Assembly: GCF_900114465.1 (NCBI RefSeq)
Contig: NZ_FOTD01000006.1
Location: 1-64,000 of the forward strand
Length of the DNA stretch: 64,000 nucleotides
Reading direction: 5' to 3'
Source of the DNA: Trichococcus palustris
GTDB taxonomy: Bacteria; Bacillota; Bacilli; Lactobacillales; Aerococcaceae
Under the pieces are notes generated by a model. The model did no database searches, was not told the origin of the DNA, and saw nothing but the letters and a program-made list of their open reading frames with translations. The position numbers and the translations under genes were made by a program. This document shows, in pieces, positions 1 to 64,000 of this stretch. Each line of letters begins with the position of its first letter. The first letter of the stretch is position 1.

Positions 1-270
1 AAACGAATCCGCTAAGTGCTGTAAGGAGGACTGAAGCGCAATACTGTCGACTTCTTTCAACCAACCGGTTTCTTCTTCCCTTTTCATTTTGGGGAGCATG
101 GCGGAGCAAGCGTTATAGGACAAGCCTTTGCCGGTTTCCGCATAGGTGGTGTTCCAGAGATCCAGAAAGTGATTAAAGACAAATCGTGAACAGCCGATGG
201 TTTTCGCAATCAGAATGGTTTGTTCCTGATTGGGATAGAGGCGGAATTGATAGGCTTTGTATCGCAGCAT
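1..270 (-). CDS. tnpB: TnpB, IS200/IS605-family accessory RNA-guided nuclease, N-terminal part
   Basis: The 90 visible residues begin MLRYKAYQFRLYPN and include SRFVFNHFLDLW, the typical N-terminus of TnpB/OrfB proteins. TnpB is an RNA-guided DNA endonuclease of IS605-type transposons. The gene runs off the left edge, so the RuvC-like catalytic residues and zinc finger cannot be seen and intactness is unknown. The start at 270 has AAAGGAG about 8 bases upstream; an in-frame ATG at 279 overlaps that site and is less likely. No tnpA is visible on the upstream side, so it may be an IS1341-like, tnpB-only element. Confidence 0.85.
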   Translation of the reverse strand, partial: MLRYKAYQFRLYPNQEQTILIAKTIGCSRFVFNHFLDLWNTTYAETGKGLSYNACSAMLPKMKREEETGWLKEVDSIALQSSLQHLADSF

Positions 271-402
271 TGAACTCATCTCCTTTACTCCAATTATACG
301 CCGAGGCTGTCATAAGAACAAAAAAGACCGCGCCGATTCATCCCACGATTGAAATCACGGGTGTTCTCGGCGCAATAATAAAGAAAAACGAGGTGAATCT
401 TC

Positions 403-1089
403 ATGAAAGAAATTTGCTACCGCAATGAATATAAGCATGAAATATCACAGAAAAACAAAATCATCCTCACGAGCCGATTGAGGAAATTTCTGCCGCACGA
501 TGAGAATGCCATCGACAACAGTTATTTCGTCAAAAGCTTGTACTTCGACACCATCTATGATGACGCCTTTTGGGAAAAGGAGGATGGCGCAGCCTATCGC
601 GAAAAGTTCCGAATCCGCCACTACAACAACGTTCACTCCTTCATCCGCTTGGAAAAGAAAGTGAAGGACGGTGCCGTCGGGTACAAAAGAAGCGCGCGGC
701 TCACAAAAGAACTGGCCGAACAGCTCATCCAGAAAAACTATGACGTTCTGGCCGATGAAACCGACCCTCTGCTCCAGGAATTTTATGCGAAATGCAAAAG
801 CCAATGCATGGAGCCGAAAGTCATCATCGCCTATGAACGGGAGGCTTTCGCCTATGTGCCCGGCAATGTACGCGTCACCTTCGACTACGACATGCATGCC
901 TGCACGCAGGTATCAACCTTTTTCTCCTGCGAAACAACCGGCATGAGGGAACCCGGCATCGCTTGCGTCCTCGAAGTCAAGTTCGACAAATACTTACCGC
1001 TTTGGATCCAAAATTTGGTCCAGGTGGAAGAAACATCCAGCACATCCCATTCGAAATATGTCATCGGCCGGCATCTGAACCAATACTGA
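403..1089 (+). CDS. VTC-domain protein (polyphosphate polymerase-like)
   Basis: The 228-residue product has the tunnel-fold signature of the VTC domain: NEYKHEI near residues 8-14, REKFRIR at 66-72, LEKKVK at 83-88, YERxAF at 144-149, RVTFD at 157-161, LEVKFD at 190-195 and SKY at 217-219. These basic and acidic positions match the nucleotide and polyphosphate-binding tunnel of eukaryotic Vtc4. Bacterial homologues are usually next to DUF4956 and CotH or Cthe_2159-like genes, as here. The activity in bacteria is inferred. The start has a GAGGTG site, and DUF4956 follows 21 bases downstream, suggesting one operon with the next two or three genes. Confidence 0.85.
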   Translation: MKEICYRNEYKHEISQKNKIILTSRLRKFLPHDENAIDNSYFVKSLYFDTIYDDAFWEKEDGAAYREKFRIRHYNNVHSFIRLEKKVKDGAVGYKRSARLTKELAEQLIQKNYDVLADETDPLLQEFYAKCKSQCMEPKVIIAYEREAFAYVPGNVRVTFDYDMHACTQVSTFFSCETTGMREPGIACVLEVKFDKYLPLWIQNLVQVEETSSTSHSKYVIGRHLNQY

Positions 1090-1110
1090 CCATAACCAGG
1101 AGGAACAACA

Positions 1111-1782
1111 ATGAACACTTTCACCGATATTTTGAAAAACAGCTTTTTGGACCAGACATCCGACTTTTCCATCGCGGGGGCTGCGGTTTCCCTTTCCTCC
1201 GCCCTTCTCATCGGGCTTTTCATCTTCTTCATCTACAAGAAGACCTACGCCGGCGTCATGTATTCCAAACCGTTCAATACGTCATTGGTCCTTTTGACGG
1301 TCCTGACCACCTTCGTCATCCTGGCGGTAACGTCAAACGTCGTCCTTTCGCTCGGGATGGTCGGAGCCCTTTCGATCGTCCGCTTCCGTACCGCCATCAA
1401 GGAACCCTTGGATCTGGTTTTCCTTTTCTGGTCCATCAGTGTCGGCATCATCCTCGGCGCCGGGCTTTACCCCCTGGCTTTCTTGGGATCCGTGTTCACC
1501 ACTGCGATCCTGCTGCTTTTGACAGCCAAGGTCGACGGGTCCGCCCCTTATATATTGATGCTGCACCTGGAGAATGAGAATGCGGAATTGGAAGCAGTCG
1601 AACTCCTGAAGAACCGCTTCGGCAAACTGGTCGTGAAATCAAAAAGCATCACCCATGGCCAACCCGAACTGATCTATGAAGTGAAAATAAAAAATAACGA
1701 AACCAATTTCCTGAACGACCTCTGCGCTCTCGAAGGCGTCCAAAATGCAACCTTGGTCAGCTACAACGGCAACCAAGCCTGA
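1111..1782 (+). CDS. DUF4956 membrane protein
   Basis: The 223-residue protein has about four hydrophobic segments in its first 135 residues, with a conserved core GMVGALSIVRFRTAIKEP at the end of the third, followed by a soluble C-terminal alpha/beta domain of about 85 residues. This is the DUF4956 architecture that accompanies VTC-domain proteins in many Firmicutes and Actinobacteria. Its function is unknown; a membrane partner or channel for the VTC enzyme is a reasonable inference. AGGAGG lies 6 bases before the ATG. It sits between the VTC gene and the beta-helix lipoprotein. Confidence 0.8.
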   Translation: MNTFTDILKNSFLDQTSDFSIAGAAVSLSSALLIGLFIFFIYKKTYAGVMYSKPFNTSLVLLTVLTTFVILAVTSNVVLSLGMVGALSIVRFRTAIKEPLDLVFLFWSISVGIILGAGLYPLAFLGSVFTTAILLLLTAKVDGSAPYILMLHLENENAELEAVELLKNRFGKLVVKSKSITHGQPELIYEVKIKNNETNFLNDLCALEGVQNATLVSYNGNQA

Positions 1783-1824
1783 GCTGAAACAACCAAAATA
1801 AAATGAACTTATTAGGAGACAAAT

Positions 1825-3615
1825 ATGATGAAAAACACTAAAATGAAGATGAATAAACCCTTCTCGAAATACCTTTACCTCACCAGCAGCCTTGTGCTCT
1901 TGACCGCCTGTTCAGCGGATGCAGACACTGCTTCCACATCCAGTGCCGTCAGCATCCCAGAAAACACAACCACATCAGATTCTTCCTATTCAACCGACAA
2001 CAGCACCCTTGTCTCCTTCGAAGCGGAAGCCATCACAATCGATGGCTCAGGCGCGACGGAAGCGGACAGCATCCTCACCATCACCAAGCCTGGGACCTAC
2101 ATTTTGAGCGGCACGCTCAGCCAAGGACAGGTGCGGGTCGAAGCAGCCGACGAAGCCGATGTCCAAATCGTCTTGAACAGCGTCTCCATCACCAACTCCA
2201 CCGGCTCCGCAATCTATGTGAAGAGTTCGAACCAAACGACGATCACCCTCGCCGAAAATACGACCAATACCCTTACGGATGGCGAAAGCTACACCTTTGA
2301 AGACAGCGAAGATGAACCGGACGCTACCCTATTCAGCAAAACGGATCTTGTCCTGAACGGAACAGGAACACTTGTTATCGACGCGAACTACGCACACGCA
2401 ATCAAAGGCAAAGACGATGTGACCATCGCCGAAGGTATCTATAATATAACCGCAGTCGGCGACGGCATAAAAGGCAGAGATTCCTTGACGATTCAAAGCG
2501 GAACATTTAATATAGTATCCGGCGGTGATGGCCTGCAGACTACCAATGAGGAAGAGGAAGGCAAAGGATACCTGTCCATCCAATCCGGTTCCTTCACCGT
2601 TACCGCGGGAGGGGATGGCCTCCAAGCGGCCACCGACCTGCAGATCAGCGGCGGAGATTTCGCTCTGACAACGGGCGGCGGCAGTGCCAACAGCACCAAG
2701 GATGCCAACGGTGGATCACCAGGATTCCCAGGTGCTGTAGAAAGTTCCAGCAGCGAAGATGCAGCCAGCGCCAAAGGTCTGAAAGCCGGAGCATCTTTAG
2801 CGATTGCCGACGGGACCTTCTCGTTGGATACAGCGGATGACGCCCTGCACACCAATGACGCCATCACGATACAGGGCGGGGACTTCACCATCTCTTCCGG
2901 CGATGACGGCATCCACTCCGATGCTTCCTTGACGATCGATGGTGGAACGTTCGACATCGTCCAAAGCTATGAAGGCCTGGAGAGCATGGCGCTCACCATC
3001 AATGGGGGCGAATTTAACATAACAACATCCGATGACGGCATCAATACATCAGGAGGCAATAACGTTTCCTCATCTGATGGCAGCAACACCGTTCAAGACA
3101 CGTTCGCAAACACAGCTACAGGATCCGGTACATTGATCATCAACGGCGGTACGATTACCGTCAACGCCGTCGGTGACGGTGTCGACAGCAACGGCAGCAT
3201 TGAAATGAATGGCGGCACGCTCGTTGTGAACGGTCCGACGGAAAATGACAACGGAACCTTGGACTATGATACCAGCTTCGCTATGAACGGCGGTACCCTC
3301 GTCGGAATCGGCAGTGCCGGCATGGCGATGAGTCCTTCGTCGACATCCACCCAAAGCTTCCTGTTCACGACCGATTTGGCACTTTCCGCCGATGAAGCCA
3401 TCCAGATAACGGGACCGGACGGCGAAGTCATCCTGACATTCAAGGCTTCCGAAGTTTCGCAATCACTCGTTGTCTCGACACCGGAACTGGTTGAAGGGAA
3501 TACGTATACGGTTTCTTCCGGCGGCACGACAGCTACCGATCTGGCGGCCACGACTGAGGCCAGCTCCAGCGGCATGATGGGCGGCGGCGCTGCACCAGGC
3601 GGATTCATGAAATAA
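1825..3615 (+). CDS. Cthe_2159-like carbohydrate-binding beta-helix lipoprotein
   Basis: The 596-residue protein starts with a lysine-rich signal peptide and a lipobox LLTAC, so it is probably a lipid-anchored surface protein. A Ser/Thr linker is followed by a long series of roughly 22-25-residue repeats built on patterns such as LTIDGGTFDI and GDDGIHSD, which predict a right-handed parallel beta-helix. This fits the carbohydrate-binding domain of the Clostridium thermocellum Cthe_2159 family, known to bind acidic polysaccharide. The C-terminus ends in a Gly/Met-rich MMGGGAAPGG tail. Asp-rich turns suggest calcium binding. The ligand here is unknown. The start has TAGGAG 7 bases upstream; a second ATG follows directly. 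Confidence 0.8.
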   Translation: MMKNTKMKMNKPFSKYLYLTSSLVLLTACSADADTASTSSAVSIPENTTTSDSSYSTDNSTLVSFEAEAITIDGSGATEADSILTITKPGTYILSGTLSQGQVRVEAADEADVQIVLNSVSITNSTGSAIYVKSSNQTTITLAENTTNTLTDGESYTFEDSEDEPDATLFSKTDLVLNGTGTLVIDANYAHAIKGKDDVTIAEGIYNITAVGDGIKGRDSLTIQSGTFNIVSGGDGLQTTNEEEEGKGYLSIQSGSFTVTAGGDGLQAATDLQISGGDFALTTGGGSANSTKDANGGSPGFPGAVESSSSEDAASAKGLKAGASLAIADGTFSLDTADDALHTNDAITIQGGDFTISSGDDGIHSDASLTIDGGTFDIVQSYEGLESMALTINGGEFNITTSDDGINTSGGNNVSSSDGSNTVQDTFANTATGSGTLIINGGTITVNAVGDGVDSNGSIEMNGGTLVVNGPTENDNGTLDYDTSFAMNGGTLVGIGSAGMAMSPSSTSTQSFLFTTDLALSADEAIQITGPDGEVILTFKASEVSQSLVVSTPELVEGNTYTVSSGGTTATDLAATTEASSSGMMGGGAAPGGFMK

Positions 3616-3643
3616 GCAAAGGCATAGATGGAAAGGAACTACC

Positions 3644-4618
3644 ATGAAAAAAAGAAAAAAAAGGAAAAAATTAAAAAAGAAATATTCTGTTTTGCTGGTG
3701 GCTCTCTGCATTACCGCAGGCATCCTCTTGACAGTTTCCAATAATGCAACAGAACCCGATTATTCAGATTACAGCGCTTCGGCAAAAGCGGTGCCGGCAG
3801 GTGTTTCGGACACTACCGTCGCAACAGAAGAAGCAGCGACGATCAATGCCCCCTCTACGGATGCGGGCATCGCCCTTTCGGACGAACTGGCTCGGTTGAA
3901 TGAAACCTACCCCAACCAAGTCGGATTCGTTCTGATAAACGAAGGGACGGGCGAAACCATCGCCACAAACGAATCGCGCATTTTCACGAGCGCCAGCCTC
4001 TATAAACTGTTCCTTACCTATGCTGTATTGGAAAAGGTCGACAAGGGCGAGCTGGCCTTGACCGACGTGATGGATGACACGCTGGAGGGGTATTCCGGAG
4101 CGACCATCGACGATTATTTGACGGACACCATCACCCTTTCGGTGAACGAAACGGCCCATGGCCTCGCCCATCTCATCGGCTGGCAAAACGTAGAGTCCTT
4201 CATCCATGAGAACGGCTTTAAGAATACGACCTTTAACCCTTACCTGGAAACGGACGGCATTTATTACTCCGGAACCTTGCAGACCACGCCGGCCGAGGTG
4301 GCTGAATTACTGGAACGCCTGTTGAAGGGCGAATTATTGTCGGAATCGAGCACCTCTTACTTCCTCTACCTGTTGGCGGATCAGCAATTGGTTTACGCAC
4401 TGAATACGGGGCTGACGGATGAAGTTTCCTTTGCACACAAAACCGGCATATTGGATGATGTTTCCCATGATGCCGGCATCATCACGCTGGATGGCCAGGA
4501 TTATATTGTCGCCGTCCTGACCGACGGCTGGCAAAACGCAATCGATGAAGCGACCCCTGTCTTTGAGAGCGTCGGCGCTTCCATCATGACTTATCTGCAT
4601 GCATCGGAAAATAAATAA
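3644..4618 (+). CDS. Membrane-anchored serine hydrolase, class A beta-lactamase fold
   Basis: The 324-residue protein has a very basic N-terminus (MKKRKKRKKLKKK) and one membrane segment at about 14-32, then a Ser/Thr-rich linker and an extracellular penicillin-binding-like domain. The active-site motifs are SLYK (Ser118, Lys121), SVN (166-168) and HKTG (265-268). Length and motif spacing fit the class A beta-lactamase-related serine hydrolases. Without a clear Glu166 region it may be a peptidoglycan hydrolase or esterase rather than a resistance enzyme. It lies 28 bases behind the lipoprotein gene and ends the cluster before a strong terminator. Confidence 0.8.
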   Translation: MKKRKKRKKLKKKYSVLLVALCITAGILLTVSNNATEPDYSDYSASAKAVPAGVSDTTVATEEAATINAPSTDAGIALSDELARLNETYPNQVGFVLINEGTGETIATNESRIFTSASLYKLFLTYAVLEKVDKGELALTDVMDDTLEGYSGATIDDYLTDTITLSVNETAHGLAHLIGWQNVESFIHENGFKNTTFNPYLETDGIYYSGTLQTTPAEVAELLERLLKGELLSESSTSYFLYLLADQQLVYALNTGLTDEVSFAHKTGILDDVSHDAGIITLDGQDYIVAVLTDGWQNAIDEATPVFESVGASIMTYLHASENK

Positions 4619-4625
4619 ACATCAC

Positions 4626-4673
4626 AAAAAAAGATTTTCCTTTTCGAACATAAGAAAAGGAAAATCTTTTTTA
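4626..4673 (+). terminator. Rho-independent terminator of the VTC cluster
   Basis: A near-perfect stem AAAGATTTTCC... / ...GGAAAATCTTT with an 8-base loop is followed by six T residues, 8 bases after the serine hydrolase stop. The region from here to 4898 holds no gene; it includes a small CCCACC/GGTGGG inverted repeat but nothing I can assign. Confidence 0.85.
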
Positions 4674-4898
4674 TTTTCTCCATCCCAAGCTGCCGCCTGA
4701 AAGCCAGACGGGCCCCACCTTTCTATCGCGCTTGGTGGGATTCCGTCGCCTATTTTTCCCCTGCTGCGGATGGGCAAAATTAGGTAATTCGACTTATGTG
4801 CGGTATGATGGCGGGGTACTTACCTTTCATCAACGTTCTGTTCCAAAAAAATCGGACTGATTCAAGACAGTACAAGTAATTATTAAGAGGAGAAAAAC

Positions 4899-5504
4899 AT
4901 GAAATTACAGGTAGAGAAACGCACTGAGGTTGGATCATCTGCTGCTAAGCGTGCAAGAATGAATAAGAAAATCACCGCGGTCATCTATGGAAAAGACGTT
5001 GAAGCCACTCCCGTATTACTTGATGCAAAAGATTTTGATGGGATCCTTAAGAATTTAGGCATAAATGCCATCTTCGATGTAGCTGTGTCCGATGGCAAGA
5101 CTGCACAAGTGATCATCAAGGATGTCCAAGTCGACTCCCTAAGCAACCAAATCTATAATGTGGCATTACAAGCCATTAAAAAAGGCCAAAAATTGACAAT
5201 GAGTGTGCCTATTCACCTTGAAGGCGCAGAAGAAGTCAAAGAAGGCATCTTATCCCAAACACTGAACGTATTGGAAATCGAAACCATTTCCACTAACATA
5301 CCCACTGAATTCGTCATCGATGTCAGCAAAATGAAAATCGGCGAAGCCCTGACGGTTGCTGATATCATCGTTGATAAAGACATCACTATTCTTGCGGATG
5401 CAGACGAAACCGTTGCGGTTGTAGCAGCACCTTCAGCTTCGGAAGAAACAACGCCAGCTGCAGCAACAGAACCTGCAGTGATCGGCGAAAAACTAAAAGC
5501 ATAA
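4899..5504 (+). CDS. rplY: 50S ribosomal protein L25 / general stress protein Ctc
   Basis: The 201-residue protein is the long TL5/Ctc form of L25. It has an N-terminal 5S rRNA-binding domain at about 1-90 (with AVIYGKDVEATPVLLD) and a C-terminal beta domain ending in an Ala/Glu-rich tail. In Bacillus, Ctc is a stress-induced 5S rRNA-binding ribosomal protein. The start is clear, with AGAGGAG 7 bases upstream. It is a single gene between two terminators. No sigma-B-type promoter could be assigned with confidence. Confidence 0.92.
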   Translation: MKLQVEKRTEVGSSAAKRARMNKKITAVIYGKDVEATPVLLDAKDFDGILKNLGINAIFDVAVSDGKTAQVIIKDVQVDSLSNQIYNVALQAIKKGQKLTMSVPIHLEGAEEVKEGILSQTLNVLEIETISTNIPTEFVIDVSKMKIGEALTVADIIVDKDITILADADETVAVVAAPSASEETTPAAATEPAVIGEKLKA

Positions 5505-5513
5505 GCCATAACC

Positions 5514-5553
5514 AAAAGGACTGAGAGGGTATATTCCCTTTCAGTCCTTTTTT
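5514..5553. terminator. Bidirectional terminator between rplY and the feo operon
   Basis: The stem AAAGGACTGA / TCAGTCCTTT, with an inner GAGGG/CCCTT pairing, is flanked by A-runs on one side and T-runs on the other. It can therefore end both rplY and the convergent feo operon. Confidence 0.85.
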
Positions 5554-5557
5554 GATG

Positions 5558-5839
5558 TTATTCACTTTTTTGCAAGACATGCACCGTCGGACAGATTAGC
5601 TCTTCCATCATATCGTCTTGTTTGGCGCTGATCTGGCGCATGAGAGAATGATTTCCGCAACAGGAGGATTTCTCCGCGGAAAAGATTTCCACTTTTGCGG
5701 GCTCATTCATCGGGCAAGCCGTGACGGGACAAGCATTGCATTTTTTTCTACCGCTCCCGATCAAGCGGATTTGCCGGAATAAAATATAGCCCATCAGGCT
5801 CAAAAACAACAGTAACACAATCCAAGATTGCAGATTCAT
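5558..5839 (-). CDS. FeoB-associated Cys-rich membrane protein
   Basis: The 93-residue protein has one N-terminal membrane segment (about 5-22) followed by a cysteine cluster CNACPVTACP and a later SCCG pair. Small proteins of this type (FeoB_associated family) sit behind feoB in many Firmicutes and may fill the role of FeoC or deliver iron. The C-terminal 40 residues are charged and longer than in many family members. It is the last gene of the feoA-feoB operon, 20 bases after feoB. Confidence 0.8.
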   Translation of the reverse strand: MNLQSWIVLLLFLSLMGYILFRQIRLIGSGRKKCNACPVTACPMNEPAKVEIFSAEKSSCCGNHSLMRQISAKQDDMMEELICPTVHVLQKSE

Positions 5840-5859
5840 TCAGTATTCCTCCTCATTTC

Positions 5860-7992
5860 TCATTTGACCATCGGTTTCGCCAGGCTTCCCCATAGCGGCG
5901 AGGCCAGTTTAGGGGCGGGCCGCACAACCAGGAACAGCAGCGCGGCAACAGCAGCGAACGCCAAACCGGCCGCAAATCCAAACGGCGTCCCCAACAGGAA
6001 GACCGAGCCGATTTGGTTGATGATGAAAGCCAGCACATAAGCCAGCGTCGTCTGGTACAGGACACCGAACGCAGTCCACTTCGCGCTGCCGAATTCCGTC
6101 CGCATCGCCCCGACCGCCGCGAAACACGGCATACAGATCATATTGAACACGAGAAACGAAACGGCGCTGACCGGATTGAATAGCGTACTGAAGGCCGTAG
6201 CCACTTCCGCTTCCGAGCCGGTCGCGCCCATCAGCACACCCAGCGTACCGACGATGTTTTCCTTCGCGATCAGTCCTTGGATAGTCGCCACCGTCGCTTG
6301 CCACGAGCCGAAGCCCAACGGAGCGAAGAAGACGGCGACAACGCTACCGATGTTAGCCAGGATGCTGTCGTTGCCTGCTCCAGTCATCTGCAACTGCCAG
6401 TTGAAGGACGACAGGAACCAAATCAGGCTGGCGCTGAGGAAAATGACCGTTCCGGCATTTTGCGTGAAGGCCAGACAACGTGCCCCCACCGCACGCAGAA
6501 TGCTTTTCCACTGCGGCCAATGATACATCGGCAATTCCATGACGAACGGCGAAGGCTCGCCGGCGAAGATGGCCGTTTTCCGCAGCAAAACGCCTGAAAA
6601 AACGACCGTCGCGATACCCAGCAGGTACATGGATAAAGCCACCCAGGAGGCCCCGCCGAAGATGGCATTGGCGATCAGCGCGATGACAGGCAATTTGGCT
6701 CCGCAAGGGATGAACGACGTCGTCATGATCGTCATGCGGCGATCTTGCAAATTTTCGATGGTGCGCGAAGCCTGGATGCCCGGAACCGAACAACCGGATC
6801 CGATCATCAAAGGGATAAAGGATTTACCCGACAAGCCGAAGCCCCGGAACACCCTGTCCATGACAAACGCAACCCGCGCCATATAGCCGCTGTCCTCCAA
6901 CAAGGTCAAGCAGAAGAACAAGGCTGCCATCTGCGGCAAGAAACCCAAGACCGCTCCCACCCCGCCGATGGCACCATCAATGACCAAACTGCTGACGGCA
7001 GGATGGATAGCAATCTTGTCAAAAAAATTCTGCGCCGCTTCCGGTACAATCCGCCCGAACAGTTCATCATTTACCCAGTCGGTCCCCCACGTCCCCACCG
7101 TCGTGATGGCGAAATAGTAGACCGCAAACATGATCAGGATGAAGATCGGCAAGCCCAACCAACGATTCGTCACCACCTGGTCGATGTAGACCGAGACGGA
7201 TTGTTTGTTTTGGTTCTTGACCAATACCTTCTGCGTCACTTTGGTCACGAACTGGTAGCGTTCGTTGATCAGGATGGCTTCGGAGTCGTCGTCCAAATCC
7301 TTTTCGTAGCGGCTGAGCAACCCTTCCATCACCTGCAGCGCGTCTGCGGGGATGTTCAATTTCTCTGCTGTCTGGCTATCCCTTTCAAACAGTTTGATGC
7401 TGTAATACCACAGCAAATGTTGTGGCACAATCGGCGCAAGAATCTCCTGGAAAGTGTCCAAAATGCTCTGAACTACCGTACTATAGGAAATCGGTTCGGC
7501 AATCCTATGATCGACGGCGGCTACCGCTGCAATCAGATTGTCCATACCGCTCTCCTTCAAAGCCGAAATCGTGACGAACGGGATGCCGAAAGCCCGGGAA
7601 AGACCCTCCACATCCAACTGGTCGCCGCGATTTTCGACGATATCCATCATATTCAAAGCGACGACCATCGGCAGATGCAATTCCATCAGTTGGGTCGTCA
7701 AATAGAGGTTCCTTTCCAAGTTGGATGCATCTACAATATTCACGATCAGATCCGGCGCATCCATCGTCAGAAAATCGCGCGTGACGATCTCTTCGATCGT
7801 ATAAGGCGACAGGGAGTAGATGCCCGGCAGATCGACGACTTCCGTTTCACCGTCCTGCCGCAGTGTCCCCATTTTCTTCTCGACCGTCACTCCCGGCCAA
7901 TTCCCCACTCTTTGGGTGGAACCGGTCAGATGATTGAACAAGGTCGTCTTCCCGCTGTTCGGGTTCCCTACCAAAGCAATGCTCTTAGCCAT
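5860..7992 (-). CDS. feoB: Ferrous iron transport protein B
   Basis: This 710-residue GTP-dependent Fe(II) importer has an N-terminal G domain: G1 GNPNSGKT at 9-16, switch GVTVEKK at 34-40, G3 DLPG at 54-57 and G4 NMMD at 114-117. A GDI-like helical segment and about eight membrane helices follow. The gate motifs LEDSGYMAR and GSGCSVPGI carry the conserved cysteine implicated in the iron path. Length is normal. The start directly abuts the feoA stop, indicating translational coupling. Control is through the Fur-like box ahead of feoA. Confidence 0.97.
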   Translation of the reverse strand: MAKSIALVGNPNSGKTTLFNHLTGSTQRVGNWPGVTVEKKMGTLRQDGETEVVDLPGIYSLSPYTIEEIVTRDFLTMDAPDLIVNIVDASNLERNLYLTTQLMELHLPMVVALNMMDIVENRGDQLDVEGLSRAFGIPFVTISALKESGMDNLIAAVAAVDHRIAEPISYSTVVQSILDTFQEILAPIVPQHLLWYYSIKLFERDSQTAEKLNIPADALQVMEGLLSRYEKDLDDDSEAILINERYQFVTKVTQKVLVKNQNKQSVSVYIDQVVTNRWLGLPIFILIMFAVYYFAITTVGTWGTDWVNDELFGRIVPEAAQNFFDKIAIHPAVSSLVIDGAIGGVGAVLGFLPQMAALFFCLTLLEDSGYMARVAFVMDRVFRGFGLSGKSFIPLMIGSGCSVPGIQASRTIENLQDRRMTIMTTSFIPCGAKLPVIALIANAIFGGASWVALSMYLLGIATVVFSGVLLRKTAIFAGEPSPFVMELPMYHWPQWKSILRAVGARCLAFTQNAGTVIFLSASLIWFLSSFNWQLQMTGAGNDSILANIGSVVAVFFAPLGFGSWQATVATIQGLIAKENIVGTLGVLMGATGSEAEVATAFSTLFNPVSAVSFLVFNMICMPCFAAVGAMRTEFGSAKWTAFGVLYQTTLAYVLAFIINQIGSVFLLGTPFGFAAGLAFAAVAALLFLVVRPAPKLASPLWGSLAKPMVK

Positions 7993-8247
7993 TCAGTTTC
8001 CTCCCCCAAAGTTGACTTCTATCATTTCCGCATCTTTTTTGCGGATGGAAAGTTCGTATCCGCGAACCATTATTTGAAGGGGGTCACCCAAGGGCGCAAC
8101 TTTGCGGACATAGATGGGCGTCCCTTTCGTGATGCCCATATCCATCAGCCTTCTGCGGGTTGCCCCTTCCCCCGTTACTTTGTTCACAATGGCGGTCACA
8201 CCAATCGGCAAATCTCGTACATTTGTCAAACCGCTCACTCCATTCAC
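7993..8247 (-). CDS. feoA: Ferrous iron transport protein A
   Basis: This SH3-like FeoA protein of 84 residues carries the core GVTAIVNKVTGEG and RRRLMDMGITKGTPI. FeoA assists FeoB at the membrane. I place the start at GTG 8247, because AAGGA lies 10 bases upstream of it. The longer reading frame begins at GTG 8268, which has no ribosome site and would sit almost in the Fur box. FeoA and feoB are contiguous. Confidence 0.9.
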   Translation of the reverse strand: MNGVSGLTNVRDLPIGVTAIVNKVTGEGATRRRLMDMGITKGTPIYVRKVAPLGDPLQIMVRGYELSIRKKDAEMIEVNFGGGN

Positions 8248-8273
8248 TTGAATTGCTTCCTTACGCACCTAAT

Positions 8274-8288
8274 TGAGAATAATTCTCA
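8274..8288. promoter_or_regulatory. Fur box upstream of feoA
   Basis: The perfect 7-1-7 palindrome TGAGAAT-A-ATTCTCA matches the Gram-positive Fur consensus TGATAAT-N-ATTATCA at 13 of 15 positions. It lies 26 bases upstream of the preferred feoA start, where it would cover the promoter or leader. This predicts repression when iron is plentiful. Confidence 0.85.
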
Positions 8289-8437
8289 TTACGGAATAAG
8301 AGTACGTCATACAGACGTTGAGGTCAAGTAAATTCGGAAATTTTGCGATTATTTCATCCCTTCTTATCTTTTTCCGGACAAAAATATGCCATCCCGAAGC
8401 AACAGCCATCTTATCGCAGTTTTTACCATCTCAAAAA

Positions 8438-8476
8438 GACCCCTGAAGGAAGAAAGTACTCTTCTTTCAGGGGCCA
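8438..8476 (-). terminator. Terminator after the AI-2E-like gene
   Basis: Stem CCCCTGAAGGAAGA / TCTTCTTTCAGGGG with a 6-7 base loop; on the minus strand it is followed by CTTTTT. It lies 28 bases past the stop of the gene starting at 8998. Confidence 0.8.
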
Positions 8477-8503
8477 CTCTGCTTCTATTATTACCGGTCA
8501 TTG

Positions 8504-8998
8504 CTAGCGGAAATGGTCATCTTTTCTCCTGTTGACGCCGGAAACATCAAAAACGGCTTTGATGACGACCGCGATGACGGCCCCCAAAACGGCCCCGATC
8601 GGCCCGAAAAGCAGGATGCAGATGACGGTCGCAGCAAATGTATACAGCGGACGGATACCGATTTCCTTACCGGTGATGAACGGTTCGGCTACTTGGCGGA
8701 CGATGGCGAGGATGATGTACAGCAGACCGATTTGCCATGCCAGGGTGGTGTTGCCCAACAACAGATGGATGATGGCCCACGGAATCATCACCATGCCGCT
8801 GCCCAATACGGGAATCAAATCAAGGACGGCGATACCCAAAGCTTTCAGAAACCAGAAGTCGATCCCGAAAAACAGGAAGCCGACGCAAAGGATCAAAAAG
8901 CTGATGCCGGACAGTTTGATGCCCGCTTTCAGATAGCCCTTGATTCCTTTGCCGGTTGCGTTGATGATTTCTTGTATATAATAGCTGATTTTATCCAA
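8504..8998 (-). CDS. Half-length AI-2E/UPF0118-like permease
   Basis: This 164-residue membrane protein has about four hydrophobic segments. It resembles the C-terminal half of AI-2E family transporters: LDLIPVLGSGMVMIPW, then VRQVAEPFITGKEIGI and GPIGAVLGAVIAVV. Family members normally have 330-400 residues and eight segments, so this is either a genuine short paralogue or an N-terminally truncated copy. The upstream sequence holds no matching reading frame I could see, and the gene has its own start and terminator. Substrate is unknown; AI-2 export is only one role in the family. Confidence 0.65.
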   Translation of the reverse strand: MDKISYYIQEIINATGKGIKGYLKAGIKLSGISFLILCVGFLFFGIDFWFLKALGIAVLDLIPVLGSGMVMIPWAIIHLLLGNTTLAWQIGLLYIILAIVRQVAEPFITGKEIGIRPLYTFAATVICILLFGPIGAVLGAVIAVVIKAVFDVSGVNRRKDDHFR

Positions 8999-9191
8999 TT
9001 ATGTTCACTCCTATCCTTATGAACAAAGTATACAGAAATAATACCGAATAAGTATCCGTCTTGGGGCGGATTTCCACCTGCTGCCTACGGTGCGTCTTTT
9101 GCTTCCGGGTGCCTGCGAAAGCATTCTATGTTACTATGATAAAGGAAAAAACAGAATATTTCACGTTTGAACAACGTCAAAGGAGCCTAAG

Positions 9192-10484
9192 ATGGATACT
9201 TCTTATTTTAAAAAATTTTATGACAAATCCCGTTCCGAACGGATCGCCGCCCTGCAGCAAGCCGGCATCCTATCCGAAGAGGATGCCATCCGATTGGAAG
9301 ATGGACTCGCACTGTCCCCGGAAATAGCCGATAACATGATCGAAAACCAGCTGTCCACCTATGAACTGCCCTACGGCGTCGCCTTGAATTTCCTGATCGA
9401 CGGGAAAGACTATGCCGTCCCGATGGCAATCGAGGAGCCATCCGTCATAGCGGCCGCCAGCTCCGCCGCCAAAACCATCGCGCAGGCGGGCGGTTTCGCA
9501 ACGGTCGTGCAGAAGCGGCTGATGATCGGCCAAGTCGCCCTGAAAAAGGTGCCGGACAGCGCCTTGGCCGAACAGACTATCCGAGCCCATGAAGCGGACA
9601 TCCTGAAGCGGGCGAACGAAGCGCACCCTTCCATCGTCAAACGCGGCGGCGGCGCCCGCAAAGTTTCGGTGCGCATCATCCCGGCCGATGCAATCGGGGG
9701 AACACCCGAATTTGTCGTCGTCCACCTGCACGTGGAGACGTTGGAGGCGATGGGAGCCAACATCATCAATACGATGATGGAAGGCGTCAGCCCTTACCTG
9801 CAAGACCTGACGGGAGGCGAAGCGCTGATGGGAATCCTGTCCAACTATCCGACCGATTGTCTGGCCACCGCCACCTGCCGTATCCCGGCGAACGCCTTGG
9901 CAAAGGGGGAGCTTTCGGGTGAGGAAGTCCGCGACCGGCTGATCGAAGCTTATCAATTCGCCTATGTCGACCCCTACCGCGCCGTGACCCACAACAAAGG
10001 CATCATGAACGGCATCGATGCCGTCGTTCTGGCTTCCGGCAACGATTGGCGCGCGATTTCCGCCGGCGCCCACGCCTATGCTTCCCGTTCCGGCCAATAC
10101 CGCTCCCTGTCCTCCTGGAAAAAGGCGGAGAACGGCGATCTCATCGGAAGCCTGACCCTGCCCTTGCCTGTCGGTGCGGTCGGCGGTTCCATCAGCTTCC
10201 ATCCTGCGGCAAAGATGACGAGAGCCATCCTTGGTGATCCATCCGCAGCCGAACTGGAAGCCGTCATCGTTTCCGTCGGCTTGGCCCAGAATTTTTCCGC
10301 CATCAAAGCCTTGGTGACGGAGGGCATCCAAAAAGGGCACATGGGCCTACAGTCACGGTCATTGGCGATCAGCGCCGGCGCCACTGGCGAACAGATCGAA
10401 TGGGTTTCAGAGCAACTGAAGAAAGAAAAAAACATGAACTTGGCCACGGCAAAAGCCTTGCTGGAACAGCTGAAAGCCGAGTAG
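9192..10484 (+). CDS. mvaA: HMG-CoA reductase, class II (degradative-type fold)
   Basis: This 430-residue enzyme reduces 3-hydroxy-3-methylglutaryl-CoA to mevalonate. Class II features are visible: ENQLSTYELPYGVA at about 51-64, the catalytic Glu in MAIEEPSVIAAAS near residue 81, EAMGANIINTMMEG, THNKGIMNGIDAV carrying the catalytic Lys and Asp, and the histidine in KGHMGLQSRS. AAAGGAG precedes the ATG by 8 bases. In lactic acid bacteria it works in isoprenoid synthesis. The convergent neighbour is HMG-CoA synthase and the thiolase gene follows, giving the whole upper pathway in 4 kb. Confidence 0.95.
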   Translation: MDTSYFKKFYDKSRSERIAALQQAGILSEEDAIRLEDGLALSPEIADNMIENQLSTYELPYGVALNFLIDGKDYAVPMAIEEPSVIAAASSAAKTIAQAGGFATVVQKRLMIGQVALKKVPDSALAEQTIRAHEADILKRANEAHPSIVKRGGGARKVSVRIIPADAIGGTPEFVVVHLHVETLEAMGANIINTMMEGVSPYLQDLTGGEALMGILSNYPTDCLATATCRIPANALAKGELSGEEVRDRLIEAYQFAYVDPYRAVTHNKGIMNGIDAVVLASGNDWRAISAGAHAYASRSGQYRSLSSWKKAENGDLIGSLTLPLPVGAVGGSISFHPAAKMTRAILGDPSAAELEAVIVSVGLAQNFSAIKALVTEGIQKGHMGLQSRSLAISAGATGEQIEWVSEQLKKEKNMNLATAKALLEQLKAE

Positions 10485-10563
10485 ACATACAAAATTCTGC
10501 CCTGAATAAGGAAAAAACGTGACCAAACGGGTTCGTCGGTTATCTGACTCCCTTTTCACTCTC

Positions 10564-10597
10564 AAAACCCGACATTCAGGAGGAACGTCGGGTTTTA
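10564..10597 (+). terminator. Terminator after mvaA
   Basis: Stem AAAACCCGAC / GTCGGGTTTT with a 13-base loop, about 80 bases beyond the mvaA stop. Confidence 0.75.
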
Positions 10598-10655
10598 TGG
10601 CTAATCGGCAGCAATCCAGGTGCGGCCTTCTATCGATACGGAGCGTACGCACAAA

Positions 10656-10697
10656 GAAAGCAGCATTCCCAATCAATAGCGGGATTGCTGCTTTTTC
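10656..10697. terminator. Hairpin terminator between mvaA and mvaS
   Basis: Stem AAAGCAGC-ATT-CCC / GGG-ATT-GCTGCTTT with a T5 run on the plus side and a T-rich flank on the minus side, 4 bases past the convergent mvaS stop. Confidence 0.65.
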
Positions 10698-10700
10698 AAT

Positions 10701-11876
10701 CTATTCATTCGTTTTGTTGATGTAGAGGCGTTTGTTGTCTTCCATGCCGGCCACACAGATGACAGCCGGATCGGCTGCTATGTCCAGCGTCACGGTTGAA
10801 CCGTCCGTCGGCAAGGTTTGCGAGAACACCGCTTCGTATTCCTCAACCGTCAATTCCTTGCGGTCGGCGAATAAGGCTTTGTGTTCCGCGATGGCCAAGG
10901 CTTCGCGGAATCCTTCCTGCAGCCTGCCGGCGAAAAATTCACCGACAGCACCGGAACCGTAGCTGAACAGGCCGATTTTGTCGCCCGCCTTCAGGTCATC
11001 GGACAATTCCAGCAACGACAACAGGCTCAGATAAAGCGAACCGGTATAGATGTTCCCGACGATTTTGTTGTAGCTTGTGCTCGTTTGGTAATGCGCAACC
11101 AATCGTTCGCGGTCGGCTTGCGAACCTTGATCCAATATTTCGCGCAAAGCCTTCATGCCCATCTTTGTATACGGCAGATGAAAACAGATCGCTTCAAAAT
11201 CCGCCAAGGTGGCGCCATATTTCGCTTTGTATTGCTCCCAGACATTCAAGAAGAAGGCGATGTATTGTTCGTTCGAGTATTTCCCGTCGACGAATGCCGT
11301 TTCCGAATAGATCGGTCTCCAAAAATCCATGACTTCCGACGTCAAATAGGCGCTTTCGTTCTCCAACACCAGGATGCGCGGTTTTGTGCTGATGACCATG
11401 GCAACAGCCCCGGCACCTTGTGTCACTTCACCGGCAGTGCCGATCCCATAGCGTGAAATATCCGTCCCTAGCACCAATACGCGGCTCTCAGGATTCAAGG
11501 CGATGTGGCCTTTCGCCATCTGGATGCCCGCCGTCGCCCCGTAACAGGCCTGCTTCACTTCGATTGCGCGCGCATGCGGTTGGATGCCCAACAGATCATG
11601 CACATAAACAGCACCCGCTTTGGAATTGTCGATCCCTGATTCCGTTCCGAAAATGACCAGATCAATCTTTTCCAGATCTTCTTCATCCAAAATCTGCAGG
11701 GCTGCATTCGCCGCCAATGTCACCGCATCTTGTGTGACCGGAGCGACCGCCATTTTTTCCTGTCCGATGCCGATTGTATATTTTGCCGGATCCACATTCC
11801 TCGCTTCAGCCAGCTTCACCATATCCACATATGTATTTGGCGTATAGAAGCCAATCTTATCTATTCCGATTTCCAA
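10701..11876 (-). CDS. mvaS: Hydroxymethylglutaryl-CoA synthase
   Basis: This 391-residue thiolase-fold enzyme condenses acetyl-CoA with acetoacetyl-CoA. The nucleophile Cys111 is in EVKQACYGATA, the catalytic Glu79 in GTESGID, and the His in CFHLPYTKMG. Length is normal for the bacterial enzyme. The start is TTG at 11876 with AAAGGAG 7 bases upstream. It is convergent with mvaA and divergent from the thiolase gene. Confidence 0.95.
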   Translation of the reverse strand: MEIGIDKIGFYTPNTYVDMVKLAEARNVDPAKYTIGIGQEKMAVAPVTQDAVTLAANAALQILDEEDLEKIDLVIFGTESGIDNSKAGAVYVHDLLGIQPHARAIEVKQACYGATAGIQMAKGHIALNPESRVLVLGTDISRYGIGTAGEVTQGAGAVAMVISTKPRILVLENESAYLTSEVMDFWRPIYSETAFVDGKYSNEQYIAFFLNVWEQYKAKYGATLADFEAICFHLPYTKMGMKALREILDQGSQADRERLVAHYQTSTSYNKIVGNIYTGSLYLSLLSLLELSDDLKAGDKIGLFSYGSGAVGEFFAGRLQEGFREALAIAEHKALFADRKELTVEEYEAVFSQTLPTDGSTVTLDIAADPAVICVAGMEDNKRLYINKTNE

Positions 11877-11925
11877 GTGAAAAACTCCTTTACTCTGCTA
11901 TGTATCAGTAAAACTCTCACCTCAA

Positions 11926-11954
11926 ATGATAGACCAGGTCCGCTGAAAACACAA
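11926..11954 (-). promoter_or_regulatory. Possible mvaS promoter
   Basis: On the minus strand TTGTGT, a 17-base spacer and TATCAT lie about 50-78 bases ahead of the mvaS start. The elements match the vegetative consensus at 4/6 and 5/6. Nothing else in the 260-base divergent gap could be assigned firmly. Confidence 0.4.
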
Positions 11955-12137
11955 CGTCAATGCCCGAAATTTAAAAATAACTTAGAAAATTGACTTGCAC
12001 CATCTCTATATTTTCTTTTCTTTAAAAAATCTTATATGCAAATCCTTCCATATTAAAGTAAAATAGAGATTCCGAAAGAAATAGATCCATTTTCAATATA
12101 CATGCAAATCATTTTATCAACCAAAAGGAGTTTTATT

Positions 12138-13319
12138 ATGGAAGAAGTTGTGATTGTCAGTGCTGCCCGCACCCCCATAGGTTCGTTCGGAGGAAGTCTG
12201 AAAGATAGTTCCGCCGTCGTATTGGGAAGCATGGCTGTACAAGCAGCCCTTCAGCGGGCAAACCTCTCCCTGAACGATATCGATTCCGTCATTTTCGGAA
12301 ATGTCCTGCAGGCCGGGCTTGGCCAAAACCCCGCCCGCCAGATCGCCATCCAGTCCGGCATCCCCTTCGAAGTTCCGGCCATGACGGTCAATGAAGTCTG
12401 CGGTTCAGGCATGAAGGCCATCATCCTCGGCAGCCAGGCCATCCGTGTCGGCGATGCAGAAACCGTGGTCGTCGGCGGAACGGAAAACATGTCCCAGGCG
12501 CCTTATCTGCTGAACAACCAACGTTGGGGAAGCAAACTCGGTGATGTGCGCACAATCGACAGTTTGGTGCACGATGGCTTGACCGATGCGTTCGACCAGA
12601 CCCATATGGGCGTAACCGCCGAAACGGTTGCGGAAAAATTCGGGGTGACCCGCGAAGAACAGGACGCCTTCGCCTTGCATTCCCAGCAAAAAGCCGCCGC
12701 TGCCCAAGCAGCCGGCCATTTCAAGGATGAAATCGTCCCGGTCTCGATCTGGGACCGCAAGAAACAGGAAACGCTTGCCGCAGAGGATGAATATATCCGT
12801 AAAAATGTGACAGCGGAAAGCTTGCGCAAACTGAAGCCCGCCTTCATGAAGGACGGTACAGTAACCGCCGGCAACGCGTCCGGCATCAATGACGGCGCCG
12901 CCGCCTTGGTTTTGATGGCCAAATCGGTTGCCGAGGCCCAGAACATCCCTTACCTTGCGACTTTGAAGGGATATGCCGAAGTCGGCATCGATCCCGCCAT
13001 CATGGGCTATGCGCCCTACCATTCCATCAAAAAGGTTTTGGCTAACCTGGATCTTTCCGTCGACGACATCGACCTATACGAATTGAACGAAGCCTTCGCT
13101 TCGCAAAGCATCGCCGTAGCCAGAGACTTGGGTTTGCCGGAGGAAAAGATCAACATCAACGGCGGCGCCATCGCCCTGGGCCATCCGATTGGGGCATCCG
13201 GCTCCAGGATTTTGGTGACGTTGCTTTACGCTATGGAACGGACCGATAAAAAAATCGGCCTCGCCTCTCTTTGCGTCGGCGGCGGCATCGGCATCTCGCT
13301 GGTTGTCGAAAGACCCTGA
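12138..13319 (+). CDS. Acetyl-CoA C-acetyltransferase (thiolase)
   Basis: This 393-residue biosynthetic-type thiolase makes acetoacetyl-CoA for HMG-CoA synthase. The acyl-accepting Cys88 lies in NEVCGSGMKA; the His is in GGAIALGHPIGASG and the second Cys in LCVGGGIG. I start at ATG 12138, with AAAAGGAG 7 bases upstream; an in-frame ATG at 12102 has no ribosome site. In enterococci and relatives this activity is often fused to HMG-CoA reductase (mvaE); here the two are separate genes. Confidence 0.93.
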   Translation: MEEVVIVSAARTPIGSFGGSLKDSSAVVLGSMAVQAALQRANLSLNDIDSVIFGNVLQAGLGQNPARQIAIQSGIPFEVPAMTVNEVCGSGMKAIILGSQAIRVGDAETVVVGGTENMSQAPYLLNNQRWGSKLGDVRTIDSLVHDGLTDAFDQTHMGVTAETVAEKFGVTREEQDAFALHSQQKAAAAQAAGHFKDEIVPVSIWDRKKQETLAAEDEYIRKNVTAESLRKLKPAFMKDGTVTAGNASGINDGAAALVLMAKSVAEAQNIPYLATLKGYAEVGIDPAIMGYAPYHSIKKVLANLDLSVDDIDLYELNEAFASQSIAVARDLGLPEEKININGGAIALGHPIGASGSRILVTLLYAMERTDKKIGLASLCVGGGIGISLVVERP

Positions 13320-13424
13320 TTTCCCGAAATGGCGATTCCTTTCTGTTTTCAGATTTCTAAACCAGATCATCCAGGAATGTTCCATTAGGGAATTACTGCG
13401 TTCCCTGTTTTCGATTGCCGGATG

Positions 13425-13615
13425 GTGGCGCGGCGGTTTATTTGGCGCAGATAATGTCGGGAAAACCTTCCGAAAAGTCGGCGACGGTTTTTTTGATTGC
13501 TCCATCGCGATAATAACCCTTCGTGGAGCCTTCGGCAGGTTATTCTATGTGGAACGTTGTATTTTAAATTGTCGAACCACTTTCGGCGGGTTTATTCCGT
13601 TGGAACTCCACAATT
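13425..13615. repeat. Imperfect short repeats in a convergent gap
   Basis: The gap 13320-13833 holds no convincing gene. Within it, units resembling CTTCGGCAGGTTATTC ... TGTGGAAC and TTTCGGCGGGTTTATTC ... GTTGGAAC recur, with a weaker third copy (GCGGCGGTTTATTTGG). I read this as decayed intergenic repeats. Confidence 0.4.
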
Positions 13616-13628
13616 CTCGGCATACAAC

Positions 13629-13811
13629 AAAAGGGGGCTGGGACAAAATTCCTAGCCTCGTTCGCATTTCCTAACAATTAACCGTAAACGTGTTCCAAAA
13701 AGCAGACCTGAAGTCACTTCACGAATAATGCTCAGACGGTCTGCGACCATCCTCCGCTTATTCGCTCCAGTGATTCGGGTCTAAACGCTTTTTGTCTCAC
13801 TCTCTTTTTTG
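13629..13811. repeat. Intergenic repeat element ending in GGGTCTAAACGC
   Basis: An A/T-flanked segment begins AAAAGGGGGCTGGGACAAAA and ends GGGTCTAAACGCTTTTTG then TCTCAC. Its ends are partly complementary (GGGACAAAA / TTTTTGTCTC), and inner arms CAGACC / GGGTCT suggest a long folded RNA. The 3' end recurs at 21924-21950, each time close behind the stop of a minus-strand gene, so it may double as a terminator. Confidence 0.55.
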
Positions 13812-13833
13812 ACCGACTGAAATCGAACGACAA

Positions 13834-14763
13834 TCATTTCTTGATGCTTGCCGCCATCTCCAGGATGGCTATCGGGTCTTTGGTGCTATCGATGGAGTAG
13901 ACGACTTCCTCTTCTTGCCATTTGATCGTCGTCCGCGGTACAGAGGGGTCTGCGTAATCGATGCGGATGTGACCCGTATCTTTCGGCGGCGGTAAAAAGA
14001 GTGTTTCCAAGGCTTGGACAACTGCCCTTGCGGAGGAGACGCCACGCTCCCCGTCACTGATCAGCTGCCTCGTTTCCAGCAGCCAGTTGCCTTCATTCCA
14101 TCCCAAAAAGGTCGAACCGGCTCCGGAATCCTGGTAGCCACTGATGCCGTATCCCAAGTCTACTTTTGGCGGAGCGCTTGGTCCGTATCCCTGACCGGCA
14201 TCATGATGATCCACCGCTACAGCAGCAGCGGCTTTGCTGACATAGACGGTCGCTTCAAAAGTGGCTATCGGGGAAGCCTGCTGACTATCAGCCAAAGCGG
14301 GTGCGTTTACCGCAATCGGTTCCTTCGTTTCGTAATACGTGATGAAATAACCGTATGTCGTCCGTTCCGTCTTGGCGCTGACAAAAGCATAGCCCGGTTC
14401 AAGCGGGAGCCACGCCGGCAGGTTCAGCGGGCTTTCCCCCAGACTATCCGCCACTTCCTGCAGCACCACCCCGGTTGTTTGCCCGGTACCCGCACCACCG
14501 CTTTCTTGACTTTCCGCTGAACTTTCCGACTCAGGAATCGATCCGGAAGATGATTCCTTTTCTGAATCCGAACCGGAACTATCCTTTGCCGAACTGCTGG
14601 AAACAGCAGAGGATCCGTCCGGCTCACTGGCTAAAGATGCACTGACACTGGAAACGCCGGAAGAGGAGTCCGCCTTCTGAAACAAGCTGCAACTGCCGAG
14701 TATAGATGATACAAACAACATACCTGTTAGGAAAACCATCCGTTTTTTTGACACCGCTCTCAT
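13834..14763 (-). CDS. Lipoprotein of unknown function
   Basis: The 309-residue product has a signal peptide with lipobox ILGSC (Cys at about 25), a Ser/Glu-rich low-complexity linker of about 70 residues and a soluble domain containing LPAWLPLEPGYAFVSAKTE and a region YGYFITYYETKEPI. I recognise no family with confidence; the C-terminal part looks like a DUF4367-type extracellular domain, but that is a guess. ATG 14763 has AAGG 9 bases upstream; a longer TTG start at 14790 is possible. It is a single gene with a repeat at its 3' end. Confidence 0.7.
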   Translation of the reverse strand: MRAVSKKRMVFLTGMLFVSSILGSCSLFQKADSSSGVSSVSASLASEPDGSSAVSSSSAKDSSGSDSEKESSSGSIPESESSAESQESGGAGTGQTTGVVLQEVADSLGESPLNLPAWLPLEPGYAFVSAKTERTTYGYFITYYETKEPIAVNAPALADSQQASPIATFEATVYVSKAAAAVAVDHHDAGQGYGPSAPPKVDLGYGISGYQDSGAGSTFLGWNEGNWLLETRQLISDGERGVSSARAVVQALETLFLPPPKDTGHIRIDYADPSVPRTTIKWQEEEVVYSIDSTKDPIAILEMAASIKK

Positions 14764-14884
14764 CCCTTTCTGCCTTAATGATATACGCAACCGTTTTCAT
14801 CCGCAAGAGATACGCCCTTCGCTGCAATCCCCTCTCCGCCAGTTTCCGGAGACCGATGGAATTGTGTCCAAATGCGATATTTTA

Positions 14885-14913
14885 TTGAGTTTTCAACGGA
14901 AATGTGGCATACT
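14885..14913 (+). promoter_or_regulatory. thrC promoter
   Basis: TTGAGT, a 17-base spacer and CATACT, ending 54 bases before the thrC start. No T-box or other leader structure is evident between promoter and gene. Confidence 0.55.
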
Positions 14914-14967
14914 CTTTATGAGAAAATTTTAATTTTAAAATAGAAATTTGTAGAGGAGACTGAATCC

Positions 14968-16458
14968 GTGACGACCTACCATAGTACGCGAGACGCAGGA
15001 AATACACTGACGGCTTCACAAGCAATATTAAGAGGAATAGCTCCCGATGGCGGGTTGTATGTACCTGATCATATCCCTTCCTTAGATATTGCGCTGGATC
15101 AACTGGCCAACCTGACCTATCAAGAAACAGCCTATGCCGTAATGAAAAACTTTTTTGATGATTTTACCGAAGAGGAATTAAAGCACTGTATCGCGGCCGC
15201 CTACGATGAAAAATTCGACGATGCGACGATCGCTCCGCTTGTGAAAGCAGACGGCCACTACTACTTGGAATTGTTCCATGGCCCGACCATTGCATTCAAG
15301 GATATGGCCCTATCCATCCTGCCGCACCTCTTGACGACTTCCGCCAAGAAAAACGGCAGCACAAAAGAAATCGTGATTTTGACGGCGACTTCCGGCGATA
15401 CCGGAAAAGCTGCCCTTGTCGGCTTCGCTGATGTACCGAACACGAAAATCATCGTCTTCTATCCGAAGAACGGCGTCAGCGCCATCCAAGAAAAACAGAT
15501 GGTTACGCAAAAAGGCGACAACACCTATGTCGTTTCCATCGATGGAAACTTCGACGATGCACAGACAAACGTGAAGAACATGTTCGGAAATGCCGATTTG
15601 GCGGCACGTCTGGATGCTGCCGGCTATCAATTCTCATCCGCCAACTCAATCAACATCGGGCGTTTGATTCCGCAAGTCGCTTACTATGTGTACGCTTATG
15701 GTCAAATGGTCAAACAAGGCGCCATCGCTGCCGGTGAACCCATGAACGTGGTTGTGCCTACCGGTAACTTCGGAAACATCTTAGCTGCCTACTTTGCGAA
15801 ACAAATGGGCTTGCCGATCCAAAAATTGGTCATCGCTTCAAACGAAAACAAAGTCTTGGTCGACTTCTTCCAAACAGGAGCCTATGACCGCAATCGCGAC
15901 TTCATCCTGACGACTTCCCCATCCATGGATATCTTGGTTTCCAGCAATCTGGAACGTCTCTTGTATTTGATGGCTGACGAAAATCCGCAAGCCATCCAAA
16001 CATTCATGAACCAGTTGAAAGAAGTGGGACGCTACGAAGTGACGGCAGCGATGAAAGAAAAAGCAAAAGATTTCTACGCCGACTACGCGAACGAAGCGGA
16101 AGTATCCGCACAGATCGCAAGCTTGTACCATACGGACGGCTATGTCATCGATCCGCATACAGCCGTTGCTGCGCATGTCGCAAACAGCTATACTGCGGAA
16201 ACAAACGATGCTACGCCGATCGTCATCGCATCCACAGCCAGCCCATATAAATTCCCGCAGGCTGTATTGGACGCCATCGACCCTGAATTCGGTGACGGAA
16301 CGATGGAAGAAATGTTGGAACGCTTGAGAGAATTGAGCGGTGTCGCTTATCCAAAAGCGATCGAAGAACTGCTTCATGCCGAAGTGCGTCATGACACGGT
16401 CATCGCCTCCGACGAAATGCAGGACAGCGTGGAATCCATCCTTGGATTGAAACGTTAA
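14968..16458 (+). CDS. thrC: Threonine synthase
   Basis: This 496-residue PLP enzyme converts O-phosphohomoserine to threonine. The N-terminal Thr_synth_N region reads [10 protein letters not shown] and [13 protein letters not shown]; the PLP lysine is Lys111 in [12 protein letters not shown], and [11 protein letters not shown] binds the phosphate. The long form matches fungal and Gram-negative-like threonine synthases rather than the shorter Bacillus type. The start is GTG with GAGGAG 9 bases upstream. It is monocistronic, with its own terminator. Confidence 0.95.
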
Positions 16459-16478
16459 TTCCAATAGTAACATTCATA

Positions 16479-16515
16479 CTGATGATCTGGATCACTCCAG
16501 ATCATCAGTTTTTTT
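16479..16515 (+). terminator. thrC terminator
   Basis: A perfect 13-bp stem CTGATGATCTGGA / TCCAGATCATCAG with a 4-base loop and a T7 run. Confidence 0.92.
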
Positions 16516-16600
16516 ATTGCCTTCGTATTGCGGTACTTCTTGTCCATATTTTGGTAAAATAGACTTGAGCAGAATCCGCTACAGAAATGAGAGAAACCTT

Positions 16601-17056
16601 ATGAAAATATTGATTGACGGGGATGCCTGCCCCGTAAAAGACATCGTGATCGAGGAAGCCGTGCGCAGAAAGATTCCCGTCACGATCGTCACCAGCTTTT
16701 CGCATTATTCCAACGCCGAACAACCGCCCGGCGTCAAGACCGTATACGTGGATTCGGGAGCGGACGCAGCCGATTTCCGGATCATCCAATTGGCCGTAAA
16801 AGGCGACCTTTTGGTTACGCAGGACTACGGGTTGGCTTCCCTCGCATTGCCGAAAGGTCTGACCGTGCTGCACCACAAAGGTTTCCAATATGACAACGAC
16901 AATATCGGACAGCTGCTGGAATCCCGTTATCTGAGCGCCATGATCCGCAAAAGCGGCAAACGGACAAAGGGACCGAAACCATTCACGACAGAAGACCGCC
17001 ATAAGTTCAGGCATTTGCTGGTCACTATCCTTAAGGAAAAGACAACAGAATCATAA
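16601..17056 (+). CDS. UPF0178 (YaiI/YqxD) family protein
   Basis: The 151-residue protein begins [14 protein letters not shown] and contains [11 protein letters not shown] and [11 protein letters not shown], the hallmarks of the UPF0178 family, which has a PIN-like fold with conserved aspartates. A nuclease role is suspected but unproven. The reading frame extends upstream to 16517, but the conserved N-terminus and position relative to the thrC terminator place the start at 16601. The HD-domain gene follows 16 bases later, probably in the same transcript. Confidence 0.9.
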
Positions 17057-17072
17057 AGGGAGCGTGAACAAT

Positions 17073-17693
17073 ATGCGCAATGAAATCATTATCGAAGATG
17101 TGAAACACCTCGTCGCGGAAAAATTAAGAAACGAATCCACCGGACACGACTGGTGGCACACGTTGCGGGTCTACAACACCGCGATGGACATCGCCAAAGC
17201 CGAACAGCAAGGGAATCCCTTCGTCATCGCCTTGGCCGCCCTCCTACATGACGTCGCGGACCATAAATTCGGCTATACCGATGATGACCGGGAAGATATC
17301 ATCACCACTATTCTGACGCCGTTTGAAGTCGGCGATTCCGTCATCCAAGCAGTCGTCTACATCGTGAACAACATGTCCTTCAAGCAAGGCAAAAACAAAC
17401 ACGTCTTGACCAGCATCGAAGGACAGATCGTCCAGGATGCGGATCGGCTGGACGCGATCGGCAACATCGGCATCGCACGCGCCTTTGCCTATGGCGGACA
17501 TAAAGACCGCCCCCTTTATAATCCGGATCGCACCGAAGGCGAAGAAGGCGATACCATCAGCCATTTTTACGAAAAGCTGCTGCAGCTGAAGGACAAGATG
17601 AACACCGAAACCGGCAAACAAAAGGCGCTTATCCGCCATCAAAGAATGGAACAGTTCCTGCAGGACTTCTACGATGAATGGGACGGCAAATGA
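17073..17693 (+). CDS. HD-domain phosphohydrolase (YedJ-like)
   Basis: The 206-residue protein has the metal-binding HD pattern: His25 and His29 in GHDWWHT, His-Asp at 59-60 in ALLHDVADHKFG, and a downstream Asp in VQDADRLDAIG. It belongs to the YedJ/YpgQ group; one Bacillus relative has pyrophosphohydrolase activity on nucleotides. The physiological substrate is unknown. I use ATG 17073 because AAAGGGAG is 10 bases upstream, not the GTG at 17064, which touches that site. Confidence 0.85.
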   Translation: MRNEIIIEDVKHLVAEKLRNESTGHDWWHTLRVYNTAMDIAKAEQQGNPFVIALAALLHDVADHKFGYTDDDREDIITTILTPFEVGDSVIQAVVYIVNNMSFKQGKNKHVLTSIEGQIVQDADRLDAIGNIGIARAFAYGGHKDRPLYNPDRTEGEEGDTISHFYEKLLQLKDKMNTETGKQKALIRHQRMEQFLQDFYDEWDGK

Positions 17694-17709
17694 TGGGCTA
17701 AAAGAATAA

Positions 17710-17763
17710 AGAGGGTGGTCACAAATCATTATTGCTGATTTGTGTCCACCCTCTAATTTTTTA
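17710..17763. terminator. Terminator between the HD and pentapeptide genes
   Basis: A long stem AGAGGGTGG-CACAAATCA / TGATTTGTG-CCACCCTCT is followed by AATTTTTT on the plus strand, with an A-rich flank that could serve the minus-strand gene. Confidence 0.85.
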
Positions 17764-17783
17764 ACTTCGTTCGCCATTTTTGG

Positions 17784-18428
17784 TTAATTCCCTTTGATGA
17801 CCAATCCCAACATGACCAAGAAATCCAGCGCCTGTTCCTGGCTTACGATGCATCCTTTCAGATCTTCGATGGTGACGCTGATGCGGTCAAATTGCGAGCT
17901 GCTGATATCGATCCCCTTCAGGGCGGTGCCGACAAAATTGATGCCCGACAGGTCGCAATCCGTAAAAGCCACCTTCGCCAGCTTGTTCTCGTAGAAATCG
18001 GCATCCTTCAGGCGGCAGCTGGCATAATGCACGTTTTTCTGCTTGCTGAAACCAAGCGCGGCCAACTGCAGATTGCAATCCTGGAAAACGACATCCTCAA
18101 AATAGCTCTCCGCAAAGGACGTCCCGACTAAACGGCAATTCAGGAAAGTGACCCGTTTCATCGTCATTTCACTGAGCTGGGCATTCGCCAAATCGCAGCG
18201 TTCGAACACCACGTCGCGCAAGTACATTTTGGAAACGGCCGCTTCATCGAACGTCACATTATCGAACTTGACCTCGGTGAACTCCACCGCTGAGTCGGTG
18301 GCGAGGGAAATCGTGCAGTCCTTGAAGAGCGCGTTATCGATATAGGGTTCCCCCGCATCATAGACGTCTTCAAAATGCTTTTCTGGTAATTCCGATGGTA
18401 CTTTCGGTTTCATGATTTTTACGGCCAC
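17784..18428 (-). CDS. Pentapeptide-repeat protein
   Basis: The 214-residue protein consists mainly of five-residue A(D/N)LXX-like repeats (DCDLSGINFVGTALKG, RCDLANAQLSEMTMKR), which predict a right-handed quadrilateral beta-helix. Some such proteins mimic DNA and protect gyrase (Qnr, MfpA), but most have no known role, and repeats alone do not show it. The frame is open up to ATG 18449, yet GTG 18428 has AAAGGGGA 9-10 bases upstream and is preferred. It is convergent with the HD gene. Confidence 0.75.
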   Translation of the reverse strand: MAVKIMKPKVPSELPEKHFEDVYDAGEPYIDNALFKDCTISLATDSAVEFTEVKFDNVTFDEAAVSKMYLRDVVFERCDLANAQLSEMTMKRVTFLNCRLVGTSFAESYFEDVVFQDCNLQLAALGFSKQKNVHYASCRLKDADFYENKLAKVAFTDCDLSGINFVGTALKGIDISSSQFDRISVTIEDLKGCIVSQEQALDFLVMLGLVIKGN

Positions 18429-18533
18429 TTTTTCTGTTCCCCTTTGCATTCGACTTCATATTTCCAACAGTATAACACGATTCCATCAGGGAAAAAGGTG
18501 CGGCTGGAGAAAAATCTCTTTACGGGCACAACG

Positions 18534-19934
18534 CTACAGTTTGAAGTGCCCGAAGCTCACTCGGATGGCGTTTTTTTGGTCCCCGAACAGCAGACCTTCC
18601 TTCACGATCACTTTTTCAGCCAGCAGTCCCTGCAGGATGCGGTCCATCTCTTCTTCCTGCTTATCCGGAAAACGGCAGTACAGATGGAACCCCCCTTTTG
18701 CCGGTTCGAAGACGATTTGATCACCGAATTTCCCTTTCAACCAGTTTTCCAATTTCTCCGCACGGTCTCTCAGGGCATCCACGATGATCGGCTGATGTTT
18801 CATTATCTCGCTAGTCAGATAATGATCCGCCAACAGTTGCGGCAGAAAACTCAAGCCGGAATCGATCTGCTCCCTGATGTCCGCCAATTCCTTCAAAATA
18901 GCAGTTGGTCCGACCATCCAGCCGATGCGGATGTGCTGGCCCGCGAATTTTGACAACGACCCCACATACAGCACCTGTTGGCGATCGTCCAGGCTTTTCA
19001 AAGGCCGGTTGTCGACGGCTTCGTCAAAAACGAAACTGCCGTAAGCATCATCCTCCACGATCGGGATGCGCTTCAGCAGACAGTAATCCAGGATTGCCTG
19101 TTTCCGTTCCGGGCTCATGATCGTTCCGGTCGGATTCTGGAAAACGGGATTCAGGAAAATCATCTTCAATGGATACTGCAGCGAGGCTTCCTGCAGCCCT
19201 TTGACGGTCATGCCTTCCGCATCCATCGGAATGGGTACGATCCGCAGGCCTGCCGCCTGGAACAGCCGCAGCGAATAAAAGTAGGACGGCGCCTCGATGC
19301 CGATTGCGTCACCCGGCTTCAGCAGCCCTTGGGTAATCAGAAACAACGCTTGCTGGGTACCCGAGGTGATGAGGATTTCCTCGATCGGAACGGCCATCCC
19401 GTATGCCTGCTTCAGATGTTCCTGGACGCTCTCCCTTGTCGACAGCATCCCCCTGTTCTCTTGGCTGAAAGCCAATTCCCCCTGCAGCATCTCCCCCAAA
19501 GACATATCCGGCATCTTCAACTCCGGCAAGAGGTCCTTCGGCAAGTCCCCGTTGCCCAAATCCATTATTTCCCGGGAACGGTGCTGTGTCAGCAGCCCCT
19601 TGGCTGCTTTTTGATAGGGGCTCGCCGCCGACAGATTATCCGGCGTCAGCGACGTCTGCCAATTGATGATAGGCTTGGTCTGCATCCCCCATTTATTCGG
19701 GTTCACATAGGTGCCGCTCCCCCTTTTGCGGATCAATATCCCCTGCATCGTCAATTCTTCCAACGCCCGGATGACGGTGGAACGATTGACTGCCAGCGCT
19801 TCGGCCAATTTCCTTTCGGCCGGCAAGGGCCTGCCGGGCACCAATTCGCCGGCTTTTATCTTCTCTTCGATCGCTTGCATGATCTGTTGATAGAGCGGCC
19901 TTCCTCGCTCTTGCTCCAGCCTCCATTCAGCCAT
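18534..19934 (-). CDS. pdxR: MocR/GntR-type regulator PdxR
   Basis: This 466-residue protein has an N-terminal GntR winged helix (about 8-72, with LPAERKLAEALAVNRSTV) fused to a fold-type I aminotransferase domain. The PLP-binding lysine is in VGSLSKFAGQHIRIGW. PdxR proteins activate pdxST when PLP is short and repress themselves. The divergent pdxS gene 147 bases away makes this assignment strong. I start at ATG 19934 (AGGGGTG 5 bases upstream) instead of the TTG at 19949. Confidence 0.92.
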   Translation of the reverse strand: MAEWRLEQERGRPLYQQIMQAIEEKIKAGELVPGRPLPAERKLAEALAVNRSTVIRALEELTMQGILIRKRGSGTYVNPNKWGMQTKPIINWQTSLTPDNLSAASPYQKAAKGLLTQHRSREIMDLGNGDLPKDLLPELKMPDMSLGEMLQGELAFSQENRGMLSTRESVQEHLKQAYGMAVPIEEILITSGTQQALFLITQGLLKPGDAIGIEAPSYFYSLRLFQAAGLRIVPIPMDAEGMTVKGLQEASLQYPLKMIFLNPVFQNPTGTIMSPERKQAILDYCLLKRIPIVEDDAYGSFVFDEAVDNRPLKSLDDRQQVLYVGSLSKFAGQHIRIGWMVGPTAILKELADIREQIDSGLSFLPQLLADHYLTSEIMKHQPIIVDALRDRAEKLENWLKGKFGDQIVFEPAKGGFHLYCRFPDKQEEEMDRILQGLLAEKVIVKEGLLFGDQKNAIRVSFGHFKL

Positions 19935-19960
19935 TCGCTCACCCCTCAAACTTTTTTCTT

Positions 19961-20006
19961 ATTATACATCAAATTGGTTGGTATGGAAACAGTCCAATTG
20001 GATGTA
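19961..20006. promoter_or_regulatory. Probable PdxR operator and pdxR -10 element
   Basis: Two direct repeats, AATTGGTTGGTA (19972-19983) and AATTGGATGTA (19995-20005), are spaced 23 bases apart. The first overlaps the spacer of a pdxR promoter whose -10 is TATAAT on the minus strand (19961-19966). Paired direct repeats are typical of MocR regulators, so PdxR binding here could repress pdxR and activate pdxS. Confidence 0.6.
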
Positions 20007-20081
20007 GGCATCCGCTGCAAAATAAATTAATATTTAATCATTCTTTAATCTGTTTATTATTTTATCCAAGGAGGATTATCA

Positions 20082-20972
20082 ATGACAACAAAAATTATTG
20101 GTTCTGAAAAAGTGAAACGCGGCATGGCGCAAATGCAAAAAGGCGGTGTCATCATGGATGTGGTGAATGCGGAGCAAGCCCGGATCGCAGAAGCGGCCGG
20201 CGCCGTAGCGGTTATGGCTCTGGAACGCGTCCCTTCCGATATCCGTGCGGCCGGCGGTGTTGCCCGGATGGCAGACCCTACCATCGTGGAGGAAGTGATG
20301 AACGCCGTCAGCATCCCGGTCATGGCGAAAGCCCGCATCGGCCACATCACCGAAGCGCGCATCCTGGAAGCGATGGGCGTCGACTACATCGACGAAAGCG
20401 AAGTACTGACCCCTGCCGACGAGGAATTCCACCTGTTGAAATCGGACTACACCGTTCCCTTCGTCTGCGGCTGCCGCGATCTGGGCGAAGCCTTGCGCCG
20501 CATCGGTGAAGGCGCATCGATGTTGCGTACGAAAGGCGAACCGGGAACCGGAAATATCGTGGAGGCCGTCCGCCATATGCGCAAAGTGAACGGACAAATC
20601 CGTCTATTGATCACGAAATCGGATGACGAATTGATGACATTCGCCAAGGAAATCGGAGCGTCTTACGAATTGGTGAAGCAAGTGAAACTGCTCGGCAAAT
20701 TGCCGGTCGTGAACTTCGCCGCAGGCGGCGTTGCGACGCCAGCCGATGCGGCCTTGATGATGAGTTTGGGGGCGGACGGCATCTTCGTCGGATCCGGCAT
20801 CTTCAAAGCCGAAAATCCCGAAAAATTCGCCCGCGCCATCGTCCGTGCGACAACCAATTACGAAGACTATGCCTTGTTGGCTGAATTGTCCAAAGGCTTG
20901 GGCGAACCGATGAAAGGAATCGACATCAGTACCCTCCAAGCTTCCGAACGCATGCAGGAAAGAGGCTGGTAA
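20082..20972 (+). CDS. pdxS: Pyridoxal 5'-phosphate synthase, PdxS subunit
   Basis: This 296-residue (beta/alpha)8 lyase makes PLP from ribose 5-phosphate, glyceraldehyde 3-phosphate and ammonia. The essential Lys83 is in [14 protein letters not shown] and a second lysine in [10 protein letters not shown]; Asp26 is in [20 protein letters not shown] precedes the ATG. pdxT follows after 2 bases, so the 12:12 PdxST complex is made from one message, presumably controlled by the divergent PdxR. Confidence 0.97.
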
Positions 20973-20974
20973 GC

Positions 20975-21577
20975 ATGACAAAAAAAATCGGCGTATTGGC
21001 TTTGCAAGGGGCCGTTACCGAACATATCCTGTCGCTTGAAAAATTGGGCGCCCGCGCCACAGCCGTGAAGCTGCCCGCCGACTTGGACGGGCTGGACGGG
21101 CTCATCATTCCCGGCGGTGAATCGACCGCCATCGGCCGGCTGATCCGCGAGCAACACCTGGAAGAGCCGTTGCGGACTTTCTTCGAAGCCGGCAAGCCGA
21201 TTTTCGGCACCTGTGCCGGCCTGATTCTGTGCAGCACCGACCGCAGCCATCCGACCGGCGATCTCCGTCTCGGTTTCATCGAAATGGAAGTGGAACGGAA
21301 TGGCTTCGGCCGTCAAATCGACAGTTTCGAAGCGCTGCTTCCTTTTGAAGGGATCGCAGAGCCGGTGGAAGCCGTCTTCATCCGCGCGCCTTATATCCAA
21401 TCCGTCGGTGCCGGCGTCACCGTTTTGGCTACCATCGACGGCAAAATCGTGGCCGCCGAAACCGATCAGATCCTGGTCACCGCCTTCCATCCCGAGTTGA
21501 CGGATGATTTGGCCGTACTGCAGTATTTCCTAGAAAAAGTGAACCAAGGATCAACAAACGGTCGCACGGTCCACTGA
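20975..21577 (+). CDS. pdxT: Pyridoxal 5'-phosphate synthase, glutaminase subunit PdxT
   Basis: This 200-residue class I glutamine amidotransferase supplies ammonia to PdxS. The oxyanion segment PGGESTAIGRL, nucleophile Cys80 in FGTCAGLILC and the His-Glu pair in AFHPELTDD are all present. It is slightly longer at the C-terminus than the Bacillus protein. It ends in a strong terminator. Confidence 0.96.
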   Translation: MTKKIGVLALQGAVTEHILSLEKLGARATAVKLPADLDGLDGLIIPGGESTAIGRLIREQHLEEPLRTFFEAGKPIFGTCAGLILCSTDRSHPTGDLRLGFIEMEVERNGFGRQIDSFEALLPFEGIAEPVEAVFIRAPYIQSVGAGVTVLATIDGKIVAAETDQILVTAFHPELTDDLAVLQYFLEKVNQGSTNGRTVH

Positions 21578-21590
21578 AAGTTCCACAAAT

Positions 21591-21637
21591 AGACCAAGGA
21601 GGCCGTCTCAATCGAGGCAGTCTCCTTGGTCTATTTT
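21591..21637 (+). terminator. pdxST terminator
   Basis: Long stem AGACCAAGGAG ... CTCCTTGGTCT with an inner GTCTC/GAGGC pairing, followed by ATTTT, 13 bases past the pdxT stop. Confidence 0.88.
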
Positions 21638-21736
21638 GAAGTGGCACATACAAACTGAAGATTCGGAAGTGATCCCTAGTCACGGTAAGGCTTTTTTGGA
21701 TGGCAGGTGCGGTGGATTCCCGGCGAAAATTCGCTC

Positions 21737-21812
21737 CTCCGGTGAGCTGCATTTTCGCCGGAGAAGAGAATCCAAAAAAATATCACCTCCGGACAGCAAG
21801 GCTTCGCCGGGG
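21737..21812 (-). repeat. 77-bp hairpin repeat, copy C (inverted)
   Basis: Read on the minus strand it runs CCGGCGAAGCCTTGCTGT, CCGGAGGTGATATTTTTTT, GGATTCTCTTCTCCGGCG and ends CACCGGAG. It matches the two units at 33641-33718 and 33833-33909 at most positions. More CCGGCGA- and CCGGAG-containing hairpins flank it (about 21710-21880). The gap 21578-21955 has no gene. Confidence 0.75.
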
Positions 21813-21923
21813 TACGACTGCCCGGAAATAAATCTGCTCCGGTCGACAGGTCCCTCGCCGGAGAACGGAGCTTCCTCGAGTCCAATCAGCCCCTTTCTTG
21901 ACAATTAATATCGTGAAATGCCA

Positions 21924-21950
21924 TCGGGGTCTAAACGCTTTTTTTCTCAC
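21924..21950. repeat. Partial copy of the GGGTCTAAACGC element
   Basis: GGGGTCTAAACGCTTTTTTT then CTCAC repeats the 3' end of the element at 13629-13811 and again lies just behind a minus-strand stop codon. Confidence 0.55.
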
Positions 21951-21955
21951 TTTTT

Positions 21956-22954
21956 TCAGTATAATATATCGTTGCTGACGGTTGTGTAGAACAGCTCCTT
22001 TATCCTATCCGGATCAGCGGTCTGGCCCAGTATCCACATCAATTTGCAGAGGACGGCTTCGGTGATCATGTCGTAGGCTTCCAGAACGCTCACCTTATCT
22101 TTGAGCTGATTCCCGACTTTATAGATCGTCATATCGCTGCCTTCGTTCGGCACTTGCGTCGTCATGACTACCGTCTTCCCCTTCTCTGTCCACTGTTGGA
22201 TGACATCGTAGTAACGGTATTGCGGCAGCGAAGGGATCCCCCCGACACCGTAGCTTTCCACGATGACGGCATCATTTTTTTCCAGCATATAGGACAGAAT
22301 ATCGGCATCCGCACCCGGCGTCAGTTTAAAGAGCCCGACTTTGGCATCCAATTTATCAAAGAAGATCGGCTCTGCCGCCTTTTCGGTGGTGATGTACTGG
22401 ATCAGATGGCTGTCCTGGATGATGGCCAAATAGGGGTAATTGATGCTGGAAAAAGCCTGCAGACTTTTTGAATGCGTCTTTCTGGCGCGCGTCCCCAGGA
22501 TGACCTTTCCGTTGAACACAATCTGCACCCCGCTGGCTTTGTCGGACGCTGCATAGAGGAAGCTGTCGAACAGATTCGTTTTGGAATCGGTCACTTCCAC
22601 ATTGATCGGTTTTTGCGCCCCCGTGACCACAATCGGTTTTGGCGAATGTTGGATCAGGTAGGACAATGCCGCGGCGGTATACGCCATCGTGTCCGTCCCA
22701 TGGGTTACGACGAAACCATCATAAGCGTCGTAGTTGGACCGGATCGTTTCCACCATCAGAATCCAAATATCCGGTGAAATATTCGTGCTGTCGATATTGC
22801 AGATCTGGATCGTCTCCACTTCGCATACGTCCGAAATGGTCGGAATATATTTCAGGATCTCATCCGATGTCAATTGCGGATCCAAACCATTCTCGGTGAC
22901 TTTAGAGGCGATCGTTCCGCCTGTCCCGATCATCAATATTTTTTTCACTTGCAA
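21956..22954 (-). CDS. ansA: L-asparaginase, type I
   Basis: This 332-residue enzyme hydrolyses asparagine to aspartate and ammonia. The two catalytic threonine motifs are TGGTIASKV (Thr at about 14) and THGTDTMAYTAAALS; no signal peptide is present, which fits the cytoplasmic type I enzyme. Length is typical. It is a single gene convergent with pdxT, with the permease gene upstream on the same strand beyond a terminator. Confidence 0.93.
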   Translation of the reverse strand: MQVKKILMIGTGGTIASKVTENGLDPQLTSDEILKYIPTISDVCEVETIQICNIDSTNISPDIWILMVETIRSNYDAYDGFVVTHGTDTMAYTAAALSYLIQHSPKPIVVTGAQKPINVEVTDSKTNLFDSFLYAASDKASGVQIVFNGKVILGTRARKTHSKSLQAFSSINYPYLAIIQDSHLIQYITTEKAAEPIFFDKLDAKVGLFKLTPGADADILSYMLEKNDAVIVESYGVGGIPSLPQYRYYDVIQQWTEKGKTVVMTTQVPNEGSDMTIYKVGNQLKDKVSVLEAYDMITEAVLCKLMWILGQTADPDRIKELFYTTVSNDILY

Positions 22955-23000
22955 ACCCCCTGTTTCATACTTTCGTTATTACCCATTATCGCACAAAAGC

Positions 23001-23044
23001 AAAGAGTCAGGACATCCAATTTACTGGTATGCCCTGACTCTTTT
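23001..23044. terminator. Terminator between the NCS2 permease and ansA
   Basis: Stem AAAGAGTCAGG-CAT / ATG-CCTGACTCTTT with a short AT loop. On the minus strand it follows the permease stop by 21 bases. Confidence 0.75.
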
Positions 23045-23065
23045 ATGATTTTCTATTAGCCCTGC

Positions 23066-24394
23066 CTATGCAGCGGCTGTTTCGTCTTTTTCTTTCAAGA
23101 TGATGTTCAATAATAAAGCGACGATTGTACCGGCGGAAATGCCGGATGAGAATAATCCGCTCAAAATACCCGGCAATTGCGCCACTGTATCCGGCACGAA
23201 GGATACGCCCAAACCAATCCCCAATGCGGAAGCAACGATGATCATGTTGCGGTTGTTGAAATCAACGCGCGACAAGGATTGCACACCTGCAGCTGCTACC
23301 GTACCGAACATCAAGATACCGGCTCCACCCAAAACAGGCAGCGGCATGATGGAGATAAGGGTAGCGAATTTAGGGAAAAGGCTCATCACGATCATGATGA
23401 ATCCACCCATGATCGCAACGGTACGGGAAGCGTTGCGGGTCAACGGAATCAACCCGGCGTTTTGGCTGAATGTGGCAGCCGGACCGGAACCCATGAACGG
23501 CGCGATGAACGAACCGAATCCATCGGCACGGACGCCGGCAGCGATCCGTTCATCGCTCAGTTTTGTCTCTGTCACAACCCCAAGCGTCTGCATCACCCCA
23601 ACCGTTTCAATGACGGTCACCAAATAACCGGATACGAAAGGAAGAGCATATTCCAATTTGAACGATGGCACCCCAAATTTGAACAATTGCGGGAAAGCGA
23701 ACCATTCAGCGGAGGCAACTTGGCTGAAATCGACCAATCCTAATGGGATACAGACGACATAACCGATGATAGCGCCGATCAATACCGCGGCAGGAGCGAT
23801 TCTTCTGCTGCCGTAATGGTTAAGCAACGCAATGACCAAGAACACAAACACCGCAATGCCGATGTTGAGCGGAGCGCCGAAGTTTTCTGATCCGAAACCG
23901 CCGCCGGCCCAGCCCATCGCAACGGACATAAGCGTCATCCCCATCAAGGAAATAACCGACCCGGTTACAACCGGAGGGAAGAATTTCATCAAGGGCTTAA
24001 CAAAATAGCTTAAAACGATTTCCAGCAAAGCGCCCAGCATCGTACCACCGAAGTAACCCAAGATACCACCGGCACCGATTACGGAAGCAGCCGGAGCAAC
24101 GAATGCGAAGTCTGTGCCCATGATCGTCGGCATCCCTGCACCGACACGGAACCATTTCGGTCCGAAACTTTTTGATTGGATGATGGACACCACACCAGAT
24201 GCCAACAATGCCGCACTGACCATATAAGCAGTGTCCGCAACGCCGAAACCGGCAATCCCAGAAATGATAAGCGGAACAGCGACCAATCCGCCAAATGCCG
24301 TGATGACGTTTTGAAAACCGAGAACGACGGTCGTTCCCAAATCCGGTTTGTCTTCAACACCGTATACTAAGCCTGTACTTTTTATCTTTTCCAT
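23066..24394 (-). CDS. NCS2-family nucleobase (xanthine/urate type) permease
   Basis: The 442-residue protein has about 12-14 membrane segments in the UraA/PbuX fold. Signature elements are VGAGMPTIMGTDFAFVAP, VIETVGVMQTLG, and GSGPAATFSQNAGLIPLTRNASR, the NCS2 motif containing the conserved Gln/Asn-Gly region. Sequence is nearer xanthine/urate transporters than uracil ones. A perfect PurR-type box lies upstream, which supports a purine substrate. The exact substrate cannot be fixed from sequence. Confidence 0.85.
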   Translation of the reverse strand: MEKIKSTGLVYGVEDKPDLGTTVVLGFQNVITAFGGLVAVPLIISGIAGFGVADTAYMVSAALLASGVVSIIQSKSFGPKWFRVGAGMPTIMGTDFAFVAPAASVIGAGGILGYFGGTMLGALLEIVLSYFVKPLMKFFPPVVTGSVISLMGMTLMSVAMGWAGGGFGSENFGAPLNIGIAVFVFLVIALLNHYGSRRIAPAAVLIGAIIGYVVCIPLGLVDFSQVASAEWFAFPQLFKFGVPSFKLEYALPFVSGYLVTVIETVGVMQTLGVVTETKLSDERIAAGVRADGFGSFIAPFMGSGPAATFSQNAGLIPLTRNASRTVAIMGGFIMIVMSLFPKFATLISIMPLPVLGGAGILMFGTVAAAGVQSLSRVDFNNRNMIIVASALGIGLGVSFVPDTVAQLPGILSGLFSSGISAGTIVALLLNIILKEKDETAAA

Positions 24395-24564
24395 GAATAT
24401 CCCCCTATATTACGAACATTAATAATAGCTGAATGAAATATAATTCGTATATTTTTATGATAAAACAAATTATATCGATTTTATTCCAATAAGTAAATAA
24501 TAAATAACGAAATATAAGTGCTTACATTATTAGAAAATTCACATTTACTATAAAAAGCTCATCA

Positions 24565-24577
24565 AAATCCGAACATT
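24565..24577. promoter_or_regulatory. PurBox (PurR operator)
   Basis: AAATCCGAACATT matches the Gram-positive PurBox AWWWCCGAACWWT at all 13 positions. A weaker copy, TATTACGAACATT, lies at 24408-24420 just before the permease start, and an inverted ACGAATTATA lies at 24442-24451. The otherwise gene-free divergent gap 24395-24767 is very AT-rich. Confidence 0.7.
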
Positions 24578-24714
24578 ATAAGCAAAACCGGCGTTTCTCT
24601 CCGTAAAACCTCCATTTTGAAACGAAAACCCCTCACCAACGAAAAAAATCCCAAGTGGCAAAGATGCATCCGCTTCGAAACTAGAATCTTTTCATCATTA
24701 TTTTCCGATTATTT

Positions 24715-24723
24715 TGCTATAAT
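24715..24723 (+). promoter_or_regulatory. Extended -10 promoter of the Nudix gene
   Basis: TGCTATAAT is an extended -10 element 44 bases before the start codon, with only a poor -35 match (TCATTA) 17 bases further upstream. Confidence 0.6.
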
Positions 24724-24767
24724 AGCAGATGAGGGTTAGACAACTCCCTACAACAGGAGGAAAATCT

Positions 24768-25184
24768 ATGAAAAAAGAAAAATCATGCGGAGCCATTGTT
24801 CTTTCCAGCAACAACGGCAACCGGAAAGTATTGCTGATCCAGCACGAGAACGGCGGCCATTGGGCGTTCCCGAAAGGCCATGTCGAAAACGACGAAACGG
24901 AAATCGAAACGGCTGCACGGGAAATCAAGGAAGAAACCGGGCTGCAGGTTGAAATAAGCACGGCCTACCGAAAAGCGGTCAGCTACTCACCCGCGGAAGG
25001 CATCACGAAAGAGGTCGTTTATTTTCTGGCTTTCGCGGCTGATGAAGAGATCCAAAAACAGGACGCGGAGGTCGCGGACTACATTTGGCTGCCGATGAAT
25101 GACGCCTTGGCAAAAGTCACCTATGCCAACGACAAGTACATTCTGCAGACCGCAATTGACTTTGTCGAAGGCTTGAAAAACTGA
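24768..25184 (+). CDS. Nudix hydrolase (Ap4A hydrolase-like)
   Basis: The 138-residue protein has a complete Nudix box from GHVENDE to REIKEETGL (Gx5Ex7REUxEExGU), preceded by GHWAFPKGH. The GHWAFPKGHVE pattern is typical of bis(5'-nucleosyl)-tetraphosphatases. Start ATG 24768 has CAGGAGG 7 bases upstream; the reading frame is open further 5', but that part overlaps the promoter. A 74-residue gene follows after 61 bases. Confidence 0.88.
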   Translation: MKKEKSCGAIVLSSNNGNRKVLLIQHENGGHWAFPKGHVENDETEIETAAREIKEETGLQVEISTAYRKAVSYSPAEGITKEVVYFLAFAADEEIQKQDAEVADYIWLPMNDALAKVTYANDKYILQTAIDFVEGLKN

Positions 25185-25245
25185 TCCAACCGGAAACGGC
25201 ACTACTCTTGATTACGATATTTTGAAGATAATGGAGGAATCGAAC

Positions 25246-25470
25246 ATGAAAAAGACTAGTACTTTTTGGCTAAATTCAGAAAAAACAGATGGAGACTATA
25301 CGGAATACAATCTATACAAAAGCGGCGTCCGCATGGGCGGCATCTCCCACCTCAAAGGCGATGACTTTTGGAGTTGGTGGGTCTACGGAATCGGCAAGAA
25401 GAACAAGCCCACCATCCACAAAGTCGACACAGAAGATGAGGCCAAAAAAGCATTGGAATATGAAGTCTAA
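25246..25470 (+). CDS. Small conserved-type protein of unknown function
   Basis: The 74-residue product is aromatic-rich and soluble (SEKTDGDYTEYNLYK, GDDFWSWWVYGIGKKN, EDEAKKALEYE). I do not recognise the family. A good ribosome site, GGAGG 8 bases before ATG 25246, and normal codon use support a real gene. It may be co-transcribed with the Nudix gene. A hairpin follows. Confidence 0.6.
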   Translation: MKKTSTFWLNSEKTDGDYTEYNLYKSGVRMGGISHLKGDDFWSWWVYGIGKKNKPTIHKVDTEDEAKKALEYEV

Positions 25471-25498
25471 ACAAGAACGAACATATTATAGACATTAC

Positions 25499-25542
25499 GG
25501 TCCCGCCGCTTAGATTGAGCAACATCTAAACGGCGGGACCGG
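25499..25542 (+). terminator. Strong hairpin without a clear T-run
   Basis: Stem GGTCCCGCCG-TTAGAT / ATCTAA-CGGCGGGACC with an 8-10 base loop, but the next bases are GGTCGCTC, so intrinsic termination is uncertain. It may be a processed or regulatory hairpin ahead of degV. Confidence 0.5.
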
Positions 25543-25598
25543 TCGCTCATCAGGACCGATTGAGCTAGCTATTTCAGTGGAAATAAGGAGTGGACATT

Positions 25599-26513
25599 TT
25601 GACAAAATTAATAGTGGATTCAACCTGCGACCTTAACGAAGCGATGCGCAAGCACCCCCAACTGGAGTATCTGCCCTTGAACATCATCATCGACGGCAAA
25701 AGCTACAAGGACGGCATCGAAATCGATTTGGAACGCGTCTACGAAGTGATGCGCAAAGGCGATGTACCCCAGACTTCACAGATTGACATCGCTAGCCTAA
25801 TGGAAATACTGGACCGGAACCGCGATGCCAATGAAGATTTGATTTATTTGGCTTTCTCGAGCGCTATGTCGGGAACCTACGCGGTAGCACATCAAGTTTT
25901 TGAGATGTACCGCGAAGAATATCCGGACATGAAATTGACTTTGATCGACTCGCAAGGCGGCTGTGGCGGCGCAAGCCTGGCTGCCATCCAGGCTCTGAAT
26001 ATGCTGGATAAAGGCTATTCCCATGAGGAAATTACTCAAGCCGTGCAAGAAATCGTAGAGCATACTTCCTATTCCTTCACGATCGCTAATCTGGATTGGC
26101 TCCAAAAAGGAGGCCGCATCAACAAAGCAACCAGCCTCATCGGCGATACGCTGAACATCAAGCCTTTGTTGACTGTGAAGGCAGGAAAAATTGTGATGGA
26201 TCAGCTCTTGCGCGGGCATGAGAGAGTCTATAAACGCATCAGCAAAAATACGCTGGATCACATCGGTTCCCACACGGATCAACTGATTGTCATCAGTCAT
26301 GTGGGTGATCCGGAAACCGCACAGAAACTCAAGACGATGCTGAGCGAAGCATTGCCGGAAGCTACTTTTATTATATTAAGGGTCAGTGCAGTTCTAGGGG
26401 TGCATCTCGGCATCGGTGGCGTCGGCGTGTTCGCCCTTTCCGAATTTCCGGCGAAATACGATCGACGCCCTGCGTTTTTGGAAGATTTAAACGCTAATAT
26501 GGAGAAAGCGTAA
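25599..26513 (+). CDS. DegV family fatty-acid-binding protein
   Basis: The 304-residue protein begins MTKLIVDSTCDL and contains PQTSQIDIASLM, SSAMSGTYAVAHQ and DSQGGCGGASL, the lipid-binding pocket motifs of DegV/FakB proteins. FakB proteins deliver fatty acids to the kinase FakA for phospholipid synthesis. TTG 25599 has AAGGAG 8 bases upstream and gives the family-typical N-terminus; GTG 25590 is too close to that site. Confidence 0.87.
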   Translation: MTKLIVDSTCDLNEAMRKHPQLEYLPLNIIIDGKSYKDGIEIDLERVYEVMRKGDVPQTSQIDIASLMEILDRNRDANEDLIYLAFSSAMSGTYAVAHQVFEMYREEYPDMKLTLIDSQGGCGGASLAAIQALNMLDKGYSHEEITQAVQEIVEHTSYSFTIANLDWLQKGGRINKATSLIGDTLNIKPLLTVKAGKIVMDQLLRGHERVYKRISKNTLDHIGSHTDQLIVISHVGDPETAQKLKTMLSEALPEATFIILRVSAVLGVHLGIGGVGVFALSEFPAKYDRRPAFLEDLNANMEKA

Positions 26514-26539
26514 TAACAATTTAATGGGGAAGGGGCCAC

Positions 26540-26705
26540 TGGCTGGAGGAGAGCCGCGGAATCGGCACGCTGCTCCGGTCAAGCAGACGCGCTCCGGAGG
26601 ATAACGGCAACAGTCAGCCGCTATTCCGGCGAAGCCGCCCTTATCGGAGGACGAACGGATAATGTGGGCTGAACTCCGGCGAAGCCTCCGTTCGCCGGAG
26701 CACAG
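26540..26705. repeat. CCGGAG/CCGGCGAAGCC hairpin array
   Basis: In the convergent gap 26514-26874, units such as ATTCCGGCGAAGCCGCC and CTCCGGCGAAGCCTCCG-TTCGCCGGAG (a self-complementary hairpin at 26674-26700) recur among GCTCCGG and TCGGAGGA pieces. They resemble the 77-bp repeats at 33.7 kb but lack the T-run core. No gene is seen here. Confidence 0.6.
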
Positions 26706-26758
26706 CAGTGTGATGCCCATTCGTTGGAATTCGTCCGGATAAATCCGAGCGCACTGAA

Positions 26759-26793
26759 AAGAGGCTGCCTTCAAAAAAGGAGACAGCCTCTTC
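26759..26793 (-). terminator. Terminator of the TerB/BrxD/helicase operon
   Basis: Stem GAGGCTGTCT / GGCAGCCTC with a T-rich loop, then TTTTC on the minus strand, about 80 bases past the helicase stop. Confidence 0.7.
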
Positions 26794-26874
26794 GTCACTT
26801 TATTCATCAATTCAAATTATGAACGAGACTTTTCCATCAGCTGTAAGGTAGCTCTCTTTCGTCGTCTGTCACCT

Positions 26875-28950
26875 TCAAATCGAAAAGAAGTTATTCAGGA
26901 TCCACTTGATTTTCAAGGTTTTGGGGACCAATTGCATGAATTTTTGATGGGCCGTCAACTCTTCGATGGCCTTCTCGTTTTTCTCCAGATACGCTACGAC
27001 AGCATCCAAAGAAACATCCTCTCCAGCGAGCCGTTCCACCATTCTTTTTATATCGGGCCCCGTAATCAAGGAATGCTTATCGTGCAATTGGTATTTTTCT
27101 CCCTCAGCGGCGATGCTCTTGATGAGCAGCAGCAATGCGATATTGAACCTCGTCCCCCTGAAGGTCACGATGCCTATGTTCGTCTGATTGTCCTCATACC
27201 AATAGTTCCCGTCATCGTAGTAGAGTTCCCTCTTCAGAAAATCAAAATCCCGTGTAATCTTATCATTGTTCAGGGTCAGATAATCTCCCGTCCGCAACAG
27301 CCTCTCCATATTTTCACGTACTTCATTGGAAACGAACCCTTCATCGCTGATGAATTTCGGGGGTCTTCCTTCTTTCGTCATTTCTACCATGATGCGCTTT
27401 GCCTTGACATCGATATCTTTCACGATCCACACCCTGCCCGCCAACAGAATTTTGCTTTCGATTTGGATATCAGGCGTAAACGGCAGACTGCCGATGCGCT
27501 CATGCTGGTAATGGACGGAAAAATCACTGGTCGTGAAAAACAGTGCGTAGAAATCCCTGGAGCGCAGCAGACGCTCCCCTTCCAAGCCGACAATTGCCTC
27601 TTCCTCCATGATTTCGATGAAATCTTTTTCCACCATGTAGTCGATCAATAACGCCAAATCCGCATCCGGTATCGCTGACCAGACCGGAAAGGTTTTATTC
27701 AGCTGCAACAATTGCGTCATCGGCATGCTGACCCTTTGGAAGAGGATCGCCATCACTTGATGCGCCAACGCATTGTAGGGCGTCTCGATCATTTCCGTGG
27801 CATCCATTTCCCCTCGTTCCAGCAAATCCAGCGCGGCATAGGTCTGAAGCATCTCCCATGAGTCATCCTCCACGATATGCAGGATGCTTTGATGGGTTCG
27901 CCGTCCGCTGCGTCCCAGTCTTTGGCTGAGAGAAGATGTTGACGGTGGGGAGCCATACTGCACCACGCTGTCCACCGATCCGATGTCTATGCCCAATTCC
28001 AAGGTGGAGGTGCAGGTGATCGTGAACAACTGATCCTCGTTGTTTTTGGCAAAAAATTCCACTTCCTCACGCAAAAGTTTGTCCACCGATGAGTGATGGG
28101 CAAAATAGCGGATGGGTGCGTGCTCTTTTTTTGCCATCTTATCCAGTTTATGGGTGATTTCTTCCACTCGGTTGCGGGAATTCGGAAAAATCAGCATCGT
28201 TTCCGTTTTGGAATACTGATAGATAGCCGCCAAGGATTCCCTTGCAACGAACGGACCCGCCTCACCACTCGTGTAGTCTATCGTGATGAGCAGATCATTT
28301 TTTTCGCGGTCCACGAGAATATCCGTATCCCGCTGGCTGCCGAAGAAGGCTTTCGCATAGCCGAAATCCTTCTTGTTCAAGGTTGCACTCATCGCGATGA
28401 AACGGGGAGATTGCATGAATTGGCTGATCCGCTGCAGCAGCGATTGCAGGTGAATGCCCCGTTCCGTCCCCAGAAAACTGTGCAGTTCATCGACGATGAT
28501 CCATTCTACCCCTTTGAAGAGGTGCTGCGCTTCACCAGGACGGTTCACCAGCATTCCCTCAATCGATTCTGGCGTAATCAACAGAACGCCTTTCGGTTGG
28601 TTCACAATTTTTCTTTTCTGCGCTTGGGAAACTTCACCGTGCCATGGCGTGATTGGCACATCCAAATACTGGCAGAGTTCGCTGATGCGCTGAAATTGAT
28701 CATTGATCAGGGCTTTCAGAGGAGAGATGTACAGCACCTTCAGTCCCGTTTCCCAATCATCCACACTATTCAGCGCCGGAATGAATGCTGCTTCCGTTTT
28801 TCCCGATGCCGTCGGAGCGGACAGGATGAGGTTATGATCGGTATTGGCAACCTGTTTGATGGCGGCACTCTGAATGCTCGTCAAGCTAGGCCACCCTTTA
28901 TCATAGATGTACTGCTGGATGTCTCTGCTGAGACTATCAAATGCCTGCAT
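26875..28950 (-). CDS. Lhr-like DEAD/DEAH helicase (BrxHI-like)
   Basis: The 691-residue superfamily II helicase has a full motif set: Q-like LTSIQSAAI (23-31), motif I SAPTASGKT (44-52), Ia SPLKALINDQ (76-85), LLITPES (123-129), II DELH (154-157), III SAT (188-190), V TSTLELGIDIG (314-324) and VI QRLGRSGRR (343-351). The DELH box and VI motif are those of Lhr and of BREX BrxHI helicases, but the C-terminal half is unlike full Lhr and much shorter. It is the last gene of the operon, and its ATG shares one base with the ATPase stop codon. Unwinding or translocating on nucleic acid is expected; the target is unknown. Confidence 0.85.
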   Translation of the reverse strand: MQAFDSLSRDIQQYIYDKGWPSLTSIQSAAIKQVANTDHNLILSAPTASGKTEAAFIPALNSVDDWETGLKVLYISPLKALINDQFQRISELCQYLDVPITPWHGEVSQAQKRKIVNQPKGVLLITPESIEGMLVNRPGEAQHLFKGVEWIIVDELHSFLGTERGIHLQSLLQRISQFMQSPRFIAMSATLNKKDFGYAKAFFGSQRDTDILVDREKNDLLITIDYTSGEAGPFVARESLAAIYQYSKTETMLIFPNSRNRVEEITHKLDKMAKKEHAPIRYFAHHSSVDKLLREEVEFFAKNNEDQLFTITCTSTLELGIDIGSVDSVVQYGSPPSTSSLSQRLGRSGRRTHQSILHIVEDDSWEMLQTYAALDLLERGEMDATEMIETPYNALAHQVMAILFQRVSMPMTQLLQLNKTFPVWSAIPDADLALLIDYMVEKDFIEIMEEEAIVGLEGERLLRSRDFYALFFTTSDFSVHYQHERIGSLPFTPDIQIESKILLAGRVWIVKDIDVKAKRIMVEMTKEGRPPKFISDEGFVSNEVRENMERLLRTGDYLTLNNDKITRDFDFLKRELYYDDGNYWYEDNQTNIGIVTFRGTRFNIALLLLIKSIAAEGEKYQLHDKHSLITGPDIKRMVERLAGEDVSLDAVVAYLEKNEKAIEELTAHQKFMQLVPKTLKIKWILNNFFSI

Positions 28951-30278
28951 CAGTAGACCTCTATTTCATCGTGGTCATCTGCGTCCTTCGCCACGACCGA
29001 TTGCCTTCTGCCAAACCGATCGGAAAGGATCTGGCCGAAAGAATGGTCCGGATTTTGGCGCTGCAAGGACAGGATTTCGATAAAGTCCTTGATGACGGAC
29101 CGTGGCGTCAAGAATGCCGCAGCTCCCGGCCGGTTCAACTGGTCTTCCATGTATTGCTGAATTTCGCTGTCCGTCACCGACAGCGCCGTTTGATAAGCCG
29201 TATTGTATATTTCCAACAACTTGGTCAAAAGGATGAAGATCTCTTCCGCTGTCAGCGGCTTCAGATCGATGACGGTACTGTTTACATTGACATAGTCTTT
29301 GTTTTTCATCAATTCGTTTCCAAAGCGTGTTTTCAAAGCGCCATAGCTGGCCAATCCTCTGCGTTCGTCATAGACCGTATTCTTCGTTGCGCCAAAATTA
29401 ATGAATAAGCCTTTTGCTTCATTGGTTTTCGTTTCGTTATACAGATTGAGGATCATTTCGTAATTTTTTTCTCGGGTCAAGGCGCGGGGCAATTTGTACA
29501 GATTGACTGATTCATCAAAGTTTATGACAAATCCCTTGTAGCCGATCTTCAGGAATAATTCCGCCAGATTCTTCAACGCGATGAGATAGTTTGCATCGTT
29601 GATGACGTTCTTGATACCCAATTCTTTGGAGGCTTCCGTTTTTGTCGTGATATCCCCACGGATCCAACGAATCGCTTCAATCTGAAGGGACATATTATCG
29701 CCCGCAATCCCTTCGAAATATTTCATCAGCGCCTGCCCGAATTCATAGGAAAGCCCCGATGAATAGAAGGAATTCGTCGTCTTCAGGATGGCATTCTCCA
29801 CCAATTTCCAATGGGACTTTTCCAGCAAAACGGGAACGGTGAGGCTATTTTCCGCGGCAATCTGCTCGAGCAGAACCTGAATCCACTGTTGGACGATCGT
29901 CTCGATGGCATTCCCGTCGCGGTTATTTTTGATGACGATCTTATTGACGACTTCATTGTACAACGCCAACGCTTTCCCGGATGAATCATAGAAACGACGC
30001 GTCGGGGTCAAGTCGATCGTGGAGACGACGAAATTCTTTTGCAGCGCCAACGATTCGATCGTCCGCAAAACAAAACTTTTCCCCGAACCGAAATCGCCTA
30101 CCCAAAAACGCAGATCGCTGTTGCCGTCTTCCAATTTTTGCAAGGTATCGATGATTTCCTTGACTTCGTTGCTTCTGCCTACCAACACATGTTGTACCCC
30201 TTTTACTGGAACAACACCTGCCTCAAGCGAGGCAATAATCGTCTGGGCATCCTTCTTTCTCAGCTTGCTTTCAGCCAT
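28950..30278 (-). CDS. BrxC/BrxD-type (DUF2791) P-loop ATPase
   Basis: The 442-residue AAA+-like ATPase has Walker A GDFGSGKS (61-68), Walker B GFVINFDE (249-256), an N-terminal HVLVGRSNEV entry motif and a C-terminal LTPRSVIKDFIEI (about 393-405). This arrangement fits the family of BREX ATP-binding proteins BrxC and BrxD. No methyltransferase (PglX), phosphatase (PglZ) or other core BREX gene is in the window. It overlaps the upstream TerB-C gene by 8 bases (ATGGCTGA) and the helicase start by 1 base, so the three products are probably made together and may form a complex. Confidence 0.8.
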   Translation of the reverse strand: MAESKLRKKDAQTIIASLEAGVVPVKGVQHVLVGRSNEVKEIIDTLQKLEDGNSDLRFWVGDFGSGKSFVLRTIESLALQKNFVVSTIDLTPTRRFYDSSGKALALYNEVVNKIVIKNNRDGNAIETIVQQWIQVLLEQIAAENSLTVPVLLEKSHWKLVENAILKTTNSFYSSGLSYEFGQALMKYFEGIAGDNMSLQIEAIRWIRGDITTKTEASKELGIKNVINDANYLIALKNLAELFLKIGYKGFVINFDESVNLYKLPRALTREKNYEMILNLYNETKTNEAKGLFINFGATKNTVYDERRGLASYGALKTRFGNELMKNKDYVNVNSTVIDLKPLTAEEIFILLTKLLEIYNTAYQTALSVTDSEIQQYMEDQLNRPGAAAFLTPRSVIKDFIEILSLQRQNPDHSFGQILSDRFGRRQSVVAKDADDHDEIEVY

Positions 30279-32094
30279 AGATCCAGTCCCTCATTTCTTC
30301 CATAAAATCCTCCTCAATGATGACCTGTTGGTGGCTGATCACCAGCACCTGATCATCAAATATTTCATACAGCACCTCATTCAATTCTGTGAAGTATGCC
30401 TGATGGAGTTTCCCTTTATTTTTTGCGTGTTCCTTGAAATCATCCAAAGATATCCCGTTGCCTTCCACTACCTGTTTGAGGAAACGCATATGCTCTGGCT
30501 CCTGTTCGCTGTCCTGTTTTTCGGATTCTTCTATATTAGAGTCCAAACTTTCTGCTTCTCTTTGCTCCACTGCCGGTGGAATCTCCGTCTCGGCAACAAT
30601 ATCCAGACTGACCGCCGAAACTAGCCCTTCGCCGGTCTCCTCTTCACGCAGATAAGTGTCAACCATATCGATGATGTTATCCAGGGCAGAATGTGATGCG
30701 GTGATTAAGGCTGTGTCCAGTTTGATTTCTCTGCGTATCGGTTGCGTGCATTCCTTTAAAAGTTCCGGCAAACTTTTGATAGGCAGATTCGGATCCGCCA
30801 GTAAACGCTGATAATCGGCCTGTCTGGTTGGATGAATGAAGCCATCCCGTTCTTTTTGCAGCGCTTTTGATACCGGCAAAGCCGTCCTTTCCATCAAGAA
30901 AATAAACAGGATGCGCTTATCCGAATCCTCGCTCTGCTTGATCACCTTCGTGGCTATCTTTTTCAAATCCGGATCTTTTGCAACATCCTCGAGCAGCACG
31001 CTGAGCTGCTCCGCCGATCGGCTTATAAGGAGATTGGCAGACTCATGCCAGACGGTCTTGTTCACGTTCCGCAAGGCTGCAATGGTTTGGTAATCCAGCT
31101 CGATCTCAATTTTTTGGCTCAGATAGCCTTGCATCTTCCGGAACGTTTCATCCGGAAAATATTTTTGCAGACTCTGCAGGCTTTCCTCAACAGGCAGCAC
31201 ACGGAGTCCCTCCACCTCCTGACGGATCGTGTTCTCGGCAAGGAGATAAAGATCCGTTGGCAGACGTACCGTTTCTGCCCAGACACGTCCATCATTCAGC
31301 GGCAGATGGAAATATTTCCTGAAATAATTATTGGGTTTGATCTTCCATTTGATGGATTCATCCTCCAGATCGCGCAATACGATCTGCAAAATGTCTACGT
31401 ATTTCGACAAGCAAAGGGCCATGACAGCCGGTACTTCAGTAAACCGCGTCACCCGTCTCGTCAGGTGATTGAAATAATCCCTTTCGGTCCCATCAAAGAT
31501 TTCTTTGTCCCGCAACATTCCCGACGGATCCCACCAAACGATTTTGGTGGAGAATGGTGTCAATCCAAATTGTTTTCTGGTCTCCTCATCCGGAATGGGT
31601 AAATTTTCCCGGCATGCGTCAACCTCATGCGCAAGGATTGTTTGGATATCCCGGGACAACATGGCTTTCAGGTCGTAGGAAAACAAATTAGCCACATGCG
31701 TATTTTCCAGCCTGTAAAACGAATAGACCACCTCTTTGGATAGCCGATATATTTCGTCAAAGACGGATACGCGGTAATAGTAACGCTCATATTTCAGATT
31801 TTTGATGTTTTTGCGTTTCTTCCTCAGTTCCACATCGACCACAGCGCATAAGCTTTCAAATAATGCGCCCATCACTTCCTCCACTTGCCTTGTAAAATTG
31901 TCATTCATTCTTAGGGGAGGTGAAACATAGCTGATCCAAGCCTCTTTCGCAGCTTTTTTTGGATGGCTCTTTTCTATGATGATCTCTCTTGGATTGATGA
32001 AAGACTCCTCGTTATTCACCAATTCAATGATCGATAATTTTTCTTCTTCGGTTAGTTGCTTATTTTTGAATATTTTATTTACGAATTCGAACAT
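30271..32094 (-). CDS. TerB-C domain protein, first gene of a putative defence operon
   Basis: The 607-residue protein has a long N-terminal alpha-helical region with RxxxVSVFDEIYRLSKEVV, WWDPSGMLRDKEIFDG, and a middle region with RNVNKTVWHESANLL. An acidic linker (about 480-530) leads to a C-terminal module of about 75 residues (FLKQVVEGNGISLDDF, LNEVLYEIFDDQVL, IEEDFMEEMRDWI) resembling TerB-C. No enzyme motif is visible; it may be the sensor or scaffold. ATG 32094 has AAGGGGGG 8 bases upstream; the TTG at 32115 overlaps that site. Recognition rests mainly on the C-terminal module and the gene context. Confidence 0.65.
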   Translation of the reverse strand: MFEFVNKIFKNKQLTEEEKLSIIELVNNEESFINPREIIIEKSHPKKAAKEAWISYVSPPLRMNDNFTRQVEEVMGALFESLCAVVDVELRKKRKNIKNLKYERYYYRVSVFDEIYRLSKEVVYSFYRLENTHVANLFSYDLKAMLSRDIQTILAHEVDACRENLPIPDEETRKQFGLTPFSTKIVWWDPSGMLRDKEIFDGTERDYFNHLTRRVTRFTEVPAVMALCLSKYVDILQIVLRDLEDESIKWKIKPNNYFRKYFHLPLNDGRVWAETVRLPTDLYLLAENTIRQEVEGLRVLPVEESLQSLQKYFPDETFRKMQGYLSQKIEIELDYQTIAALRNVNKTVWHESANLLISRSAEQLSVLLEDVAKDPDLKKIATKVIKQSEDSDKRILFIFLMERTALPVSKALQKERDGFIHPTRQADYQRLLADPNLPIKSLPELLKECTQPIRREIKLDTALITASHSALDNIIDMVDTYLREEETGEGLVSAVSLDIVAETEIPPAVEQREAESLDSNIEESEKQDSEQEPEHMRFLKQVVEGNGISLDDFKEHAKNKGKLHQAYFTELNEVLYEIFDDQVLVISHQQVIIEEDFMEEMRDWIYG

Positions 32095-32138
32095 TTTGGA
32101 GGCCCCCCTTCCCAAGTCACTGCAGAGAATATGCCCTA

Positions 32139-32167
32139 AGTATACTTCTTATAGCGCGCATATTCAA
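32139..32167 (-). promoter_or_regulatory. Promoter of the TerB/BrxD/helicase operon
   Basis: TTGAAT (32162-32167), a 17-base spacer and TATACT (32139-32144) on the minus strand, 45 bases ahead of the first start codon. This is the best promoter in the gap 32095-32558, which otherwise holds only short unsupported frames. Confidence 0.7.
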
Positions 32168-32179
32168 GAACGCACGTTC
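32168..32179. promoter_or_regulatory. LexA-like (SOS) box
   Basis: The palindrome GAACGCACGTTC directly abuts the -35 element. It fits the core of the Gram-positive LexA consensus CGAACRNRYGTTYG, including the R, R, Y and Y positions; only the outermost C and G differ. This suggests SOS control of the operon, although an 8-base fixed core can occur by chance about once in 65 kb. Confidence 0.5.
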
Positions 32180-32558
32180 TATGCAACTTGGATTAAAGAG
32201 CCCTCCTCATTGCATTTAAATAAAAATTTCTGATTTTCTATCGATTTGGAGGTTTTACATGGACATTATCCTATAGTTTCCTTACAAATCGCCTCAGATA
32301 AAACTATACCGTAATTTGCGGGAAATGGAATGGCTATAAATATTTCAATCAATTCCAAACCTATATGGTCGTGTCCCACCTCATTCCACCCTTATCATTT
32401 TCCCTAAGGCAACAAAGGTGCTACACTTTAATTAACAGAAAGCACTTATCAATCCTATGTATCTCAGAACCTCATGAGCTCAATTGCAACAGCTGCCAAT
32501 CTCTCATTCATGAAAAGAACCTCGTCACCAGCAGCATCATCGATAAGGAGAGAATATA

Positions 32559-33542
32559 ATGAACACGCTACGTAATTATGTGGACTCGGTCTTCTTGAAT
32601 CTGCCGCAGACTCCCGAAATGGCAACGCGCAAGCAAGAGATGATTATGAACATGGAGGCCAAGTATCAACAATTATTGGCAGATGGAAAAAACGAAAACG
32701 AAGCGATCGGCGCGGCCTTGGCGGAATTCGGCCATGTCGACGACAGCAGCCGGGCACCAGCCGCAACGCCCAATACGGAGATAATCCCTGAAGGCGCGAT
32801 TCATCTGTCCGCCGCCGAAGCGGACGATTATTTGGACCATCGGCATAAATTTGCCTTTGCCATGGCGGCGGGCGTGTTCCTCTGCATCATGGCGCCGGCT
32901 GCCATGATCCTGTTCCGGGAAATTCCGCAGTTCTTTGCGGTCACTGCAAGAGTCTCCCAAAATACCATTGATGTCCTCGCATTGGTTCCGCTCTTCGTTT
33001 TTGTGGCTGCCGCCGTCGCTCTGTTCATTATCTATGGGGCAAAGGACAGCGAATACGGCTTGAACAATCAGATCATCCATCTGGACGCCCAAACGCGGGC
33101 AGACCTGAGCAAGGAACAACGGGAATCAAAATCCCGTACAACCGTCGCCATCGCTGCCGGTGTCGTCCTCTGCATCCTGGCACCCATCGCTTTGCTGCTG
33201 TCGGTCCTTCTCCTTGGCAATGAAAATCCTTTACCCGTCGTCTTCCTGTTGAGCTTCGTGGCAGTCGGCGTGTTCCTGTTCGTATTCTATGGCATCCAGA
33301 TCGATTCCTACACAATCCTCCTTTCCGGCAGAAACAATTCGCCGGAGCAGCTGCGCACCAAAAAAGTGACGGATACCGTAGCGGGCGTCGTCTTCCCGCT
33401 TGCCGCTGCCGTCTATCTTATCGCCGGATTCCTCTATAACGCCTGGGCGACGGCCTGGATCATCTTCCCGGTCGTGGGCATCCTTTTCGGAGTATTCGCC
33501 GCCGTCTATGGTGGCTATAGCGAGCTCAAAAAGAAAAGATGA
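32559..33542 (+). CDS. Membrane protein with permease-prefix (HAAS-like) domain
   Basis: The 327-residue protein starts with a soluble helical domain (about 1-65, LRNYVDSVFLNLPQTPE, ADGKNENEAIGAALAEFG) of the permease-prefix/HAAS type, then six to seven membrane segments (about 95-325). Such proteins usually follow a PadR-type regulator; none is next to it here. Two similar halves (AFAMAAGVFLCIMAPAAM and TTVAIAAGVVLCILAPIA) suggest an internal duplication. Function is unknown. AAGGAGAG lies 6-8 bases before the ATG. Confidence 0.7.
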   Translation: MNTLRNYVDSVFLNLPQTPEMATRKQEMIMNMEAKYQQLLADGKNENEAIGAALAEFGHVDDSSRAPAATPNTEIIPEGAIHLSAAEADDYLDHRHKFAFAMAAGVFLCIMAPAAMILFREIPQFFAVTARVSQNTIDVLALVPLFVFVAAAVALFIIYGAKDSEYGLNNQIIHLDAQTRADLSKEQRESKSRTTVAIAAGVVLCILAPIALLLSVLLLGNENPLPVVFLLSFVAVGVFLFVFYGIQIDSYTILLSGRNNSPEQLRTKKVTDTVAGVVFPLAAAVYLIAGFLYNAWATAWIIFPVVGILFGVFAAVYGGYSELKKKR

Positions 33543-33565
33543 TTATTTACTGTCGCGGCCCAAAC

Positions 33566-33602
33566 GGGGACTGTCTCGAATGAGGCAGTCCCTCCTTTTT
33601 TC
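33566..33602 (+). terminator. Terminator after the permease-prefix gene
   Basis: Stem GGGACTG / CAGTCCC with a 12-base loop, followed by TCCTTTTTT. Confidence 0.8.
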
Positions 33603-33640
33603 GGCTTGCATGCTACTGCTCCTGTTGCAATACTCCCGAT

Positions 33641-33909
33641 CTCCGGCGAAGCCTCGCTGTCCGGAGGTAACATTTTTTTGGGGATTCCCTTCTCCGGCAG
33701 GACTCCGGTTCACCGGAGCAGGGCGTCATCTCCGACCAAGGAGGCGTTCGCCGGGGAACGGGGATCTCCCGGGGCACTCTTCTCCGGCAAGGAAAATGTT
33801 GGCCGGAGAAGACTTGTTTCCGGGTGGCCGAACTCCGGCGAAGCCTAGCCGACCGGAGGTAACATTTTTTTTGGATTCTCTGCTCCGGCGGGACTCCGTT
33901 TCACCGGAG
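33641..33909 (+). repeat. 77-bp hairpin repeats, copies A and B
   Basis: Copy A (33641-33718) and copy B (33833-33909) share CTCCGGCGAAGCCT, CCGGAGGTAACATTTTTTT, GGATTC, CTCCGGC and TTCACCGGAG in the same order, differing at roughly one base in eight. Each contains two CTCCGG/CCGGAG hairpins around a T-run. The 114 bases between them hold further CCGGCAAGG ... CCGGAGAAG hairpin pieces. A third copy is inverted at 21737-21812. No coding frame crosses them convincingly. Confidence 0.8.
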
Positions 33910-33950
33910 ATTAAGCGATCAGAGCAGAAAAAGTTGAATAGATTGCATCA

Positions 33951-33997
33951 AAAAAAGTGAGGTCCGAACGCATCCTGCGCTCGGGCCTCACTTTTTC
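33951..33997. terminator. Bidirectional terminator behind the ABC transporter operon
   Basis: Stem AAAAAGTGAGG-CCGA-CGC / GCG-TCGG-CCTCACTTTTT with a 5-base loop; T-runs on both strands. It lies 11 bases past the binding-protein stop. Confidence 0.88.
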
Positions 33998-34007
33998 TGA
34001 GAAAAGA

Positions 34008-34862
34008 TTACTCAGCTGTATTGTCTTGCATGATTTGTGTATTTTTTTGGTATAACTCTTCGATCTTGCCGCTGTCTCTCATTCCAACTACGATGTTATT
34101 GACTGTTTTCAGGAAGTCGCCGCCGTTTTTCGCAACTGCGATAGCTGATTCGTTTGGCGTGCTGGCAATATCAAAATTGGCGATCATCAAGCCTTCATTT
34201 TGGGCAATGAATTGTTTCGCAACGGTTTCTACCATCATGACGGCATCCACTTTACCGGTCGTCAATGATAGGATGGCTGTGTTCCATTTCGGTACGGACT
34301 GGATTTCTGCATCCGGGAAGGTTGTCGTTAGATAGTCTTCTTGGATGGTCCCTTTTTGGGTAGCCAATTTAGCTGTCTTCAAACTGTCTTCTGAAGTGAA
34401 CTTGGCTGCATCTTCCGATCTGATCACGATAACGTCTTTTTGTGTATAATAGATATCCGTGAAATCGACGCTTTTCGCTCTTTCTTCCGTAGGGTTCATG
34501 CCGGCGATGATCATATCGATTTTGCCGGTCGTCAATGATGGGATCAGTGCATCGAAGTCCACGTCCTTCACTTCCAACTTAACGCCAATTTCATCGGCGA
34601 TTGCTTGGGCGATATCAATATCAAATCCAGTTATTGTATCCTTGCCGTCTTTTACCAGATGCCATTCGTATGGAGGATAATCAGCCGATGTCCCCACCAC
34701 CAATTTGCCTTTGTCTTTGATTTCTTGTAATTTATCAGTTGAAGCCGTTGACGCTGATGATGCTGTTGCGGAGCTGTCTGACTTATCGCTTGTATTGCCG
34801 CATGCTGCCAAAGCTAAAATACTCATCGTTCCCAAAACCAATTTCAATAATCCTTTTTTCAT
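34008..34862 (-). CDS. Polar amino acid ABC transporter, substrate-binding lipoprotein
   Basis: The 284-residue protein has a lipobox ALAAC (Cys21) and a family 3 binding fold: GTSADYPPYEWH, TGFDIDIAQAIADEIG, FDALIPSLTTGKIDMI and MNPTEERAKSVDFTD. These segments resemble arginine/lysine/histidine binders of the ArtJ/ArtP type. It is the third gene of the permease-ATPase-binding protein operon behind a T-box whose specifier reads best as an Arg codon, so arginine is the likely ligand. Confidence 0.88.
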   Translation of the reverse strand: MKKGLLKLVLGTMSILALAACGNTSDKSDSSATASSASTASTDKLQEIKDKGKLVVGTSADYPPYEWHLVKDGKDTITGFDIDIAQAIADEIGVKLEVKDVDFDALIPSLTTGKIDMIIAGMNPTEERAKSVDFTDIYYTQKDVIVIRSEDAAKFTSEDSLKTAKLATQKGTIQEDYLTTTFPDAEIQSVPKWNTAILSLTTGKVDAVMMVETVAKQFIAQNEGLMIANFDIASTPNESAIAVAKNGGDFLKTVNNIVVGMRDSGKIEELYQKNTQIMQDNTAE

Positions 34863-34892
34863 CTTAACCCCTCCAAATTTTGTTTTTTTGTA

Positions 34893-35615
34893 TTATAGGA
34901 CTTTTGATAAAAAGTCCTTTGTACGCTCATTTTGCGGATTGCCGAAAACTTGTTCCGGCGTTCCTTGTTCCACAATATACCCGCCATCCATGAAGAGGAT
35001 GCGGTCTCCCACTTCCTTCGCGAAGCCCATTTCGTGTGTCACCACAACCATGGTCATCCCTTCAAGCGCCAAATCTTTCATAACCTGCAATACTTCTCCG
35101 ACCATTTCCGGGTCAAGGGCCGATGTCGGCTCATCGAACAGCATCATTTTGGGCTCCATCGCCAACGCTCTGGCGATGGCGATCCGTTGTTGCTGGCCGC
35201 CGGATAAAGATTTCGGATAGACATTCGCTTTCTCGGTCATGCCCATGCGGGTCAATAACTTCATCGCCGTCGCTTCCGCCTGCTGTTTTGACACTTTCTT
35301 TATATAAGTCGGGCCGATGGTGATGTTCTCCAAGACCGTCAAATGCGGGAAAAGATTGAAGCTTTGGAAAACCATTCCCATCTTTGTGCGGATTTCATCG
35401 ATGTTCGTCCCTTTTTTATTGATGACCTGCTCTTCGAAAATCACTTTGCCCGAGGTAGGTTCTTCCAAAAGGTTCAGGCAACGGAGGAAAGTGCTCTTCC
35501 CCGATCCGGATGGGCCGATGATAACGACCACTTCGCCGGCTTGGATTTCTTCCGTTATACCCTTCAATACTTGTTTGTCGCCAAATGATTTGGTAAGATT
35601 TTCTGTTTTAATCAC
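34893..35615 (-). CDS. Polar amino acid ABC transporter, ATP-binding protein
   Basis: The 240-residue ATPase has Walker [10 protein letters not shown] (34-42), the signature [15 protein letters not shown], Walker [14 protein letters not shown] and the switch His in VVVTHEM. It belongs to the GlnQ/ArtP subfamily. Its start overlaps the permease stop by 8 bases, and the binding-protein gene follows 30 bases later. Confidence 0.95.
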
Positions 35616-36258
35616 TTTGTTTCATTCTCCTTTCTAGCATATCCACTAACTTCGCAACGACTGTCGTCATGATGAAGTATAGCACGGCAGCAATCACCAA
35701 CGGGAAGAATGGCATGAACGTCGCCCCGCGGACGGTATTGGATGCGAACATCAAGTCCCGTAGTCCCAGAACGGATACGATGGATGTTTCTTTGATCAGT
35801 GTTGCGACCTCGTTCCCCAACGCCGGCAGGATATTTTTGACTGCTTGCGGGTAAATGATTTTTTGCATCGCCAAACGTTTGCTCATCCCGATGGAACGGG
35901 CTGCTTCCATCTGGCCTTTGTCGACCGCTTGGATACCGGAACGGATGATTTCAGCGATATAGGCCGCCGAGTTGATTGAGATGGCGATGACCCCCGAAAG
36001 GAAGTCCGGCAGTTCAATGTTGATGACGTACAGTCCATAATAGATGATGAACAATTGAACCAACAGCGGGGTCCCTCTGATGATCTGGATATAGCCGTAA
36101 GCCAATTTGCTGAGCAGCTGGTTCGGCGACATTCTCATTAATGCCAACCCTGTACCCAAAATAGCCCCTATAATGATTGAACTGATGGAAAGGGCGATTG
36201 TGTAACCGGCACCTTGCAAGTAAAGCGGCATGTAGGTCTGAAAAAAGTTTAAATTCAT
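35608..36258 (-). CDS. Polar amino acid ABC transporter, permease
   Basis: The 216-residue membrane protein has about five segments and the family EAA-like loop [28 protein letters not shown], with [18 protein letters not shown] before it. It is of the HisM/GlnP type. It is the first gene behind the T-box leader. Confidence 0.94.
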
Positions 36259-36318
36259 TTGCTTGTGTTCTCCTTCTTTATTATGATTGCTCTGATTGAT
36301 GTGGTCTTTTTGCGCACT

Positions 36319-36570
36319 AAAAAACCGCCCCTTGTATTTCTACAAGAGACGGGTCAATTTTTGATTCCGCGGTACCACTCTAGTTGATCTGTTGCGAAAC
36401 AACACATCCACCTCGATTATATTAACGCATAAAATGCGTAAAAGGCTACTGAACGTTCACCTTTTCGTCATCCGAAGTGCGCTTCAATCTGATATTTTAC
36501 TGCTGGGCTTCCACTCTGTCCCAGCTCGCTGGAGAAAATATTCAAATCTACTCTCTTCATCACTGACTTT
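36319..36570 (-). ncRNA. T-box riboswitch (probably tRNA-Arg)
   Basis: On the minus strand the leader has an AGAGAGTA loop-E element (about 36549-36556), a stem I with GCTGGGAC / CAGCGAGC-type apical pairing, the conserved T-box AGAGTGGTACCGCGG (36367-36381), and a terminator CCCGTCTCTTGTA-GAAA-TACAAGGGGCGG followed by six T. The 3' side of the specifier loop reads GAAGCGCAC; CGC followed by A (Arg) fits the rule of a purine after the codon better than GCG. The T-box plus antiterminator controls the amino acid ABC operon at 36258. Confidence 0.9.
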
Positions 36571-36596
36571 GTTCTATTAAGTTTTGGTATTAATTT

Positions 36597-36625
36597 ATGA
36601 TATAAGATTTCAATTCAGCTGTCAA
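36597..36625 (-). promoter_or_regulatory. Promoter of the T-box operon
   Basis: Consensus TTGACA (36620-36625), a 17-base spacer and TATCAT (36597-36602) on the minus strand, just upstream of the T-box leader. Confidence 0.85.
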
Positions 36626-36773
36626 CTGTAACCTTATTTAAGTTTACGCTTATTTTGACTTTTTGACTTCCTATTCCTACCATAAGCGCCTCAACAATTC
36701 ATCTTAAACGCGTTCTAAGAATCACCCTACACTAGTGTGCCGTTATGGATGGGCTGACCGATTTCTGTCTCGC

Positions 36774-38207
36774 TTATTCCGCATCGATGATTCCGACTGC
36801 TCCGCGTTCCTCTTTCATCAGCAGCGTCATGATGAGTGCGATCAGCGAAAAGAGGCCGACGATAATGAATACGGCTCTGAAGCCAGCCAAATCGGCAAGC
36901 AATGTTACCTGTCCATTCGTTGCTGTAGCCTGTGATACTATCGTCATGATTACAACGAACAAGGCTGTTCCCAAAGATCCAGCTAACTGCCTTTGCGTAT
37001 TGAACATCGCGGAGGCATGGGAGACCAATCCCATCGGCACCGCATTGAAGGCTGCCGTCTGCAACGGCATCAAAGTGGTCGAAAAACCGAGCGTACGGAC
37101 CATCTGCAGGAGGACGATCGTCGCAATTGGAGTTTCCAGATCGATAAAACCGAACGCAGCAGTGGCTGCCGTTATGAGCACCAACCCAAAGGCAGCCAAT
37201 TTTTTGGCCCCATAGTTATCAAACAGCCTGCCTGTTATCGGGCTCATGACGGCCATGAGGATCGATCCCGGCAAGAGCACCATACCCGATGTCATCGGCG
37301 AAAAACCGCGGATCGTTTGCAGATAGATCGGGATCAACAAGATGGACCCGAACATGCCAGCAGTGATGACAAAGGAAATAAGGATGCTCGTGCGGTAGCC
37401 TTTATAGCGGAACACAGCGAAATCCAGCAATGGGAAAGCTGATTTGTTGCATCTTTTGACAAGCAAAATCAGTGAAACGGCACCTACCACCAACGGCAGC
37501 AAGACCATCATGCTGAAAAACGGGTTGGATGATGCATTGCTGAATCCGAACAACAGGCCGCCAAAACCCAGTGTGGAATAGATGACACTCACATAATCCA
37601 ATTTCGGCCTGCTGACTTCTCCTACATTTTTCATGACGAACAGCGCTATGATGATGTCGATGAGTGCGATCGGCAGGATGAAGTAAAACAGTCTATTCCA
37701 TTCGAAATTCTGGACGACCCAACCGGAGAAAGTCGGACCGATGGCAGGCGCAAAGTTCATCGCCAATCCGATGATCCCCATGGCGTATCCCCGTTTTTCG
37801 ATCGGATACATATACAAAATGACGATCATCTGCAGCGGTAGGACAATGCCCGCCCCTACAGCTTGTATCATCCGCCCCCCTATCAACATCCAATATTGGG
37901 TTGAGATTGCGGCGACGAACGTTCCCAGTGAAAAAAAGAGCATGGCGAAAAGATACAGTTGTCTCGTTGTGAATCGGCCCACCAGATAGGCGGATATCGG
38001 GATCATGATCCCGTTGATGAGCATATAGGCCGTTGTCAGCCATTGCCCTTGTGTTGTTGTTATCGAAAATTCTTTCATGATACTTGGTAATGCCGTACTC
38101 ATGAGCGTCTGGTTCAGGATGGTCACGAACGACCCCATCACAATGACACCCAAAATCGACAGTACCTGCCTCTTTGAATAGTTTTCTTTTTCTATTGGTG
38201 CTTCCAA
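36774..38207 (-). CDS. MFS drug transporter, DHA2 (EmrB/QacA) family
   Basis: The 477-residue protein has about 14 membrane segments. The first carries TILNQTLMSTALPSIM, and motif C GLAMNFAPAIGPTFSGWV marks it as a proton-drug antiporter. Start is TTG 38207 with AAGGGG 7 bases upstream. The marR gene upstream on the same strand could regulate it, but 270 AT-rich bases and a hairpin separate them. Substrate is unknown. Confidence 0.88.
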   Translation of the reverse strand: MEAPIEKENYSKRQVLSILGVIVMGSFVTILNQTLMSTALPSIMKEFSITTTQGQWLTTAYMLINGIMIPISAYLVGRFTTRQLYLFAMLFFSLGTFVAAISTQYWMLIGGRMIQAVGAGIVLPLQMIVILYMYPIEKRGYAMGIIGLAMNFAPAIGPTFSGWVVQNFEWNRLFYFILPIALIDIIIALFVMKNVGEVSRPKLDYVSVIYSTLGFGGLLFGFSNASSNPFFSMMVLLPLVVGAVSLILLVKRCNKSAFPLLDFAVFRYKGYRTSILISFVITAGMFGSILLIPIYLQTIRGFSPMTSGMVLLPGSILMAVMSPITGRLFDNYGAKKLAAFGLVLITAATAAFGFIDLETPIATIVLLQMVRTLGFSTTLMPLQTAAFNAVPMGLVSHASAMFNTQRQLAGSLGTALFVVIMTIVSQATATNGQVTLLADLAGFRAVFIIVGLFSLIALIMTLLMKEERGAVGIIDAE

Positions 38208-38313
38208 ATAAAAACCCCTTCCGGTTCAATGCAGTAAATCAATTCAATCCATTAAAAACAATGATACTTTTTTAGTGGAAGATTATGTTTTAGAACAGTG
38301 TTGTAAATATATT

Positions 38314-38357
38314 AACTTTTAAGGGGAGTCTTTTTGACTTACCTTAAAAGTTTTTTT
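38314..38357. terminator. Hairpin between marR and the MFS gene
   Basis: Stem AACTTTTAAGG / CCTTAAAAGTT with an inner AGTC/GACT arm; the T7 run lies on the plus-strand side, so for the minus-strand genes it may act as an attenuator rather than a terminator. Confidence 0.5.
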
Positions 38358-38478
38358 ATATGGGCAAAACATGAATAAAATTATTAATCTGATTCTTTAC
38401 TAGTTTGCTTTCGTTGTTTACGATTTAAACTCATCATTTCGACTCCAAACTGCAACATTCTCGAACCAGCCTTTGGTA

Positions 38479-38928
38479 CTATTGGTGGGTCTCTTCATCC
38501 CTTAATCTTTGAGTACAATCAAAAATCTTTTTTAAGGACCTCATCGTAATAAGCATTTCTTCCTCTGTTAATTCTTCTGTCACTAAATTCATCATAGCTT
38601 GAATTTCTGCATGAATCTCGGGAATAATCTCTTTAGCTTTTTCTGTTAGATATAAATTATAAGCCCTACTATTTCTTTCATCTTGCTCTTTATACACATA
38701 ACCTAGCTCTATCAGTTTTGTAATGGTCCTCGCTGACATTGCCTTGTCATTCCCTATTTCTTTGCTCATTTTATTTTGGCTAATACCTTCATTTTTCTCT
38801 AAGATAAATAAATACGGACAAGAGCCACTGCTTAGTTCATATTTTTTTAAAGCCTTATCCAAATGAATTTGTATGTTTCTATAAATCTTACTATTGAGCT
38901 TTACGAAATGCATACTTTCTTTTTCCAT
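38479..38928 (-). CDS. MarR-family transcriptional regulator
   Basis: The 149-residue winged-helix protein contains GISQNKMSKEIGNDKAMSARTITKLIELGYV and the wing ERNSRAYNLYLTEKA. I use ATG 38928 (AGAGGTGG 8 bases upstream); the longer frame to 38967 would run across the operator. Two identical palindromes upstream imply autorepression. The gene is clearly more AT-rich than its neighbours, which suggests acquisition from another source. Confidence 0.88.
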   Translation of the reverse strand: MEKESMHFVKLNSKIYRNIQIHLDKALKKYELSSGSCPYLFILEKNEGISQNKMSKEIGNDKAMSARTITKLIELGYVYKEQDERNSRAYNLYLTEKAKEIIPEIHAEIQAMMNLVTEELTEEEMLITMRSLKKIFDCTQRLRDEETHQ

Positions 38929-38951
38929 AGTTATCACCACCTCTGCAACTA

Positions 38952-38965
38952 GTTGACTAGTCAAC
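38952..38965. promoter_or_regulatory. MarR operator, copy 1
   Basis: Perfect palindrome GTTGACTAGTCAAC, 24 bases upstream of the marR start codon. Confidence 0.8.
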
Positions 38966-38985
38966 ACTTATTGTATTACCCCCAC

Positions 38986-38999
38986 GTTGACTAGTCAAC
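38986..38999. promoter_or_regulatory. MarR operator, copy 2
   Basis: A second identical GTTGACTAGTCAAC, centre-to-centre 34 bases from copy 1, about three helical turns. Both lie where the marR promoter must be. Confidence 0.8.
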
Positions 39000-39074
39000 A
39001 CTTTTTGCAAAAGAAAATTTAGTAGGTTTCTTAAAAAAATAGAAAAAATCTGACTTTTACTCTATATATTTATC

Positions 39075-39122
39075 AAAAAAGCACCCTTCTCGTCCAGATT
39101 AGCGGACGGGAAGGATGCTTTC
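39075..39122 (-). terminator. Terminator of the oxaloacetate decarboxylase operon
   Basis: Stem AAAGCA-CCTTC-CGTCC / GGACG-GAAGG-TGCTTT; six T on the minus strand, 26 bases past the beta-subunit stop. Confidence 0.85.
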
Positions 39123-39147
39123 CAGCTATTTTTTTGTCTATTTTTCT

Positions 39148-40278
39148 TTACCCGAAGAATGCCAGCAACACACCGGCTGCCACGGCCGAGCCGATAACAC
39201 CCGCCACATTCGGGCCCATCGCATGCATCAACAGATAGTTGGAAGGGTTGCTCTTGATGCCTACCTTCTGCACTACACGCGCTGCCATCGGAACGGCGGA
39301 AACACCGGCTGCCCCGATCAGCGGATTGATTTTCCCGTTGGTCAATTTGTACATCAATTTGCCCATCAAAACGCCGGCTGCGGTGCCGACCGAGAAGGCG
39401 AAAAAGCCCATCACGATGATTTTGAGGGTCGTGGCCGAGAGGAAGAGGTCGCCGTTCGCTTTCGCCCCGACGGTGACGCCCAAAATGATTGTGATGATAT
39501 ACATGAAGGAATTTTGCAGTGTGTCCGATAATTTAGGCACCTGACCGCTCTCGCGGACCAGATTCCCCAGCATCAACATGCTGATCAGGGATGTTGCGGA
39601 AGGCACGACCAGGCTGATGAAAATGGTCGTTACAATCGGGAACAACACCCTTTCCGCCTTGTTGACTACCCGCATTTGCTTCATTTCCGTCTGCCGTTCT
39701 TTTTCCGTCGTCAACAGACGCATGATCGGCGGTTGGATGATCGGAACCAAGGCCATATAAGAATAGGCGGCCAGAGCGATGACCGGCAGGAGGTGATTCG
39801 CCAATTTGGAAGTGAGGTAGATGGCGGTCGGGCCATCCGCCCCGCCGATGATGCCGACCGAAGCTGACTCCTGCGGCGTCATGCCCAATGCCAAAGCACC
39901 AAAAAAGGCGGCAAAAATACCGAACTGCGCTGCGCCTCCGAGCAGCAAGGTTTTCGGGTTGGCGATCAGCGGACCGAAGTCGGTGGCTGCCCCTAGACAA
40001 AGGAAAATCAACGGCGGATAAATGCCCAGATTCGTCCCTTGATACAGATAATAGAGCAGCCCGCCCGGCTGGCCATCTGCAGGTGCATTCATCAACCCAG
40101 CCAGCGGCAAATTGACCAATAGGATCCCGAAAGCGATCGGAATCAACAGATAGGGTTCATATTCTTTTTTGATGGCAAGATATAAGAATAAACATGCGAT
40201 TGCAATCATAATGACTTCTTTATACGTTGTATTCGCGATTCCCGATGTCCGGATTAATTCTGTCAAAGCTTGTACCAT
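39148..40278 (-). CDS. oadB: Oxaloacetate decarboxylase (Na+), beta subunit
   Basis: This 376-residue membrane subunit couples decarboxylation of carboxybiotin to Na+ export. The conserved GIIGGADGPTAIYLTSKLA with its essential Asp, NPKTLLLGGAAQFGIF, and the C-terminal GPNVAGVIGSAVAAG are all present, with about nine to ten membrane segments. It is the last gene of the oadA-oadG-biotin carrier-oadB operon. The ATG has AAGGGGGG 7 bases upstream. Confidence 0.94.
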   Translation of the reverse strand: MVQALTELIRTSGIANTTYKEVIMIAIACLFLYLAIKKEYEPYLLIPIAFGILLVNLPLAGLMNAPADGQPGGLLYYLYQGTNLGIYPPLIFLCLGAATDFGPLIANPKTLLLGGAAQFGIFAAFFGALALGMTPQESASVGIIGGADGPTAIYLTSKLANHLLPVIALAAYSYMALVPIIQPPIMRLLTTEKERQTEMKQMRVVNKAERVLFPIVTTIFISLVVPSATSLISMLMLGNLVRESGQVPKLSDTLQNSFMYIITIILGVTVGAKANGDLFLSATTLKIIVMGFFAFSVGTAAGVLMGKLMYKLTNGKINPLIGAAGVSAVPMAARVVQKVGIKSNPSNYLLMHAMGPNVAGVIGSAVAAGVLLAFFG

Positions 40279-40294
40279 GATGGTGCCCCCCTTC

Positions 40295-40636
40295 CTACAG
40301 AATCAACAGCAGCTGATCAGATTCGACTTTTTCGTTCGGTTTCACCAATATTTTCTGGATGACCCCGTCTACAGGTGCAACAATCTCATTTTCCATCTTC
40401 ATGGCTTCCAACACGATCAGGTTTTCGCCGCGCTTCACGCTCTGCCCTTCCTTGACGAGTACCCGCAGAATGGTTCCCGCCATCGGGGCTGCCATTTCTT
40501 TTCCACTGGCGATTGGTTGCGATGGTTGGAAAACGTGCGGCTGTTTTTCCGACGTTCCCATTTCGGCATCATCCGGCAATTCCCGCACTTTCACTCGATA
40601 AATTTGGCCGTCGATTTCAATTTCATAGTTTTTCAT
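40295..40636 (-). CDS. Biotin carrier protein of the oxaloacetate decarboxylase
   Basis: The 113-residue protein has an N-terminal region MKNYEIEIDGQIYRVKV, a short Pro/Ser linker and a C-terminal biotinyl domain with EAMKMENEI, whose central lysine is biotinylated. In many bacteria this domain is the C-terminus of OadA; here it is separate, as in some Firmicutes. ATG 40636 has AGGAGG 7 bases upstream; the frame extends further 5' without a ribosome site. Confidence 0.9.
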   Translation of the reverse strand: MKNYEIEIDGQIYRVKVRELPDDAEMGTSEKQPHVFQPSQPIASGKEMAAPMAGTILRVLVKEGQSVKRGENLIVLEAMKMENEIVAPVDGVIQKILVKPNEKVESDQLLLIL

Positions 40637-40677
40637 AAAAAAACCTCCTAGAAATATTTTTTCCTGTTTCCTGACCG

Positions 40678-40986
40678 TCACTTGACGCGGACCACTTCCA
40701 CAATCTCGAACTTTTTGGCGGGATGTTCTTCGTAAGCCATCACCAGCGCCGTAACGGCTGCCGCCTTCGCCCGTTTCTCATCCACAACTATATTCACTGT
40801 TGCATTTGGCGTCGCACTTGTCCGTTGAAGCTCTTTTTTATCGCTCATAGCCTTTTCTTCCGTCGGATCACCGACCAGTTTATGGGTCAGTTCGACCATG
40901 AACCATAGACAAGTCAAGACAACAAAAACAACCACCATCGCAACGACTGTGACGACCATGCCATCCATCAGACTAAATGTTTCCAT
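40678..40986 (-). CDS. oadG: Oxaloacetate decarboxylase, gamma-type small subunit
   Basis: The 102-residue protein has one N-terminal membrane helix (about 8-30) with METFSLMDGMVVTVVAM, a charged linker and a C-terminal VDEKRAKAAAVTALVMAYEEHP tail split over conserved Ala/Val positions. It fits the OadG family that anchors the alpha subunit. ATG 40986 has AAGGG 8 bases upstream; GTG 40995 is an alternative. Confidence 0.82.
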   Translation of the reverse strand: METFSLMDGMVVTVVAMVVVFVVLTCLWFMVELTHKLVGDPTEEKAMSDKKELQRTSATPNATVNIVVDEKRAKAAAVTALVMAYEEHPAKKFEIVEVVRVK

Positions 40987-41003
40987 CCGTTTCACCCTTC
41001 CCT

Positions 41004-42446
41004 CTATCTGCGGTACCGTGCTTGAATGCGGATGATATCTTCAGCAGCATCCCTATTTCCCTTGTCATCGTAAGAAATTGCTTTCGCTATTTTTTCCGGG
41101 GCATATTTTTCTTCCAGATAGGCTTTGCCTACTTGCGGGAACAAGGCATAGGTCAAAACGTCTTCGTCGTTCCGTGCCAAATCGCCCAATTCCGCTTTCA
41201 ATTTTTCGAATTCCGGCTCCAGATGATTGGCGGGTCGGTCGGTGATCACTTCATCATCCCCAATGATCTGTAAGCGGAAAGCGCCATCGATTGGGACAGG
41301 CGTCTTCCCGTATTTCCCGCGCAGATAATCCTTCACTTCATTCGGAACCATTTTATAGCGTTCCCCTGTCAAGACGTTGAAGACCGCTTGCGTTCCGACC
41401 ATTTGGCTCATCGGCGTCACCAAGGGCGGATAACCCAGATCCGCACGGACACGCGGCACTTCCCTCAACACCGCTTCGTATTTGTCGCTGGCTTTGGCTT
41501 GTTTCAATTGCGAATTCAAATTTGACAGCATGCCGCCGGGCACTTGATAGATCAAGGCTTTCGGATCGACGCCCATCATTTTCGGATCCAATTCCCCGGA
41601 AGCGAGGTATCGGTCCCGCACGGGTTTAAAGTAATCGGCGATTTCTTCCAGCTTAAAGACATTCAGGGCTGTATCATAGCCCAACTCCTCCAGCACCAAT
41701 CCCATCGATTCGGTCGGCGGTTGACTTGTCCCTTCGGCGAAAGGTGAGATGGCACAATCGATGATATCCGCTCCGCCTTCAATCGCCGCCATATAGGTCA
41801 TCTGCGAAATGCCGCTCGTTGCGTGCGTATGGATATTCAAAGGGACGTCGATGACCTTTTTGATGGCGGGAATGAGTTCCGCTGCTACCTTCGGCGTCAA
41901 GATGCCGGCCATATCCTTGATGCAGATGGAATCGGCTCCCATTTCCGCCAATTCTTCCGCAAGCGCCGTATAATAGGCGATTGTGTGGACCTCGCTGATT
42001 GTGTAGCAGATCGCCAATTGCGCATGGGCTTTATATTTTTTGACGGCCTGCAGGGATGCCTGCAGGTTGCGCGTATCGTTCAAAGCATCGAAAATGCGGA
42101 AGATATCGACCCCGTTTTCCACAGCCTTTTCCACAAACTTATCCACAATGTCATCGGCATAGTGCCGATAGCCGATCAGGTTCTGCCCCCGCAGCAGCAT
42201 CTGCAGCTTGGTATGCGGCGCCCGTTTGCGGATTTCGCGCAGCCGTTCCCAAGGGTCTTCATGCAGAAAGCGGATGGCCGCATCATAGGTGGCCCCGCCC
42301 CAGCATTCGAGGGCATAATAGCCGGCTTCATCCATCGTTTCCACAATCGGCAGCATATCTGCAGTTGACATCCGGGTTGCCATCAAGCTTTGGTGGGCAT
42401 CCCGCAAAACAGTTTCCGTAAAACGTACTTTGGTTCTTTCATCCAT
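41004..42446 (-). CDS. oadA: Oxaloacetate decarboxylase, alpha (carboxyltransferase) subunit
   Basis: The 480-residue TIM-barrel carboxyltransferase has TETVLRDAHQSLMATRM (metal and substrate site), CWGGATYDAAIRFL, RGQNLIGYRHYADD, the essential lysine in SICIKDMAGIL, and HTHATSGISQM. It lacks the C-terminal biotin domain, which is encoded separately downstream. ATG 42446 has AAGGGG about 9 bases upstream. It leads the operon; no citrate lyase genes are present in this window. Upstream are a cre-like site and an inverted repeat. Confidence 0.93.
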   Translation of the reverse strand: MDERTKVRFTETVLRDAHQSLMATRMSTADMLPIVETMDEAGYYALECWGGATYDAAIRFLHEDPWERLREIRKRAPHTKLQMLLRGQNLIGYRHYADDIVDKFVEKAVENGVDIFRIFDALNDTRNLQASLQAVKKYKAHAQLAICYTISEVHTIAYYTALAEELAEMGADSICIKDMAGILTPKVAAELIPAIKKVIDVPLNIHTHATSGISQMTYMAAIEGGADIIDCAISPFAEGTSQPPTESMGLVLEELGYDTALNVFKLEEIADYFKPVRDRYLASGELDPKMMGVDPKALIYQVPGGMLSNLNSQLKQAKASDKYEAVLREVPRVRADLGYPPLVTPMSQMVGTQAVFNVLTGERYKMVPNEVKDYLRGKYGKTPVPIDGAFRLQIIGDDEVITDRPANHLEPEFEKLKAELGDLARNDEDVLTYALFPQVGKAYLEEKYAPEKIAKAISYDDKGNRDAAEDIIRIQARYRR

Positions 42447-42514
42447 TCCGTCCACCCCTTGTATCATCACTCTATCGCCCTACCTTTTCCCAACGATTCC
42501 CTTAAACCCCTTGC

Positions 42515-42530
42515 GTTAAAGCGCTTACAT
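42515..42530. promoter_or_regulatory. Probable cre (CcpA) site upstream of oadA
   Basis: On the minus strand ATGTAAGCGCTTTAAC matches the cre consensus WTGNAARCGNWWWCAW except near its 3' end. It sits 69 bases before the oadA start, downstream of the likely promoter, a typical place for catabolite repression. Confidence 0.55.
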
Positions 42531-42617
42531 TTAAATGAGAGCCATATTCCATCCATTCAGCAACCGGCTGCTTGGATGGAACGGAAATATAGTGATGCGT
42601 TTTTCATATATATATAC

Positions 42618-42672
42618 ATTATATACTATCTAGATAATTAATAAACAGATAATATCTACATATTATCTGTTT
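42618..42672 (-). promoter_or_regulatory. oadA promoter region with inverted-repeat operator
   Basis: TATAAT on the minus strand (42618-42623) has a poor -35. A perfect 12-bp inverted repeat, AAACAGATAATA-N6-TATTATCTGTTT (42643-42672), covers the -35 position. A weak -35 with an adjacent palindrome suggests an activator site. The remaining gap to 42772 shows no gene. Confidence 0.55.
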
Positions 42673-42772
42673 ATCGGCGTTTTTCATCATATTTTATCGC
42701 TTTTATAAGCCAGCCTTGCTGTTTTTGAGTGTGTGCAGACTGTTCAGAATCAAGACGATTTTTCCGCTGCGG

Positions 42773-42985
42773 CTATTTCTTTGCTGTTTCGTCAACGATG
42801 TTTTGGACGCGCCCGACTTGGTCGCCTTCCGCCAACATGACTTTGATGCCATGGGGATGTTGCGCGCTGTTCGTCAGGAGGCGTTTGACATGCCCTCTTG
42901 TCAGTGTGCCGGTCCGTTGATCTTTTTTCAGCACGATGTCAACCAATGCCCCGATCTTTATGTTCTTTCTTTGTTTTCCATCCAT
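42773..42985 (-). CDS. YwbE family protein (DUF2196)
   Basis: The 70-residue protein reads MDGKQRKNIKIGALVDIV, KDQRTGTLTRGHVKRLLTN and HPHGIKVML, the conserved core of the YwbE family, a small basic protein of unknown function possibly binding nucleic acid. ATG 42985 has AAGGAG 9 bases upstream; the open frame further upstream has no support. Confidence 0.88.
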   Translation of the reverse strand: MDGKQRKNIKIGALVDIVLKKDQRTGTLTRGHVKRLLTNSAQHPHGIKVMLAEGDQVGRVQNIVDETAKK

Positions 42986-43044
42986 TCGAATCCACTCCTT
43001 TTCGGTCCCCTCAGTATAACATATCCCGTCCGACAGTAGACTGA

Positions 43045-43092
43045 GAAAAACGCCCACACTGGCAATCGCTTGGATTGCCGATGGGGGCGTTG
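43045..43092 (-). terminator. pepF terminator
   Basis: Stem AACGCCC-GGCAAT / ATTGCC-GGGCGTT with TTTTTC on the minus strand, 16 bases past the pepF stop. Confidence 0.85.
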
Positions 43093-43107
43093 CCTTCTTG
43101 GTTAGGG

Positions 43108-44916
43108 TCAGTTTATTTTTCCGCTCAATGAAATGATTTCGTTGACGGCTTCATTCAGATACTGGATGGTATCATGCAACGGTTTGTCGGTCGTGATGTC
43201 CACCCCGGCCACTTTTGCGGCTTCCGCCGATTCCAGTTGGTCACCCAAAGCCAGGAATGCCAGCCATTGCTTCACGGCTGTCTCGCCTTCTTGTTTGATG
43301 CGCAGGAAAGCCTGAGTAGCGATGGTCAGTCCAGCCGAGTAGGTGTAGGAGTACAAGCCCATATAGTAGTGGATCTGGCGCATCCAGGTCAATTCCGCAC
43401 CGGCATTGATTTCCACGGCATCACCCCAGAATTGCGCCAACACCGTCCGTTTGATTTCGCTCAGCTTCGCCGCATCGAAACTCTTGCCGTCATCGATCAA
43501 GGCGTAGACTTCGCGCTGATAGGCGGCTTCCAGCAAGTGCGTGATGAAATTATGGAAGTAGGTATCGGACAGCATCTTGGTCAATGCGAAGCGCTGCATC
43601 CGCACATCTGCGCTCTTGCGCGCCAACGAATCCGTCAGCAACAGTTCATTGAAGGTCGAAGGGGCTTCGATCAAATAAAGCGAAGGCTCCGCACCCAAGA
43701 TGCTGTTGCTCTCGTTGGAAAGGATCATCTGCCCGGCGTGGCCCAACTCGTGGATCAGCGTGTAGACATCAGATAACTGGTCCGTCCATGACATCAGGAT
43801 GTATGGGTGCTTTCCGTAAGGGCTGGTGCAGAAGCCCCCGGTGGATTTGCCTTTGTTTTGCACGAAATCGATCCAGCGCTCTGGATAAGCTTGCGCAATC
43901 ATGGCGACGTATTCTTCCCCCAATAGGCTCAGCGAATCGTTCACCATTTCTTTGGACTTCTCGATCGTCACTTCCGGCGAATAATCCGGATCCAGCGCAA
44001 TCTTCAGGTCGGCGTAGGTCATCCTGTCCAATCCGCGTACCTCTTTCAGATGCGTGATGTATTTTTGCATGACCGGCGCAAGGTCGTTCATGATCGTATC
44101 GATTTGGCGATTGTACAGCTCACGCGTCACTTCCTGTCCGTACAGCAAGTAATCGATGACGGAGTCGAAGCCGCGCATGGTCGCCAGCGTCTTCTCCTTT
44201 TGAACTTGTGTGTAGTAGGCGGTTGCGACCACATTCTGGTAGTCTCCCAGCACTTGCGAGAACGCATCGAAAGCTGCCCGGCGGACCGCCGTATCGTCAT
44301 GATACATATAATAATCCTCATAGAGCACGAAACTCAACGGATATTCCTTCCCTCCGACCGTGAACGTCCCGAAATCCATATCAGCCAGACGCGCCTGTTC
44401 ATAGATGTCGCTGGATGCATTCAGCGTAGGCGCCAATTGCGCCAACGCTTTTTCAACCGCAGGATCCAATTGGATTTGTTTATCTTTCTTGATGTGCCGC
44501 ATATAAGAGGCGAATGCCGGCTCTTCCAGGACTACCTGATCGAGTATTGCCGTATCGCAGTCCATCAATTCCGACTCAAAAAAAGTCAGTTTGGCGTTGA
44601 TGTCCGCCAAAGCATTAGCTACTTGACGGGACAGTTCGACATTGGCCGGATCGGTCAAATCGGTTGCTTCCGGTAGCATGGCGTAATGGTCCACCCACGA
44701 GACGGTCTGCGTGATCCCTTCGTATTCCTTCAAGGCCGCAACGATCGTTTTTGCATCCATCACATGCCCTTCATAGCTGGCGCAGAACTTTTCTGTCGCA
44801 GCCTTCAAACCTGCCAGCGCAGCCTCGAACTCCGCCCTTGTTTCATATAATGCCGTGACATCCCACGTCAATTCTGCCGTGACATCCGCCCGGTTCTTCA
44901 GTTCTTCATTTGCCAT
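43108..44916 (-). CDS. pepF: Oligoendopeptidase F
   Basis: This 602-residue M3-family zinc peptidase cleaves short peptides in the cytoplasm. The zinc site is HELGHAGQM, with the downstream Glu in LIEAPSTFNELLL; the N-terminal LTWDVTALYETRAEFEAAL is the PepF N-lobe signature. Length is normal. It is a single gene with its own terminator. Confidence 0.95.
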   Translation of the reverse strand: MANEELKNRADVTAELTWDVTALYETRAEFEAALAGLKAATEKFCASYEGHVMDAKTIVAALKEYEGITQTVSWVDHYAMLPEATDLTDPANVELSRQVANALADINAKLTFFESELMDCDTAILDQVVLEEPAFASYMRHIKKDKQIQLDPAVEKALAQLAPTLNASSDIYEQARLADMDFGTFTVGGKEYPLSFVLYEDYYMYHDDTAVRRAAFDAFSQVLGDYQNVVATAYYTQVQKEKTLATMRGFDSVIDYLLYGQEVTRELYNRQIDTIMNDLAPVMQKYITHLKEVRGLDRMTYADLKIALDPDYSPEVTIEKSKEMVNDSLSLLGEEYVAMIAQAYPERWIDFVQNKGKSTGGFCTSPYGKHPYILMSWTDQLSDVYTLIHELGHAGQMILSNESNSILGAEPSLYLIEAPSTFNELLLTDSLARKSADVRMQRFALTKMLSDTYFHNFITHLLEAAYQREVYALIDDGKSFDAAKLSEIKRTVLAQFWGDAVEINAGAELTWMRQIHYYMGLYSYTYSAGLTIATQAFLRIKQEGETAVKQWLAFLALGDQLESAEAAKVAGVDITTDKPLHDTIQYLNEAVNEIISLSGKIN

Positions 44917-44973
44917 ATATTTCTCTCTCCTTGAAATGATAGTGGACGTTACCGCAGACGGTTCCGTTCCTGA

Positions 44974-45894
44974 TCAGTAAGTAGCCTCGATTTCTTTGAC
45001 TCGGTCATACAGATACTGGTTGACCGGTGCATGCAGGTCGTATTTTTTCGTTTTCTTCAGCACCGTCCCAGAAAACAGTTCGACTTCCGAAGGGCGCTTC
45101 GCCAAGCCGTCCTGCCGCATCGAAGGCATGCCGGCCGGCGATAGCTTCCCGATGATCGCCAAGTCTTCTTCCAAATCCGCTTCCGTCAGGTTTACGCCTT
45201 CCTTTTGGGCGATCGGCAAGACTTCCCGCATGGCGGCGATCATCAATTCCCTTGAGGGACCTTCCACCTGGATATCGCGGAAAACGCCTTCCTTCACCAT
45301 CAGCACTTGGTTGACCCCGACGTTCAGCATGAATTTCGCCCACATCCGGTGCATGATGTCGTCCTCCACCACATACGGCAAGGCCGTCTCCTCGAAGAAG
45401 GCCGTCACGGCATCCAGCCGTGCCTGTTTTTGAGGTTCGTCCTTATCGATGCCGATGCGCAATTCGCCGATGTGCACATAGTTCACTTCGTTTCCGCTGC
45501 GGAGTGCATCCATCCCTTGCGCGACGCAATGGACGATTTTTTCGCTGCCGAAGACATTCGCCAAAACTTCCTCGCTCGCTATCCCGTTCAGGACCGAAAG
45601 GATGGTCGTATCCGGCCCGATCTGATGCCGGGCCGTCTCAATCGCCGCATCCAGGTTCGTCCCCTTCACCGCGATGATGACCAGATCAGCCGGTTGCATC
45701 TCGGCGCGTTCATCGACATACTGGAATGCGCACTTCTCGCCGTTGCAGACGATGCCTTCCTTTTCGTACCGTTCCATCCGTTCCTTGTTCACGACGATGC
45801 GTACGCGGTCTTTGCCGATGGCTTTCGTGAAATGATGTCCATACAAAATGCCCAGTGCTCCCAACCCTACAATCGCTACGGTTTCTATCTTCAA
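44974..45894 (-). CDS. panE: 2-dehydropantoate 2-reductase
   Basis: The 306-residue protein has an N-terminal NADPH-binding GLGALGILYG motif and a C-terminal helical domain with MHRMWAKFMLNVGVNQ, whose lysine is the catalytic residue of ketopantoate reductases, and a late Ser/Asp region GMPSMRQDGLAKRPSEVE. The enzyme makes pantoate for coenzyme A. Related reductases act on other 2-keto acids, and no other pan genes are nearby, so the exact substrate is inferred. Confidence 0.87.
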   Translation of the reverse strand: MKIETVAIVGLGALGILYGHHFTKAIGKDRVRIVVNKERMERYEKEGIVCNGEKCAFQYVDERAEMQPADLVIIAVKGTNLDAAIETARHQIGPDTTILSVLNGIASEEVLANVFGSEKIVHCVAQGMDALRSGNEVNYVHIGELRIGIDKDEPQKQARLDAVTAFFEETALPYVVEDDIMHRMWAKFMLNVGVNQVLMVKEGVFRDIQVEGPSRELMIAAMREVLPIAQKEGVNLTEADLEEDLAIIGKLSPAGMPSMRQDGLAKRPSEVELFSGTVLKKTKKYDLHAPVNQYLYDRVKEIEATY

Positions 45895-45961
45895 AACATT
45901 ACACCCTTTCTTTCCATGTTATCTTTGGCTGCAGTCTAGGCTTCCGCACGTTTGCAACTTT

Positions 45962-46825
45962 TCAAACTTTCAGCTTGTTTTTTTGGAGTTGCGCAATCAA
46001 ATAAGGCAGATCGGTCTCAAATTGCAGTCCGTAGAAAGCCTCCACCCCGTTTCGGATGGTCCGCTCAATGACCTTGTTGTTGTAGCTGACGGCCGTCTCG
46101 GTCGCCACCGCCAACGGTTGTTTTTGGAATAAAAACCCCCCCACGACGCTGGTGAACAGATCCCCCGCGCCGTCGAAATGGCCCGGATAGGCTGGGGCAA
46201 AGAAATAATCAGCGGCTGCCCGTTCCTCGCTTGCGCATGCCGCGCCGATCGATCGGGCATCGAATGTCACGCCCGTCAAAATAACGGCCGATTGGCTCAA
46301 TTGGCGCAGGCCGTCCAACAACGCTTCGATGTCGGACAGCCGATACGGTTTGGTCAGACAAGGCTGCTGCATCAAGAAACAGGCCTCCGTAATGTTTGGC
46401 ACGATGACGGTTGCTTCTTTGCAGAGTTCCGCCATCGCCTCCACGTATTCCTGCGTGAAGCCGGGATAGAGGACGCCTTGGTCAGCCATGGCCGGATCCA
46501 AAACAATCTGCGCGTCTTCTTTTGCGAATTCTTTGATGATCCCCTTCACCAATTCGATTTGCGAATGGGATCCCAAGTAGCCGATCAGGATGCCGTCGAA
46601 TAGGATGCCCAAGGATTTCCAATGGCGAAGGATATTTCCCATCTCTTCCGTCAAGTCCAGAAAGGTATAGTCGGCGAACGGTTGACCGGTATGGGTGGAC
46701 AAAAGCGCTGTCGGCAAAATGCTTACCCAATTATCCAGGCAGCTCACAACCGGAACCGCAACGTTCATCGAAATGCGGCAGCTGGCAGAAATATCTTGAA
46801 TGAGTAGTACTCTCGGTTGCTTCAA
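45962..46825 (-). CDS. pdxY: Pyridoxal/pyridoxamine kinase
   Basis: The 287-residue ribokinase-like enzyme reads MKQPRVLLIQDISASCRISM, with LLSTHTGQ, LDPAMADQG and the anion-hole region YPGHFDGAGDLFTSVV carrying the catalytic Asp. This is the pyridoxamine kinase (PdxY) group of vitamin B6 salvage. TTG 46825 has GAGGTG 7 bases upstream and matches family length; upstream ATGs lack ribosome sites. It is divergent from an ECF S-component gene, which suggests shared B6 salvage. Confidence 0.87.
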   Translation of the reverse strand: MKQPRVLLIQDISASCRISMNVAVPVVSCLDNWVSILPTALLSTHTGQPFADYTFLDLTEEMGNILRHWKSLGILFDGILIGYLGSHSQIELVKGIIKEFAKEDAQIVLDPAMADQGVLYPGFTQEYVEAMAELCKEATVIVPNITEACFLMQQPCLTKPYRLSDIEALLDGLRQLSQSAVILTGVTFDARSIGAACASEERAAADYFFAPAYPGHFDGAGDLFTSVVGGFLFQKQPLAVATETAVSYNNKVIERTIRNGVEAFYGLQFETDLPYLIAQLQKNKLKV

Positions 46826-46994
46826 ATGATCACACCTCTTTTTCATAAAAATCCATTGCATCCATTTTATCATTTTTTTCAATAAATGCTTCATTTACAG
46901 AACAATTTGTAGGAATGTTAATCTCTTCCAAGAAAGGAATGCCTTTCTTGCGCAAAAAGTATATAATGAGAAAATAATGAGTGGAGGAATGAAG

Positions 46995-47498
46995 ATGGAG
47001 AATAAAAAGACAAATACGTTCAAAATAGTGCTGATTGCTTTGTTCATGGCATTGACCGTCGTGATGACGATGCTGTTCCGCATCCCGATACCGTTCGGCT
47101 ATGTGAATTTGGGCGATGCGACGCTGTTGTTGGGCGGATTGGCCCTGGGCGGCAACGCGGGATTCTTTATCGGCGGCCTCGGGAGCGCCTTGGCTGATCT
47201 ACTGTTGGGATACGCCAGTTATGCCCCGATCACCCTGATCGTCAAAGGCTTGGAAGGCTTCCTCTGCGGCTGGCTGTTCAAGAAAATGCGCCATCAAAAG
47301 CCGTTGGTTGCCACTGTCATACCGGGCATCTGGATGGCGATCGGCTACTTCATCGGGGATACCATCCTCTTCGGTGTCGGTGCCGCTATCGGCTCTTTCC
47401 CGTTGAACCTCGCGCAAGGTCTTGTGGGTGCCGGTCTTTCAGTACTGTTGTACAAAATGCTGAAACCTACCCTTGATAAAAGATTTACTAAACAATAA
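46995..47498 (+). CDS. ECF transporter S component (possibly vitamin B6)
   Basis: The 167-residue membrane protein has about six segments and the S-component pattern: MALTVVMTMLFRIPIP, VNLGDATLLLGGLALGG, GSALADLLLGYASYAP and KGLEGFLCGWLFKK. S components bind a vitamin and dock to an ATPase/T module encoded elsewhere. Its divergent position to a pyridoxamine kinase points to pyridoxine or a related ring compound; thiamine precursors are the main alternative. ATG 46995 has GGAGG 7 bases upstream. Confidence 0.82.
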   Translation: MENKKTNTFKIVLIALFMALTVVMTMLFRIPIPFGYVNLGDATLLLGGLALGGNAGFFIGGLGSALADLLLGYASYAPITLIVKGLEGFLCGWLFKKMRHQKPLVATVIPGIWMAIGYFIGDTILFGVGAAIGSFPLNLAQGLVGAGLSVLLYKMLKPTLDKRFTKQ

Positions 47499-47519
47499 AC
47501 GGTTCGATAAGATTTGCGG

Positions 47520-47547
47520 CCGGCGGAGAAATCCGCCGGTTTTTTTG
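47520..47547 (+). terminator. Terminator after the ECF S component
   Basis: Perfect stem CCGGCGGA-GAAA-TCCGCCGG with a T8 run. Confidence 0.93.
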
Positions 47548-47560
47548 TTTTGCTCTTGCG

Positions 47561-47690
47561 GTTCCCGATGATGTTCCTCATCGGGAACTCCACGACGAAT
47601 GTTCCCGGCTTTCCCGGCGGAGGCCAGTTCACCGGGAAAGCCAATCCGATATCACTTCATATTACCGGTGAACACGGCTTCGCCGGTAAT
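47561..47690. repeat. Three successive perfect hairpins
   Basis: GTTCCCGATGA/TCATCGGGAAC (47561-47588), GGCTTTCCCGG/CCGGGAAAGCC (47607-47642) and ATTACCGG/CCGGTAAT (47661-47690, with inner GGCTTCGCCGG). They resemble the CCGGCGAAGCC repeats in style but not in exact sequence. The convergent gap 47499-47872 holds no gene. Confidence 0.7.
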
Positions 47691-47835
47691 TCAACATGCT
47701 TTTCGCCTGCAGTTCCCGGCGAGGTAGATTTTTATCAATTTCTACATTCAATTGACATAAACATACAAGCTTTATGCTCGCCGATACGGAATGCCTCAAA
47801 ACAAAATAAAAAATTGTCTAACACCTTATCCTATC

Positions 47836-47861
47836 AAAAAAACCCATCCTTTTCGAATGGG
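47836..47861 (-). terminator. Terminator of the AEC transporter gene
   Basis: Minus-strand stem ACCCATT / GATGGGT with a short loop and TTTTTTT, 11 bases past the stop. Confidence 0.8.
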
Positions 47862-47872
47862 TCCCCAAAATA

Positions 47873-48796
47873 TTAAAACAGCAGATAAGCCAGCAACGGG
47901 ATCGTTATGACGGACAACATTGTCGACAGGAAGACGTATTTGGTCGCGAAGGCCGTGTTTCCGCCGTATTGCGTGGACAGTGCCACCGCCATGGCCGGAC
48001 CCGGCATGGCTGCGATGATGACGAGGATGCCCAGCATGATCGGATTTGTCAAAAAGCCCTTCGTAGCCCACCACAGGAACAATGGGACCACAACCATCCG
48101 GAAGATGGCGAAGGCGTAGATTTTCATCCCCTTGAAGGCATCTAATATCTTGATGTCCGCCAACGATGAACCAATGATGATCATGGCCAGCGGGGAAGTG
48201 ATGTTCCCGATGCTTGTGGCCGTATCCATCACCAACGCAGGCAGCTTGATGTCAAAAAGAAAAATGAAGACGGCAAAAACCGAGGCCACGTTGCCGGGGT
48301 TCAGGGCGATGGCCTTCCAGTTCGCCTTCGATTTTTGGGATCCCTTCGTGATAAGATAGATCCCATAAGAATAGATCAACAGGTTATTGGGTATGCCGTA
48401 AAGGGAAGCATAGAACAAGGCTCCGGTTCCGAAAATCGCCTGCACAACGGGCAAACCCATGAAACCGTTGTTCGTGAATACCGTCAAAAACTGCAGAATC
48501 CCCTCCGTATCCGCATCTGTGCGAAAAAGCTTCGGGGTGAACCTAGACAAAATGACGGAGAAGAAATACATCAAGGTGGCCGTCAGCAAGACAAAGAGCG
48601 TATCCGCCTTGGTTCCGAATTCCCCTGCCCCTTCCACCGAAGAGATCACCAGCGCCGGAACCGTCACATAGGCGATCAACGCCGCGAAATTTGCATTCGC
48701 ATGCTTATTAAATACCTTCTTTATCGTCGCAATATATCCCACCAACATAATCAGCACCAGCATGATCATCCGGCTGAAAACTACCGTAACATCCAA
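47873..48796 (-). CDS. AEC family transporter (auxin efflux carrier-like)
   Basis: The 307-residue protein has about ten membrane segments with the AEC motifs LAALIAYVTVPALVISS-type helix, TVFTNNGFMGLPVVQAIFG and SPLAMIIIGSSLADI. Bacterial members export malate, malonate and other organic acids. Start is TTG 48796 with AGGAGG 7 bases upstream. Substrate cannot be told from sequence. Confidence 0.85.
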   Translation of the reverse strand: MDVTVVFSRMIMLVLIMLVGYIATIKKVFNKHANANFAALIAYVTVPALVISSVEGAGEFGTKADTLFVLLTATLMYFFSVILSRFTPKLFRTDADTEGILQFLTVFTNNGFMGLPVVQAIFGTGALFYASLYGIPNNLLIYSYGIYLITKGSQKSKANWKAIALNPGNVASVFAVFIFLFDIKLPALVMDTATSIGNITSPLAMIIIGSSLADIKILDAFKGMKIYAFAIFRMVVVPLFLWWATKGFLTNPIMLGILVIIAAMPGPAMAVALSTQYGGNTAFATKYVFLSTMLSVITIPLLAYLLF

Positions 48797-48928
48797 AAAA
48801 ACGCCTCCTCTTTTTAACCCACTACCAATTAATCTCTATCCTAAATAGTAACACACTTTGTGCTCGAATATGGTGTCCAAATCAGCCCAACCCGCACCGG
48901 TTGATTGGGCAATCGTGACAGAAAACAT

Positions 48929-48987
48929 CAAAAAAAGATACTTCCTGGATTGGACGCCATAAGCGCATCATCCAGGAAGTATCTTTA
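48929..48987 (-). terminator. helD terminator
   Basis: Stem AAAGATACTTCCTGGAT / ATCCAGGAAGTATCTTT with an 18-base loop and T7 on the minus strand, 14 bases past the helD stop. Confidence 0.9.
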
Positions 48988-49000
48988 ATATTCCATTGCA

Positions 49001-51262
49001 TCAGAGCCCTGATTCGTGCTCCGCCAATTGATAATTTTTCGGATCGACGCGTTGCAGCAACGGTTCCTCCCTGTCGGCGACCATGAAATAGAGTTCATGC
49101 ATCGCGCGGGTGCAGATGGTGTAGACGATCTGCAGTTCATTGTCGATGACGTTTTGGCTCGGATATTGGCAAAGGGCGAACACCACGTCGAATTCCAACC
49201 CTTTCGCGAGTTGCGCCGGAATGACGATGACCGGATGATGGCTGTTGTCCGTATCCCGTTGCACCGATCTGAAGGCGATGTCCGCTTCCGCAAGCTCATC
49301 ACTGAAGCGCTCGGCTTCGGCGTAGTTCTTGCCGATGAAGGCGACACGCAAGCCGGCCGCTGTGCTCTCCTCCACTTTCCGTTTCACGTAGTCCATATAG
49401 TCCCCTTGTCCCTCGGTCTGGATCACGACCGGTTTCTGGCCGGAACGGATATAGTTGCCCGCAGGTATTTCGTGCTCGATGAAGCTGTTCGAAAACTGGA
49501 CGATTTCATTGGTCGAACGATAGCTGGTCAGCAGCTGGAACGAGCGGAACGAGTCATCGGCGAAGATTCTCTTCAGATCCTCGAAGGACATCCGTTTCAT
49601 CAAGATATTCTGGTTCAGGTCCCCGCTCATCACGAACCGCGCAGTCGGATAGGAATCTTTCAGCATCTGCAATTGGAACGGCGAAAAATCCTGCACTTCA
49701 TCCAGACAGATGTACTTATATTTCTTGGCGCTTGTCGGCCCCTTCAGCAAGCGAACGAGCGTGTCATACGCATCCATGTCTTCCAACAACAGCTGTCTGG
49801 CTTTCACATGATTCGCCACGATCGCGATATGCTCTTTCCAGTCGGCTTCATTCAAGCCGAAGTCGCTCAGGTTGACAAGCTTAGGCACGGCTTTCAGGAA
49901 ATGGATATATTGACTTTGGTAGCGGACGAAGGCCAGCGCTTCGATTTTTTGCTCGATCGGTTCAAACGCCGTATCGATGATCTGTTCCGCAAGCTCATCC
50001 TCCGCCGCCTTCTTATTCCGCGACTGCAGTTCATAATGGCGCAGATTTCGGTTGGAAAGGTTCATTATCGCTTCTTCGACCCATACCGCCCGCAGCTGAT
50101 CCACTTTGATGAGATTGATTTTGTGCAAGAGCTTGTTCTGCAGAATCAACAGTTTGCTGGCCAACGAGCCTTCGCTGTCGATGCCATAGAACAGCGCGGC
50201 GATTTCTTCCTTGGAGATGAGCACCTCATCCTGGAAACGGATGTCCGCGAAGCGCATGTACCGTTTCTTCAACACGGCCGCGTATCTCTTCAGCGCCTCA
50301 TAGAAGGCCAGGCTGTCCTTCAGCAGCGCCACATTCGTCAGCCTTTCGTCTTGATGGGACACAAGCTTGAACTGCGGGACTTTCCGTTTCATGAAATCCT
50401 TGAAGGTTGTGCTGTCCACGTTCAGCTCACCCAATGCAGGCAACACCTGGGAAATGTACTCCTGGAAAATTTTGTTGGGCGAGAACAGGACAATCTCTTC
50501 TGCCGTCAATTGGTCGCGGAAGGCATAGAGCAGATAGGCGATTTTTTGCATCAAAACCACAGTCTTGCCTGATCCGGCGACGCCTTCGATCAAGGTGACA
50601 GCTTTTCTTGTCTCCCGGACGATCTGGTTCTGTTCCCTCTGCAATGTCGATACGACCGCACCCATTTGGTAGGAGGAATGTCCTTCCAGCACTTCCAACA
50701 GATAAGGGTCGCCCATGACGTTGTCGGTGTCCAGCATCCGCACGATTTCGGCATCACGGATCAAAAATTGGCGTTTCAAGTCGATTGTGAAAGCCAGAGA
50801 CTGCTGACCGACCTTGATTTTGACGTCATCGCCGATGTTTCCTTCATAGTAGAGCGAGGCGATCGGTGAACGCCAATCGACGACCAGATTATCGTTCTCT
50901 TCGAACAACGAACCGATGCCGATGTAGATGGTTTCCTGGCCGTCTTCGTCATGGTAATCGATGCGGCCGAAATAAGGCGCCGCCTGCATCTTTTCCAGGA
51001 TGGCCACGCGGTTGTTGCTGTTGATCAATTCTTTGTCCCGGATCATCAGATCCTTTTCGAATTCGCGCAGCTCGCCAGCCGATTCCCACATGCTTTCGGT
51101 TGAACCTTGGCTGATCTTTATTTCCTTGGATAATTTCAATTGTTGTCTTTGCTTCTTCGTTTTCACTTCTACTTGTTCTTTTAAACGGGTCCATTCATTT
51201 TTGATGATCTGAACGACACGGTATACTCTTTCTTGTTCTGTTGCTTGATCTTTTTCCAACAA
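49001..51262 (-). CDS. helD: HelD, RNA polymerase recycling ATPase
   Basis: This UvrD/Rep-like SF1 ATPase of 753 residues has an N-terminal charged coiled coil (ERVYRVVQIIKNEWTRLKEQ), motif I GVAGSGKTVVLMQK, CLDEVQDFSPFQL (motif II), GDLNQNIL, LTSYRSTNEI and a late VIPAQLAKGLEFDVV. HelD inserts into stalled RNA polymerase and releases it from DNA. TTG 51262 has AAAGGGGTG upstream; a longer TTG start at 51301 has a poor site. Length fits the Bacillus class. Confidence 0.92.
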   Translation of the reverse strand: MLEKDQATEQERVYRVVQIIKNEWTRLKEQVEVKTKKQRQQLKLSKEIKISQGSTESMWESAGELREFEKDLMIRDKELINSNNRVAILEKMQAAPYFGRIDYHDEDGQETIYIGIGSLFEENDNLVVDWRSPIASLYYEGNIGDDVKIKVGQQSLAFTIDLKRQFLIRDAEIVRMLDTDNVMGDPYLLEVLEGHSSYQMGAVVSTLQREQNQIVRETRKAVTLIEGVAGSGKTVVLMQKIAYLLYAFRDQLTAEEIVLFSPNKIFQEYISQVLPALGELNVDSTTFKDFMKRKVPQFKLVSHQDERLTNVALLKDSLAFYEALKRYAAVLKKRYMRFADIRFQDEVLISKEEIAALFYGIDSEGSLASKLLILQNKLLHKINLIKVDQLRAVWVEEAIMNLSNRNLRHYELQSRNKKAAEDELAEQIIDTAFEPIEQKIEALAFVRYQSQYIHFLKAVPKLVNLSDFGLNEADWKEHIAIVANHVKARQLLLEDMDAYDTLVRLLKGPTSAKKYKYICLDEVQDFSPFQLQMLKDSYPTARFVMSGDLNQNILMKRMSFEDLKRIFADDSFRSFQLLTSYRSTNEIVQFSNSFIEHEIPAGNYIRSGQKPVVIQTEGQGDYMDYVKRKVEESTAAGLRVAFIGKNYAEAERFSDELAEADIAFRSVQRDTDNSHHPVIVIPAQLAKGLEFDVVFALCQYPSQNVIDNELQIVYTICTRAMHELYFMVADREEPLLQRVDPKNYQLAEHESGL

Positions 51263-51428
51263 GACAACACCCCTTTCTTCAGAAGAAAACTGCAATGACA
51301 ATGGATTTTCTTCACTTCGCTAAAATTACGGCCTTTAGCAGTATACCACCTGAAAAGGAATCTGGCTATGCGGAGCGTATTTTGGGATACAATAGGCTAC
51401 TACTTCATGCGAATCATTTTGCGACATG

Positions 51429-51459
51429 AAAAAGGGACGCAGCGGTTGGCATGCGTCCG
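51429..51459 (-). terminator. Terminator after the DUF1345 gene
   Basis: Minus-strand stem GGACGCA / TGCGTCC followed by CTTTTTC, 19 bases past the stop. Confidence 0.75.
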
Positions 51460-51477
51460 GATAAAGGCTAAAATAGC

Positions 51478-52140
51478 TCATCGGCTCAAGCTTGCAATAA
51501 AATTGATGGTCGTGGCGATGATGGTCGTCCCGAAAACAAAGGACAGCAGCGCGTGCCCCAATGCCATTTTCCGGAATGCAGTATTCGTCAAAGCGGTGTC
51601 CGAAACCTGATAGGTCATCCCGATGGTAAAAGCCAAATAAGCGAAATCTGAAATTTTAGGCTGTTCAGTCCCCTGGAATTCGATGCCGCCGTTCACACCC
51701 TTATAGTACAGCTCCGCATAACGCAGCGTATACAGGGCGTGTACGGTCGCCCAAGAGGTGACGATGCTGAAAAGGCCAAAACCGATGTCCAGAAAATTTG
51801 CCCCCTTGCTCGTCAATAAGAACGCAACCGCCCCAATGCTGATCAGACTGGCAATCAGAACGATGAAATCGATCGTGGTATACGTGATATCTTCTTCTTC
51901 CACCATGGTTTCCGTTGCGGCCGCTTCACTCCCACGGAAGTCTTGCCACAGCATATACAGCAAAATTACGGCCGCACTGTCCCAACCGATCAAGGGGGCC
52001 AGCTCCCATCTCAGGAAAAATCCCCCGGCAAGGCCCGCGAGCACGCCTATGATAAACGCAATCAAGAAACGCGTCTTTTTTTTGCGGATATCCTTTCCAT
52101 CTGGATGGCTGCCTTTTGCCGCTTGTCTCGTCTCTCCCAT
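51478..52140 (-). CDS. DUF1345 membrane protein
   Basis: The 220-residue protein has a charged N-terminus and about five to six membrane segments, with the conserved HALYTLRYAELYYKG and PKISDFAYLAFTIGMTYQVSDT of DUF1345. Function is unknown. ATG 52140 has GGAGGGAG 7 bases upstream; the frame is open to 52200. Confidence 0.82.
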   Translation of the reverse strand: MGETRQAAKGSHPDGKDIRKKKTRFLIAFIIGVLAGLAGGFFLRWELAPLIGWDSAAVILLYMLWQDFRGSEAAATETMVEEEDITYTTIDFIVLIASLISIGAVAFLLTSKGANFLDIGFGLFSIVTSWATVHALYTLRYAELYYKGVNGGIEFQGTEQPKISDFAYLAFTIGMTYQVSDTALTNTAFRKMALGHALLSFVFGTTIIATTINFIASLSR

Positions 52141-52264
52141 ATATACGCTCTCCCTCCGCCGAAACCCGATTGGCTTCGTGCTGCATTCTTTATTTTTCAT
52201 AACAGCATTATACCACTTACCAGGAAGCCTTTTCTATCGAGAGTGATTAATTTGAAAGACTGGA

Positions 52265-52292
52265 TTAACAGCCGGACAATTTGGAGTATAAT
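52265..52292 (+). promoter_or_regulatory. Promoter of the UPF0340 gene
   Basis: TTAACA, a 16-base spacer and a perfect TATAAT, 69 bases before the start codon. Confidence 0.65.
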
Positions 52293-52360
52293 AAAAAATG
52301 CAATACAGATTGAGCAGCATTTGATCCTGCTTACCTGAAAATGAGAAAAGGAGCGATATC

Positions 52361-52906
52361 ATGCTAAAAGAAATTAAAAACCAGGCAGCCGCCATCGCCA
52401 CGGAATTGATCGATGCAGCGCAGCTGCGAAGCGGGCAGATCGTTGTGGTCGGTTGCTCCTCCAGCGAAGTTGGCGGGCATCAAATCGGGAGCGATTCAAG
52501 CCCCGAAATCGGCAGAGCGCTTTTCGAAGCGCTGCATGCCGTCTTCTCCGAAAAAGGTATTTACCTTGCGGCGCAATGCTGCGAACATCTGAACCGCGCC
52601 ATCATCATCGAAGCGGAGGCTGCCACAGGTCTGGAAATCGTAAATGTCGTTCCCAAACCGAAGGCTGGCGGCTCCTTCGCGACTGCCGCCTACAAGGGCT
52701 TCCACCATCCCGTGGCGCTGGAAGAAATCAAGGCGGACGCGGGCATCGACATCGGCAATACCTTGATCGGGATGCACTTGAAGAAGGTGGCTGTTCCCAT
52801 CCGCCTGACGCATGGCCGCATCGGCGAAGCCCCCATCACTGCCGCACGGACCCGCCCCAAATACATCGGCGGCAGCCGCGCTGTGTATGACGATTCCTTG
52901 AATTAA
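52361..52906 (+). CDS. UPF0340 (YwlG/TIGR01440) family protein
   Basis: The 181-residue protein contains VVVGCSSSEVGGHQIGSDSS, AAQCCEHLNRA, NVVPKPKAGGSFATAAY and VPIRLTHGRIGEAPITAARTRPKYIGG in parts, all conserved in the YwlG family. Its role is unknown. The start is clear (AAAAGGAG 7 bases upstream). The next gene downstream is dapA, under its own promoter and riboswitch. Confidence 0.9.
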   Translation: MLKEIKNQAAAIATELIDAAQLRSGQIVVVGCSSSEVGGHQIGSDSSPEIGRALFEALHAVFSEKGIYLAAQCCEHLNRAIIIEAEAATGLEIVNVVPKPKAGGSFATAAYKGFHHPVALEEIKADAGIDIGNTLIGMHLKKVAVPIRLTHGRIGEAPITAARTRPKYIGGSRAVYDDSLN

Positions 52907-52973
52907 CGGTACCAGGAATTCTGTGATAATGAGAACAAGATTAAGAAAAAAGGATAGAACGCTGAAATTCCGA

Positions 52974-53002
52974 TTGACACAAGCGCTCCCATTTGATAGA
53001 GT
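52974..53002 (+). promoter_or_regulatory. dapA promoter
   Basis: Consensus TTGACA, a 17-base spacer and TAGAGT, about 23 bases upstream of the first paired base of the riboswitch. Confidence 0.8.
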
Positions 53003-53024
53003 TAAAGGAACAAAATATTCGATA

Positions 53025-53174
53025 CAATATGAAGAAGAGGCCGCGGTTAACAATCAGTAAGGGATTCCCCGAAAGGTGTTGCCGCCGAAATACAAGCTAT
53101 TGGGGCCAACGTTGAATAAACTTGGCACTGTCAAACAAAGCCGCCCAGCTTTGTTTGGTGCGCTTCTCATATTG
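53025..53174 (+). ncRNA. Lysine riboswitch (L box)
   Basis: The leader shows the L-box core: AGAGGCCGCGG near 53036, CAGTAAGGGA, the signature GGTGTTGCCGCCGAAA, TTGGGG and CACTGTCA. P1 pairs CAATATGA-GAAG (from 53025) with CTTCTCATATTG (to 53174). The 3' strand of P1 (TCTCATA) can instead pair with TATGAGA in the terminator's 5' arm, giving the antiterminator. Lysine binding should thus end transcription before dapA. Confidence 0.88.
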
Positions 53175-53237
53175 GGGGCTTTTGGTAAATTACAAATTGG
53201 ATGGAGCGGCTTTCGCCGTCTTATCCTCTTTTGGAGC

Positions 53238-53270
53238 GACTATGAGACCACATTCTCATAGTCGTTTTTT
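53238..53270 (+). terminator. Riboswitch-controlled terminator before dapA
   Basis: Stem CGACTATGAGA / TCTCATAGTCG with a 5-6 base loop and T6, ending 54 bases before the dapA start. Confidence 0.92.
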
Positions 53271-53323
53271 GTCATTGTGCCTATCTGTCGCAAAAGAAAC
53301 ATATTCAAGGAGGAGATTTTATA

Positions 53324-54211
53324 ATGGCTATTTTTGAAGGTTCCGGATGTGCAATAGTTACGCCGTATAAAGATACGGAAAATCAAGAAATCAATTACGA
53401 AGTGTTGGAGGAATTATTGGAGTTCCACATCGCGAACGGCACGGATGCCATCATCATCGCAGGTACGACAGGAGAAGCTTCCACCCTGACCGATGAAGAA
53501 CAGTTAGAGCTGATCCGATTCACTGTCGAAAAAGTGAACCATCGCATCCCCGTCATCGGCGGTGCCGGCAGCAACGACACGAGACACGGCGTCATTTTGA
53601 CGCGTGAAGTAGAGAAAACGGGTGTGGATGCGATCTTGTCCGTGACGCCGTATTACAATAAAACGAACCAACAAGGATTGATCGAGCACTATACCGCCAT
53701 AGCCAACAGCGTGAAAGTTCCCATCATCCTTTACAATGTCCCTGGCCGTACCGGCATGAACATCGAACCACAAACATTGGTGGAACTGGCAAAAATCGAC
53801 AACATCGTCGCTTTGAAGGATGCTACCGGGAACTTTGGACAGGCCGTCGACAACTTGAGCTTATTGGGTGATAGCATGGATATGTATACCGGTAACGACG
53901 ATACCATCATCCCGTTTATGAGCCTGGGCGCAAAAGGGGTCATCTCCGTTTTGGCCAACATCGCTCCCAAAGCGACAGCCGAAATGACGCACCTCTTCCT
54001 GAACGGCGACGTCAAACAGGCTGCCGCGATGCAAGCCGAATACAAAGAATTGATCGACTGCCTTTTCATCGAACCCAACCCGATTCCGGTGAAAGCCGCG
54101 TTAGGATTGATGGGCTTCAACGTTGGACCTTTCCGTCTTCCTTTAGCCCCCCCTAGCCCAGAAACAATTGAGCGTTTGTCAAAAGCGATGAAAAAAGTCG
54201 GCTTGATTTAG
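53324..54211 (+). CDS. dapA: 4-hydroxy-tetrahydrodipicolinate synthase
   Basis: This 295-residue TIM-barrel aldolase condenses pyruvate with aspartate semialdehyde, the first step of the lysine/diaminopimelate branch. Thr48-Thr49 are in GTTGEASTLT, Tyr137 in YNVPGRTGMN and the Schiff-base Lys165 in VALKDATGN. AGGAGG precedes the ATG. It is monocistronic, controlled by the lysine riboswitch. Confidence 0.97.
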   Translation: MAIFEGSGCAIVTPYKDTENQEINYEVLEELLEFHIANGTDAIIIAGTTGEASTLTDEEQLELIRFTVEKVNHRIPVIGGAGSNDTRHGVILTREVEKTGVDAILSVTPYYNKTNQQGLIEHYTAIANSVKVPIILYNVPGRTGMNIEPQTLVELAKIDNIVALKDATGNFGQAVDNLSLLGDSMDMYTGNDDTIIPFMSLGAKGVISVLANIAPKATAEMTHLFLNGDVKQAAAMQAEYKELIDCLFIEPNPIPVKAALGLMGFNVGPFRLPLAPPSPETIERLSKAMKKVGLI

Positions 54212-54232
54212 ACCATATTTTATTTTATTGCG

Positions 54233-54274
54233 AAAAAAGCCTGACATTCCGTTTTGGAATGCCGGGCTTTTTTT
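54233..54274. terminator. Terminator between dapA and the SDR cluster
   Basis: Stem AAAAAGCC-G-CATTCC / GGAATG-C-GGCTTTTT with A- and T-runs on either side, usable from both directions. Confidence 0.88.
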
Positions 54275-54280
54275 CCGTCC

Positions 54281-55051
54281 TTATTTTCCCTTGTTCTTCC
54301 TCATCTGCTGTCTGCCGGCCAGTCTAACGACCAGATTGCGCGGCGCCAGCTTGGAGGATAGAGCCGCAACTTTGAGCAGCAGTGTCGGAACGATGATGCG
54401 CTTTTTCTTGAACATGTTGTCCAAACCGTAGCTCACGCAGTATTCCGCGGTGATGCCCTTCAACCCGAAGGACACATCCGCCACTTGGTCGAATTCGGTA
54501 TCGACCGGACCCGGGCAAAGGGCTCCGACGTACACATGGCTCTTCTCGTTCGCGAGTTCCTCCGCAATGGCGGAGGTGAAGCTGGTCACATAGGCTTTTG
54601 TCGCATAATAGGTTGCCATATAGGGGCCCGCCGGCATCAGCCCGGCAACGGAAGCCACATTCAGGATATAGCCCGCATCACGCGCCATCATGTCCGGCAA
54701 GAATTTTTTGGTGAGGATATGGACGGCTTTGATGTTGACGTCGATCATATCCAATTCTTTTTCGAGGCTGGTGGAACTGAAATCGCCGAAATCGCCGAAA
54801 CCGGCGCAATTGATCAGGATGTCGATCTGTCTCCCCTTCGTCTGTTCATACAGGTCCAGGCATTCCTCCTCCTTGGAAAGATCCGCCGTGATGATGGCGC
54901 AGTCCGTCTGCAAGGCTTGGCTGAGCTTCTTCAGTCGCTCTTCCCGTCTGGCTACCAGAATCAAGTCGTAGCCCTTTTCGCTTAATTGTTTGGCGAATGC
55001 CGCTCCTATACCCGAGCTTGCACCCGTGATGAGAGCTGTTTGTTTTCCCAT
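54281..55051 (-). CDS. Short-chain dehydrogenase/reductase
   Basis: The 256-residue Rossmann protein has TGASSGIG (9-16), NCAGFGDFG, the catalytic Ser in LNVASVAGL and YYATKAY with Tyr and Lys. It is a classical SDR of the DltE/YqjQ-like group, NAD(P)-dependent. ATG 55051 has GAGGA 6 bases upstream. It is the last gene of a four-gene cluster with DUF6320, an acyltransferase-like protein and an alpha/beta hydrolase, so its substrate may be a lipid or ester intermediate. Confidence 0.85.
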   Translation of the reverse strand: MGKQTALITGASSGIGAAFAKQLSEKGYDLILVARREERLKKLSQALQTDCAIITADLSKEEECLDLYEQTKGRQIDILINCAGFGDFGDFSSTSLEKELDMIDVNIKAVHILTKKFLPDMMARDAGYILNVASVAGLMPAGPYMATYYATKAYVTSFTSAIAEELANEKSHVYVGALCPGPVDTEFDQVADVSFGLKGITAEYCVSYGLDNMFKKKRIIVPTLLLKVAALSSKLAPRNLVVRLAGRQQMRKNKGK

Positions 55052-55078
55052 TCCGCTTCCTCTTTTCTTCATTTTTTT

Positions 55079-55744
55079 CTAGATATTCATTCGTTTCTGC
55101 CATTCTACCCAAATGTCACCGCCTTGGAAAATCAGGATCAGGCTGAGCATCGCCGCGCTCATCCCCACCGATATCCACGAGGGTAACGGCTGGGTGACCC
55201 AGTCAAGGAGCAGGAATAGAGCGGGGAAAAGTCCGATCAAGGCGGCTGCCAACAAATACAGGACATAATCGCCGACGCTGAGCCTCACCACACGAACGGC
55301 GATGAACAGCGCCACTAGCGCAAAGCTGCAGACGATCGGCACGACGTAGGTCGTCGACCACCCCTCCCAGCCGGTCGCATAGTCCCAATAGACGCAAAGG
55401 AGGGATATGGAGACGATCAAATAGACGATCCCCTTCGCGATGTTGCGCCGTTTCCGGATGAGGATCAGCACCACCAGCCACATGCTCATCACGCCGAACA
55501 GAAGGAGACGGAGCCCCTCCAGTTTATCCCTCAACAGCATGTCCACAACGAAGTAAGCCACAATGAGGATGAGCGATAGCCACGTCAATAAACTCATCAC
55601 ATATTGCTTGTTGAAGCGCAACGGAATATCCGGATAAGGGTTTGGAACGGTCACCTCCGCTTCCGTATCCAAGGACCGCTGGCAAAGAGGGCAGCTATCC
55701 CAATCGCCCTTGATGTCCACCCGGCAATGTTCACAATGTCTCAT
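55079..55744 (-). CDS. Zinc-ribbon membrane protein (DUF6320)
   Basis: The 221-residue protein starts with a four-cysteine zinc ribbon (CEHCRVDIKGDWDSCPLC, 4-21) and continues with about six membrane segments. It matches what I know as DUF6320, regularly found beside an alcohol acetyltransferase-like gene. Function unknown. Its ATG overlaps the acyltransferase stop by 14 bases, indicating tight coupling. Confidence 0.78.
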   Translation of the reverse strand: MRHCEHCRVDIKGDWDSCPLCQRSLDTEAEVTVPNPYPDIPLRFNKQYVMSLLTWLSLILIVAYFVVDMLLRDKLEGLRLLLFGVMSMWLVVLILIRKRRNIAKGIVYLIVSISLLCVYWDYATGWEGWSTTYVVPIVCSFALVALFIAVRVVRLSVGDYVLYLLAAALIGLFPALFLLLDWVTQPLPSWISVGMSAAMLSLILIFQGGDIWVEWQKRMNI

Positions 55745-57125
55745 GTTCCACCCCTCCTAATTCGGCACTGGTTACCTTATTGGCTGCGACGGTCACGGAC
55801 ACACCGGCTTCCGTCAATATGATAGCGAATTGTTCCTGGATGTTCGTTTCGACGAAAGGCGAGGTAAAGCACACGGTTAAGTGTTCCCCGTGGCTCAGCG
55901 CACAGAACTGCGGTCTCACCGCTGCAGTCTGCAGATAGAGCCGTTGGACGTAGCCGTCGATCGGCTCCGGCAAAGAAACCCTCCCCAGATTCGAAATCGC
56001 CACCGTAAGATTCCGGTTATTGAAAAGATTCACTAGCCTCAGGATGATATCCTTGATGGGCCGGATGATGATGCGGGTGAAAGGATTGTACTCGAACGCA
56101 ATCAGCCGATTCAATTTGTTTTCCAAACTTGCAGGGGTGATTTGTCCTTGGAACTGCTCCTTGAGCGTCGCGCAGATCGCCGCCAGACTGTCGTCTCCCG
56201 TTTGGCCATAGGTGTAGGCCAAACGTGTCGTGCTGAAGAAATTCCGTGCCGAATGGGAAGGATAGAACTGGCGCAAATTGATCGGGACCGATACTGCAAT
56301 CGTCCGCGCCTTCTTCGGATGGGGATTGGTCCTGCGGGTGGCCTCGATGAAGACGGCCGTCAAATACATCGTCAGCGTCGTCTGCTGTTCACGTGCTAGC
56401 TGCAGAACGGCCTTGACCGGCATCTCCATTTCGATCACATGGGGGCGGTTATCGGGCGTCTTCTTCCCGCGGACCCGATAGACGCGTTCCTTGCGTTGGT
56501 TTTCCAAAGGGAACGGATCCAAATAACGCGTCGCCTTTTCACCGTAGCTCACAGCCAGTTTCCCAGCCTTCGTCAAGGCCCGGATGGCTGATTGCGCCTC
56601 TTCGGAGAAGTTTTGCTTCCCTTTGCGGAAATAATGGGCAAAGCTGTCTTCCGACTGTTCTTTCAACCGATCCCTTTCCTTTTGATCCATGCCCCCGAAA
56701 TTTTCGGGATAGCGCAGCATGGCATATTCATTCAACAGATCCTCGAAAAACCACAGCGCACCCGTTCCATCCGACAAGGCATGGAATACTTCCAGGTGGA
56801 TCCGGTTACGATGATAGACGACGCGAAACAGCAGTTCCTTGCGGTCAAAATGGTACAGCGCTGCGCAAGGCGGTTGCAGATCCGGGCGAACCACCGGCTT
56901 CAGGTCGCTGTCTTCCAAGTAATACCAAAAAAAGCCCCGGCGCAGCACACTGTGGTACAGAACGTATTGTTCATAGGTTTTATCCAATGCTTGTTGCAAC
57001 AGCCCGGGATCAACCGCATCCCCCATCGCTGCGCTCAGACGAAACACTTTCGTATCGCTGGCGGTCATCGCGGCGAGAAAAATATTGGATGCATTATCGA
57101 GCCGTACCCAATTTTTCCGTTTCAT
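55731..57125 (-). CDS. Alcohol acetyltransferase-like (condensation-fold) protein
   Basis: The 464-residue protein has the CoA-dependent acyltransferase motif HALSDG (His115, Asp119-Gly120) in EVFHALSDGTGALWF and a late structural motif region ISNLGRVSLPE. The fold is shared by condensation domains, WS/DGAT-like and AATase enzymes. It begins RLDNASNIFLAA, typical of the family. It likely forms an ester from an acyl thioester; substrates are unknown. It lies 14 bases behind the hydrolase gene. Confidence 0.8.
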   Translation of the reverse strand: MKRKNWVRLDNASNIFLAAMTASDTKVFRLSAAMGDAVDPGLLQQALDKTYEQYVLYHSVLRRGFFWYYLEDSDLKPVVRPDLQPPCAALYHFDRKELLFRVVYHRNRIHLEVFHALSDGTGALWFFEDLLNEYAMLRYPENFGGMDQKERDRLKEQSEDSFAHYFRKGKQNFSEEAQSAIRALTKAGKLAVSYGEKATRYLDPFPLENQRKERVYRVRGKKTPDNRPHVIEMEMPVKAVLQLAREQQTTLTMYLTAVFIEATRRTNPHPKKARTIAVSVPINLRQFYPSHSARNFFSTTRLAYTYGQTGDDSLAAICATLKEQFQGQITPASLENKLNRLIAFEYNPFTRIIIRPIKDIILRLVNLFNNRNLTVAISNLGRVSLPEPIDGYVQRLYLQTAAVRPQFCALSHGEHLTVCFTSPFVETNIQEQFAIILTEAGVSVTVAANKVTSAELGGVEHETL

Positions 57126-57139
57126 CCTGTTCCCTCCTT

Positions 57140-58093
57140 CTATTTTTCCTCGCCCGTTCCTTCTTCCTGTTCTCCGTTCAAAAAGGCATTGATTTGCTGA
57201 TAGGCCTCCACGACGGAATGCACAAACTTCGGATAGACGATGAAGCCGTGCACACTCCCGTTGATACGATGGATTTTCACTTTATTGCCGGCTTTTTGCA
57301 GGGCAGCACCGTATGCCTCTCCCTCATCGCGCAGGGGATCGAATTCGGCTGTTATCACCAATGTGTCCGGTTGTCCGGAAAGGTCCCTTGCCATCAAAGG
57401 GGCAATATAAGGATTTTCGCGGTCGCAGCCTTCCGGCACATACAGCGTCATGTATTCCTCCACCTTTTTCGACGTCAGCCCATAATCATAGCCATTTGTG
57501 CGGATAGACTCAAACGGGGAATCCTCCGTGTGGTCCCAATACGTCACGGGATACAGCAGAATCTGTTTTGCCGGCACAAGCTGCCCCCTATCACGCAGCA
57601 ACAAAGAAACGGCTGCCGCCAAATTCCCGCCCGCGGAATCACCGATCAAGGTCAATTGCGATACATCCTTCAGTCCGCTGAGCTCCAAATGGGTAAGCAG
57701 AACTTCCGCTACGCGATAACAATCATCCAGGCCTGCCGGATATGGATGTTCCGGAGCCAACCGATAATCGACGGAATAGACGACCCTTCCCGTCAGGTCC
57801 GCCATGTTGGTACAGGCATTCGTGTACGTTTCGATATCCCCGATCACCCAGCCGCCGCCATGGAAAAACAACAAAGCATCTTGATGCAGCTGTTCCTTCG
57901 GATAAAATACCCGCACCGGAATGTCATGCGAACGATCCTCTGAATAGATTTTCTGATCAAAAATGATATATCCCTTTTTCGGCTTTGGCGCCAATATGCG
58001 CTGCAGTTTCCGTACTTTCGGATAATCCTCCTCCATATTGATCTTCGGCGAAGAAGCCACCTTCAGCACAAACTTGAATAGTCGATTCATCAC
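57140..58093 (-). CDS. Alpha/beta hydrolase, hormone-sensitive lipase family
   Basis: The 317-residue esterase has the oxyanion HGGGW (78-82), nucleophile Ser153 in GDSAGGN, the acidic residue in [11 protein letters not shown] and a late His in GSVHGF. It has no signal peptide. It leads the operon with the acyltransferase-like gene, suggesting that the pair makes and breaks esters of a common substrate. Confidence 0.87.
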
Positions 58094-58184
58094 TTTTCTC
58101 CTTCTGCAGCAACTTGCTTTTTTTCAATTGTTCTGCGCTTGCATCGCTCACGGGCATTTCCCGCAAACAAGCCTACTCATCCTC

Positions 58185-58193
58185 ATTATATCA
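58185..58193 (-). promoter_or_regulatory. Extended -10 promoter of the hydrolase cluster
   Basis: TGATATAAT on the minus strand, about 90 bases before the hydrolase start; the -35 (TTGTTG) is poorly spaced. The rest of 58094-58320 holds nothing recognisable. Confidence 0.5.
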
Positions 58194-58324
58194 TAGGAAT
58201 ACCGCCAACAACGCACTTAGTAATTCACGAGCTTGTCTCAGCTACGGAGAGCAATGCGCGAATGCAGCTGGCTTACCTTATTTATCTTCAAACCGACAGC
58301 GCTGAAGAAGGAAGCGGACACCAC

Positions 58325-58477
58325 AATAAAGCCGTGAAGAATCTTGCCGTCCGTGAATGGGATTGCCCGGAATGCCACACCCACCATGACCGGGATCTGA
58401 ACGCAAGTATCAATATCAAGAATGAAGCCTTAAGGCTTCTAACCGCAGGAATCTGCGGGGATAGCCTACTCAATTAA
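58325..58477 (+). pseudogene. C-terminal remnant of TnpB
   Basis: About 48 codons encode [27 protein letters not shown] and EALRLLTAG: the second half of the zinc finger and the last RuvC motif (DRDxNAS) of TnpB. The sequence upstream in the same frame is unrelated, so all of the N-terminal and central protein has been lost. The remnant belongs to the same general family as the tnpB at 1-270 but is not its continuation. Confidence 0.85.
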
Positions 58478-58550
58478 CCGGGGGATACTTCGGTGTTCGT
58501 AGGAATCCTCCACCTCTAAGCGAATGCGTAGGTGGGGGTAGTTCAATTGA
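58478..58550 (+). mobile_element. IS605-type right end with omega-RNA-like scaffold
   Basis: Behind the remnant, CCTCCACCTCTAAGCG ... CGTAGGTGGGGGTAG forms the hairpin characteristic of IS605-group right ends and ends in TTCAAT, where such elements are cut. In these elements the tnpB 3' end and right end encode the guide (omega) RNA, with host sequence just beyond as guide. Whether it is still transcribed is unknown. Confidence 0.7.
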
Positions 58551-58753
58551 CTGAATTCCCAATGGCGTAGCCACAAAAAATCACCCCTCGAGGTATCCAT
58601 CAAGCTGCGGTCATTATTTATTTGCGTTTTTCGAGAGCGTTTGCGGAGTAATCGCAAAGCATTAGTGCTATATTATCTGTAAGAGATCCTCCATCCTATG
58701 TTGTTTCTGAAGGTTTTCCGGATTTCCCTAAAATACTGTGAGGAGTTGGAATC

Positions 58754-59641
58754 ATGAATGAAAAGCAATTCGATATTATGAAAAATGGCAAAGGTTTTAT
58801 CGCGGCATTGGATCAAAGCGGCGGCAGTACGCCGAAAGCATTGGCATTGTATGGTATTCTAGAGAATTCCTATTCCAACGAAGAGGAGATGTTCACGCTC
58901 GTCCATATGATGCGGACACGCATCATCACCTCACCCGCTTTCACTTCCGAACATATTCTGGGCGCCATCCTGTTTGAGCAGACGATGGACCGCAAAGTGG
59001 AAGGCCTGTATACCGCCGATTACCTGTGGGAAAAGAAAGGCATCGTCCCCTTCCTGAAAGTCGATAAAGGGCTGGGCGAATTGGCGGATGGCGTGCAATT
59101 GATGAAACCCAATCCAGAATTGGCTGACCTGTTGACGCGGGCAAAAGAAAAAAACATCTTTGGTACGAAGATGCGCTCGGTCATCAAGGAAGCGAATCCT
59201 GAGGGCATCAAAAAGGTCGTTGTCCAACAATTCGAGGTCGGCAAACAGATCATCGCGGCCGGTCTGGTTCCCATCATCGAACCCGAAGTGGATATCCACA
59301 GTGTGGATAAAGAAAAATCGGAAGCAATTCTGAAAGCGGAACTTTTACGCCATCTGGACTCCTTGAGCGAAAATGAACCAGTCATGCTGAAGTTATCCAT
59401 ACCGACTGTGGACAACTTCTATGCCGAACTCATCAACCATCCCAAAGTCCTCCGCGTGGTCGCTCTTTCCGGCGGTTACACGATGGAAGAGGCGAACGAA
59501 AAATTGGCCCGCAACCACGGCCTGATCGCCAGCTTCTCGCGGGCGCTATCGGAAAACCTGAGCGCCAATCAAAACGATGAGGCCTTCAATGAAGCGCTCA
59601 AAGAGGCCGTCCAAAAAATCTATGCTGCATCCATCGCGTAA
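58754..59641 (+). CDS. fda: Fructose-bisphosphate aldolase, class I
   Basis: This 295-residue glycolytic aldolase begins [25 protein letters not shown]. The Schiff-base lysine lies in [10 protein letters not shown] and a further conserved lysine in [13 protein letters not shown]. Class I enzymes of this kind are known from staphylococci and other lactic acid bacteria. GAGGAG lies 8 bases before the ATG. It is monocistronic. Confidence 0.95.
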
Positions 59642-59654
59642 AAAATGATCAAAA

Positions 59655-59699
59655 AACAGTACGGGAACTCATTCGGGTTCCCGTACTGTTTTCGTTTTT
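59655..59699. terminator. Terminator between fda and corA
   Basis: Perfect stem ACAGTACGGGAAC / GTTCCCGTACTGT with a 7-base loop and T- or A-runs on both sides. Confidence 0.92.
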
Positions 59700-59717
59700 A
59701 TCCGCAAAAGCCCATCA

Positions 59718-60674
59718 TCACTTGAACCAACCCTTTTTCCGGATCCAAAGGTACATCGAAACCCCGATGATACCCATCAAGCCCAGTGCAAGAAAATACC
59801 CGTATTGCCATCGCAATTCCGGCATATTCTGGAAATTCATGCCGTATATACCGGCAAGCAGCGTCAACGGGGAAAAGATCGACGTGATGATGGTGAGGAT
59901 TTTCATGACGTTATTTGTTTGATGCGAATTCATCGAGAGATAGCTGTCCCTCATATCGGTGGTGACTTCCCGGTTCGACATGATCAATTCGGATACCTTC
60001 AGCAGATCGTCATGGATATCGGAAAAATAGGCCCTTCTTCTTTTCACGCCCTCCAGATGTTGGGAATTCAGCATGCGGTAAAGCAGATCGCGCATCGGAT
60101 TGACGGTCTGCATCAGGCTCAACAGCATGTGCCGGATGTCGAACAATTTGGGCATGACATCATTAGTCGCTTTTTTCTGTGTGTTGTCCTCGATGTTCGC
60201 CAATTCCACTTCGATTTGATAAATGATCGGAAAATAGTTGTCCACAATCTTATCCAGAATCTTATAGAAGACATGATGCGTATCCCATTGCTCGCTATTT
60301 TTTTGCGACAACAACCGTTCCCAAACATAGTCGACTTCCTGGGATGGGAAAAGATGGAACGTGACGATAAAGTTATCCGAGACAAAAAAATCCAGTTCTT
60401 CTTTGACGATATCCTTCTCTTCTTCCCGGACATGATGGGTGATGTAAAACGTATAATCGTCGTAATAATCCAGTTTAGGGCGTTGAATCATCTGCAGACA
60501 GTCTTCAATGGCCAGCGGGTGAAAGTGGAACGTGTCCGCCAAATGCTTCACTTCTTCGTCGGTGGGCTCACCGAAATCGACCCAAACCCATTTATATTTT
60601 GAGAACGCCGCGGTATCGATAGGCACATCTTTCTCCAACTGATTTTCATTCGTAATGCCGATAACATTTATCAT
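59718..60674 (-). CDS. corA: CorA-type magnesium/divalent cation transporter
   Basis: The 318-residue protein has a large soluble N-terminal domain and two C-terminal membrane helices, the first ending in the selectivity motif YGMNFQNMPE. Length and GMN position are standard for CorA. It mediates Mg2+ (or Co2+/Ni2+) uptake as a pentamer. Single gene. Confidence 0.94.
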   Translation of the reverse strand: MINVIGITNENQLEKDVPIDTAAFSKYKWVWVDFGEPTDEEVKHLADTFHFHPLAIEDCLQMIQRPKLDYYDDYTFYITHHVREEEKDIVKEELDFFVSDNFIVTFHLFPSQEVDYVWERLLSQKNSEQWDTHHVFYKILDKIVDNYFPIIYQIEVELANIEDNTQKKATNDVMPKLFDIRHMLLSLMQTVNPMRDLLYRMLNSQHLEGVKRRRAYFSDIHDDLLKVSELIMSNREVTTDMRDSYLSMNSHQTNNVMKILTIITSIFSPLTLLAGIYGMNFQNMPELRWQYGYFLALGLMGIIGVSMYLWIRKKGWFK

Positions 60675-60784
60675 AATATGGACACCTCTTCGTAGAGTAA
60701 CTTTACCGTCAAGTATACGTCAACCTCCGACACTTATCCACAACCAGCCTTTTTAGGTGCGACAGAAAGACTGCCCGAAACGAA

Positions 60785-60815
60785 AAAAAGAACCCACCCC
60801 GAAGGATGAGTCCTG
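60785..60815 (-). terminator. Terminator of the second MFS gene
   Basis: Minus-strand stem GGACTCATCC-TTCG-GGGTGGGTTC, with several G-U pairs, and T7; 5 bases past the stop. Confidence 0.7.
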
Positions 60816-60819
60816 GCCT

Positions 60820-62301
60820 TTAGTTTGCCTTTTGCTCTTTGTCGAAAGCGTTGATGGCCATCGCCACTAACACGATAAGGAAACCATAGAAGAAGATGCT
60901 ATGGATACCCGCATAGAGGATCCCCCTCACTGTCGGCAGGAGCGTCGGATCCAGGTTGACCGCCGTCAAAGGATTGATCAGTTGGTTCATCATTTCGTCC
61001 GTTATTTTGGTTCCTGACACTTTCTGGCCTGCGATAAGCTGTGCCATCTTGTTGTTCAATACGATGCCGTAGATGGATACCATGACCGTCTGCCCCAGGA
61101 TCCGGAACAGAGTGTTGACGGATGTCGCTATCCCGATCTGTTCCCTCGGCACAATATTCTGTACGGTAACCGTTGTTGTCGTGATCGTCAACCCCATCCC
61201 CAAACCAATCAAGGCGGTGATGAACAGGAAGACAAAGAACGGCGTTGCAATCGGCAAGATGCCCAGCAATAGCGCGCTTGCCGCTATGATCGCCAAACTG
61301 CCCGCCAAGATGTGCTTGACCGCATGCTTCAACAGGAATCGGCTGGCAAAAAAGGAGCCTACCATCCAAGTCAAGGACATCGGTGTTATCGCAAAGCCGC
61401 CCATGGCCGCCTTCAAACCCTTGATGCCCTGCATCCACATCGGTATGTAGATGTCGGCACCCAGCAAAAAACCGCTGACCAGTGCCGCTGCCGTATTTTG
61501 GATGACGAAGGTCCGGCTGCTGAACAAACCCAAAGGAATGATCGGGTCGGCTGCCCGTCTTTCCGCAAAGAGGAAGACTGCACTGCACAACGCCGCCGCT
61601 GCGAACCAGCTGACGCTCTCCGTCGAAAGACGACCGTTGTCGCCGACGACTTGGATCCCGTACAGGATGCTCAACAGCACCCCCATCAAGGAGAAGCTTC
61701 CCAGGTAGTCGACCGGCTTCTTCTCGAAGGTGTAATCCTCGTGGAAGAACAGACTGACCAACAGTACCGCCGCCAAACCGACCGGAATGTTGATATAGAA
61801 AATCCAATGCCAACTCCATTGATCAACGATGAAGCCTCCCAGCAGCGGTCCTAAAATGCCGGCGATGCCCCAGGCCGCACCATTCAGCCCCATTATTTTT
61901 GCACGCTTCTCAAACGGATAGATGTCCGCAATGATCGTCGAAGTGACCGGCATGATGGCGCCCGCACCGATTCCCTGCACCGCCCGGAAGGCGATCAACT
62001 GCCCCATCGATTGGGACAGGCCGCAGAGGGAAGAACCTATGATGAAGATAAGCAATCCTGCGATGAAGACAGGCTTCCTCCCGATCATATCCGATAATTT
62101 ACCGTAGATGGGCGTCATCAGTGCACTTGTCAATAAATAAATGGAAAATACCCAGTTCATGATGGCTATCCCATTCAAATTTCCGATGATGGTCGGCATC
62201 GCCGTTGAAACGATCGTCCCCTCGATGGCCGACATGAATGTTGCGACGAATATCGCCAATGTCACCAGCGCAACATTCGTTTTTTTCTGTTTGTTTTCCA
62301 C
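60820..62301 (-). CDS. MFS drug transporter, DHA2 family (14 TMS)
   Basis: The 493-residue protein has about 14 membrane segments, SAIEGTIVSTAMPTI in the first, GKLSDMIGRKPVF (motif A) and GAAWGIAGILGPLLGG (motif C), so it is a proton-coupled exporter. GTG 62301 has CAGGAGG 5 bases upstream; the frame extends to 62361, but there a ribosome site is lacking. A second DHA2 pump lies at 36774; the two differ clearly. Substrate unknown. Confidence 0.9.
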   Translation of the reverse strand: MENKQKKTNVALVTLAIFVATFMSAIEGTIVSTAMPTIIGNLNGIAIMNWVFSIYLLTSALMTPIYGKLSDMIGRKPVFIAGLLIFIIGSSLCGLSQSMGQLIAFRAVQGIGAGAIMPVTSTIIADIYPFEKRAKIMGLNGAAWGIAGILGPLLGGFIVDQWSWHWIFYINIPVGLAAVLLVSLFFHEDYTFEKKPVDYLGSFSLMGVLLSILYGIQVVGDNGRLSTESVSWFAAAALCSAVFLFAERRAADPIIPLGLFSSRTFVIQNTAAALVSGFLLGADIYIPMWMQGIKGLKAAMGGFAITPMSLTWMVGSFFASRFLLKHAVKHILAGSLAIIAASALLLGILPIATPFFVFLFITALIGLGMGLTITTTTVTVQNIVPREQIGIATSVNTLFRILGQTVMVSIYGIVLNNKMAQLIAGQKVSGTKITDEMMNQLINPLTAVNLDPTLLPTVRGILYAGIHSIFFYGFLIVLVAMAINAFDKEQKAN

Positions 62302-62466
62302 TGCTTCCTCCTGGCTGCCTCTCGCGTCAAGAGAGTGATTTTTTTGAAAATTGCATTCCATTTATATTGCAAACTCCAATTATTATATCACACAAGTTCC
62401 GTGAAAGGACAACCGGGAAAAGCCCTGTTCCCTCTACCGCCGCGCGACTGTGCCGATACTAAGCGG

Positions 62467-62979
62467 TTATGCCGCAGTTTCCAACACTTTTTCATATGCC
62501 AAACGCAGATCGCCACTCGCCAAGAGAATATTCCCGCAATAGTGATATCCCGCTTTTTGCAGAGCGCGCTGCATGCTCTTGTTTTCCGGGTGCGTATCGA
62601 TGCGCATGCTCTTGAACCCGTTCTTCAATGATTCTTCCCCCGCGAATGCGATGATTTTCCCCACTATCCCTTTTCCGCGCAAATGCCCATTGATCGCAAC
62701 CCGATGGATGACACTATACGAATTATCCGTCAGCCACTCCCCATCGTAGATGGTCACATATGTCGGATCTACACCGTAGAATAAGCCGAAGGTAGCCAAC
62801 AGCTCACCCTCCTCTGTATAGACATAACTGTTGCCGCCTGCTATATCCTGCAGGATGATTTCTTCATTCGGATAGCCGCTTTGCCATTGGTCTATCCCTC
62901 TCTCCTTCAATGAACGTTTTGCGTCATTTATGATTTCCATTATTTTTGGCATATCCTCGGGTGTTGCTTTTCTGATCAT
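62467..62979 (-). CDS. GNAT-family acetyltransferase
   Basis: The 170-residue protein starts MIRKATPEDMPKIMEIINDA and contains HRVAINGHLRGKGIVGKI, the acetyl-CoA-binding loop, and MRIDTHPENKSMQRALQKAGY. It is an N-acetyltransferase of unknown substrate. Single gene. Confidence 0.9.
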   Translation of the reverse strand: MIRKATPEDMPKIMEIINDAKRSLKERGIDQWQSGYPNEEIILQDIAGGNSYVYTEEGELLATFGLFYGVDPTYVTIYDGEWLTDNSYSVIHRVAINGHLRGKGIVGKIIAFAGEESLKNGFKSMRIDTHPENKSMQRALQKAGYHYCGNILLASGDLRLAYEKVLETAA

Positions 62980-63075
62980 CTCTTCACCTACTATTCAATA
63001 ATATCTACAGTATACAAAAAATACTTCTCCTTGTATAACGATGGGCTCTACAATTCCCGAACGATACCGGGGCCG

Positions 63076-63107
63076 AAAAAAAGAGCCCCTCCCGAAGGAG
63101 TGAGCTC
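63076..63107 (-). terminator. Terminator of the amino acid permease operon
   Basis: Minus-strand stem GAGCTCACTCC-TTCG-GGAGGGGCTC with T7, about 10 bases past the permease stop. Confidence 0.9.
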
Positions 63108-63116
63108 TTCCAATAA

Positions 63117-63776
63117 TTAAACATTTTGCGAATTTCGTTTATGCCAACTTCTGACGACACTTGAAAGTGAAAAACAGATGATGAAATAAACAAGCGCAAG
63201 GAAGGCGTAGATCATAAATACTTCTGAAGTCTTGGTCACTTTCCCCAAGATGACTTGTCCGCTTCTTGTGAACTCCATGATTCCCAAGCCCGCAAGGAAG
63301 GACGTATCTTTGATGGTCGTGATCACCTGCGACAAGAGCGAAGGTATGATCTTTTTGAAGCATTGCGGCAAAATGATGTACCATAATGTCTGCAAAAACG
63401 AGAATCCTTCCGAATGGGCAGCTTCGAATTGTCCTTTCGGTATCGAATTCAAGCCCCCTCTAACGATTTCCGCCACTACCGCTGACGTGTACAGGAATAG
63501 GGCCAATGAGCCTTTCAGCGTAATCGTGCTCCCCGGAATCAAAAAGGAACAAGTTAGCATCCATAGAAGCAACGGCGTATTACGGAAAAGCTCGATATAG
63601 GCGCCTGCTAGTTTTCCCAAAAATTTCTTCTCATAGTTCCGCAGCAAGCCCAAAACCGTCCCGTAGATGATCGACAGGATAACGACGCTGATGGAAATGA
63701 GCAGCGCCAGTTTCAACCCTTGCATCAAGAAGGAAACGTTGGACGGAGTGAAAACAGTTTGGATCGATTCAATCAT
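63117..63776 (-). CDS. Amino acid ABC transporter permease
   Basis: The 219-residue membrane protein has about five segments and the loop EAAHSEGFSFLQTLWYIILPQCFKKIIP, with VAEIVRGGLNSIPKGQ before it: a HisM/GlnP-type permease for polar amino acids. Its ATG overlaps the upstream permease stop by 4 bases (ATGA). Two adjacent permeases imply a heteromeric channel, as in glutamate/glutamine or aspartate systems. The ATPase and binding protein must lie beyond the right edge. Confidence 0.9.
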   Translation of the reverse strand: MIESIQTVFTPSNVSFLMQGLKLALLISISVVILSIIYGTVLGLLRNYEKKFLGKLAGAYIELFRNTPLLLWMLTCSFLIPGSTITLKGSLALFLYTSAVVAEIVRGGLNSIPKGQFEAAHSEGFSFLQTLWYIILPQCFKKIIPSLLSQVITTIKDTSFLAGLGIMEFTRSGQVILGKVTKTSEVFMIYAFLALVYFIICFSLSSVVRSWHKRNSQNV

Positions 63777-64000
63777 TCCATCACCTCCGGAATATCTACG
63801 CCTATGTTCACTACAACCGAATCATTGTCCTTCAGCTTCTGTTCGTATCTCCTTGCAAACGTTGCAAGCGGGAAACAAAGCAGGAAGTAAAGGAATCCTG
63901 AAACGAGATAGGCAGGTCCGTAGTTCAAGCTAGAGGAAGCATAGGAATCTGCCGCATACATCAAATCGGCACCGGCGATGATCGCCAATACAGAAGTATT
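63773..64000 (-). CDS. Amino acid ABC transporter permease, C-terminal part
   Basis: The last 75 residues are visible: SVMAIIAGADLMYAADSY, YLVSGFLYFLLCFPLATFARR and a charged tail, matching the C-terminus of GlnP-like permeases. The gene starts beyond position 64000, so an internal methionine near 63988 is not its start. It is translationally coupled to the following permease. Confidence 0.85.
   Translation of the reverse strand, partial: NTSVLAIIAGADLMYAADSYASSSLNYGPAYLVSGFLYFLLCFPLATFARRYEQKLKDNDSVVVNIGVDIPEVME

Follow-up and report, generated by a model that had tools for sequence, protein, structure and literature searches.

A probable Shango anti-phage operon with a TerB_N-less SngA bordering an insertion hotspot for defence genes in Trichococcus

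The three overlapping genes at positions 26875-32094 of the window (the whole stretch of 64,000 nucleotides of Trichococcus palustris DNA analysed here), all on the minus strand in the ORF list, very probably encode a Shango anti-phage system with a defence role, composed of SngA, SngB and SngC and belonging to a clade whose SngA lacks TerB_N. Our verdict is a known system, present as a divergent variant that is unusually fixed. Passages of PMC10250203 present Shango as an anti-phage system that restricts many, though not all, tested phages in Pseudomonas, with plating reduced 10-100 fold for many of them, and that is also reported from E. coli. The operon would presumably be active in the present host; no phage test of this Shango clade was found in the literature. 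The first-pass annotation had proposed a candidate defence system, and PADLOC upholds this by placing all three proteins in Shango; since it names all three genes, the triad can no longer be taken for an undescribed system.

Gene families and operon layout

PADLOC assigned the sngB product to SngB (2.1e-141, 470 bits) ahead of BrxD (5.4e-44, 149 bits), and the sngC product to SngC (3.9e-187, 622 bits) ahead of BrxHI (2.1e-115, 385 bits). For the sngA product, SngA was the sole PADLOC family listed (3.5e-15), with a match to residues 362-605 alone and hence confined to the last ~240 residues. Pfam searches detected TerB_C (PF15615, 1.3e-11, residues 447-601, above Pfam's cut-off) in SngA, BrxC_BrxD (PF10923, 9.5e-117, residues 7-418) in SngB, and DEAD (2.2e-34) and Helicase_C (6.8e-17) in SngC, where ResIII, which in type III enzymes is the helicase portion, was matched as well. 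No nuclease domain was matched in SngA, SngB or SngC, and a TerB_C search of the host genome returned the window's sngA as its single match. SngB contains GDFGSGKS and FVINFDE, which we take to be Walker A and Walker B-like motifs, and SngC contains TASGKT, DELH, SAT and QRLGRSGR, presumably SF2 motifs; the key residues of these motifs are invariant in nine aligned sequences, the window's included. The earlier reading had given the first protein a TerB-C-like end and no enzyme motif, the middle one Walker A and B motifs and a BrxC/BrxD type, and the third an SF2 helicase of the BrxHI/Lhr type, all of which agrees with these searches.

The overlaps of 8 bases (sngA/sngB) and 1 base (sngB/sngC), and the coordinates of the three genes, are as first described (Table 1). 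The start of sngA is the ATG at 32094, preceded by AAGGGGGG; the listed ORF begins at a TTG at 32115. One promoter and one terminator had been proposed, of which the terminator is supported. An intrinsic terminator after sngC is absent from the output of the signal scan and is supported by the folding calculation, in which positions 26752-26800 of the minus strand give -23.9 kcal/mol (z -4.9), with T's behind the stem. TTGAAT-17-TATACT is a candidate promoter only, because such sites are no commoner in the window than in shuffled sequences (6 promoter-like sites against 8.4). The gene at the other edge of the intergenic region probably encodes a membrane protein, judging by its sequence.

Table 1. 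Coordinates of the Shango operon, its putative signals and its divergent neighbour in the window
Feature	Coordinates	Strand	Description
sngA	30271..32094	-	607 aa; TerB_C at C-terminus, no detectable TerB_N, no enzyme domain; PADLOC SngA
sngB	28950..30278	-	442 aa; BrxC/BrxD-type P-loop ATPase; PADLOC SngB, PF10923, invariant Walker residues
sngC	26875..28950	-	691 aa; SF2 DEAD/DEAH helicase of BrxHI/Lhr-like kind; PADLOC SngC, DEAD, Helicase_C
Intrinsic terminator after sngC	26761..26790	-	fold energy and sequence
Candidate promoter TTGAAT-17-TATACT, upstream of the sngA ATG	32139..32167	-	weak evidence
Divergent intergenic region, 464 bp	32095..32558		unoccupied form of the genus's defence insertion hotspot
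Gene for 327-aa hydrophobic protein, other hotspot edge	32559..33542	+	matches no Pfam or PADLOC family

SngA architecture and a clade without detectable TerB_N

TerB_N was found in the window's SngA neither by Pfam nor by a purpose-built profile, which was made from members of the other clade and may miss very distant forms. A hidden TerB_N was rejected after profile comparison, in which TerB_N-bearing SngA aligned with the window's protein over 52 columns only, near the C-terminus; SngA of the B-C-A type aligned over 414 columns with 99.6% probability. PF05099 (TerB), listed for SngA in a passage of PMC10952713, is also unmatched in the window's SngA, and this is not diagnostic because two of the three TerB_N-bearing SngA proteins scanned (L036 and L041) lack the match too, L042 alone having it. 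All 13 members of the window's SngB clade are without detectable TerB_N in SngA. As first given, the TerB_N label changes 4 times on the SngB tree, against 9.8-9.9 times in shuffles; the rows that break the pattern are L037 and L047, where sngA is split and TerB_N lies in the first piece, and L046, where sngA is cut by a contig end. L063, unlabelled on that tree, also has TerB_N.

The same SngB clade includes Shango-like operons from the same bacterial family (L031-L035) and from Bacteroidota plasmids (L040, L043), whose SngA, like the window's, has TerB_C and no TerB_N (for L034 on the SngB tree and TerB_N profile only). They differ from the window's operon in the gene order B-C-A and an SngA of 470-483 aa (L031-L034), in an SngA whose N-terminus carries TM2 and SH3 segments (L043), or in a TM2 match below the cut-off (L035). 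A Shango clade without TerB_N narrows the shared parts of the system to TerB_C, SngB and SngC. According to passages of PMC10250203, Shango of Pseudomonas aeruginosa PA14 cDHS1 likewise combines genes for a TerB-like protein, an ATPase and a DEAD/DEAH helicase, and lies in a chromosomal defence hotspot. There, however, it is a variable part of the hotspot, whereas Trichococcus Shango occurs in all genomes sampled from the genus, forms the edge of its hotspot and has an SngA without detectable TerB_N. An AlphaFold2 model of SngA built from 10 close relatives was poor (mean pLDDT 53.7) and was discarded as a structure; Foldseek found nothing in the PDB at E <= 0.001, and VIA-align gave helical repeats (best Z 5.7), maybe a mere common arrangement, from which no inference was drawn.

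Fixation, exchange and insertion at the locus

SngB and SngC are present at this chromosomal locus in 13/13 sampled Trichococcus genomes. SngC was counted only from matches at the Shango locus; its profile was rejected as a genome-wide marker, as it matched in 13 of 14 control genomes and also hit other helicases. Reading frames are intact in 12 (sngA), 13 (sngB) and 12 (sngC) of the 13 genomes; the sngA of T. pasteurii has an in-frame stop, and sngC is split in frame in one genome that is 51% complete. Across the order, SngB was found in 5 of 41 genera sampled. It is matched by 690 plasmid records, with the order A-B-C in all 14 opened; phage records yielded no phage-borne copy, and four loci, 31-35% identical, were found on viral contigs. 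A defence system is not usually fixed throughout a genus, and such fixation might indicate a household role. A fixed defence gene is not unique in the genus, however, because the restriction family HSDR_N occurs in 11/13 genomes (11/11 good ones); Cas1 occurs in 8/13 and PglZ in 7/13, six of these above the cut-off.

The SngA protein evolves about six times faster than SngB (mean pN 0.115 against 0.018 for the same 66 pairs), and median dN/dS is 0.039 for SngB and 0.052 for SngC; L010 was dropped from the SngA protein counts for its in-frame stop and L006 from those of SngC for its split frame. In all 12 segments of SngA pN is below pS, and conservation is strong in alignment columns 551-610 (pN 0.055). 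The sngA alleles are mosaic: agreement between nearby sites exceeds that obtained by permutation (z -7.1, 0/1000 permutations), and in one species pair identity is 99.0% for the permease, 98.7% for sngC and 79.8% for sngA, where the foreign side could be sngA, which diverges, or the flank, which is nearly identical. Mean pS is alike in sngB (0.326) and the xanthine permease gene (0.331) over 36 pairs. The pS rank correlation between these two is only 0.43, and for sngA it is 0.17 (28 pairs); because of these low values inheritance is not purely vertical, and we call the locus fixed rather than strictly vertical.

Across the genus, the gap that separates sngA from the divergent gene next to it is a hotspot for insertions. 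Both edges were read in nine genomes, the window's included (G002, G008, G009 and G010 were left out); content was tested gene by gene in G001, and for some genes in G003 and G006, the rest by matching ORF starts. CRISPR-Cas occupies the gap in five of the nine, as type I-C in two and as type II together with BREX genes in three, and BREX, AbiE or SoFic genes lie in the gap of some genomes. The remaining four, which include the window's genome, showed no defence gene there, and the 464 bp of the gap in the window hold no CRISPR-Cas, BREX, AbiE or SoFic genes. The hotspot is not the sole home of defence genes, because several PglZ and Cas1 genes lie elsewhere: 3/6 PglZ genes (G002, G005, G012) and 3/9 Cas1 genes (G002, G009, G010) are off the Shango contig, and one of two Cas1 genes in G006 is far from the hotspot. 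Here an insertion hotspot has a small defence operon as its constant border.

It is conceivable, as a speculative extension, that Shango serves Trichococcus as a core locus of innate immunity whose sensor is polymorphic. In that case sngBC would be kept, sngA alleles would diversify and pass from one species to another through homologous recombination, and BREX, CRISPR-Cas, AbiE and SoFic would use the divergent region before sngA as a docking site. The choice of phages sensed would then lie with SngA, with range predictable from allele swaps; the divergent, recombining sngA alleles of every sampled species would offer a natural experiment on SngA as a sensor.

Possible mechanism and competing explanations

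The titles and abstract openings of the papers surveyed, among them PMC10250203, PMC10952713 and PMC12278908, give no mechanism for Shango, which does not prove that none is described. We tentatively favour a scheme of sensing, loading and unwinding that runs from SngA through SngB to SngC, which the first-pass annotation had outlined and which is plausible. SngA, presumed to be a sensor or adaptor, would use its fast-evolving body to recognise a phage-dependent signal and its TerB_C end to contact the ATPase SngB. The latter, which homology makes an ORC/Cdc6-like AAA+ ATPase, would assemble on DNA and load or activate SngC, which would unwind or remodel invading or damaged DNA and so block phage replication. 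We infer both the sensor role of SngA and the loader step of SngB.

Passages of PMC12839542 make BrxD with BrxHI the mark of type 2 BREX, suggest BrxD as a possible loader of BrxHI and describe DNA-binding modules in BrxHI. The present operon shares with type 2 BREX homologous genes for an ATPase and a helicase that lie next to each other. That it is a remnant or sub-module of such a system, with the core genes lost, is nevertheless highly improbable: the BrxD and BrxHI matches are both outscored by the Shango families, into which SngB and SngC fall in PADLOC, and the third partner is a TerB_C protein. The absence of pglZ noted by the first-pass annotation extends to the host genome, where PglZ was not found (0/1), and PADLOC matched no BREX family in 10 further ORFs of the window. 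Ten 8-kb plasmid stretches show the triad without any gene named BREX. BREX genes near the operon in relatives, which would have told against that annotation and would suit a remnant, do occur in the hotspot of 3/9 genomes; they are, however, type 1-like and separated from Shango by other systems, G001 carrying BrxA, BrxB, PglX and PglZ as well as a BrxC of its own, and the six other readable genomes yielded none in this gap.

A household DNA-repair or replication complex, in which an Lhr-like helicase, together with a loader of its own, became fixed because it is useful without phages, would fit the carriage by all 13 sampled genomes and the strong purifying selection on SngB and SngC, and the helicase has a sub-threshold match (227.5 bits, cut-off 850) to the ligase-associated DNA damage helicase TIGR04121. 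We consider it unlikely, as the SngC profile scores 622 bits, SngB was not found in 36 of the 41 genera, one species carries a stop in sngA, the triad recurs on plasmids, and defence genes adjoin the operon in 5/9 readable genomes. Rather improbable, too, is a decaying Shango in which SngA is losing function and its divergence reflects relaxation instead of an arms race. Relaxed constraint would likewise produce the rapid change in SngA, where pN stays below pS throughout the segments, and the stop in T. pasteurii and the split sngC point the same way; against this, nearly all frames are open and columns 551-610 of SngA are strongly conserved.

Operon layout and identity

The first-pass annotation had read these genes as a TerB-C / BrxD-type ATPase / Lhr-like helicase operon, a candidate defence or repair system. 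Its gene positions were borne out, on the minus strand, with overlaps of 8 bases and then 1 base between consecutive genes. The terminator claimed for the operon is likewise present 3' of sngC and is strong (fold −23.9 kcal/mol, z −4.9), and is absent from the consensus scan's list. The promoter claim held as far as a candidate site, but promoter-like sites are no commoner than in shuffled sequences.

With profile libraries of described families, PADLOC assigned the triad to SngA (E-value 3.5e-15), SngB (2.1e-141) and SngC (3.9e-187), BREX families trailing by far (BrxD 5.4e-44, BrxHI 2.1e-115). Pfam families matched were TerB_C, BrxC_BrxD, DEAD and Helicase_C. PglZ was not found in the window's genome, and its one TerB_C protein is this SngA. 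Shango, described from the PA14 defence hotspot cDHS1 and previously reported from E. coli, combines a TerB-like protein, an ATPase and a DEAD/DEAH helicase, and lowered plating 10–100 fold for many, not all, phages tested (PMC10250203). SngC, BrxHI, DruE and DpdJ have been placed in a potentially distinct immune-helicase clade (PMC12278908); PMC12839542, by contrast, terms BrxHI Ski2-like.

Positions of features in the window and in related loci (L handles)
Feature	Position	Strand	Basis
sngA, first gene	30271-32094	minus	ORF
sngB, middle gene	28950-30278	minus	ORF
sngC, third gene	26875-28950	minus	ORF
Terminator of sngC	26752-26800		fold
Candidate promoter-like site	32167-32139	minus	promoter-consensus scan
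Divergent hydrophobic-protein gene, sngA side	32559-33542		
B-C-A operon	L031:2027-7011		
B-C-A operon	L032:4057-8928		
B-C-A operon	L033:3611-8503		
B-C-A operon	L034:13511-18382		
sngA in two ORFs	L037:7478-9358		
sngA in two ORFs	L047:3618-5994		
sngA with in-frame stop	L010:6149-8008		
BREX type 1-like genes, G001	L049:143-7495		
BREX type 1-like genes, G001	L057:14587-19385		
BREX type 1-like genes, G006	L059:1283-13610		
Type II CRISPR-Cas, G001	L049:7620-15243		
HicB-like antitoxin gene	L002:1962-2390		

Distribution and a group without TerB_N

SngB was found in all 13 Trichococcus genomes (one per species, the window's included), in 20 of 100 sampled genomes and in 5 of 41 genera; SngC adjoins it throughout the genus, split in two in G008. 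For comparison, Cas1 was found in eight of these 13 genomes and PglZ in seven, six of them exceeding the cut-off. HSDR_N, counted per genome and not per shared locus, was found in 11 (11 of 11 good ones), and near-fixation is therefore not peculiar to Shango. The closest named loci belong to Trichococcus in nine of ten cases (SngB identity 95–97%). The tenth (L011, SngB 96%), a public record named Sedimentibacter sp. SX930, is a Trichococcus locus on a contig of the same-genus genome G012, so that the record's name looks wrong. SngB relatives occur in 690 plasmid records, every one less than 60% identical, and the 14 opened all carry the triad in the order A-B-C; phage records yielded no SngB relative.

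A tree built from 30 SngB proteins, for which the tool flags long branches meeting, grouped 13 rows with support of 100/99: six from Trichococcus, five from the same bacterial family and two from Bacteroidota plasmids. TerB_N was found in none of the 13 SngA proteins of this group; outside it, 16 of 17 have the domain, in an SngA that is whole, split or cut, and one SngA is truncated too far to judge. Four operons of the group, from other genera of the family, have the order B-C-A as opposed to A-B-C, and another locus of the group (L043) has TM2 and SH3 segments. The common minimum is TerB_C, SngB and SngC. In two loci, one from a same-order genome and one from a viral contig, sngA lies in two ORFs.

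Divergence of SngA and a putative mechanism

Within the genus, mean pairwise protein identity is 77.7% for SngA (12 genomes), 96.4% for SngB (13) and 94.4% for SngC (12), with median dN/dS of 0.197, 0.039 and 0.052, respectively. On 66 common pairs, mean pN is 0.115 for SngA versus 0.018 for SngB. This excess is distributed along SngA, the fastest part being a variable acidic stretch inside the Pfam TerB_C span (columns 501–560, pN 0.205) and the slowest columns 551–610 (pN 0.055). Since pN is below pS in 12 of 12 SngA segments, positive selection is not demonstrated. In a four-gamete permutation test, compatible sites cluster in sngA (z −7.1, 0 of 1000 permutations), weakly in sngC (p 0.012) and sngB (p 0.045), and not in the permease (p 0.64). 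Loci L011 and L039 are 99.0% identical in the permease, 98.7% in sngC, 95.2% in sngB and 79.8% in sngA; for L002 and L010 the values are 99.1% (permease), 87.8% (sngC) and 91.9% (sngB). Homologous exchange, with breakpoints within the operon or at its edge, accounts for these uneven identities. In L010 (Trichococcus pasteurii DSM 2381), sngA has one in-frame stop at roughly one quarter of its length, and sngB and sngC are open.

BrxD has been described as an ORC/Cdc6 AAA+ ATPase, and BrxHI as a helicase that bears DNA-binding modules and ends in an Lhr-type C-terminus; it has been suggested that BrxD loads or activates BrxHI (PMC12839542). By homology, SngB and SngC may share these features and roles, an ORC/Cdc6-like SngB loading or activating the SngC helicase. 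SngA, being fast-evolving, modular and enzyme-less, is the best candidate sensor; its predicted structure model is poor. Pfam matched no nuclease domain in the three proteins; unless it recruits a nuclease of the host, the system would thus more probably act by blocking replication than by cutting. Titles and abstract openings of the papers listed make no Shango mechanism evident, and the listing of literature on Trichococcus with defense systems has nothing evidently related.

Flanks and the defence hotspot

A xanthine permease gene lies near the sngC side in 10 of 13 loci (nine by clustering, plus L005). On the other side, the gap between sngA and the divergent gene measures 464 bp in the window. 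It is about 1.2 kb long in both G004 and G007 and reaches about 1.9 kb in G012, where it holds an ORF of a family whose L009 member matches a dicarboxylate symporter; in five genomes it spans about 17 to 34 kb, as derived from coordinates. Among the nine readable genomes (the window's, G001, G003 to G007, G011 and G012), Shango adjoins other defence genes in five, and no defence gene was seen in the gap of four, the window's included. The gap holds AbiEi and type I-C Cas3, Cas8c and Cas7c in G005, Cas8c and Cas1 in G011, and AbiEi, BrxA, BrxB, BrxC, PglX, PglZ, SoFic, Cas9 and Cas1 in G001. The genes tested were BrxB, PglZ and Cas1 in G003, and AbiEii, SoFic, PglZ and Cas1 in G006, the remaining content of these two gaps being assigned by matching ORF starts. 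A SoFic gene follows the BREX type 1-like genes of G001 and G006, at the possible place of brxL, and BrxL was unmatched among the hotspot ORFs scanned near them.

On the sngA side in G001 lies a type II CRISPR-Cas locus with Cas9 (1109 aa) and Cas1, both tested, a Cas2-sized ORF and a putative repeat array, seen as a motif recurring in translated ORFs; G003 and G006 have ORFs similar to this locus. A HicB-like antitoxin gene lies directly upstream of sngA in L002, and its ORF family occurs in 9 of the 13 loci of the genus: eight have it upstream of sngA, and L009 has it after sngC.
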